A DNA stretch of 38,348 nucleotides from Eubacteriales bacterium (GTDB lineage Bacteria > Bacillota > Clostridia > Peptostreptococcales > Anaerovoracaceae), in NCBI GenBank assembly GCA_028680875.1, contig JAQUJQ010000002.1:1-38348 (forward strand), written 5' to 3'. A program made the translations under genes and the position numbers. Shown here piece after piece: positions 1 to 38,348 of the stretch (the stretch's first letter is position 1; each line of letters starts with the position of its first letter). The notes beneath the pieces were generated by a model, which did no database searches, was not told where the DNA came from, and was given only the letters and a program-made list of their open reading frames with translations.

Positions 1-556
1 TTTCTATGCGCAGCATTTTATCCTCATGGCGAGTCGTAACGGCTTTGAGTCCTCTTTCTCCGTTATAGGCAAGTATCTCTCCTTCATATATCGAAGGGAT
101 CAATAAAGGATGCCCTTTTTTTCCGTGATAGCAGGGCACTATAAATGATTCCGGGTGCTTTTTATGCTCTTGAACAATCCGGTTTATAATCTTTGCAGGG
201 ACAAGGGGGCAATCAACCGGAAGCAGCAGATATGCGGACAAGGGTACTGATGGTTTGGCCATGGCAGCCCTTATACCGGTTTTTACCGATTCGTACATCC
301 CTTCGCAAAAATCTTTATTATAGGCTTCCTCTATCCCTTTTTCTTTCAGGATAGGTTTCAACAATTCTCTTTTATATCCCGTTACAGCTAAAATTTGATT
401 TACTCCCGCCTCTCTGAAAGCATCAGCAATCCTACCTATTGCGGGCACATCTCCCACCTTAAGCAGGGGCTTAAAATCTCCCATTCGAGAAGAATATCCG
501 GCGGAAAGGATCAAAGCACATACAGTAATATCCTGCCTCAGCTTATCGTTCACCAT
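1..556 (-). CDS. MocA/MobA-like molybdenum cofactor nucleotidyltransferase (partial, C-terminus runs off the left edge; DVU_1551-like NTP transferase)
   Basis: Translated by hand from the minus strand: MVNDKLRQDITVCALILSAGYSSRMGDFKPLLKVGDV..., with the LxAGxSSRMG...K NTP-transferase motif and ...LLPVDCPLVP. Overlaps the end of xdhC by 14 nt. Confidence 0.85.
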   Translation of the reverse strand, partial: MVNDKLRQDITVCALILSAGYSSRMGDFKPLLKVGDVPAIGRIADAFREAGVNQILAVTGYKRELLKPILKEKGIEEAYNKDFCEGMYESVKTGIRAAMAKPSVPLSAYLLLPVDCPLVPAKIINRIVQEHKKHPESFIVPCYHGKKGHPLLIPSIYEGEILAYNGERGLKAVTTRHEDKMLRIE

Positions 557-1370
557 GACCTGCCCTTACTTTTATCATCTCAGCCGCAACACTTACGGCG
601 ATTTCTTCAGGAGTCTCGGCGAAAATAGGCAATCCGATAGGAGAATACACTTTGTCTAATTCCTCCTGCGAAAAACCGTCCTCTATTAACCGTTTCTTAG
701 TGTCGGCAACCTTGTTTCTGCTGCCGATCATCCCTATATACGCCACCTTCCTCCTAAGAGACTGCTTCAGCACGGTATAATCGTAGCTGTGGCCTCTTGT
801 CATAATAACTATATAACTATTTTCATCGGTTTTTATGTCCTCATAGGCGTCTTCAAAGCTTTCGATCACTCTAACCCGGTCTGCCTCCGGAAACCGCTCG
901 CTGCTGGCATATTCCGCCCTGTCATCGATCACAGTCGTTGAAAAGCCGATAAACCGTAAAACCGGTTCAAGAGCCTGTCCCACATGACCTGCACCGAAGA
1001 TAAGTACAGTGCTTTTTACACCAAATTCTTCGATAAATGTTTCCGTCTTTGCTGCGTCCACATATTCAACAAAGACATCTGCGTCTCCGCCGCATCGCAT
1101 ATCTAATCCTTGCTGGTCCTCCGGCTTCAGTCTGAACCGATACAGTTTCGATTGTCTGGTTTTAAATGTCTCCAGAGCAATCCGTTCCACTTCGGCTTCA
1201 AGCTTCCCTCCGCCTACGGTACCGTATCTTGTTCCGTTTCCCCGCATAAGAAGACAGGCACCTTTTTTTCTGGGAGTTGAACCATTTGTATCTACCACCT
1301 TTGCTATAACAAAGCTTTCCCCTGTGTCAATCAGGTCCTTTCCGATCTTCAGAATATTATTCTTACTCAT
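543..1370 (-). CDS. xdhC: XdhC/CoxF family Moco-enzyme maturation protein
   Basis: ORF 543..1448; likely start at MSKNNILKIG. Motifs GSTPRKKGACLLM, GTVGGGKLE, MRCGG, and Rossmann FGAGHVGQAL...IDDR; YIGMIGSRNK. Confidence 0.9.
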   Translation of the reverse strand: MSKNNILKIGKDLIDTGESFVIAKVVDTNGSTPRKKGACLLMRGNGTRYGTVGGGKLEAEVERIALETFKTRQSKLYRFRLKPEDQQGLDMRCGGDADVFVEYVDAAKTETFIEEFGVKSTVLIFGAGHVGQALEPVLRFIGFSTTVIDDRAEYASSERFPEADRVRVIESFEDAYEDIKTDENSYIVIMTRGHSYDYTVLKQSLRRKVAYIGMIGSRNKVADTKKRLIEDGFSQEELDKVYSPIGLPIFAETPEEIAVSVAAEMIKVRAGHGER

Positions 1371-1387
1371 AGCTATTTTCTTCCTCC

Positions 1388-2425
1388 TTATTTCACCCAT
1401 CTGGGGAATACCTTGTTTAATCTTTTTAACACACTGCCGCAAGGACATTGTTCAATTATCCACTTAGAAAGATCACCGGTCCGGTATCGAATAAGGGGCA
1501 TTCCTTTCCTAGTCAAGGTAGTAAACACGATCTCACCGCATTCACCCTCCGGTACGACTATCCCGGTCCCGGGATCGATTATTTCAAAGTACAGATCGTT
1601 TTCTCTCGGGTGGTAGCCGACCAGTGTTTCACAGCTTACTGCACCTCCAAGCCCCATTTCAGTCATTCCATAATGTTCGAATACTTTACATCCCCATATT
1701 TCCTCCAGCTCTCTTGCTGTTTCATCGGAAATATAATCGGTACTGAGTAATACGGTCTTAATGCCGGGAAAGCCCGGAGCGTTGCCATGTAACTCCTTCC
1801 AGAATTTTGCGAGACAGACAGCTTCCTGTGGGCTCCCCACAAACGAAGTGATGCTTTCTGTTTCTATGATCTTACAGAGTCTGTTTAAAACTTCTGTGTC
1901 GGTAATATCGGGTAATCCAAAGGGAACCGATCTACAGCCCAGCCGTTTTAAACCGGTATTCAGTAAATCTCCCACCGACCCGGGCCGTTGACAGGGCAGC
2001 AAAATCAGGACTGTATCATTCTCATCGACTAGATTTTTCATACCATGGTGAAAATAATCTATGGTCAATTCCTGGTCTTCTCTTGTGAAGTAAACTCTTT
2101 TACTTTCTCCGGTAGAGCCTGAAGTGTTCAGGGTTACAATACGGCTTATATGATTCGCCGGAACACAAAGCATTGACTTACCGTGTTCCGATAATTCTTT
2201 TGCTGTAGTAAAAGGTAAATTTTCTATTTCATTTATATTTTTTAATTGCTGACCTTTAAAATTCTTTAGCTTATTATTATAAAATCTACTATTTTTGATC
2301 GCATGGGATATTGTTTCATTTAGTTTCTTAAGCTGGAACTGTTCAAGTCTTTCTCTGGTTAAATCCATACAGTCTATAGCATCGATCTTCTCTTTTATCC
2401 AATTGTCCAAAAATAGTCCGCTCAT
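1388..2425 (-). CDS. Short AMP-dependent ligase/synthetase, phenylacetate-CoA ligase-like (DVU_1553-like), lacking most of the C-terminal domain
   Basis: ORF 1388..2506; likely start MSGLFLDNWIKEK overlapping the upstream gene by ATGA. TSGSTGESKRVYF P-loop-like motif, HYGMTEMG, YRTGDLS, CPCGS near the C-terminus. Confidence 0.8.
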   Translation of the reverse strand: MSGLFLDNWIKEKIDAIDCMDLTRERLEQFQLKKLNETISHAIKNSRFYNNKLKNFKGQQLKNINEIENLPFTTAKELSEHGKSMLCVPANHISRIVTLNTSGSTGESKRVYFTREDQELTIDYFHHGMKNLVDENDTVLILLPCQRPGSVGDLLNTGLKRLGCRSVPFGLPDITDTEVLNRLCKIIETESITSFVGSPQEAVCLAKFWKELHGNAPGFPGIKTVLLSTDYISDETARELEEIWGCKVFEHYGMTEMGLGGAVSCETLVGYHPRENDLYFEIIDPGTGIVVPEGECGEIVFTTLTRKGMPLIRYRTGDLSKWIIEQCPCGSVLKRLNKVFPRWVK

Positions 2426-3771
2426 TGATTTTTCTCCCGATGAATGATGTTGTAAGCACAAAACGGAATCAACCTTTTGTCTCTTGTCGCTACATGTACT
2501 CTGCATCTTTCCAATCGCTTCAGATCAAGGTTCCAGGCATCCTGGAATGCCATTGCAGTAATGCTGAAACTGTTGGATTTCAGATTCTGAATATAATCAT
2601 CCCATTCAGAGAAATTATATTCCGTGCTTTCTGCAAGCGGTTTTTTATAGGCCTGCCAGGACCACTTCCGTGCTATATAGTTCCTGGCCCGGATGATGGA
2701 GGTGTCCTTTGAACAAAGACAGGATCTCTTTGATTGATCTGACAGAGAGGTTAAACTTTTATCCGGCCCAACTATAAAATTGCCGTGAAAGGAACACAGA
2801 GGATGGCCCGTCATCAATGGCACAAAGGCTTCCTTTTTGACTTTCCCACCGGTTTGCAGTTCAATGTTCCGAATCAGTTTAGGGATCGTAATCCTGTCAT
2901 CATCCCCCGGCATCTCGGGCATACCGGGAAATCTGCCGAAATAACTTACCGGCTGAAAGTGAATCCCCCGTAGATAAGGTGTTTTTTTTATTGCAAACTC
3001 GATAATCTCCCCTATATGATCTTCGTTTACTTTAGGCACTACAGTAACAACCAAAACTGTTCCAAGCTGTTCGCAGATGCAATGTTCTATTGCCTTTATC
3101 TTTTTATCAAGGAGCCTTTCCCCTCTTGTCTTTAGATAAATATCATCCTTAAGACCGTCAAATTGAAGGAACACAGAGGAAAGCCCGGCCTGCTTCAGAG
3201 TTCTTACATACTCTCTGCTATCTGCCAGCTTCCTGCCGTTTGTATTCAATTGTATGTAGGGGAAGCCCATCTCCCTTCCCATCGCAATGATTTCCGGCAA
3301 ATCTTTTCGTATCGTAGGTTCCCCGCCGGACAATTGGATATTGAATGGGCGATCCGGGCTTTGTTCCAACAGGAATTCATAAATCTCTTTGATCTCTTCT
3401 ATGGTTAATTCTTGACTTTCACAATAGGTTCTGTCAGATATATTCTGATGGGAACTCTGTGCATTTGCAAAGCAAAAAGAGCAATGCTGATTGCACCGAT
3501 TTGTCAATTCGATAAGCACACAACAAGCCTCTTGTTTATGATTTTCACACAAACCGCAGTCATAGGGACAGCCCTCTACAGTTTCTGTCTTTACTCCTTG
3601 AGGCTTGACATTATCAGGTGTAAGGTTCCAATCTTTATAGGATGGTTCTCCTTCCCAAACTAATGTCTTAAATATACCATGCTCTGGGCAGATCTTTCGA
3701 TCATATATTTTATCGCCTTCCTGATATCGTTCTACAGGTACCCTTTTTTTACAAATGGGACATATACTCAT
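2422..3771 (-). CDS. trsS: Radical SAM protein, TrsS-like / Tes-like, with N-terminal and C-terminal Cys motifs
   Basis: CPICKKRV at the N-terminus; CPYDCGLCENH; CNQHCSFC radical SAM CxxxCxxC; LSGGEPT; C-terminal FQDAWNLDLKRLERCRVHVATRDKRLIPFCAYN. Confidence 0.7.
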   Translation of the reverse strand: MSICPICKKRVPVERYQEGDKIYDRKICPEHGIFKTLVWEGEPSYKDWNLTPDNVKPQGVKTETVEGCPYDCGLCENHKQEACCVLIELTNRCNQHCSFCFANAQSSHQNISDRTYCESQELTIEEIKEIYEFLLEQSPDRPFNIQLSGGEPTIRKDLPEIIAMGREMGFPYIQLNTNGRKLADSREYVRTLKQAGLSSVFLQFDGLKDDIYLKTRGERLLDKKIKAIEHCICEQLGTVLVVTVVPKVNEDHIGEIIEFAIKKTPYLRGIHFQPVSYFGRFPGMPEMPGDDDRITIPKLIRNIELQTGGKVKKEAFVPLMTGHPLCSFHGNFIVGPDKSLTSLSDQSKRSCLCSKDTSIIRARNYIARKWSWQAYKKPLAESTEYNFSEWDDYIQNLKSNSFSITAMAFQDAWNLDLKRLERCRVHVATRDKRLIPFCAYNIIHREKNQ

Positions 3772-3772
3772 T

Positions 3773-4168
3773 TTATTTCTCCCGGCGAAACTCTATATCG
3801 TAAGATTCAAACATATCCACCAGCTTTAAATATGTTCCTTCCACGATTTCTTTGCAAAGTACAGCCTTATTCAAAGGATTTCCTTCAAGCAGAATATCGC
3901 ATTCCGTATTTCCAAAAAGCTCCTCAAACCAATCATGCAATTCGTCACACATAGTATCTGCCTGTCTCTTGTCAGCCAAATACAACAAACAGAAGGAGGC
4001 TGACAATGTTCCGCAAGTCTTGCCCCGATGCATACCGTCGCATAAACCTGCCATAGCATCAACTAAATCGATATTCTCTTTACCCAATCCCTCAAGGCCC
4101 ATCTGCATGATCATTTGGCTGCAGCAATAGCCCTTAAACTTTAATTCCATAATCCGAAAGATATCCAT
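3773..4168 (-). CDS. C_GCAxxG_C_C family redox protein (DVU_1555-like)
   Basis: GYCCSQMIMQMGL...MAGLCDGMHRGKTCGTLSASFCLL Cys pattern. Confidence 0.8.
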   Translation of the reverse strand: MDIFRIMELKFKGYCCSQMIMQMGLEGLGKENIDLVDAMAGLCDGMHRGKTCGTLSASFCLLYLADKRQADTMCDELHDWFEELFGNTECDILLEGNPLNKAVLCKEIVEGTYLKLVDMFESYDIEFRREK

Positions 4169-4179
4169 AAATATCCTCC

Positions 4180-4896
4180 TTAAGGTTTTTCCGCTATAAG
4201 GAGAAAATAGCCCGGTTTTTTCTGTTTAATCATCTCTGCAAAATGCAAGGCATCTTTCTCTTCTTTTAATACCGACTGATAAAAATTCTCCATCGATCCA
4301 TAATGCATGATCATTGAAGCCATAAAGCTTTTAAGTTCAGCTGTCTTGTCCTCCCATAATATGATACGAAAGCCAAGCTCCGAAAGTAAATCATTGAGCT
4401 CACTTAAAACGAAAGCTCCGCTAATACAAGTTTTTACCTGCCCGTTATCACCTTCAACATTCTTATTTGCATCCCGCAGATAAAAATCACTTATGATAAG
4501 CTTTCCGCCTTTTTTTAAGACACAATAGGCTTCATGCAAAGCCTCTGTTTTGTTTTCAAATAATGATAAAGAGCATTCCATAAAGACTCCGTCAAATGAA
4601 AAAGAAGGAAATTCAAGCAGCTCTCCATCACCGTATACGATATTCAATTTTGGATTTCTGTCTTTTCCCCTTTTCAACAAAACCTTTGATGAATCAATTC
4701 CTACGGCACTTATATCGAAATTTGTTTCCAAAAATTCCACGGTAGCACCGCAGCCGCAACCTACATCTAAAAGCCTTGCCTTTTTCCCAAACTGACAAAT
4801 CTCCATAGCATGTGCGGTAACAGCAAAGCCTCCGGGTCTTATAGCATTTTCAAACACTTCACTAAAAACAGGGGCTTCAAATACTTTACAGGTCAT
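4180..4896 (-). CDS. Class I SAM-dependent methyltransferase (DVU_1556-like)
   Basis: Motif I LLDVGCGCGATVEFLE, VGIDSSKVLL, YGDGELLEFPSFSFDGVFMECSLSLF, LKKGGKLIISDFYLRD. Confidence 0.85.
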   Translation of the reverse strand: MTCKVFEAPVFSEVFENAIRPGGFAVTAHAMEICQFGKKARLLDVGCGCGATVEFLETNFDISAVGIDSSKVLLKRGKDRNPKLNIVYGDGELLEFPSFSFDGVFMECSLSLFENKTEALHEAYCVLKKGGKLIISDFYLRDANKNVEGDNGQVKTCISGAFVLSELNDLLSELGFRIILWEDKTAELKSFMASMIMHYGSMENFYQSVLKEEKDALHFAEMIKQKKPGYFLLIAEKP

Positions 4897-4900
4897 ATAA

Positions 4901-5107
4901 CTACTTATCCTCCAAATTTTTTTCTACTTCCTGCATCTTTCCTAGAGCCAGGTCCTCGGGAACATAAACTTCTCCACACTTTGGGCATGTCAGCAATTCA
5001 ACGGGAAATGTACTTTTTAAATAGGTGATATGAGCTTTCCCGGGTTCAAGCAATAATCTGCATTTTGAACACATTAATCCCTCTTTGTTTTCAAATTCCA
5101 ATTTCAT
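4901..5107 (-). CDS. Small CxxC redox/zinc-ribbon-like protein (DVU_1557-like)
   Basis: 68 aa; MCSKCRLLLEPG...LLTCPKCGEVYVPEDLALGKMQEVEKNLEDK, two CxxC pairs. Confidence 0.7.
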   Translation of the reverse strand: MKLEFENKEGLMCSKCRLLLEPGKAHITYLKSTFPVELLTCPKCGEVYVPEDLALGKMQEVEKNLEDK

Positions 5108-5123
5108 AGATTAACCTCCGGTC

Positions 5124-7403
5124 TTAAAGCCTATATTTACGATGAGCGTTTTCTTCAATTTTCTTATTTATTTCAAGCCTGTGACTATATGCTTTATAGA
5201 TTGTATACACATCCCCTTCGATACTGTATTCAACCCAATAAGTAATCACTCCGGGCTGAAACTTGGCGGTATAATGGTTGTTATTGGGGTTCCATATCTT
5301 GCTGCCTGTATCTTCAGCATGGTAAATCACCTTTTTAATGTCCGAAACCAATATCAGTCTGTCATCCATTATGCGCTCGATCTCATCTGTAAGCTTTATA
5401 TTAATATCTTCATAGGGCTCTTTTTCCCGTTCCATTTCCTCACCCCATATCTCCTTCAATAGTTTCCTTTTAAGCATAATCCTGTTTTCATGCCTTTTGC
5501 TATATGAAATTATATATTTATGATCCCGCTCTCCGCTTTTATAGGGCTCATCATAGATTAAATCGAGGATATGCCTGCTCGATTTTGCCTCTTTAGTAAA
5601 CCTTTCTTTACACATCGCACAATATACCACAAAATCCTTGTCGCTTTCCATCGCCCTTGTATCGGTCATTTCCTTGGCCAAAGAGGTATTTGTAAACGAA
5701 ACCAAACCACCGAAGCTGCAACATTTTGTCATATCTCTGCTGTATTTCATTTCCTCGATCCGGTATCCCTTCTTTTTCAAAAGACTACGGACCGCTTTAT
5801 GAACATTGGGATCATGTCTCGCTGTACACGCATCGTGTACAGTAATGACAGGATGAGTATTTGCGATGGGCCCCTGAATTTCGGCCCCACACGAATCGTA
5901 TATTTCCCAAAGAGACTCAATTTGAATTCCCTCGATCTGCTCTGAAAACATCTTGGTACATGTGGCACAAGCAGTTATAACAATTGGTTTGCCTGCTTTT
6001 TCCCAATTATCTTTCACCTCTTCGGATGTCTGGTTAAATAAATCAACCCTTCCCGACCAAGCCGCCGGCGCACCACAGCACCCCAGATATAAACCTACAC
6101 CACCCCTTAAATTCTCAGTTAAAAACTGATAGGCTTTCAGCACATGGGTAGGTGCCAAGGCGCCCAGTTGGCATCCGGGGAAAAAGATATACTTGCTTTC
6201 TTCCATACCTACCTGATGACGTAACAGTTTAAAATAGTTACTGTTAGCGAATAACATATCATTGACGGGAAAATCATGGATTGCTTCCGGCATATGATTT
6301 TTTTCAGCTAAACCGACCTTGCCCGACATGCATACATCAGCCATATTTAGTCCATTAGGACAGATTTCTCCGCAAAGGCCACATAAGGTACAGGAGTTTA
6401 CCATATTTTTGCTTTTACGGATTCCCATCATAATATTTACATTGTTGGCAATCTCTCTGACATATTTTTTGGGATAGCTGCCTTCAGTTTCTAAGAACTT
6501 GCATTGCTTGACACATTCCATACACTCACATTGAATGCATCTTTCAGCTTCCTTTATTGCTTCTGCTTCGGTGAGACCATCCAACAACCTGGGAGTGACG
6601 GTAGTGGCACGAGGCTCAATTTGACCAATATTTACATACAATTCTGTCTTGTATGCAACTTCATTTTCTCTTCCTTCTGTCAGCGATACACCCTTTATCT
6701 GTCTGTCCAAGGAGATGGCCGAAGAACGGCCGTCACAAATTTTCTGTATAATACTGTCTTCACCGTAACCTGATTCAATAAGTAAATCTTTTGATCTGGA
6801 ATCATAAATACCGTCAAATATTTCTCCCAACTGTTCTTCTATGTCAGTAATCTGACAGTTGCATCTTAGTTGAATATCTGTGTCATCCAGTAATTTGAAA
6901 TCAGCATCCATCAGCTCCTCTGATAATAATCCGTCCTTTACCCTGCTTCGGATTCTGCCTCCCAATTTACCTTCTTTTTCAAATACTGTAACCTGATACC
7001 CTTTTTCATATAAAAACAATGCAGCAGTCAGTCCGGAAAGACCGCCCCCTACAATAGCTATTTTCTTATTTGTTTTTTTAATCGGTTTAATCTTTTTCTT
7101 CTTTAGTTCCCCAAATTCAATACATGCTCTTTCTAACTTAGAAATCAGGATAGAACCGCCTATTTCCTCTCTTTTACATACCAATTGACAGGGATGATCA
7201 CAAATCCTGCTTACGATTCTCGGGAAAGGGATATTTTTTTGAAAACAATTTACTGCACCTGTAAAATCATCTTTTTCTATATATCGGATCATGGTCTTTA
7301 CATCAACATGCATCGGACATGATGTAATACAAGCCGGGGCATAATTCTGTGTACATTTATCCTCATACTCCCTGATTTCAGGCCTCTTCATTTTTACCAC
7401 CAT
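5124..7403 (-). CDS. FAD-dependent pyridine nucleotide-disulfide oxidoreductase / dicluster Fe-S protein with CCG (heterodisulfide reductase-like) domains
   Basis: GltD-type N-terminal Cys region (CTQNYAPACITSCPMHVDV); FAD site KKIAIVGGGLSGLTAALFLYEKGYQVTVFEKEGKLGGR; CIQCECMECVKQC and CTLCGLCGEICPNG clusters; FPGCQLGA, LGCCGAPAAWSGR and KCCSFGGLVSF CCG motifs. Confidence 0.8.
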   Translation of the reverse strand: MVVKMKRPEIREYEDKCTQNYAPACITSCPMHVDVKTMIRYIEKDDFTGAVNCFQKNIPFPRIVSRICDHPCQLVCKREEIGGSILISKLERACIEFGELKKKKIKPIKKTNKKIAIVGGGLSGLTAALFLYEKGYQVTVFEKEGKLGGRIRSRVKDGLLSEELMDADFKLLDDTDIQLRCNCQITDIEEQLGEIFDGIYDSRSKDLLIESGYGEDSIIQKICDGRSSAISLDRQIKGVSLTEGRENEVAYKTELYVNIGQIEPRATTVTPRLLDGLTEAEAIKEAERCIQCECMECVKQCKFLETEGSYPKKYVREIANNVNIMMGIRKSKNMVNSCTLCGLCGEICPNGLNMADVCMSGKVGLAEKNHMPEAIHDFPVNDMLFANSNYFKLLRHQVGMEESKYIFFPGCQLGALAPTHVLKAYQFLTENLRGGVGLYLGCCGAPAAWSGRVDLFNQTSEEVKDNWEKAGKPIVITACATCTKMFSEQIEGIQIESLWEIYDSCGAEIQGPIANTHPVITVHDACTARHDPNVHKAVRSLLKKKGYRIEEMKYSRDMTKCCSFGGLVSFTNTSLAKEMTDTRAMESDKDFVVYCAMCKERFTKEAKSSRHILDLIYDEPYKSGERDHKYIISYSKRHENRIMLKRKLLKEIWGEEMEREKEPYEDINIKLTDEIERIMDDRLILVSDIKKVIYHAEDTGSKIWNPNNNHYTAKFQPGVITYWVEYSIEGDVYTIYKAYSHRLEINKKIEENAHRKYRL

Positions 7404-7430
7404 TTCTCTAATAAAATTTCGTGTTAAGAC

Positions 7431-7465
7431 GAGTATTCTCCTTATATTGATATAGGAGAATACTC
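7431..7465 (-). repeat. Strong perfect hairpin between mop and the accessory operon
   Basis: gagtattctcc ttata ttga tata ggagaatactc; long inverted repeat in the 100-nt gap, with no strong T-tract immediately after it on the minus strand. Confidence 0.85.
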
Positions 7466-7503
7466 TATCTTTAACCGGCTCTGTTTTTTCTTTAGTTAAG
7501 GAC

Positions 7504-10251
7504 TTACTTTTTCAATTCCGCCAATATTTTTTCCGGAAGAGCCGGCAACTCCCTGATTCTGACATTGCAGGCATCATAAATTGCATTGATGATCGAGGCA
7601 TGAGGTGAACTCAATGGCAGTTCACCAACACCGGAAGCACCAAAAGGCCCATGCTCTCTGGGATTTTCAAAATAAATAACCTCCATTTCATCAGGAGCAT
7701 CCTTTATAGTAGGAATCCCGCATCCGGCTAAGCTGGTATGCTTTTTCAAATCCTCATACTGTTCAGTCAAGGCAAAACCCACACCCTGAACCAGGCCGCC
7801 GTACATCTGTCCATCTACAGTTGATTTGTTTATTATCTTTCCACAGTCTGTAACCAATGTCATTTTATTGACAGTTACCTTACCCGTATTTATATTGACG
7901 CAAAGTTCAGTCATAATAAACCCGTACATGTACATCAACATGGGAATGCCCTGTGCAGTTTCCTGATCGATCATTTGACAGAATTGCCCGGATGCAAAGC
8001 TACCCACATATCTCAAATCAATATTTTCTACAACCATTTCCTCATAAGTACGGTAACTGCCGTCTTCCTTTTTCATTGCACTTATCAGCTTTTCACAAGC
8101 ATCCTTCATCGCATTCCCAAAGAATACCTGCCCTCTGCTTCCTGCGGAAACTCCGCCGTCAGGACAAATTTTAGTGTCGTTCATAATCATCTTTATCTTA
8201 TTAATGGGAACATTTAAGGGTTTTAAAGCCTCATGGGCAATAGTAAGGGTGCCCAGATCGGAACCCTGGCCATGATCCTGCCAGCAATTGTATATAGCGA
8301 CTCCGCCGTCGGGCAACAGTTCTGCCCAAGCTTCCGAGAAATCCGCAAAATCTCCGCCCACACAATAATTAGCTAAAGATAAACCAACACCATATTTTTT
8401 ATCAGCAGTCTCTTTCTTTTTTGCCTCTTTTTTTGCCTGCTCATAATGAGGTTTAAGATAATCCATCATTTCTTCCAGCGAGAATACCTCAGGAGTGTCT
8501 CCCACAGGACTTGTGGCTCCGGGTCTGTAAATATTTTTGTATCGCAGGTCAAATGGATCCATTCCCATTTTAACAGCCAGCTCATCTATCAGACATTCAC
8601 TTGGAAACAAAGCCTGAGGAGATCCGTAAGAACGAAATGCTGTCCCATATGTATGGTTTGTGCAAACTGCATGGGTTTCGCCTCTGATATTTTTAATATC
8701 ATAACCTGCTCCTACAAACATATTTCCTTTAAAAGCAAGGCAATCGCCCCATTCGGAATAGGCGCCGTGGTCAAAGATCAAATCATATTCCATACCGAGA
8801 ATCTTTCCGTCTTTATCTGCTGCCATTTTGATATCAGAATAAGATGACGCCCTTTTCCCGGTATATGTAATAGTCTGATGCATATCAAATTCCAAATAAC
8901 ACGGCTTTCCGGTAGCCATTACAGCTACTCCGATCAACGCTTCGTTGGTAGGGCTTAGTTTATATCCGAAAGTTGCACCTGTGTTATTTTGTATGATCCT
9001 GAATTTTTCTTCCGGAATCCCCAGCGCTTCCTGAAGCATGGCAATATGCACATACAGACAAATACTCTTTGACTGAATAGTTAGCATATCATTTTCATCA
9101 AAGTATCCGAAACCTACATCCGGTTCTAAAATCAAATGAGGTTGTCTTGTAGTGTAGTAGCTGGCTTCCGTAGTATAAGCCGCTTCTTTGAAAATCGCAG
9201 CAGTATCTTCACCTTTTATTGTCTTTTGGTCGAAGTAAACATTTGGCGTTCCCGGATGAATCTCGATTGCATCATCTGCCATAGCCTCCAAAGCATTCAT
9301 GTATGCAGGAAGCTCTTCGATATCTACGATAACCGCATCCGCTGCAGCTTCAGCGTGCTCTTTTGTATCCGCACAAACGATTGCAATTGCATCACCGTAC
9401 ATAAAGATTTTTTCATCACAGAGGATAGGTCTGTCAAAACCATCTCCCTTATTCCATGGGAATAGAGCCATTCCATTGATTCGATTCGTTCCCTTAATAT
9501 CTTTATGAGTCAGCACCGCTTCAACACCCGGCATCTTTTCTGCAACAGATGTGTCAATGCTCTTGATATTTGCATGAGAGACTTTGGCCTGAACCAGAGC
9601 CATCTGTAAAGTATCTTTAGGCATTTTCAGCCCCACATCCGCTCCGAAATCATGGGTCCCCACCACTTTATCAACAGCATTGGGGCGAGGGGCATAGCTT
9701 CCTAAAATTCCTTTCTTTTCGTCATAGTCAAACTCCAAATCTTTTATAGTCCATTCTTTGCGTATTACTTTGGCAGCATCCATAACTGCGTCCACGATAG
9801 GTTTATATCCGGTACATCTACAAACATTTCTATGTTTTTGGAACCAATCCCTGATTTCCTCTCTTGTAGGATTCTGATTTTCATCTAATAAAGCTTTCCC
9901 CGATACGATAAATCCCGGTGAGCAGAACCCGCATTGTGCTGCGCCATGTTTTATCATAGCAGCCTGAAGGGGATGCAGGTTATCTCTTGTACCAATCCCT
10001 TCTATAGTTGTTATTTGAGCATTATCAGGCACACGACTCATCTTTGTAATACAAGAACGTACTACTTTACCGTTGACTATAACAGAGCAAATACCACACT
10101 GACCCGTTTTACATCCTACTTTGGTACCCAAGAGTCCTAGTTGCTCACGGATTACTGTAGAGAGCATTTGATTTGGTTCAACTATAACCCTGGTCTTGAC
10201 ACCATTAACTATAAGATCTTTTTTTCTTAACTTTCTCACGTTATCAGACAT
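7504..10251 (-). CDS. mop: Mop-type molybdenum aldehyde oxidoreductase (xanthine oxidase family; [2Fe-2S] domains and Moco domain in one polypeptide)
   Basis: 915 aa; CKTGQCGICSVIVNGKVVRSC plant-type [2Fe-2S], CGFCSPGF...CRCTGYKPI second cluster, C-terminal GPFGASGVGELPLSSPH with the catalytic Glu region. Size and architecture as in Desulfovibrio gigas Mop. Confidence 0.9.
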   Translation of the reverse strand: MSDNVRKLRKKDLIVNGVKTRVIVEPNQMLSTVIREQLGLLGTKVGCKTGQCGICSVIVNGKVVRSCITKMSRVPDNAQITTIEGIGTRDNLHPLQAAMIKHGAAQCGFCSPGFIVSGKALLDENQNPTREEIRDWFQKHRNVCRCTGYKPIVDAVMDAAKVIRKEWTIKDLEFDYDEKKGILGSYAPRPNAVDKVVGTHDFGADVGLKMPKDTLQMALVQAKVSHANIKSIDTSVAEKMPGVEAVLTHKDIKGTNRINGMALFPWNKGDGFDRPILCDEKIFMYGDAIAIVCADTKEHAEAAADAVIVDIEELPAYMNALEAMADDAIEIHPGTPNVYFDQKTIKGEDTAAIFKEAAYTTEASYYTTRQPHLILEPDVGFGYFDENDMLTIQSKSICLYVHIAMLQEALGIPEEKFRIIQNNTGATFGYKLSPTNEALIGVAVMATGKPCYLEFDMHQTITYTGKRASSYSDIKMAADKDGKILGMEYDLIFDHGAYSEWGDCLAFKGNMFVGAGYDIKNIRGETHAVCTNHTYGTAFRSYGSPQALFPSECLIDELAVKMGMDPFDLRYKNIYRPGATSPVGDTPEVFSLEEMMDYLKPHYEQAKKEAKKKETADKKYGVGLSLANYCVGGDFADFSEAWAELLPDGGVAIYNCWQDHGQGSDLGTLTIAHEALKPLNVPINKIKMIMNDTKICPDGGVSAGSRGQVFFGNAMKDACEKLISAMKKEDGSYRTYEEMVVENIDLRYVGSFASGQFCQMIDQETAQGIPMLMYMYGFIMTELCVNINTGKVTVNKMTLVTDCGKIINKSTVDGQMYGGLVQGVGFALTEQYEDLKKHTSLAGCGIPTIKDAPDEMEVIYFENPREHGPFGASGVGELPLSSPHASIINAIYDACNVRIRELPALPEKILAELKK

Positions 10252-10383
10252 TGAGACCCTCCTTAAAAATCAATTATGACTTAGGGATATCTACTTAATA
10301 TTGTGATTTCACTTTTTTAGATGTACTATAGAATAATCCTATCAGCCTCCTTTTTTATCAATAGCTGTAAAGTAAATTAAAAT

Positions 10384-10405
10384 CCCTGTCCGTAAACGGG
10401 CAGGG
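10384..10405 (-). terminator. Putative intrinsic terminator / expression platform downstream of the Moco riboswitch
   Basis: Minus-strand RNA CCCUG-C-CCG-UUUA-CGG-A-CAGGG followed by AUUUUAAUUU. Confidence 0.6.
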
Positions 10406-10437
10406 AAAACAGTACACGAAAAATGCATTTTGTATAA

Positions 10438-10539
10438 TGTCTCCTTTCCAAATACGGGAGGCTCAGATGTTTCCATCTAAACCCATCGTCTCTGACTTCA
10501 TAGCGTAAAACTGCCACAGAAGATCAGAGATCGGAGATA
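10438..10539 (-). promoter_or_regulatory. Molybdenum cofactor (Moco) riboswitch
   Basis: Minus strand: TATCTCCGATCTCTGATCTTCTGTGGCAGTTTTACGCTATGAAGTCAGAGACGATGGGTTTAGATGGAAACATCTGAGCCTCCCGTATTTGGAAAGGAGACA. The 3' conserved block CCTCCCGTAT(T/C)TGGAAAGG closely resembles the E. coli moaA Moco element. P1 CTCC/GGAG, TCTCTGA/TCAGAGA stem, and an AGAT-GGAAAC-ATCT hairpin. Lies directly upstream of a Mo-enzyme gene. Confidence 0.9.
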
Positions 10540-10562
10540 ATTATTTAATTTTTACTGATTTC

Positions 10563-10591
10563 AGTTTAGCAGGGATTAGTAATGGTGTCAA
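10563..10591 (-). promoter_or_regulatory. SigmaA-type promoter for the riboswitch-mop transcript
   Basis: Minus strand TTGACA-17 nt-TAAACT immediately upstream of the riboswitch. Confidence 0.75.
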
Positions 10592-10616
10592 TAATTGAAA
10601 GCATATTCAAGTTTTT

Positions 10617-11336
10617 TTATAGTGTCCAGGCAAGATAGAACATAAAAAATGCTAAGAGTAAAATTGCCGATCCTATCAATAGCTTTATTCCTTTTATTAT
10701 CCTCATATAACGTAAATCCTCAGTAAGTTTTTGAATCAGTCCGGCCGAAGTACCTGCAATAATAACTAGGATACTATGGCCCAGAGCATATAACAACAGG
10801 AGCATAATCCCCCAAAGAGGACTTCCGCTTTCTGCAACAATTGCCAGCAAAACTACAAGAACCGGCAATGCACAATGAGATGCAAAGAGCCCCCCGAGCA
10901 TACCTGCAAGGAAGGCACCCACATATCCTTTTTTTGAATTCTTTGAATGGTTGAAAGCCGGTGGAATGAAATTATGGATCTCAAAAGCTTGAATCGCCAT
11001 AAGTACCATCAAAATACCGAGCATAACATACCACCATGGCCCCAGGTGGTGTAAAAGCTTTCCGACAAGAGAAGCAAATACTCCAAGTATAGTATAAGTA
11101 ATTGCCATCCCTAAAGCAAAAACTAAAGATAAACGAAAAGCCCTTTTCCCATCTTTGTTTCCGGTGCCACCAACATAACCTATGATAATGGGAACACTCG
11201 AAAGTGAACAAGGGGTAACAGAGGTTAAAGCCCCTGCCAGGATTGCAAGCATAGGAGCAAACCAAATATTGTGCTCCAATAAGGCCGAGAGGGCTTCAAT
11301 CCCGTGATCAATCATATTTATCGCCTCGATTTCCAA
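10617..11336 (-). CDS. CcdA/DsbD-like membrane thiol-disulfide transporter family protein
   Basis: Multi-TM; conserved TPCSLSSVPIIIGYVGG and SHCALPVLVVLLAI Cys-Pro elements typical of CcdA. Confidence 0.8.
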   Translation of the reverse strand: MEIEAINMIDHGIEALSALLEHNIWFAPMLAILAGALTSVTPCSLSSVPIIIGYVGGTGNKDGKRAFRLSLVFALGMAITYTILGVFASLVGKLLHHLGPWWYVMLGILMVLMAIQAFEIHNFIPPAFNHSKNSKKGYVGAFLAGMLGGLFASHCALPVLVVLLAIVAESGSPLWGIMLLLLYALGHSILVIIAGTSAGLIQKLTEDLRYMRIIKGIKLLIGSAILLLAFFMFYLAWTL

Positions 11337-11343
11337 AATGGAT

Positions 11344-12177
11344 TTAATCTATATAAATGGTGCCGGCAGCTGTAATATCAATGTCGCCGGCCAGTTTAGC
11401 AGCAATGATACCGCCATTCCAATCAATACTTGCAAATAACTCTCCTCCCGGTTGATGAATTTGCATATTTTTGATGGTTCTTCCCTCCCTTTGAGCAAGG
11501 GCAGATACCAGAGCTACCGTTCCGGATCCGCAGCTCTTCTCCCAGGTCAAAGAACCTACCGCTCTTACATAAACCACCGGTGTCATTTGTGATGTAGCAC
11601 TGTTATAAAATAGTATGCCAAAACAATCCGTATCCAGTTGTTCCTTTTTTAAAAAATCCTTTACAATATGAACATAGGCATCTGCCGCAGTTTTGTTCCA
11701 GAGAATCACATGAAGGATACCCTCATAGACTACAATGCTATAATCACCCAATTGATCATTTCTGCCATGATAGATATCTGAAGGAAGCGGCATTTCGATT
11801 GCAACGTTGCATCTATAGCCGGGCTGTTGATTTTGCACTACGGCGGTTAAGATTCCCCTGTAACCGGACATTTCTATAATTACTTCCTTTTTGTCCCCCT
11901 CAAAATTATGAATTTTTCCACTCTCCATTCCGCCCATGGCAATCCAGGCGGCAAGGCTTCTGGATGCATTGCCACAAAATTCTCCGCCCATCATCTGGAG
12001 ACGGGCTAAAGCTTTGGGGTGTTCCGCCTTTTCCAGAAAACCTACCTGCTCGGCGCAAAGATAAGTATCAGTCATAATTTTAGCGGCGATATCCGAGTAT
12101 CTTTTTCTGGGTAAAGGGTCTATAATCAGTATGGTTGTATTCCCACTGGGATTATACTTTACAAATTTGAGTTCCAT
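11344..12177 (-). CDS. DapF-fold amino-acid epimerase/racemase (CntK histidine racemase-like)
   Basis: Paired catalytic Cys motifs MMGGEFCGNASRS and KSCGSGTVALVSAL; start MELKFVKYNPSGN. Confidence 0.7.
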   Translation of the reverse strand: MELKFVKYNPSGNTTILIIDPLPRKRYSDIAAKIMTDTYLCAEQVGFLEKAEHPKALARLQMMGGEFCGNASRSLAAWIAMGGMESGKIHNFEGDKKEVIIEMSGYRGILTAVVQNQQPGYRCNVAIEMPLPSDIYHGRNDQLGDYSIVVYEGILHVILWNKTAADAYVHIVKDFLKKEQLDTDCFGILFYNSATSQMTPVVYVRAVGSLTWEKSCGSGTVALVSALAQREGRTIKNMQIHQPGGELFASIDWNGGIIAAKLAGDIDITAAGTIYID

Positions 12178-12228
12178 GTTCGTTGAGTTCCTTTAACAAT
12201 AAATTTAAGTGGAAATTGCACAGTTTTT

Positions 12229-12237
12229 ATTATAACA
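12229..12237 (-). promoter_or_regulatory. Candidate extended -10 promoter for the epimerase gene
   Basis: Minus strand TGTTATAAT in the divergent intergenic gap; no convincing -35. Confidence 0.4.
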
Positions 12238-12283
12238 TATTAAATACGACTCATTACCAAAAATTGATACACCGGAGAAAGCC

Positions 12284-13456
12284 ATGATAAAATTACTGAT
12301 CCGAATCTTTATCAAGGATTACGGAAATACAAAAGATTCCAAAGTTCGTGACAGCTACGGCAGGTTGGCCAGTGTTGTCGGTATTATATCCAATTTACTG
12401 CTAAGCGGCCTTAAAATTACTTTGGGCTTGATTTTTCATAGTATCGCTATTTTAGCAGACGGTATAAATAATATTGCTGACACCTCATCTTCTATCATAC
12501 TGTTAATCGGTTTAAAACTTGCTGCCAAGCCTGCAGATGAAGACCATCCTTACGGCCATGCCCGTATCGAATATATAACCGGCTTGCTTATTTCCTTTCT
12601 AATTATCATATTAGGTCTTCAGCTTTTAATAACCTCAATTAAAAAAATTATTGATCCTAATCCTATAGAGTTCAGCTATATCACAGTTGTAGCATTACTA
12701 ATAGCCATCGCTATCAAAATCTGGCAATCTTTATTCTATCTTAAAATCGGAAAAATCATCAATTCCGTACCCATAAAAGCGAATTGTACCGACAGCCGTA
12801 ATGATGCGATTGCCACCACTGCAGTACTTTCAAGTATCCTCATCAGTAAGATAAGCGGCTTACAACTTGATGGCTACATGGGTGGACTGGTGGCACTTTT
12901 CATCATTTATTCCGGTATACAGTTGATCGGAGAAACCTCCACTCCTCTTTTAGGCGGTATCCCCGACCCTGAATTGGTGGCAGATATTCAGAAACGGATT
13001 CTTTCCTATAAAGGTGTAGTCGGCATTCATGATTTGGTGGTTCACAGCTATGGTGCCAGGCGGACTTTTGCCACCGTTCATATAGAAGTAGATGCCTATG
13101 GAGATCTGATTGCCAGTCATGATATGGTGGACATCATTGAACGTACCATATCACGGGATTTAAAAATCGAACTTGTAGCTCATATGGATCCTTTAGAAAC
13201 TAGTGATCCTCTTACTGCGGAAATTAATCGGAAGGTGGAGAAACTAATCGCTCCAATAGAAGGAGTCATCGGACACCATGATCTCAGGATCGTTGCCGGT
13301 TACACCAACCAAAAAATCGTATTCGACTTGGTTGTCGATCAGGTATGCACTATGAAAGAATCCGAACTGAAAAAACGGTTGGACCAAGGGATCAAAGAGC
13401 TTTCTCCCAATTACTTTACAGTCATCACCATCGACCGGTGTTATAAAAAGAGCTAG
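12284..13456 (+). CDS. Cation diffusion facilitator (CDF) family transporter
   Basis: ILADGINNIADTSSSIILLIGLKLAAKPADEDHPYGHARIEYI; HDLVVHSYGARRTFATVHIEVD C-terminal CDF domain. Confidence 0.9.
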   Translation: MIKLLIRIFIKDYGNTKDSKVRDSYGRLASVVGIISNLLLSGLKITLGLIFHSIAILADGINNIADTSSSIILLIGLKLAAKPADEDHPYGHARIEYITGLLISFLIIILGLQLLITSIKKIIDPNPIEFSYITVVALLIAIAIKIWQSLFYLKIGKIINSVPIKANCTDSRNDAIATTAVLSSILISKISGLQLDGYMGGLVALFIIYSGIQLIGETSTPLLGGIPDPELVADIQKRILSYKGVVGIHDLVVHSYGARRTFATVHIEVDAYGDLIASHDMVDIIERTISRDLKIELVAHMDPLETSDPLTAEINRKVEKLIAPIEGVIGHHDLRIVAGYTNQKIVFDLVVDQVCTMKESELKKRLDQGIKELSPNYFTVITIDRCYKKS

Positions 13457-14553
13457 CCTTTACACAAAATCACTTCCAATTCATCAATGAATTTCTGAGT
13501 TTGAGCTTCTGTTCCTGTACTGACTCGAAGCCATGTATCCCAACCCCAGAAATATCCGGGACGAATAATGATTCCCTTTTTCATTAATTCCTCAAAAATT
13601 ATTTTTGAATGCTGCTTCGCATTAACAAAGATGAAATTAGCATTAGACGGAAAGAAATCGAATTCCTTTTTATTGAAATAAGCTTCCATCATACTAAGGG
13701 ATTTATAATTTAACTCCACGGTCTTTTGTATATGTTCCTGATCCCTTAATGCACCTCTTGCTGCTTCCTGCGCCAATCGATTTACATTGAAGGTCAACTT
13801 TATCTTATTCATCTCAGCTGCATTTTCCTCTGATGTAACCAAATATCCTATCCTAACTCCTGCAATACCGGAAACCTTGGAAAAAGTTCTGAGTATGATA
13901 GTATTTGGTCTTTCTTCCAAATATCCTAAACTCTTTGGATAATCCGGGTTTACCGATGCAAATTCATAGTAGGCCTCATCCAAAACAACCACAACATTTT
14001 TTGGAATCTTTTTAAGGAGCTCATCAAGTTCCGTTTTCGTGATAATATTCCCTGTAGGATTGTTGGGATTGCATAGATAAATCAGCTTGGTCTTGTCTGT
14101 AACCGCCATACAATAACCGGAGATGTCAAAGTTCTTTTTCTGCAAAGGGACAGTAATGATCCTGGCCCCCATCAGGCAGGTACTGGTATTATAAATTCCA
14201 AAGGATGGGGCTGTCACGACTACCTCATCTCCCTCATTGATAAAGGTTTGAGCAATAAGCATAAGCAGTTCTTCACCACCGTTACCAATGACTAAATTTT
14301 CAACCTTGACACCTAAGTAAACGGCCAAATCCCGTTTTAGTTCAACGGCCGTAGATTCGGGATATAAGTTGATATCTTTGACGGCCCTGATGACAGCTTC
14401 CATAGCCAAAGGTGATGGTCCCAACGGGTTTTCATTAGATGCCAGTTTTACAATATCCGTTAATCCGTACTCACGTTTTACTTCTTCAATCGGTTTTCCG
14501 GGTACATAGGGTTTAAATCCGGCCAATTCTTTGCGATATAAATTTTTTTTCAT
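13453..14553 (-). CDS. hisC: Histidinol-phosphate aminotransferase
   Basis: KLASNENPLGPSP; YLCNPNNPTGN; VVLDEAYYEF; RTFSKVSGIAGVRIGY. Confidence 0.88.
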   Translation of the reverse strand: MKKNLYRKELAGFKPYVPGKPIEEVKREYGLTDIVKLASNENPLGPSPLAMEAVIRAVKDINLYPESTAVELKRDLAVYLGVKVENLVIGNGGEELLMLIAQTFINEGDEVVVTAPSFGIYNTSTCLMGARIITVPLQKKNFDISGYCMAVTDKTKLIYLCNPNNPTGNIITKTELDELLKKIPKNVVVVLDEAYYEFASVNPDYPKSLGYLEERPNTIILRTFSKVSGIAGVRIGYLVTSEENAAEMNKIKLTFNVNRLAQEAARGALRDQEHIQKTVELNYKSLSMMEAYFNKKEFDFFPSNANFIFVNAKQHSKIIFEELMKKGIIIRPGYFWGWDTWLRVSTGTEAQTQKFIDELEVILCKG

Positions 14554-14570
14554 TGATATTCCTTTCCGGG

Positions 14571-16577
14571 CTATTCCACGTCCTTTAATGTAGATAGAAT
14601 TGTATTATACTTTCCTACTTGGCTGATACTGAAATCCTTTGGGTTCAGACTTTTTACCCCTTTCGGGACTCTGAGGATTCTGGAATTTACAAAAACAGTA
14701 TCCATAAAATCACCCTTAACTGCCACCTTACTATAAGGAGTAAAGTTCTCTCCAACAACGTAAGTACTCTCCCCAAAGTTAAAAATCTTTTCCACCCAAA
14801 TAGGACGAACACCCATCTTAAGCTCTTTAGGTTTAAAAGGGTTGCTTCCACCATAAACATAATTTGACCCATAAAGCATATCATATTGCAGTATTTCAAG
14901 GTTATCCAGGTAATTTCCATGGTTTTTCCTTGTTTGATGATACCAGGTTAAAATACCATTATGAATGCCTAAACGTTCCATTACCTCTGAATATAATTGA
15001 TAAGATGTAAGATCCCCATCGATTTTTTTTAAGTCATAATTTGCGTAGATTATATATTGTGTTTCATAAATAGAACGGTTCACCAAATCTTCCTCTGTTA
15101 AGCTTAATACGGGCAAATGATCCCCGTAAAACACCAGGACCGTCTTTTCATCATATTTTTTAAAGGTTGAAATTAAGTCCCCAACAAACTGATCCATCTC
15201 ATAAACCTGTTGGATATAATATTCCATAGCATTTCGTTCTTTCTCATCCTCGATGCCGCCAACTACCCGTACCGCTAATTTTTCATCATCAATCAATTTG
15301 TTTTCCGGATATCTCCCATGGCCTTGGACTGATACGGTAAAGATAAAATCCTGTCCCTCCGTGGATTCTAAAGCAGCCAAAATCTCCCCTGTTAATATCC
15401 TATCCTTTGCCCAATTTCTCGGAGTCTTTTTTACTTTATTCATATATTCAACAGAAGTAAAGGTATCAAAACCCAGATTGGCATAGACTAGATTTCTTCC
15501 ATAAAATGCTCCTCTGTGATTATGGATCGCATGAGTGGTATAACCCCATTTCTTTAATACATAGTTTACACTTTCACATGTGGTATCCTTCATGATGGTT
15601 TTATATGGATATTCACCAGGGCCAAAGGACATTATCCGCATTCCGGATAATACTTCAAATTCTGTATTGGCCGTACCGGCACCCACTGCAGGAACCTTAA
15701 GATAACCGTTACTGTATTTCTTCTTTAGTTTATGAAAATTGGGGATTGGATCACCGGACAATTCCAAGCCTTCAATCAACGTAGGATCGATAAAGGATTC
15801 CAATTGAACAAATATAATATTAGGCTGATTTTTCGTCTCTTCTCCTGCTGTATGAATAACAGGGATGCTTGTATTTGCCTCATCTACCCCCATAGGAATT
15901 CCATCTTTAAACACACTGAGTACCAATTCTTCTGAATAATCGACAGGTATAGGTACCCCTCGGTTTAACCAGGTATTGATGAAACAATACGGAACGCCAT
16001 AATCCTCATAGGCATAACCCAGGTTGCTGAAATAAGTTGACAGCCATCTATTATTAACACCTAAATTTGTAAACCCATATAAGGCCAACATAAAAACAAT
16101 AATTAAAACAAAATTAAGCTTATAACGAATAGGATTCTTCTTTTTGGGTGCAAACAGAAAGGCAACCACAAAAAGGGCAATGGCAATGATAATGGCCAGC
16201 ACAGTTAAGACAATTTCAAAAGTGCTCATATAATTGGGCAGGATTGATAGGCCATTTTCTAAAAGTGCTAAGTCGGACACCGTAAATGGCGTCATACGAA
16301 AGCTTAAGATTACTCCATTTATAATACCCAAAGCCAACCAAAGAGAAGAAATCAACACATAGACAAAAATACGCCGTTTCACAAGTAGGGAAACAGATAA
16401 GCTAACAAAAATAATAAAGGTATTGTAAAAAAACACCTTAGGGTTTCCGGCCAAAAAACCCAGACCCCCAAGAAGAGAACGCCTGCTTATAATTTCAATA
16501 AGTAAATTTAAAAGAAAAGCGAGTAATGCGGATTGTACTCCGCCATAAATCAAATATTTTCTATAAAACACTTTCAT
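14571..16577 (-). CDS. LTA synthase family / sulfatase-domain membrane glycerophosphotransferase
   Basis: N-terminal TM segments, then NIIFVQLESFIDPT, GAGTANTEFEVLSG, VFYGDHLPVL sulfatase-fold motifs. Confidence 0.85.
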   Translation of the reverse strand: MKVFYRKYLIYGGVQSALLAFLLNLLIEIISRRSLLGGLGFLAGNPKVFFYNTFIIFVSLSVSLLVKRRIFVYVLISSLWLALGIINGVILSFRMTPFTVSDLALLENGLSILPNYMSTFEIVLTVLAIIIAIALFVVAFLFAPKKKNPIRYKLNFVLIIVFMLALYGFTNLGVNNRWLSTYFSNLGYAYEDYGVPYCFINTWLNRGVPIPVDYSEELVLSVFKDGIPMGVDEANTSIPVIHTAGEETKNQPNIIFVQLESFIDPTLIEGLELSGDPIPNFHKLKKKYSNGYLKVPAVGAGTANTEFEVLSGMRIMSFGPGEYPYKTIMKDTTCESVNYVLKKWGYTTHAIHNHRGAFYGRNLVYANLGFDTFTSVEYMNKVKKTPRNWAKDRILTGEILAALESTEGQDFIFTVSVQGHGRYPENKLIDDEKLAVRVVGGIEDEKERNAMEYYIQQVYEMDQFVGDLISTFKKYDEKTVLVFYGDHLPVLSLTEEDLVNRSIYETQYIIYANYDLKKIDGDLTSYQLYSEVMERLGIHNGILTWYHQTRKNHGNYLDNLEILQYDMLYGSNYVYGGSNPFKPKELKMGVRPIWVEKIFNFGESTYVVGENFTPYSKVAVKGDFMDTVFVNSRILRVPKGVKSLNPKDFSISQVGKYNTILSTLKDVE

Positions 16578-16583
16578 CGTTTT

Positions 16584-17471
16584 TTAATCCCTTATCCCTT
16601 TATAAATGACATTTGACAAGACTGCAAACTCCTTCATATCTAAGGTTTCTGCTCTTCGATATGGGTTAATCCCTGCTTCGCTAATAACTTCTTTCACCTC
16701 TTCTTTGCTGAAGCCGTAAATACCATTTAAACTATTCAATAGTGTCTTTCTTCTTTGTCCAAACCCCGCCTTTACTACAGCAAAAAAAGTACCTTCGTTA
16801 TCCAGTTCGACCGGCGATTCTTTGCGGATTGTTAGTCGAATGACAGAAGAGTCCACCTTTGGTTTTGGAACAAAGACTTCCTTAGAAACAGAAGCGATCT
16901 TATCTACAATGCAATAATATTGAACCGTTACCGATAGAGCTCCATAGATCTTTGATCCCGGTATGGCTCTTATGCGATCGGCTACTTCTTTTTGCATCAT
17001 GATAGTGATGTTGCCGATCAGGCCTCGTCCATCCTCTTCCAGGATTTTCATAATAATAGGCGTGGTTATATAGTAAGGCAAGTTCCCTATTATTTTGACG
17101 CTATTAAACGGCCTCTTGTTCCCTTTTTCAGCATTTTTAATAATTTCTCTAAAATCTGTTTTCATAATATCGCGGTTGATTATTTCAATATTGTCATATC
17201 CGGCCAAGGTCTCCTGTAATATGGGAATAAGATTCCTGTCGATTTCTACAGCTATCACCTTGCGGGCTTTCTTGGCCGCCGCCGCCGTCAGCACACCTAT
17301 TCCCGGCCCTATTTCAATAACCAGATCTTCCTTACCTATTAGTGAATTCTCAATAATACGATCCACCAAATTTCCATCAATTAAAAAGTTTTGCCCCAAA
17401 CTTTTAGACAGTTGAAATTCATATTTATTCTTTATCTTCTGTATCGTTGCCGGTGAATAAAGCTTGTCCAT
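16584..17471 (-). CDS. rsmA: 16S rRNA (adenine1518-N6/adenine1519-N6)-dimethyltransferase RsmA/KsgA
   Basis: KSLGQNFLIDGNLVDRII, VIEIGPGIGVLT, IGNLPYYITTPIIMKILE. Likely start MDKLYSPATI. Confidence 0.93.
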   Translation of the reverse strand: MDKLYSPATIQKIKNKYEFQLSKSLGQNFLIDGNLVDRIIENSLIGKEDLVIEIGPGIGVLTAAAAKKARKVIAVEIDRNLIPILQETLAGYDNIEIINRDIMKTDFREIIKNAEKGNKRPFNSVKIIGNLPYYITTPIIMKILEEDGRGLIGNITIMMQKEVADRIRAIPGSKIYGALSVTVQYYCIVDKIASVSKEVFVPKPKVDSSVIRLTIRKESPVELDNEGTFFAVVKAGFGQRRKTLLNSLNGIYGFSKEEVKEVISEAGINPYRRAETLDMKEFAVLSNVIYKGIRD

Positions 17472-17994
17472 ACCGGTAAAATTCCTCTCTTGTAATACCA
17501 AAATAATTCAAACGTTTTAAAAAGGTCTTTGCATTTCCATAACCGATTCCAAGTGCACTGCCAAGCTTGTTTCTTTTTTTCCCTGCCTCCACTGAACCGA
17601 TAAGACCAAAAAAAAGCAAGTCCTCCACAGTAAATTCGTTGTCGGACGACTCATGTATGCATCTGGCTTTCTCCAATGCCTTTCGTATACTGGCATCTGT
17701 AGCATTTTCAATTCCGATATCTCCCTCTTTAACCGCATCCTCTCTTACAAGATAGGCATGCTTCGCCTCCGGGAACCGTTTCTGAATACGATTTCGAATC
17801 TGTTCTCCGGCGTAATCGGGATCGGTTAATACAATAATTCCCGGTCCTCTATATGCTCTTTCTATCAGTTTCCAAGTTTCTTCACTGATTCCATGCCCAT
17901 GGGTGATAATGGTCTCAGCATTCAATGCGGATTTAACGGCATTTTCGTCATTTCGTCCTTCCACTACTATGATTTCCCTAATCTTCTTTTGCAT
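17425..17994 (-). CDS. rnmV: Ribonuclease M5 (5S rRNA maturation; Toprim domain)
   Basis: IIVVEGRNDENAVKSAL, IIVLTDPDYAGEQIRNRI; overlaps rsmA. Confidence 0.92.
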   Translation of the reverse strand: MQKKIREIIVVEGRNDENAVKSALNAETIITHGHGISEETWKLIERAYRGPGIIVLTDPDYAGEQIRNRIQKRFPEAKHAYLVREDAVKEGDIGIENATDASIRKALEKARCIHESSDNEFTVEDLLFFGLIGSVEAGKKRNKLGSALGIGYGNAKTFLKRLNYFGITREEFYRYGQALFTGNDTEDKE

Positions 17995-18391
17995 CCTCTT
18001 CCTCTTCCATAAGCACGTAAAGAGTTTCCCCCGGAAGGATCATTTTAAGTTCCTGTCTGGCCTTTTGCTCGATATATTCCTTACTATCAATGTGAGTAAG
18101 CTGTTCCTCTAATTTCTCTTTTTCCTGTAATAATGCTTCTAATTCAGCCTCCGCTTTAGCCTCTTCCAGCTTTAAACTAATTAAATTATAAACGGACAGG
18201 CCGATAACTATAGCTAAAATCAGAAAAATAGAACAATACACAACTCTCCTGCGAAAAATTTTGCTTGCTCTTCGACGGGATATGGAATCCTTTGTCTGTT
18301 TTTCTTTTTGATATTTATTTGCATTAGAAAGGGCCCGCTTTTGTCTGCGCTCATTTCTGGCTGCCTCCATGTCTATAACTTTCTTTGCCAT
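17978..18391 (-). CDS. Septum formation initiator family protein (DivIC/FtsL-like)
   Basis: Single TM followed by a coiled coil (EEAKAEAELEALLQEKEKLEEQLTHID) and YIEQKARQELKMILPGETLY. Confidence 0.8.
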   Translation of the reverse strand: MAKKVIDMEAARNERRQKRALSNANKYQKEKQTKDSISRRRASKIFRRRVVYCSIFLILAIVIGLSVYNLISLKLEEAKAEAELEALLQEKEKLEEQLTHIDSKEYIEQKARQELKMILPGETLYVLMEEEEDAKED

Positions 18392-18420
18392 GGCTTTCTC
18401 TCCTCATTAGTAGCCCCTGT

Positions 18421-18702
18421 TTACCGATAAACGTGCCTAATATTATACCATAAAATTGCACCTAGCGTAAAGCCTGCTATAGAAGGTACTGTTAATACTC
18501 CAAAATTGGAATAATAGAGACAAGCAGAAACTAATAAGGCGGTTAAAATCCAAAAAAGTATTTCTTGAATAATGGATATTGTTCTCTTTGGCTTGTACCG
18601 ATTATGATAGGCTATGAAGAGCTGCCTAAAGATGACTGTAGCAGCGCCGCAGAAAAATAAAGCAAGAAACTCAAACAGCTGTTCCCTTATCAACTGACTC
18701 AT
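18421..18702 (-). CDS. yabQ: Spore cortex biosynthesis protein YabQ
   Basis: Small TM protein adjacent to yabP and upstream of divIC, in the typical yabP-yabQ-divIC order. Confidence 0.75.
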   Translation of the reverse strand: MSQLIREQLFEFLALFFCGAATVIFRQLFIAYHNRYKPKRTISIIQEILFWILTALLVSACLYYSNFGVLTVPSIAGFTLGAILWYNIRHVYR

Positions 18703-18953
18703 TTTAACATTTTTTTAAGGAATCCGCCTTCAGACTTTTCTCTTTTTTCTGTATAAGTTGCGGATGTAACAGATCCGGTAATAATAACTTTACCTTCTTC
18801 CAGGTCAAGCTTCTGAATATGCATCTCCTGACCCTTTAAAAGAAGCCCTCCTTCATGAATGGTCAACAGAATGGTTTCTTCGTTGAAGTTATCTACATCT
18901 TTTACATCAGTAACTGTGATCTGCTTCCGATCCTCAATAAATAAATTATGCAT
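18699..18953 (-). CDS. yabP: Sporulation protein YabP
   Basis: DRKQITVTDVKDVDNFNEETILLTIHEGGLLLKGQEMHIQKLDLEEGKVIITGSVTSATYTEK. Confidence 0.88.
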   Translation of the reverse strand: MHNLFIEDRKQITVTDVKDVDNFNEETILLTIHEGGLLLKGQEMHIQKLDLEEGKVIITGSVTSATYTEKREKSEGGFLKKMLK

Positions 18954-19014
18954 CCCAATCCCCCCTCACCTATTACTATGCACATTCTTTCAATAAAATG
19001 TCAGGGACGCACCC

Positions 19015-20829
19015 TTATTCAATATTGCTTATTCCTCTGGTAGGTGCTAAAGGCAAGGTAATTGTGATTTTTGTTCCTTTCCCTATCCGGCTCTCTATGC
19101 AAATATTTCCTCCATGCTCCTCAACAATTTGTTTGGCGATGGAAAGCCCTAAACCGGTCCCCCCCATTTCTCTGGATCGAGCTTTATCTACCCTATAAAA
19201 CCGTTCAAATATACGAGGAATTTCTTTTTCTGCAATACCTATTCCATCATCCTTAACTGTGATATAGGCTTTATTTTCCTCCTTAAAGACAACAATATCG
19301 ATATGTCCCCGTTCCGGCGAATATTTTATGGCATTGCTTAACACATTTAACAAAACCTGTTCCATTCTGTCACGATCAATCACGGTCATAATCTTCTGCT
19401 CTCCGTCTATTTGAAGATTCAACTGTTGATCCTTTGCATCAGCAGTAATTTCCATCTTTGTAACCGCTGTTTTAACAACATTGAGCAAATTAACCTCTTT
19501 TTTATACCATCTCTCTTGTTTATAATCCAGCCGGGAAAGTTGAAGCAATTCCCGGACCAATCGGCTCATTCGATCTGCCTCTGCATCGACGATGGTTAAG
19601 AATCCTCGTATTGTTTCGCAATCCGTAATCTCTCTCTCCACCAAGGTTTCCGTATAACTCTTAATTGTGGTCAGAGGCGTCTTCAATTCATGGGAAACAT
19701 TTGCCACAAAATCTCTCTGCATATGCTCTAGCTTTTGTTGCTCTGTAATATCCTGCAGCAGCATGATGATCCCGACATCTTCATCGCTTTCATCCCTAAA
19801 CCGATCATAGCGGACAGAAAAAGCCCTTCCGCTGTAGTCAAAAGTATCATGGGCCCCTCCATTTTTGCAATTCTCCAGAATACAATCAAAGCGCAGTTTT
19901 TTACTATATTTGCCGATGATTTCATCGTATCCTTTCTTTTCAATGTCCTTTTGTTTAATAGAAAGCATAATCGTAGCAGCCGGATTTGCAAGAATAATGC
20001 GGCGGTTCATATCAATAGCCAGTAACCCATCCGCCATATATTTTAAAATAGTTTCCAGTTTACTTTTTTCATTGGATATTTCCGATAGCGTAAAATCCAG
20101 CTTCTCCCTTAATAAATTAAACATCACAGCTAAACGTCCAATTTCATCATCGGACTTGACGCTTACTTCCTGGCTGAAATCTCCCCGGGACATTTTTTCT
20201 GCTTTTTCCGTTAACTCATTAATGGGAATGGTGATACTTCTGGAAATAATAAAACCAAGCGCTACCGTAACCAGTAACGCAACAAACATAGATTTCAAAA
20301 AAATCATCTTTGACTGTCTTTGGGTTTCATAGACGCTTGAAATATCTGCCCGTAGGCAAACAACTCCTGTAATTTTCCCCCCATTTTCTAAAGGAAATAC
20401 CATATTTTTAACCGGGATGCCGGAGGCGAGAAACCCGTCGGATTCAGCGATTTGACCGGAAAGTCCACGTACCAGGATATACTGATCCAGCAAATTCAAG
20501 CCACTCTTACCTATATAGTTCAGGTTGCTGGAAGCAATGATGATAAAATCGTCATTGACAACAAACATTTCTTCACGAAGGCTTTCGGACCAAGCTAAAA
20601 TATCTGCCTGGATTTCATTTTGATAACTTTTTAAGTCATCGTATTCTTGTAAAGAGAGGATATTTTCCTGTACTATCTTAGTAAAATTATCTCGTATGGA
20701 TTCCATCTGATACGCTTCCAACTCGCGCATGATGAAAACGCCGGTAATCGTCATAGCTATAAATACCAACAGGAAGTAAATCGATACGATTCGCCAACGG
20801 ATGCTTTTCCATCTCTTCTTGATTGTCAT
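19015..20829 (-). CDS. walK: Sensor histidine kinase WalK/YycG-like (HAMP, PAS, HisKA, HATPase)
   Basis: HAMP region, FVANVSHELKTPLTTIKSYTETL, ISRFYRVDK-like FERFYRVDKARSREMGGTGLGLSIAKQIVEEHGG; follows walR. Likely start MTIKKRWKSIRWRIVS. Confidence 0.85.
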   Translation of the reverse strand: MTIKKRWKSIRWRIVSIYFLLVFIAMTITGVFIMRELEAYQMESIRDNFTKIVQENILSLQEYDDLKSYQNEIQADILAWSESLREEMFVVNDDFIIIASSNLNYIGKSGLNLLDQYILVRGLSGQIAESDGFLASGIPVKNMVFPLENGGKITGVVCLRADISSVYETQRQSKMIFLKSMFVALLVTVALGFIISRSITIPINELTEKAEKMSRGDFSQEVSVKSDDEIGRLAVMFNLLREKLDFTLSEISNEKSKLETILKYMADGLLAIDMNRRIILANPAATIMLSIKQKDIEKKGYDEIIGKYSKKLRFDCILENCKNGGAHDTFDYSGRAFSVRYDRFRDESDEDVGIIMLLQDITEQQKLEHMQRDFVANVSHELKTPLTTIKSYTETLVEREITDCETIRGFLTIVDAEADRMSRLVRELLQLSRLDYKQERWYKKEVNLLNVVKTAVTKMEITADAKDQQLNLQIDGEQKIMTVIDRDRMEQVLLNVLSNAIKYSPERGHIDIVVFKEENKAYITVKDDGIGIAEKEIPRIFERFYRVDKARSREMGGTGLGLSIAKQIVEEHGGNICIESRIGKGTKITITLPLAPTRGISNIE

Positions 20830-20833
20830 TAGA

Positions 20834-21532
20834 TTATGGCCTCCTGAAGTAATAGCCAATCCCTCTTTTGGTCATTATGTATTTTGGATCACTGGAGTTA
20901 TCTTCCAGTTTTTCCCGTAGTCTTCTTACCGTTACGTCTACCGTACGAATATCTCCATAATATTCATAACCCCAAACCTCTTCCAAAAGTTGTTCTCTGG
21001 AAAAAACATGGTTTTCCCGTCCTGCCAAATATTTCAACAATTCAAACTCTCTCAGGGTTAACTCTAACGGAACACCCTCTTTTCGTACCTCATATCGATT
21101 CATATCAATGGCCAGGTTTCCAAATTCCTGCACATCAGCAGGAGCATCTTGTAAACTGGCAATCAAATCTGTTCTTCTTATATTGGCTTTGATCCGTGCC
21201 ACCAGCTCACGCATACTAAAAGGCTTGGTTATGTAATCGTCCGCCCCTAATTCCAGACCTAAAACTTTATCAACCTCTTCTTCTTTAGCAGTCAATATCA
21301 AAATCGGCACTGTACTGATTTCTCGAACCCTCTTGCAAACCTGAAAACCGTCCATTTCAGGAAGCATAACATCTAATAAAATCAAATCCGGCTTCAAAGA
21401 CAAGGCCTTATCCAAGCCGGTTTTTCCATCATAAGCCATATCGATTTCAAATCCCTCTTTTACAAGATTAAATTTGATAATATCAGCAATAGATTTTTCA
21501 TCTTCTATAATTAATATTTTTTTTATATTCAT
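20834..21532 (-). CDS. walR: Response regulator WalR/YycF (OmpR family)
   Basis: ILIIEDEKSIADIIKFNL, LLDVMLPEMDGFQVCK, winged-helix ...EVWGYEYYGDIRTVDVTVRRLREKLE. Confidence 0.9.
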   Translation of the reverse strand: MNIKKILIIEDEKSIADIIKFNLVKEGFEIDMAYDGKTGLDKALSLKPDLILLDVMLPEMDGFQVCKRVREISTVPILILTAKEEEVDKVLGLELGADDYITKPFSMRELVARIKANIRRTDLIASLQDAPADVQEFGNLAIDMNRYEVRKEGVPLELTLREFELLKYLAGRENHVFSREQLLEEVWGYEYYGDIRTVDVTVRRLREKLEDNSSDPKYIMTKRGIGYYFRRP

Positions 21533-21547
21533 GAATTAATAATCTCC

Positions 21548-23305
21548 TTATTTTAAATACTTTAAGGGATTTTTTGCAACTCCGTTAATACGGACCTCAA
21601 AATGAAGGTGGGGGCCTGTACTTCTCCCTGTATTCCCCACATTGGCAATGTGTTGCCCCTGATAAACCTTACTTCCTTTTGACACCAGCAATTTACTGCA
21701 ATGGGCATAAACTGTTACCCGATTTCCACCATGATCAATTTTGATCACATTACCATAAGAACTCTGCCTACCTGCAAAAATGACAGTTCCTCCATCAGAT
21801 GCACGGATTTTGGTACCTACCGGCGCTGCCAAATCGATACCATAGTGCATTCTCCCCCACCTTGTCCCGAATCGAGAGCTTAGGGAACCTCTTGTCGGAT
21901 AGTTAAAACTGCCTGTACCTACCAGGGCCGGCACATTTTTGGTTCCTTTTATAACTACTTGCGTTTTAGGTTCTTTGATAACCTCCGAGCTGATTTCGTT
22001 CCGGCTTACTTCAATACCGTTACAGCGTACCACTTCTGCTTTTACCTGGCGCTCTCCGGGTGCCCCTGCAATTTTTACGGTTTGTTCTCCTTTAAAAAGG
22101 GTGGAGGTTTCCTCGTAGGTTATTTCATAGTCCATTTTCGCTTTATAGGTAACCAACTCTTTAGTTTGCACCGTTAAGACCGGACAGACCCGGGTCAAAG
22201 ACAACTCTTGTCCGATATGGAGGTCTTCTGTTTTTACATCCTGATTTGATACCTGTAGTTCATTTGGTTTCAATCCATAATCCTTGGCGATTTGATTAAA
22301 GGTGTCACCGTCCTGTACTATATGAACCTTCTTTTCAACTGCTCCGGTTAACATATAATCCAGTACTTCATCACCCTGCCGAATATTTTTAATCTTTGTA
22401 TTGATCTCTTTTACCTCAACATTTTCCAGAAAATCAACAGACTTATATTCGACAGAATCATCTTTTACAGTATATTTATCTTTTATTGTTTCTAATATTT
22501 CTTCTGCTCTTTTTTTACTGTCTAAAACCGCTACTTGCTTTCCGTCTGCCATAATGGCATAGGCATTGGCATTCATATCTCTTAAATAAGTCAGTGTATT
22601 CAACACGTCGTCCTTATCATCGATTTTTAAATTCCAACCGATTATTTTATTAAAAGAGATATTCTCATCCTTATCAATTTTCACTTCTGCCCCGTAGGCA
22701 TAAGTCAATTTATCTCCTATGACGTCAATGGTCATAAAAACATCTTGCCGGTCTTTCACCGTGCCTAGAACCTTACCATTATACATGTACTCATAGGCTG
22801 TCAGATTTCCAATAATTATAGCTGCCACCGCTGTTGTAAACGCACAGGCACATAATATACTGATAAGCTGCCTTTTATGCCCCTTTGCCCATCTTTGGAA
22901 AGTGACCCGTTTTTCATGACAAATCTCCGGAATTTGTAATATTCTGTTACTAAGCCTGTCTATATTGACATCCACTTTGTTGATCAATCCTGCGGCTTTA
23001 TCAGACATATGTGATTCCCATTTGAAAAAGGCTGCAAATAAACCATCTATAAAGTCATCCAGCCTTTGGTCAACATTTTCCTTTTTTACCTCTTTTGATT
23101 TTAATAATTCTCGTTGTTTTTGTTTCATTTGTGATATTCGTTCCAATTCTTCCTCGATGCTTTCAAAATCTAGAATATTTTTTTCTACAACCAAAGAAGA
23201 GGTACAGAATTTCTCCGTATCTCTCATATCTTCATTATTTTGTTGTTTTATATTATCGACAGTACCGTCTCCGGTGCCACATTCTTTATCCGGCTTACCC
23301 GCCAT
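21548..23305 (-). CDS. Membrane-anchored M23 peptidoglycan endopeptidase with LysM and G5 domains
   Basis: TM, HIVQDGDTFNQIAKDYGLKPNELQ (LysM), G5-like YEITYEETSTLFKGEQTV...GAPGERQV, and HYGIDLAAPVGTKIRASDGG...GPHLHFEV (M23). Confidence 0.9.
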   Translation of the reverse strand: MAGKPDKECGTGDGTVDNIKQQNNEDMRDTEKFCTSSLVVEKNILDFESIEEELERISQMKQKQRELLKSKEVKKENVDQRLDDFIDGLFAAFFKWESHMSDKAAGLINKVDVNIDRLSNRILQIPEICHEKRVTFQRWAKGHKRQLISILCACAFTTAVAAIIIGNLTAYEYMYNGKVLGTVKDRQDVFMTIDVIGDKLTYAYGAEVKIDKDENISFNKIIGWNLKIDDKDDVLNTLTYLRDMNANAYAIMADGKQVAVLDSKKRAEEILETIKDKYTVKDDSVEYKSVDFLENVEVKEINTKIKNIRQGDEVLDYMLTGAVEKKVHIVQDGDTFNQIAKDYGLKPNELQVSNQDVKTEDLHIGQELSLTRVCPVLTVQTKELVTYKAKMDYEITYEETSTLFKGEQTVKIAGAPGERQVKAEVVRCNGIEVSRNEISSEVIKEPKTQVVIKGTKNVPALVGTGSFNYPTRGSLSSRFGTRWGRMHYGIDLAAPVGTKIRASDGGTVIFAGRQSSYGNVIKIDHGGNRVTVYAHCSKLLVSKGSKVYQGQHIANVGNTGRSTGPHLHFEVRINGVAKNPLKYLK

Positions 23306-23352
23306 ATGTTCCTCCTTATCGTTTAAGCGATTGGGTTCTTCATATGTACTAT

Positions 23353-24642
23353 TTAACCATTATACCGTCTCTCTTCCGGATTTTCAAATCTTTTTTGTAA
23401 CTGTTCCAGTTTATCACTGAAGCAGGGGCACCTCTCCCCGGTATCTAACATACCGGTATCCTTGCAAATAGAACAGGTATAAATAGTGTCCATATAATTC
23501 AGTGGGAAATTATTGTCAGTGAGTAAGTAGGCTTTTTCATGACTTAACCTTTCTGATTTTTTCTTTAGCTCTTTAATCCTGCTTTTAGCCCCGAATCCAC
23601 TGGCCAGCATAATCTTTGATATCTCCATACCAATTTCCCTCATTTCATTTTCGATTTCCTGCACCCTGGGCACTGTTTTATAAACCTGAATGCGACGGGC
23701 TTCAGCCTCTGCCACGTTTTTATTCCTCTCCTCTTCATAGGATCTCATAACCATGCCTATGGGATGTCCCGACGGAGCTTTATCTGAGGTTGTCCCCTTT
23801 CCCTCGTTACTCCATGACTTTAATATGGTATTGATGTAGTTGATGTTGGGGTTGGAAATCCCGCTGGTTTTTTTACAAGCCTGAAGGACTCTTCCAATAT
23901 CAAAATTCATGTCGTCAAACCAGGTATCCATGATTCGTTTTTCTTCTTCTGTCGGGTTTCTTGAAAAGCCCAATGCCTTTAGAACCCGTTTATATAGATA
24001 GTAACGATTGTCCGTTTGCTGAAGATGCTCTTCGATTTGGTCTATAGTCCGAAGTCCTCTCCCTGCCCATTCTTTCACGACGGCAGCTACGTAATTGTGT
24101 CTGCTGTTGTTGCGTTTGTTAACACAGTAATCATAGGCATAAATTACGATTTCAGCAGGAATATCATAGTCCTGAATCCAATCCAATATCGCTGCGGGTT
24201 CATTTCCCTCAAATAACCTCCCTGTTATTTGTTCGATTCTGCTGTATATCTTCTTTAGTTCCTGGTCATTCATAAGGCCTTCTAAAGCAGAAGGGATTTT
24301 TTCTTTTTTACCCTTATCATTTTTACCGTAGATTTGTTCCTTTAGGTTGATGAATTTTACATTATAATTGAAACGATTTTCCGGATCCGGATACTCCTTT
24401 TCAATAACCCCTTTACTTTCCCAATAGGTCCAGGCCTTAAGTACATCCTCATCAGCCAAAGAAAGTTGTTTGGCAATAGATTCATGATCCATAGGCATAG
24501 ATATTTCCCCATACATTAAAGCAATCAAATATACCTTAACATAATCACCCGGGGCATCAATCATATACTCATTGATAAATACATTTTCCACTGATGTATC
24601 AAACAGATAATAATTTTGTACCTTTTCTCGTATAAATTTCAT
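23353..24642 (-). CDS. DnaD-domain replication protein with C-terminal DnaC/DnaI-like zinc-knuckle segment
   Basis: DnaD-type helical domains; C-terminal YTCSICKDTGMLDTGERCPCF resembles the N-terminal Zn-binding segment of DnaC/DnaI helicase loaders. Confidence 0.75.
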   Translation of the reverse strand: MKFIREKVQNYYLFDTSVENVFINEYMIDAPGDYVKVYLIALMYGEISMPMDHESIAKQLSLADEDVLKAWTYWESKGVIEKEYPDPENRFNYNVKFINLKEQIYGKNDKGKKEKIPSALEGLMNDQELKKIYSRIEQITGRLFEGNEPAAILDWIQDYDIPAEIVIYAYDYCVNKRNNSRHNYVAAVVKEWAGRGLRTIDQIEEHLQQTDNRYYLYKRVLKALGFSRNPTEEEKRIMDTWFDDMNFDIGRVLQACKKTSGISNPNINYINTILKSWSNEGKGTTSDKAPSGHPIGMVMRSYEEERNKNVAEAEARRIQVYKTVPRVQEIENEMREIGMEISKIMLASGFGAKSRIKELKKKSERLSHEKAYLLTDNNFPLNYMDTIYTCSICKDTGMLDTGERCPCFSDKLEQLQKRFENPEERRYNG

Positions 24643-24842
24643 TATTTACCTTCTTTTAAAGAAGAATTTAAATCCTCAATAAGTGCGAATAAGTTAGTAT
24701 TGTGTCCTTTAGCCGCTTCCTCAAGAGTTTCTTTTTCGGCTCCCGGACAACCATGGCAGTTCAAACCATGATTAATAAGAATCCGACTCAAACTATCATC
24801 CATATCCAGGACTTCACTGATTCGCATTTCCTTGGTAATCAT
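24642..24842 (-). CDS. DUF1858-type small disulfide protein
   Basis: MITKEMRISEVLDMDDSLSRILINHGLNCHGCPGAEKETLEEAAKGH; CxGCPGA motif. Confidence 0.8.
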   Translation of the reverse strand: MITKEMRISEVLDMDDSLSRILINHGLNCHGCPGAEKETLEEAAKGHNTNLFALIEDLNSSLKEGK

Positions 24843-24866
24843 AATATCCCTCCATTTAATAAACCT

Positions 24867-26207
24867 TTAATAACCCTTATCTGAAAGACGGCTGATATCA
24901 ACGAATCGGGTGTATTTCCCTAACCAGGTCAATTCAATCATTCCGGTAGGACCGTTCCGCTGTTTTGATATATTGACCTCACAAATATTGGGTTTATCAG
25001 TATCCATATTATAATATTCATCACGATACAGAAACATAACCATATCTGCATCCTGTTCAATGGCCCCGGATTCCCGTAAATCTGAAAGAATTGGCCTATG
25101 ATCGGATCTTTGCTCCGGAGCACGGGATAACTGAGATAAAACCAGAACAGGGCAATCAATTTCTCTGGCCAGTTGTTTTAAAAACCGAGAAATTGCAGTG
25201 ATCTCCTGCTGCCTGCTTTCTGCCCTTCCCTCATAGGACATCAGTTGAAGATAGTCTATCACAATGAGATCCAATCCTTTTTCTGCCTTAAGCCGGCGGC
25301 TTTTATTTTTTATTTCTAAAACCGTGATACCCGGTGTATCGTCTATGTAGATTTCTGCTTTTGAAAGCTTATCAATTGCTTCATATAATTGGTCCCAATC
25401 GTTCTGATCCAATTTTCCGGTTTTCAACTTCTGCATATCCACCCGGGACTCCATAGAAAGTAGTCGTTGCCCTAATTGCTCTCTTGACATTTCCAGGCTG
25501 AAAATCAATACCTTCGCATTTACTCGAAGAGAAGCCTGCTGGGCTATGTTAAGAGCGAAAGCAGTCTTTCCCATGCTGGGTCTTGCGGCTAATACGATTA
25601 AATCAGATCTTTGAAGGCCGGAAGTTTTCGCATCCAGATCCAAAAACCCGGAAGTAATCCCGGTGAGTCCATCAGGAAGTTTGGATACTTCGTCAATTCT
25701 CTTTAAATTACTATACAATACATCTTTGATCGGTTCAAAATCTTTTTTCTGTCTTGTTTGAGCGATTTCAAAAATAGATTGTTCTGCATAATCCAAAACC
25801 GTTTCCGGCTCGGTCTTTTCCTGATATGCTTTTTCCATAATTTCAGAGGATGAACGGATCAATTGCCTGAGTACCGCTTTTTCACCGATAATTTTTGCAT
25901 ATTGAGCCGCATTTAAGGTGGAAGGAACCATGGTGGACAAAAGAGCGATATAGGCTCGCCCACCCACCATTTCCAAGGTATTACGCTTCTTTAACTCTTC
26001 AGAAAGTGTCAGGATATCCACGGCCTCATTTCTTTGATACAATTCTAATACCGCACTGTATATTTCCTTATGCATTTCACTATAAAAATCGTCTGCTCTT
26101 AAAATCTCCAGAACTTCTAAGAGGGCATCCTTGTCCAGGATAATGGATCCTAATACAGATTTTTCTGCATCTTCGCTATGGGGAGGGATTCGTTCTGACT
26201 GGTTCAT
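24867..26207 (-). CDS. dnaB: Replicative DNA helicase
   Basis: PPHSEDAEKSVLGSIILD, VLAARPSMGKTAFALNIA, VIDYLQLMS, LSQLSRAPEQRSDHRP. Confidence 0.95.
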   Translation of the reverse strand: MNQSERIPPHSEDAEKSVLGSIILDKDALLEVLEILRADDFYSEMHKEIYSAVLELYQRNEAVDILTLSEELKKRNTLEMVGGRAYIALLSTMVPSTLNAAQYAKIIGEKAVLRQLIRSSSEIMEKAYQEKTEPETVLDYAEQSIFEIAQTRQKKDFEPIKDVLYSNLKRIDEVSKLPDGLTGITSGFLDLDAKTSGLQRSDLIVLAARPSMGKTAFALNIAQQASLRVNAKVLIFSLEMSREQLGQRLLSMESRVDMQKLKTGKLDQNDWDQLYEAIDKLSKAEIYIDDTPGITVLEIKNKSRRLKAEKGLDLIVIDYLQLMSYEGRAESRQQEITAISRFLKQLAREIDCPVLVLSQLSRAPEQRSDHRPILSDLRESGAIEQDADMVMFLYRDEYYNMDTDKPNICEVNISKQRNGPTGMIELTWLGKYTRFVDISRLSDKGY

Positions 26208-26232
26208 ATCTATTCCTCAATGACTGTTTCTA

Positions 26233-26676
26233 TTATACCTCGACAATAACTCTGAGCTTTGCTGTGACATCTGTAAACAGTTTAACCTCTACAACATGTT
26301 CTCCTGTCTGTTTAATAGGATTCTCCAATAGGATTTTTCGCCGGTCAACCTCAATTTTATGTTGTTCCATCAATGCCTCGCTAATATCCTTGGCTGTTAT
26401 CGATCCAAATAGCCTTCCGCCTTCTCCGCCTTTTGCTATCAGTTTAACCCGTAACATAGCAATACGCTTTGCAAGAGCACTGGCAGATTCCAAACTCTCT
26501 GCTTCCTTAGCCTCATAGGCTTCTTTCTTCCGCTTCAACTCACGCAGATTGCTGTCTGTCGCCTCTTTAACCATGCCCTTGGGAATCAATAGGTTCCTTG
26601 CATAGCCGTCGCTTACATTTGCAACATGGCCTGCCTTTCCCAATCCTTTAATATCCTGTAATAAGATAACCTTCAT
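26233..26676 (-). CDS. rplI: 50S ribosomal protein L9
   Basis: MKVILLQDIKGLGKAGHVANVSDGYARNLLIPKG. Confidence 0.96.
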   Translation of the reverse strand: MKVILLQDIKGLGKAGHVANVSDGYARNLLIPKGMVKEATDSNLRELKRKKEAYEAKEAESLESASALAKRIAMLRVKLIAKGGEGGRLFGSITAKDISEALMEQHKIEVDRRKILLENPIKQTGEHVVEVKLFTDVTAKLRVIVEV

Positions 26677-26691
26677 ACTCGAACCTCCTGT

Positions 26692-28659
26692 TTATTCTAT
26701 TTCTCGAATTAATTCCCGTATTTCCTCTAGTGTTTCCTCTACCGATTTATCCGATTGAGCCCCGGCTGTAGCCAAATGTCCGCCCCCTCCCAGCTTTTCC
26801 ATGATGGTCTGGACGTTAACCTCTCCAAGTGATCGGGCACTGATTACAGTAATACCGTCTTCATTGCTTCCCACAACGAAACTGGCTCGTATATCCTGAA
26901 TATTCAATAGTTCGTCTGCTGCCTGGGAAGTGATAATATGAACATTGGGATGATGTCCTTCACAGGAAGAAAGTGCAAATCCTCCGGAAAGAATTTCTGC
27001 ATCCGCTATGATTTCCGCTTTCAACTTAAAAGAATCCATATCTGTTTGGAAGTATTGCCGAACACTGGCGGTATCTGCTCCGTTCCTTCTTAGCCAGGAT
27101 GCAGCTTCAAAGGTACGTACCCCGGTCTTAATGGAAAAGCTCTTGGTATCTACTGTAATCCCGGCTAAAAGTGCTTCTGCCTCCAGTTTCTCCACCATTT
27201 TTTTCCCATCCCCAATATATTGAAGGATCTCTGTAATTAATTCAGATGCCGAGGATGCATAAGCCTCCATATAAGTTAATGTTGCATTCTCTATGCTATC
27301 CTCCGATTTTCTATGATGATCAATTACAACAATTTTATCAGTCATAGATAAAAGTTCCGGACACTCCAACAGGTTAGGCCGGTGGGTATCCACAACCACT
27401 AAAAGAGTATCTTTATCTACCAGATTCTTGGCTTCCTCGCCGGAAACAAAATGATACTGTCCTGTCTCTTTAGCCTTTTTGTATATCTTCATTAAAGAGC
27501 TGCCATAGGTATTGATGAGAATTGCTCCTTCTTTGTTTCGATTCTTTACAATACGACTGATGCCTAAAGATGATCCGAAGGAGTCCATATCCGGATTCCT
27601 GTGCCCCATAATAAGCACCTTGCCGGACTGATCAATCAACTGCCGCAGGGCATGGGCCATAATCCTGGATTTACCTTTATTTCTTTTTTCTACAGTTTGC
27701 AGCTTGCCACCATAATATTCAATTTTATTTTTACGCTTAACAACAGCTTGATCCCCTCCCCTGCCCAGGGCAAGATCTAATGCCGCACCTGCAAATTCCT
27801 CCAGCTCCACAAGATTCTTGCCTCCTACGCCAATACCGATGGAAAGAGAAGGAGGAAAATCTCCATCCGTCTCAATCCCGCGAACATCATCAAGAATACT
27901 GAATTTACCTACCTCCAGCTTTTCAAAATACTTATGTTCAAAAGCTATAAAATAACGGCCGCTCTTATATCTGATTACTGTTGCAGACATTCTGGCTGCC
28001 CATTGACGGATTTCAGTTTCTATCTGAGAAGCTATGACAGATTTGCGTTCGTCTGGCGTGGCAGCGATGAGTTCGTCGTAATTGTCAACGTCTACATAAG
28101 CGTAACATAATTTTTCATCTTTATATAAATCTTTTAAAGTCTCCAGATTGGTCACATCCATCCAATATAGCATTAGAGCCCCTTCTTTTCCCTCATTGGC
28201 AAAGGAACTCATAACCCGATATGTTTTATCCTTTCGATTGACCAGTATATGCTTTTCTCCTGAAACCCCCTGGATCAGGTCTACGTATTTCAATCCTGAC
28301 AGTTGATATATATTGGAGTCCAGCATTTCAACTTCTTCGTACAACTCTGGGAATTTTTGGTTAAACCAGGTTACAATCCCCTGAGAATTAATAACACAAA
28401 GGGGTAAAGAATTATAATAGACAAAGCGACATAGAATATCTTCCATTTCGCTGGTCATCGTCTTGGCATACTCCTCCCAAAGGTTGATTCGTTTTCGTGA
28501 CATTTGATAGAAGTATAGGAGTAGTCCTCCTGTAATTAAAATTGCGGTCATACCTGCATAAACATTGTAATATAAAAGCCCCAAAGCAAATACAAGCAAA
28601 GCAATAATCCCTATTCTTAGATAAGGAACAACAAAGCTCTTTAATATTTTATTTCCCAT
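26692..28659 (-). CDS. gdpP: GdpP/YybT-type cyclic-di-AMP phosphodiesterase (PAS-like, degenerate GGDEF, DHH-DHHA1)
   Basis: N-terminal TMs, VLIMGHRNPDMDSFGSSLG, VVDTHRP, VIDHHRK, GGGGHLATAGAQ. Confidence 0.92.
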   Translation of the reverse strand: MGNKILKSFVVPYLRIGIIALLVFALGLLYYNVYAGMTAILITGGLLLYFYQMSRKRINLWEEYAKTMTSEMEDILCRFVYYNSLPLCVINSQGIVTWFNQKFPELYEEVEMLDSNIYQLSGLKYVDLIQGVSGEKHILVNRKDKTYRVMSSFANEGKEGALMLYWMDVTNLETLKDLYKDEKLCYAYVDVDNYDELIAATPDERKSVIASQIETEIRQWAARMSATVIRYKSGRYFIAFEHKYFEKLEVGKFSILDDVRGIETDGDFPPSLSIGIGVGGKNLVELEEFAGAALDLALGRGGDQAVVKRKNKIEYYGGKLQTVEKRNKGKSRIMAHALRQLIDQSGKVLIMGHRNPDMDSFGSSLGISRIVKNRNKEGAILINTYGSSLMKIYKKAKETGQYHFVSGEEAKNLVDKDTLLVVVDTHRPNLLECPELLSMTDKIVVIDHHRKSEDSIENATLTYMEAYASSASELITEILQYIGDGKKMVEKLEAEALLAGITVDTKSFSIKTGVRTFEAASWLRRNGADTASVRQYFQTDMDSFKLKAEIIADAEILSGGFALSSCEGHHPNVHIITSQAADELLNIQDIRASFVVGSNEDGITVISARSLGEVNVQTIMEKLGGGGHLATAGAQSDKSVEETLEEIRELIREIE

Positions 28660-28728
28660 ATTAAACTCCTCACAGCCTCTTGTGCAGATCTGTCAGATTA
28701 CTTTTTTTTCATACCGGTTGGAATTTTA

Positions 28729-28737
28729 ATTATACCA
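28729..28737 (-). promoter_or_regulatory. Candidate extended -10 promoter upstream of gdpP
   Basis: Minus strand TGGTATAAT just downstream of the rpsR terminator. Confidence 0.45.
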
Positions 28738-28787
28738 TAAATGGATTTATAAAGAAGGCGTTTTTTACAATTTACAGAAAATATGAA

Positions 28788-28819
28788 AAGGGGACGTCGT
28801 CTCTAACCGTCGTCCCCTT
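28788..28819 (-). terminator. Intrinsic terminator of the rpsF-ssb-rpsR operon
   Basis: Minus strand AAGGGGACG...CGTCCCCTTTTC, a GC-rich stem followed by T-rich sequence, just after the rpsR stop. Confidence 0.75.
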
Positions 28820-28830
28820 GGTTTTATTTG

Positions 28831-29061
28831 TTAATCTGCTGTATAAGGCAGAAGTGCAACGATTCTCGCCCGTTTAACGGCTTTTGTCACTTCTCTTTGA
28901 TGAATGGCACAGTTCCCTGTGATTCGTTTAGGCAGAATTTTACCTCTATCCGTTATATACTTTCTTAGTTTGTCAACATCTTTATAGTCGATGGTTTCTG
29001 TCTTATCCGCACAAAACTGGCATACTTTTTTTCTTCTCATGCCACGCCTTTTTTCCATCAT
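28831..29061 (-). CDS. rpsR: 30S ribosomal protein S18
   Basis: [50 protein letters not shown]. Confidence 0.95.
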
Positions 29062-29078
29062 GGTTATATTCTCCTTTT

Positions 29079-29489
29079 CTAGAATGGGATATCATCGTCG
29101 TCATCCAATGCTTGGAATCCTTCCGGTATCCCTATAGGTTCCTTAGAAGATTGATTCTCTGATTGGGTGTCGCGTTTGTCGCCCCAATCTAAGAACTTAA
29201 CTCTATCCGCATAGACTTCCGTTGTATAGCGGGTTTCTCCACTCTGTGTTTTATAACTCCCGGTCTGTATCCTTCCCTGTATACCGACTAAACGACCTTT
29301 AGCCAAATATTTATTGCAAAGCTCCGCCGTTTTACCAAAGGTGACAATACGAATAAAATCTGCTGTCTTTTCCTTTGCCATAGGCCGGTCTACAGCAAGT
29401 GTGAAATTGGCTACGGCAGTCTCACTTTGAGGAATGTATCTTAATTCCGGATCCTTTGTCAATCTGCCGATAAGTACTACAATATTCAT
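29079..29489 (-). CDS. ssb: Single-stranded DNA-binding protein
   Basis: [35 protein letters not shown] ... acidic C-terminal tail DDDDDIPF. Confidence 0.95.
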
Positions 29490-29538
29490 AATTACAACTC
29501 CTCACTTGAATGGTTACCGTACTTGTATGTTTACCGCT

Positions 29539-29826
29539 TTACTTTTCATCTTTATTGATAATGATATGTCTGATAATGCTATCAGAAATTTTAAGTTTTC
29601 GATCCAACTCCTTCGGTAGTTGAGGTTTCCCAACAAACTGAATGACTACATAATAGCCTTCTTTTTTCTTCAGAATAGGATACGCCAGTTTCCTCATTCC
29701 CCAAACATCTACTTTACCGACTTCTCCGTCAATTGCGATGATCTCTTTAACCATCTCTATGGCAGCTTCTTTTTTATCGTCTTCTAAAGCAGCTTCAATG
29801 ATGAACATGACTTCATAATTGTTCAT
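29539..29826 (-). CDS. rpsF: 30S ribosomal protein S6
   Basis: Likely start MNNYEVMFIIEAAL; GEVGKVDVWGMRKLAYPI. Confidence 0.94.
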   Translation of the reverse strand: MNNYEVMFIIEAALEDDKKEAAIEMVKEIIAIDGEVGKVDVWGMRKLAYPILKKKEGYYVVIQFVGKPQLPKELDRKLKISDSIIRHIIINKDEK

Positions 29827-29853
29827 TTTTTTCACCTCCTCATGGACTAAATG

Positions 29854-29889
29854 GCCTTGTTGTTCGGGCTTATGCCTCTCAAGCAAGGC
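29854..29889 (-). promoter_or_regulatory. Candidate S6:S18-binding rpsF leader element
   Basis: Minus strand GCCTTG-CTTGAGAGGCATAAGC-CCGAACAA-CAAGGC: a closing stem with a 3' bulge containing CCGAAC, upstream of rpsF. Confidence 0.5.
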
Positions 29890-29933
29890 AAGGAGCATAG
29901 TTCGCTTTTATTAGCAAATTTCAATGCTTATCT

Positions 29934-29961
29934 AGTATATCACAGGTTTATTGTTTTGCAA
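29934..29961 (-). promoter_or_regulatory. SigmaA-type promoter for the rpsF operon
   Basis: Minus strand TTGCAA-16 nt-TATACT with extended TGA before the -10. Confidence 0.6.
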
Positions 29962-29976
29962 GAAATATTTTTGCCA

Positions 29977-30720
29977 TCAATTATTTTGAACCGGAATGAA
30001 TTCGGTAAGCCCTTCCCTAATAATTGCTTCCACATGTTCCGCCAATTCTCCGCTTTCTTTTTTAGAAAGATTTTTTGTTGAAATAGAAGGATGGATTTTA
30101 AAATCTACCTCTGTAGGGCAAACATAGCCCTTTTCTTCAAATGCTTTATAGGTACCGTTTAAAGTTATGGGAATCACCGGTACCCCGGCTTTTGTAGCTA
30201 ATCGAAGACTTCCTTTTTTGAACTCGCCCATTTGTGAACCTTTACTTCTTGTTCCTTCAGGAAAGATGGTGAAGGAAAAGCCACGTTTAAGCAATTCCGT
30301 TCCCTCTTCAAAAGCTCGAAGGGAAGCCCTGGCATCATCCCTTTCAATAAAAATACTACGTACATCGTAAATCCATGAGCCAAAGGCAGGGAGTTTTTCT
30401 AAATCATTTTTAGCAATAAAACCAAATTGCTTATGTGGAATAGCAGCAAAAAATACAGGAATATCCCAATAGCTCTGATGATTGGATACGAAGACGACCG
30501 GTCCATCCGGAATATTTTCTAAGCCACTGACCGAAAGGCGAATTCCCGCTTTTTCACAAAGAGATTTCCCCCAGATATCTTCAGCAATTCTGATCTCAGT
30601 CTGCTCTGCTTGGTCATTTTCTAACGATCGAAACTGATGAATTCGTTTTTTATTTTCTCGAATATGGAAAAGGAATCTATAAAACCAGAGGAAAAAGGTT
30701 ATGTTTTTGATCAATATCAT
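29977..30720 (-). CDS. plsC: 1-acyl-sn-glycerol-3-phosphate acyltransferase
   Basis: SNHQSYWDIPVFF, FPEGTRSKG, KKGSLRLATKAGVPVIPITL. Confidence 0.88.
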   Translation of the reverse strand: MILIKNITFFLWFYRFLFHIRENKKRIHQFRSLENDQAEQTEIRIAEDIWGKSLCEKAGIRLSVSGLENIPDGPVVFVSNHQSYWDIPVFFAAIPHKQFGFIAKNDLEKLPAFGSWIYDVRSIFIERDDARASLRAFEEGTELLKRGFSFTIFPEGTRSKGSQMGEFKKGSLRLATKAGVPVIPITLNGTYKAFEEKGYVCPTEVDFKIHPSISTKNLSKKESGELAEHVEAIIREGLTEFIPVQNN

Positions 30721-30861
30721 TGCTGCCTCCCGGGTAAAATATATATGAAATTATAGCATAATGACACTTGCGATTCAACTTCTACTATTATAGTATAGTT
30801 TGTAGAGGCAACTCTCATTTAAATAAAGAAAGTATCAACAAGAAAAGGATAGGAGAAAAAA

Positions 30862-31773
30862 ATGCAAAAACCAATTCTTGTAATTATGGCTGCCGGTATC
30901 GGAAGCCGATTCGGTGGATTAAAGCAACTGGCACCCGTGGGTATAAACGGTGAACCTATTATTGAATTTTCTCTGTACGATGCCATAGATGCCGGTTTTG
31001 AAAAAGTTATTTTTATAATAAAAGAAGAAATCGATCTGGATTTTAAAGAATTAATCGGAAATAAAATTAAGGATTCAATCTCTGTAGAATATGTTTATCA
31101 ATCCTTGGAACAACTGCCGTCGGGTTATTCGGTCCCTGATGGCAGGATTAAACCTTGGGGGACCGGCCATGCAGTACTCCAGGCAAAGAATGTGATCGAC
31201 GCTCCCTTTGCAGTCATCAATGCAGACGATTACTATGGGAAAGATGCTTTTTCTGTAATTTTTAACTATTTAGAAAATCAAAAGACTGATCGAACACCTT
31301 ATCCTTTTGCGATGGTGGGCTATCAAATTGAAAACACTCTGACAGATTATGGGCATGTAGCCAGGGGAGTTTGTAAAATTAAGAATAATCGTTTAGAAGG
31401 TGTAGATGAAAGGCTCCGAATTGAAAAACGCGGAGATTTAATCGAGTACACAGAGGATGAAGGTATTTCCTGGCATTCCATCGAAAGGGGAACTACTGTT
31501 TCAATGAATCTTTGGGGCTTCACTCAAGAATTTCTGACCGAATTGGAAATTCGATTCCCTGGTTTCCTGGATCAGGCTTTAAAGGAAGATCCCATTAAAA
31601 AAGAATTTTTGTTGCCTGCCATTGTCAACGATCTTCTGAAAGAAGAAAAAGCAACTGTTACGGTCCTTCGTTCCAAGGATCAATGGCATGGTGTAACCTA
31701 CAGAGAAGACCTTGCTTGCGTGGCTAAGGCAATACAAAACATGCAAAAACAGGGTTTATACCCTAAGCGGTGA
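30862..31773 (+). CDS. Sugar-phosphate nucleotidyltransferase family protein
   Basis: ILVIMAAGIGSRFGGLKQLAPVGINGEPIIEFS; VINADDYYGKDAF. Confidence 0.85.
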   Translation: MQKPILVIMAAGIGSRFGGLKQLAPVGINGEPIIEFSLYDAIDAGFEKVIFIIKEEIDLDFKELIGNKIKDSISVEYVYQSLEQLPSGYSVPDGRIKPWGTGHAVLQAKNVIDAPFAVINADDYYGKDAFSVIFNYLENQKTDRTPYPFAMVGYQIENTLTDYGHVARGVCKIKNNRLEGVDERLRIEKRGDLIEYTEDEGISWHSIERGTTVSMNLWGFTQEFLTELEIRFPGFLDQALKEDPIKKEFLLPAIVNDLLKEEKATVTVLRSKDQWHGVTYREDLACVAKAIQNMQKQGLYPKR

Positions 31774-31789
31774 TCTTGGGAGGTATGCT

Positions 31790-32800
31790 ATGGCAATTCT
31801 TGTAACCGGTGGCGCCGGATATATCGGAAGTCACACCTGCGTCGAACTCCTGACCTCCGGCAAGGAAATTGTGGTTATTGATAATTTATCAAACAGCAAA
31901 GAACAATCTCTAAGTCGTGTCAAGCAAATTACCGAGAAAAATTTTCCCTTTTATCCATACGATCTTTGTAAAGAGGAAGATTTAAAAAAGGTTTTTACAC
32001 AACACGAAATCGAAAGCACGATCCATTTCGCCGGATTTAAGGCTGTAGGTGAGTCTGTCGATTTTCCATTACGTTATTATGACAATAACCTTCGTTCCAC
32101 CTTAAACCTTTTAAAGGTCATGGATTCCTTTGGAGTTAAAAACCTTGTATTTAGTTCTTCAGCTACTGTTTACGGCAACCCTCACACAGTACCAATAACA
32201 GAAGATTTTCCATTGGCGGCTACAAACCCCTATGGGGCAACAAAACTGATGATTGAACAGATTCTGAAAGACTTATTCCATGCTGACCCTGCATGGAATA
32301 TATCCATTCTGCGCTACTTTAATCCGATAGGGGCTCACGAAAGTGGTCTGATTGGAGAGAATCCAAACGGCATCCCTAACAACTTGGTCCCTTTTATCAC
32401 CCAAGTAGCTATCGGTAAGATAGATAGTTTAAAGGTTTTTGGTAATAATTACCCAACAAAAGACGGAACCGGCGTCCGAGATTACATTCATGTTGTGGAC
32501 TTGGCCAAAGGACATTTAGCCGCACTGACAACCCTGGGGAAAAAAGGTGGATTGATGGTTCACAACTTGGGTACAGGTACCGGCTATAGTGTATTAGAAA
32601 TAGTCGATGCTTTTCGTAAGGTTACCGGGAATAAAATCCCATATACTATTGTATCCCGTCGTCCCGGGGATATTGCAACTTGTTATGCAAATCCAAAGAA
32701 GGCAGAAAAAGATTTAGGCTGGCGGGCGGAAAAAGGTTTGGAAGCCATGTGCTGCGATTCCTGGCGGTGGCAGACTAAAAATCCGAATGGATATGAATAA
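31790..32800 (+). CDS. galE: UDP-glucose 4-epimerase
   Basis: MAILVTGGAGYIGSHTCVEL, SSSATVYG, NPYGATKLMIE, DYIHVVDLAKGH. Start chosen at MAILV. Confidence 0.94.
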   Translation: MAILVTGGAGYIGSHTCVELLTSGKEIVVIDNLSNSKEQSLSRVKQITEKNFPFYPYDLCKEEDLKKVFTQHEIESTIHFAGFKAVGESVDFPLRYYDNNLRSTLNLLKVMDSFGVKNLVFSSSATVYGNPHTVPITEDFPLAATNPYGATKLMIEQILKDLFHADPAWNISILRYFNPIGAHESGLIGENPNGIPNNLVPFITQVAIGKIDSLKVFGNNYPTKDGTGVRDYIHVVDLAKGHLAALTTLGKKGGLMVHNLGTGTGYSVLEIVDAFRKVTGNKIPYTIVSRRPGDIATCYANPKKAEKDLGWRAEKGLEAMCCDSWRWQTKNPNGYE

Positions 32801-32811
32801 GGAGTGATTCC

Positions 32812-33651
32812 ATGAAACTCAATGATCAATCCGAACTTTATCTACCATTTAACCAAGAATTGGAACAGTCTTTTAAAACTATTACCCATATGGTTTTTGC
32901 CGCCCACCAGGATGATATTGAAATAATGGCTCAACACGGCATCTTGTCCTGTTTTGATGACCCTAAAAACAGATTTGCCGCTGTGGTTTGTTCCGATGGA
33001 GGAGGCAGCCCCAGAACAGGTCTCTATGGAAACTATACAAATGAAGAGATGAAAAGAGTCCGTATCTTAGAACAAAAGAAGGCCGCTATGGTGGGAAATT
33101 ACTCCCTTCTGGTTCTATTGAATTATAGCAGTGCTCAGATTAAAGATCCCTGCTTTTTACCATTATTGGAGGACTTGAAAATCCTTTTACAAAAAATTCG
33201 CCCCAAAGTGATTTACACCCATAATCCGGCAGACAAGCATGATACTCACGTAGCTGTATCCCTGCGGGTTATAACTGCTTTACAAGAATTGTCTTCCACA
33301 TACCGTCCGGACATCGTATACGGCTGTGAGGTTTGGAGAGGATTAGACTGGATAAATGATAATGAGAAGGTTATCCTTGATGTTTCGGGGCATCCTGCTT
33401 TAAGAGCCTCTTTGTTGGGCGTATTTGATTCCCAAATTGAAGGAGGCAAGCGGTATGACTTGGCTGCCTTAGGCCGTCAAGCTGCAAACGCTACTTTTTA
33501 TACCTCCCATGAAACTGATGAAATCGATGCCGCAATCTATGCCATCGATTTGACTCCGCTACTGGCCGGCGGGGATGTTTGTGACTACATGAATGGCTAT
33601 ATACAACATTTTTCCTCAGATATTAATGAGAGGATCAAAAGACTAAAATAA
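32812..33651 (+). CDS. PIG-L/LmbE family deacetylase
   Basis: MVFAAHQDDIEIMAQHGI, YTHNPADKHDTHVAV zinc-binding motifs. Confidence 0.88.
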   Translation: MKLNDQSELYLPFNQELEQSFKTITHMVFAAHQDDIEIMAQHGILSCFDDPKNRFAAVVCSDGGGSPRTGLYGNYTNEEMKRVRILEQKKAAMVGNYSLLVLLNYSSAQIKDPCFLPLLEDLKILLQKIRPKVIYTHNPADKHDTHVAVSLRVITALQELSSTYRPDIVYGCEVWRGLDWINDNEKVILDVSGHPALRASLLGVFDSQIEGGKRYDLAALGRQAANATFYTSHETDEIDAAIYAIDLTPLLAGGDVCDYMNGYIQHFSSDINERIKRLK

Positions 33652-33670
33652 AACAAGAAGGTGAAAAGAT

Positions 33671-34396
33671 ATGAAACAAATTGAAACCAAAGATTATCAA
33701 GATATGAGCCGTAAAGCAGCAAATATCGTTTTTGCACAGATAATTCGAAAGGGCAACAGCATTTTAGGTTTGGCTACCGGTTCCACTATGTTGGGGTTAT
33801 ATGAAGAACTGGTAAAGATGAATCAAAAAGGAGATCTGGATTTTTCCCGTGTATCTTCTGTAAACCTCGATGAATACCTGGGATTACCGGCAATCAATCC
33901 TCAAAGCTACCGTTACTATATGAATCATAATCTATTTAATCATATCAATATTCCTTTAGAAAACACCTATCTGCCCGACGGAACCGCAGTAAATCCTGAT
34001 GAGGAATGCAGGAAATATGATGAAAGAATCCATAATATGGGCGGAATCGACCTGCAGCTCCTGGGCTTAGGCTTGGATGGGCATATCGGCTTCAATGAAC
34101 CGGGTGAAGTATTTACACGAGAAACCCACTGCGTTACATTGGATGATAGCACCATAAAGGCCAACGCACGGTTCTTTGAGAATGAAGACGAAGTACCCAA
34201 GCAGGCCATTACTATGGGAATAGGCTGTATCATGCAAGCCAGGCAGGTTCTGCTTTGTGTTAACGGGAAAGCTAAGGCTTCTATCCTAAAAGAAGTCCTA
34301 TACGGCCCGATCACTCCAAAAGTACCGGGCTCGATTCTCCAATTGCACCCCAATCTTGTAGTGGTAGCAGATAAAGAAGCCTTATTCGGTCTTTAA
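33671..34396 (+). CDS. nagB: Glucosamine-6-phosphate deaminase
   Basis: LGLATGSTMLGLYEEL, VNLDEYLGLP, LGLGLDGHIGFNEPG. Confidence 0.93.
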   Translation: MKQIETKDYQDMSRKAANIVFAQIIRKGNSILGLATGSTMLGLYEELVKMNQKGDLDFSRVSSVNLDEYLGLPAINPQSYRYYMNHNLFNHINIPLENTYLPDGTAVNPDEECRKYDERIHNMGGIDLQLLGLGLDGHIGFNEPGEVFTRETHCVTLDDSTIKANARFFENEDEVPKQAITMGIGCIMQARQVLLCVNGKAKASILKEVLYGPITPKVPGSILQLHPNLVVVADKEALFGL

Positions 34397-34405
34397 TAAT
34401 GTGAA

Positions 34406-34442
34406 ATGCCGCTGGTATGCATGCTTTGCATACCAGCGGCAT
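34406..34442. repeat. Long perfect inverted repeat between convergent nagB and the response regulator (possible bidirectional transcription barrier)
   Basis: ATGCCGCTGGTATGC-ATGCTTT-GCATACCAGCGGCAT, 15-bp arms; no good T-tract on either side. Confidence 0.75.
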
Positions 34443-34467
34443 CACTGGGTAATACTATACTCGACTC

Positions 34468-35853
34468 TTAATCGCTGTCGTTATTCAAGTTTATATTAAT
34501 ACCATAATTGTTGATTTTCCTATACAAATTTTTTTTAGCTATATCCAATACTGCAGACGCTTTTGCAACACTATTATTATTTTGCTTAAGTGTTCTGATT
34601 ATATACTGTTTTTCAAATTCAGCTCTTGCCTCACGTAAGGAAATAATCTCATTGTTTTGCTCCTCCGTTCCTCCGCAACGAATCTCGAGAGGTATATCTT
34701 CAACTGTTATCTGGCTCTTATAGGCCATAACTACTAATCTTTCGAGAATATTTCTCAGCTCTCTCACATTCCCGGGCCAATTATATTCTTCAAATATTTT
34801 TAGTACTTCAGGAGACAATGGTTCAAGTGTTTTTCTCATCTCGCGGGATAACTGTTCTAAAAAATAATTTGCTAAAAGAGGTATATCTTCAACCCGTTTT
34901 CTCAAAGGTGGCAGATTAATAGGCAACACGTTAATCCTATAGAATAAATCCTCTCTAAATCGACCTTTCTTTACTTCCTCCAATAGGTTTTTATTCGTAC
35001 ATGCTAATAAACGAAAATTTGTTTCAATTATTGTGGTTCCTCCGACTCGCTCAAATTCTTTTTCTTGTAATACCCTTAATAATTTGGCCTGCGTGTTAAG
35101 AGATAATTCTCCTATCTCATCCAGAAGTATGGTTCCATTATTTGCAATTTCAAATTTTCCTTTATGTGTCTTTTCAGCACCCGTAAAAGAGCCTTTTTCA
35201 TGACCAAACAACTCACTTTCCAGCAAACTTTCCGTTAGAGCCGCACAATTTACCTTTATAAAAGGTTTTTCAGCCCTTTCGCTTTGGTAGTGGATTGTAT
35301 TTGCAACAATTTCCTTACCCGTACCACTCTCCCCTGTAATTAGAACAGTAGTAGATGTTGGAGCTAACGTAAGTATTTTTTTTCTTATTTCTTCTATTTC
35401 TTTATTTCTCCCAATAAGCGGAGTAAATCCAACAATTTCTGCCACCTGTTGCCGCAGCAGATTATTTTCATTACGAATAGTATAGAACTCCATGGCACGC
35501 TCAACCATAATCAATAATGCTTCAATATCTACAGGTTTAGCCATATAGGTGAACGCACCTTCATTTACGGATTCCAAAGCTCCTTCAATACTTCCCTCTG
35601 CGGTAAGCATAATCACTTGAATACTATTATTATACATCTTAATCATTTGCAACAATTCCATGCCATTGAGTTTTGGCATTATGATATCAGAGATTACGAC
35701 TCCGGCATTATTGCTTTTTATTAATTCAATTGCTTTTGTACTGTCACTCGTAGCAATTACATTATAGTTCTTATGCTTTAAAATATTTTCATACATTTTT
35801 AAAACTTGTACGTCGTCATCAATTAGAACTATATTGATATTATCATGCTTCAT
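34468..35853 (-). CDS. Sigma54-dependent NtrC-family response regulator (REC-AAA+-Fis HTH)
   Basis: IVLIDDDVQVLKMYE; GESGTGKEIVANTIH; ELFGHEKGSFTGAEKTHKGKFE; C-terminal Fis-like HTH. Confidence 0.92.
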   Translation of the reverse strand: MKHDNINIVLIDDDVQVLKMYENILKHKNYNVIATSDSTKAIELIKSNNAGVVISDIIMPKLNGMELLQMIKMYNNSIQVIMLTAEGSIEGALESVNEGAFTYMAKPVDIEALLIMVERAMEFYTIRNENNLLRQQVAEIVGFTPLIGRNKEIEEIRKKILTLAPTSTTVLITGESGTGKEIVANTIHYQSERAEKPFIKVNCAALTESLLESELFGHEKGSFTGAEKTHKGKFEIANNGTILLDEIGELSLNTQAKLLRVLQEKEFERVGGTTIIETNFRLLACTNKNLLEEVKKGRFREDLFYRINVLPINLPPLRKRVEDIPLLANYFLEQLSREMRKTLEPLSPEVLKIFEEYNWPGNVRELRNILERLVVMAYKSQITVEDIPLEIRCGGTEEQNNEIISLREARAEFEKQYIIRTLKQNNNSVAKASAVLDIAKKNLYRKINNYGININLNNDSD

Positions 35854-38239
35854 CTATGCTTCCTCCTTTGCTGCTAGTGGGCAAAACTATGATAAACTCA
35901 GTCCCAATACCCTTCTGGCTTTTTAATATAATTTTACCGGATAATCTTTCAACCATTTTTTTTGTTATCCAAAGCCCTAAGCCAGTCCCTGTTCCGGTAG
36001 AATCCGTTGTAAAAAAGGGTTTAAATACCTTGTCCAATATATCTTCATCAATCCCTGCTCCATTATCTTTAATTGAAACTTCTAATTGATTACAACCTTC
36101 CTCAATATATCGTCCCATAATTGTTATTTGTCCATTAAGGCCTATCGCTATGGCTGAATTAGAAAGAAGGTTGAAGAATATATTTTTAAGGAGCTCGGCC
36201 TCTCCATAATAATAAAGTTGCGATGGTTGAAAATCAACTTTTATCTCGATATTCCGACGAATAAATTCACTTCTACTTAATAGTAAAATTTGATCAATTA
36301 ATTTTGTTACATTTATCTTCATATAGTTATCCCTTTTTGTAGAAGCAAAATCAAGAAAATTACAAACGGTTTTTTCTGCAACCCCGATAGCTTGATCAAT
36401 AACCACTACATTTTCTTTTAATACCATATCTTCCTTACATCTTGTTTGTTCACGAATAAAATATGCAGCACCTTTAATTATTGCTAACGGATTCTTTAAT
36501 TCATGTGCGATTGCCGATGATAAGAGCCCTATCCCGGCCATTTTTTCAGATTGAAGTATCTCTTTTTCCATCATAACCTTTTCGGTAATATTTTGACTAT
36601 AAACGACAACTCCATCAACTTTATTATTGTTTATAATCGGAGAATAGGAATTGTTATAAATATCATTATCTAAAACCACCTGCGAATACGTTGGCTTTTT
36701 TTGGAGAAATGCATCTTTTATTTTACAACCTTTACAGACAGTGGATGAATGCCCGATTAGTTCGTAACATTTTTTCCCTGTGGGTAATGGAGTATTATTT
36801 AAAAACTGTTTAAGCCCCTGATTGTTAATCATTATAATTTCGTAATTAGGCGAAATAATCATGAGCAAACCCATGATACTATCAAAGATGCTTTTTATCT
36901 CATTATTCTTTTTTATCAAGCTGCTTGTAAAGTTATTAATCTTTGTACTCATGGAATTTAATGCTTTTGATAGTTCTTCCATTTCAGCATAATTACAAAT
37001 TGGTTGATTAATACTAAAGTCTCCCTGTTCAATTTTTTTGGCATGGTTTATTAGATTTGAAAAAGGTTTCGAATATTGGTAGTATAAGAATAACGTAATT
37101 AAGATTAGTAAAACCAATAATACCACTAAAAAATATATCAGATTTAAAGTTTTAAAATTACTTTGCCCTATGTAATCATTTTCATTTATCTCTATGCCCA
37201 ATACCCATGGCTGTCCTTTAATAGGTGCATAAGCCATTGTATTGTTATCAATCCCGCCATATGTTGTCAAACCCATTTTCTCTGAAAGCATATGCCTTAT
37301 CGCTTTTTCATACTCTGACCCGGGTCTGGTATCAGTGAAAATATTTGTCATAAGCAGATCCCATTTATGATCATCCTCAGGCATGTATTTCGGATGATAG
37401 ATTATGTCTCCGGAATCTCCCAAAATAAATGCAAAACCTGTATTGCCCAACCTAAAATCTCCAAGAAATTCTTCCTGCAAAGTTTTAATACTAACGTCCA
37501 ATACGACAACACCAACCATCTTACCGTCAATATCAATCGGACTTGTACACGACATCACCCACCCGGCCCCAAAATAGTCGACATATGGCATTGTCCATAC
37601 AGTATTTCTATTGGGATTGTTTTCCATATTTGCAATTACATAAAATGGCCCCTGATCCTGCTTCTCAGGGCCAAGAATATTTTCGGACATATAGGGCATC
37701 GTTCTGAGAAGGCCACTCCCATTTGCTATTGATACCCACTGAAGGTGGGGAATTTCATTTAAAAGTTGACTCATCTTCCGATCTAGCATTTCCGTACCGA
37801 TAATTTCCTTTTTCACGCTTTCATTAATCTTAGTTTTGGCAGGAAAATAAATGTTAGAAGTATTGTTAATAAATGTTTGACGGTCTGCATAACGATCCAT
37901 TTCTCGGTATAAAATGTCCATTTCATTAAAAACATAATGCTCGGAGAGTTCTGCAGTACCATCAGCTTGCGTAATATATTCAGCAGCCCATTCCGCCAAA
38001 TTTTTTGTTTCATTTTCAACTTGATTCATCATATAGGATATTAACTGTGCCTTTTCCTGAGCAATTATCAACAAGCCTTCCTCTGCGTTCTCTTTTAAAA
38101 CAATCTCTTCATTTTTAACTACATAAAATGTAAATAAAACAATAGATATAATATTAAATAGAATAAAAACAATTAATATTTGTAGTACCAAGGACTTACG
38201 CCAATGAAAGTTAAAACTTTTTATCTTACCGCATATCAT
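35843..38239 (-). CDS. Membrane sensor histidine kinase with extracellular Cache-type domain, HAMP and Cys-containing PAS; partner of the downstream sigma54 regulator
   Basis: Two TM segments flanking a roughly 350-aa extracellular region (GNTGFAFILGDSGDIIYHP), PAS with CYELIGHSSTVCKGCKIKDAF, AIAHELKNPLAIIKGAA, GTGTGLGLWITKKMVE. Overlaps the regulator gene by 11 nt. Confidence 0.9.
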   Translation of the reverse strand: MICGKIKSFNFHWRKSLVLQILIVFILFNIISIVLFTFYVVKNEEIVLKENAEEGLLIIAQEKAQLISYMMNQVENETKNLAEWAAEYITQADGTAELSEHYVFNEMDILYREMDRYADRQTFINNTSNIYFPAKTKINESVKKEIIGTEMLDRKMSQLLNEIPHLQWVSIANGSGLLRTMPYMSENILGPEKQDQGPFYVIANMENNPNRNTVWTMPYVDYFGAGWVMSCTSPIDIDGKMVGVVVLDVSIKTLQEEFLGDFRLGNTGFAFILGDSGDIIYHPKYMPEDDHKWDLLMTNIFTDTRPGSEYEKAIRHMLSEKMGLTTYGGIDNNTMAYAPIKGQPWVLGIEINENDYIGQSNFKTLNLIYFLVVLLVLLILITLFLYYQYSKPFSNLINHAKKIEQGDFSINQPICNYAEMEELSKALNSMSTKINNFTSSLIKKNNEIKSIFDSIMGLLMIISPNYEIIMINNQGLKQFLNNTPLPTGKKCYELIGHSSTVCKGCKIKDAFLQKKPTYSQVVLDNDIYNNSYSPIINNNKVDGVVVYSQNITEKVMMEKEILQSEKMAGIGLLSSAIAHELKNPLAIIKGAAYFIREQTRCKEDMVLKENVVVIDQAIGVAEKTVCNFLDFASTKRDNYMKINVTKLIDQILLLSRSEFIRRNIEIKVDFQPSQLYYYGEAELLKNIFFNLLSNSAIAIGLNGQITIMGRYIEEGCNQLEVSIKDNGAGIDEDILDKVFKPFFTTDSTGTGTGLGLWITKKMVERLSGKIILKSQKGIGTEFIIVLPTSSKGGSIDEA

Positions 38240-38348
38240 TTTAATATTTTCTCCCTCCTGATATAAAATGGGGGTATAAACAATTTAAGCTGTATTTTCA
38301 AATCATGCGATTACATTTTTTTACTTTATATTAACAAACAGACCTCCT

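Follow-up and report, generated by a model that had tools for sequence, protein, structure and literature searches.

A P3-less Moco/W riboswitch before a molybdenum aldehyde oxidoreductase operon: a candidate tungsten-cofactor OFF switch with ON-layout relatives at tungsten enzymes

The leader of mop, the gene of a molybdopterin-dependent aldehyde oxidoreductase in the window (the whole stretch of DNA that was analysed, 38,348 nt), carries an element that is almost certainly a real RF01055 riboswitch and belongs to the subtype lacking the P3 stem. We lean, by somewhat more than an even chance, towards a tungsten-cofactor-type OFF switch that serves isozyme substitution at mop. Computation directly shows the aptamer, its lack of P3, a pair of competing folds, similar switches in other genomes and the opposite ON layout at tungsten enzymes.

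The promoter, the RF01055 aptamer, the terminator-like hairpin and mop with its usual operon form one array on the minus strand, with the following features:

10591-10563, minus: sigma-70 type promoter, TTGACA (10591-10586), 17 nt, TAAACT (10568-10563), 10/12 matches in a consensus scan
10548..10425, minus: RF01055 Moco/W riboswitch aptamer, P3-less subtype (77.5 bits, E 2.9e-17; P3 model columns deleted)
10531..10536, minus: CTCCGA, P1 5' strand (CTCC) and junction (cmscan structure line)
10489..10530, minus: P2 with tetraloop-receptor-like bulge, CTGTGGC 10519-10513 / GCTATGAA 10504-10497 (cmscan; receptor motif read from sequence)
10485..10488, minus: CGAT, all that separates P2 from P4, at the place of P3 (cmscan)
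10459..10484, minus: P4 hairpin with GAAA tetraloop (cmscan)
10438..10444, minus: GGAGACA, P1 3' strand, common to the antiterminator (alternative folds)
10404..10411, minus: TGTTTTCC, antiterminator 3' side, overlapping the terminator 5' arm (alternative folds)
10374..10405, minus: intrinsic-terminator-like hairpin (10405-10384) and interrupted U tract (10383-10374), from folding of the stretch (-14.2 kcal/mol)
10264-10258, minus: ribosome-binding site of mop
10251-7504, minus: mop, molybdopterin-dependent aldehyde oxidoreductase (NF045668, 1510 bits; PDB 1dgj and 1sij, full length)
5124..7403, minus: pyridine nucleotide-disulfide oxidoreductase/dicluster-binding protein (NF045663, 896.9 bits)
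4180..4896, minus: DVU_1556 family methyltransferase (NF045667, 222 bits)
3773..4168, minus: DVU_1555 family C-GCAxxG-C-C protein (NF045669, 107.4 bits)
2422..3771, minus: radical SAM (seleno)protein, TrsS family (NF045646, 559.1 bits)
1388..2506, minus: DVU_1553 family AMP-dependent CoA ligase (NF045666, 441.2 bits)
543..1448, minus: XdhC-type maturation factor (TIGR02964, 164.4 bits, above cut-off; NF045664, 325.7 bits, just below the cut-off of 350)

The promoter TTGACA-17-TAAACT (10591..10563), recognised in the initial annotation, is present and has a TG upstream; promoter-like sites in the 421-nt region number 7, versus 1.6 expected from shuffles. The mop product belongs to the MOP aldehyde oxidoreductases, scoring well above the cut-off of the NF045668 equivalog (1510 versus 1100 bits) and matching the solved MOP 1dgj over residues 10-912 with 1181.5 bits. 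The genes 3' of mop on the same strand represent families typical of mop clusters (DVU_1556, DVU_1555, TrsS, DVU_1553 and XdhC types), in agreement with the earlier claim that the element controls a Moco-using enzyme and its accessory operon. The aptamer lies 173 nt ahead of the mop start, within the leader of a gene that is related to Mo/W. Further upstream, a gene at 11344-12177 on the minus strand, with a remote match to histidine racemases of the CntK/HisR kind (156-159 bits, below both cut-offs), lies upstream of a DsbD-like gene, which in turn precedes the mop promoter.

A cmscan of the whole 38-kb window against all Rfam models accepted a single match, RF01055 at 10548..10425, with 77.5 bits (gathering cut-off 36 bits) and an E-value of 2.9e-17. 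A chance match was rejected on this score and on its being the only Rfam match in the 38 kb, and matches to SNORA63, mir-17 and ncS16 were rejected as lying far below cut-off. The initial annotation, which had proposed such a covariance-model scan, described a Moco element nearly identical in its 3' core to that of E. coli moaA. The near-identity stands (CCTCCCGTATTTGGAAAGG in the mop leader versus CCTCCCGTATCTGGAAAGG in moaA), as does the assignment to the Moco/W class, but the simple Moco type does not, the RNA being without P3, the published mark of tungsten-cofactor RNAs (PMC2408646). P1, P2, P4 and P5 are all present around the conserved core CUCCGA ... CCUCCC ... GGAAAGGAG in the cmscan alignment and in an alignment of 21 homologous leaders, while four nucleotides (CGAU) link P2 to P4 where P3 would stand; a P3 hidden as an insertion was rejected on the length of this linker. 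The GNRA hairpin GGAAAC (10474..10469), formerly taken to be P3-like, is P4. The E. coli moaA RNA, a member of the same family, has a full P3 and a published translational platform in P1, whereas the platform of the mop leader is a terminator.

In several mop-associated aptamers, from relatives of the window and from one Spirochaetales genome, CUGUGG..CUAUG (10497-10519 in the window) replaces the canonical tetraloop receptor CCUAAG..UAUGG. Judging from sequence, this shared variant perhaps reflects a joint transfer of switch and mop.

Regulski et al. (2008, PMC2408646) reported that 58 of 176 RNAs lacked P3 and that 17 of the 19 organisms with P3-less RNAs had tungsten-metabolism genes, and proposed that these RNAs sense the tungsten cofactor (Tuco). 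In that paper nearly all P3-less RNAs went with pterin synthesis or tungsten genes; the exceptions named were sulphite-oxidase-like genes of S. wolfei, for which repression by Tuco was raised as one possibility (PMC2408646). The published targets of P3-less RNAs, as far as they are openly accessible, do not include mop. The mop switch shares with the Tuco subtype the aptamer core, the missing P3, the GAAA tetraloop, the terminator platform (present in some members) and a host with tungsten genes, and differs in that it controls a molybdenum enzyme of the xanthine oxidase family. Its ligand is probably the tungsten cofactor. Against the tungsten reading, P3 and metal are linked by correlation: the E. 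coli RNA no longer regulated when its P3 was deleted, and its specificity was not switched (PMC2408646). This also favours the main rival, a molybdenum-cofactor feedback switch in line with the initial annotation, as do the family and conserved core common to the mop element and the E. coli Moco RNA: the P3-less RNA would still bind Moco, or both metals, and repress mop as feedback or general cofactor economy. We give this alternative a minor, though appreciable, probability.

The window's own genome carries a second switch of the subtype:

L003:862-982 (contig C244), minus: P3-less switch, flanked by AOR genes and a tupA-like gene, whose OFF-layout terminator is clean

The tupA-like gene, cut by the contig end, reaches 207 bits to NF041772 (below the cut-off of 400); together with three AOR matches it gives this genome the tungsten genes associated with the P3-less subtype. 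An ON switch was sought upstream of the C19 AOR and none was found; the other AOR cluster runs off the contig at its 5' end. At a contig edge lies part of a moaA gene, which scores just below its cut-off (273.7 versus 284), and no modB reaches the cut-off in this assembly, which is 86.6% complete.

The hairpin that the initial annotation had placed before mop is CCCTGCCCG-TTTA-CGGACAGGG in DNA, followed by ATTTTAATTT, and CCCUGCCCG-UUUA-CGGACAGGG in RNA (10405-10384); it has 8 pairs and one C.A mismatch, and the folding energy of the 35-nt terminator stretch is -14.2 kcal/mol. A strict terminator scan of the mop leader reported nothing, since the stem is mismatched and the T tract interrupted; a mismatch-tolerant search and folding recovered the hairpin. 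The P1 3' strand GGAGACA (10444-10438) has two possible partners, CUCC (10536-10533), with which it closes the aptamer, and UGUUUUCC (10411-10404), a stretch overlapping the 5' arm of the terminator. The global folds are near balance at -59.5 kcal/mol (P1 and terminator) versus -57.1 kcal/mol (antiterminator). A ligand that stabilises P1 would favour termination, which points to an OFF switch; the transcriptional attenuation suggested earlier is in line with these folds, and the sign, which had been left unnamed, is supplied by the anatomy. The terminator downstream of the aptamer and the antiterminator built on the P1 3' strand constitute the anatomy of an attenuator, from which the mop leader is predicted, with high confidence, to be a transcription-attenuating OFF riboswitch. 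Compared with dinucleotide shuffles, the antiterminator pairing of the window alone is no better than chance (p 0.15); over 14 terminator-bearing leaders (13 of mop and one of a mop-like fragment) the combined p is 2.8e-4, a guide figure, the leaders being related.

The imperfect terminator, together with a second, weak promoter-like site 3' of it (10361-10333, 9/12 matches), would suit a relic, either without function or read through constitutively, or an element that transcription from a promoter 3' of the terminator bypasses; since the core is fully conserved (77.5 bits), the alternative folds are balanced and mop has this layout in many genomes, we consider this very improbable.

In the mechanism that we propose, GGAGACA would, without ligand, pair with UGUUUUCC and block the terminator, so that mop and its operon would be transcribed; with ligand bound, P1 would close, the hairpin 10405-10384 would form and transcription would stop. 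When the tungsten cofactor is abundant, tungsten aldehyde oxidoreductases would take over, and mop and tungstate uptake would be off. With a molybdenum enzyme as the product of mop, the switch would serve isozyme substitution. The ligand, the sign in vivo and this physiological reason are what we infer from the above.

RF01055 was sought in 76 genomes reached via mop loci, the window's own genome and 60 relatives, and the 152 aptamers extracted were classed by P3 and by first downstream gene; P3 was called automatically, with about 20 junctions settled by reading and 4 left without a call. In this main set, 17 full-length mop genes and one mop-like fragment were the first gene behind a switch, and every one of their aptamers was P3-less; the hosts belong to Bacillota, Spirochaetales, Chloroflexi/Anaerolineae and Desulfobacterota-type genomes. 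When 196 genomes of the class were newly drawn, two more switch-bearing mop genes appeared, P3-less in 2/2, so that in the main set and the new draw together a P3-less aptamer stands at 19/19 full-length mop genes directly behind a switch, in several phyla. Besides that of the window, eight switch-bearing mop proteins were checked, and 8/8 exceeded the equivalog cut-off. Fisher's test on P3 class, mop versus the rest, gave p 0.013, for counts that are not phylogenetically independent. The leaders of mop in the main set (n=17) had an OFF layout in 13 cases, no clear terminator in 4 and an ON layout in 0. Most mop genes elsewhere have no switch, 31/33 genomes with mop, mostly deltaproteobacterial, being without an RF01055 match.

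A Thermodesulfobacteriota genome has two P3-less aptamers in tandem directly 5' of mop, with no clear terminator (L176:2501-2907, minus strand). In Anaerovorax odorimutans (L090:1501-1625, plus strand), an intact P3-less switch of OFF layout precedes an ORF of 147 aa, similar to no more than a part of MOP and, from its sequence, a possible mop remnant.

The other target genes bear on whether P3 goes with the metal. The P3-less aptamer was found wherever tupA (20/20) or AOR (8/8) was the first gene, and modB-type permeases were preceded by P3+ aptamers in 9/10 cases. When three of these permeases were checked, one, behind a P3+ aptamer, was a true ModB and two were TupB-like, one per aptamer type; moaA and moeA likewise occur with both types. 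Such an imperfect split, with TupB-like permeases, moaA and moeA on both sides, is what a P3-less Moco sensor might leave. Against it, the transporters split well by metal, tupA being P3-less throughout and modB-type permeases mostly P3+, and in the three genomes that hold both aptamer types (G001, G002 and G110) mop stands behind the P3-less one. Moco sensing would also leave unexplained the ON-layout P3-less switches on tungsten enzymes and the switches on metal-free dehydrogenases, both described below.

Several further loci were observed in the survey. Related secreted proteins, of which the one checked is an S-layer homology protein, lie behind P3-less switches in G110, G121 and G136 (L118, L132, L232, L233 and L237). 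P3+ aptamers precede FecCD-type transporter permeases at L119, L099 and L185 (one checked), perhaps molybdate importers of siderophore-transporter type. Three loci run against the scheme: a P3+ aptamer before a TupB-like permease (L143), an AOR of C. ljungdahlii 504 nt behind an OFF-type terminator (L108) and a Spirochaetales tupA with a possible ON fold (L199). The C. ljungdahlii element is possibly a relic; an element resembling it in C. ragsdalei precedes an ABC-transporter-like gene. The AOR leaders L113, L115, L116 and L117 have no terminator, so no sign can be read from them, and L249 is ambiguous.

NAD(P)-type aldehyde dehydrogenases, which need neither molybdenum nor tungsten, stand behind five P3-less aptamers at four loci; one was checked (PF00171, TIGR01236), and the others cluster with it. 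The platform is readable for 3/5 of these switches, all OFF and all in Ca. Formimonas, and in Ca. Formimonas warabiya a single OFF-layout switch heads the genes ALDH-ALDH-mop on one strand. B12 riboswitches control B12-independent isozymes such as MetE. By analogy with these, a cofactor sensor on a cofactor-free dehydrogenase would make sense as isozyme substitution. The mop switch would likewise be a cofactor-sensing OFF switch on an isozyme that does not need that cofactor, and differs from the B12 case in RNA class and in that the mop and AOR isozymes differ by metal.

A diverged P3-less subclass has the opposite layout. In its members the P4 loop is GNRA but not GAAA, and P5 is changed from CC/GG to GC/GC in the alignment. 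The 5' arm of the terminator is the 3' strand of the aptamer's own P5/P1; ligand should therefore prevent termination (ON). Seven members came from the survey, four from a search of relatives with the subclass's own covariance model and two from the class draw. The four found with that model, all leaders of [4Fe-4S]+AOR operons with ON-layout terminators (L258:1501-1613, minus; L259:1501-1612, minus; L260:1501-1612, plus; L261:1501-1613, plus), were not reported by the RF01055 search: two lie below the Rfam gathering cut-off and two have no RF01055 match at E up to 1, and the public Rfam model seems to miss RNAs of this type. The layout is ON in 13/13 members (in L255 from the fold and by reading), and the gene behind is AOR or [4Fe-4S]+AOR in 12/13 and FdhA in 1/13. 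Six genomes (G004, G005, G078, G093, G100 and G110) combine an OFF-layout mop with an ON-layout AOR; G232 and G042 also have both, but the mop platform is less clear there. Already in 2008, four RNAs were noted whose loop is GCAA and which lack the receptor (PMC2408646); they may be members of this ON subclass.

The opposite signs also bear on the idea that MOP itself carries tungsten, a tungsten-type switch then serving a tungsten enzyme. The consistent association of mop with P3-less aptamers would fit, as would the own genome, with a tupA-like gene and no modB above cut-off in an assembly 86.6% complete. We nevertheless judge it improbable: the tungsten enzymes of the surveyed genomes have ON layouts and mop OFF, MOP is homologous over its full length to solved molybdenum MOPs, the metal-free dehydrogenases have the same switch type, and among molybdoenzymes only some members of the DMSO reductase family are known to work with tungsten (PMC11980592). 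Sign and enzyme family together thus make tungsten in MOP less likely.

A further possibility is that P3 sorts cofactors by nucleotide (none in bare pterin, or a cytosine or guanine dinucleotide) and not by metal. In its favour, AOR contains bis-pterin tungsten, MOP a cytosine dinucleotide and other enzymes a guanine dinucleotide. That deletion of P3 alone left specificity unchanged (PMC2408646) would also agree. However, mop, AOR and FdhA use three different forms and are all P3-less, and the transporters, which have no cofactor form at all, split too, which leaves this idea with only a slight probability.

The isozyme swap appears to be the best account of all the signs together. The weak antiterminator statistic of the window (p 0.15), the mismatched terminator with its interrupted U tract and the mostly switchless mop genes elsewhere count against it, as do the lack of an ON switch upstream of the own genome's C19 AOR and the absence of mop from the openly accessible published targets of P3-less RNAs. 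Extended to a regulon of both signs, with mop, metal-free aldehyde dehydrogenases and tungstate uptake switched OFF and, via the diverged aptamer, tungsten AOR and formate dehydrogenase switched ON, the proposal is in our view evenly poised. A protein may offer a parallel: TaoR is reported (Rajeev et al. 2019) to activate aor and repress tupABC when tungsten is present, so that its signs on aor and tupABC would be those proposed here for an RNA. TaoR is named as the regulator of the tungsten aldehyde oxidoreductase of Desulfovibrio vulgaris in PMC11980592.

The riboswitch class, its P3-less subtype, the terminator platforms and the association with cofactor-using enzymes were already known, and repression of a molybdenum enzyme by a Tuco switch had been raised as a possibility for S. 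wolfei (PMC2408646). In searches of the openly accessible literature, to which few subscription papers and no supplementary tables (nor the 2008 alignment) belong, no report turned up of a link between mop and P3-less RNAs, of opposite layouts or of an ON subclass. To the extent that this could be checked, it is new that P3-less aptamers are systematically linked to mop, that molybdenum and tungsten aldehyde oxidoreductases have opposite layouts and that there is a diverged ON subclass.

Since 2008, the equation of P3-less RNAs with tungsten-cofactor sensing has rested on gene association. A tungsten-type OFF switch on a molybdenum enzyme and ON switches on tungsten enzymes in the same genomes make this claim directly testable: if it is true, tungstate should lower a mop-type reporter and raise an AOR-type one, while a moa knockout removes molybdenum and tungsten cofactor alike and therefore cannot tell these ligands apart. 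Bacteria would then swap the metal isozymes of one reaction by riboswitch, in a metal counterpart of isozyme control by B12 riboswitches, and the switches would help to predict which aldehyde oxidoreductase a bacterium uses at a given metal supply.
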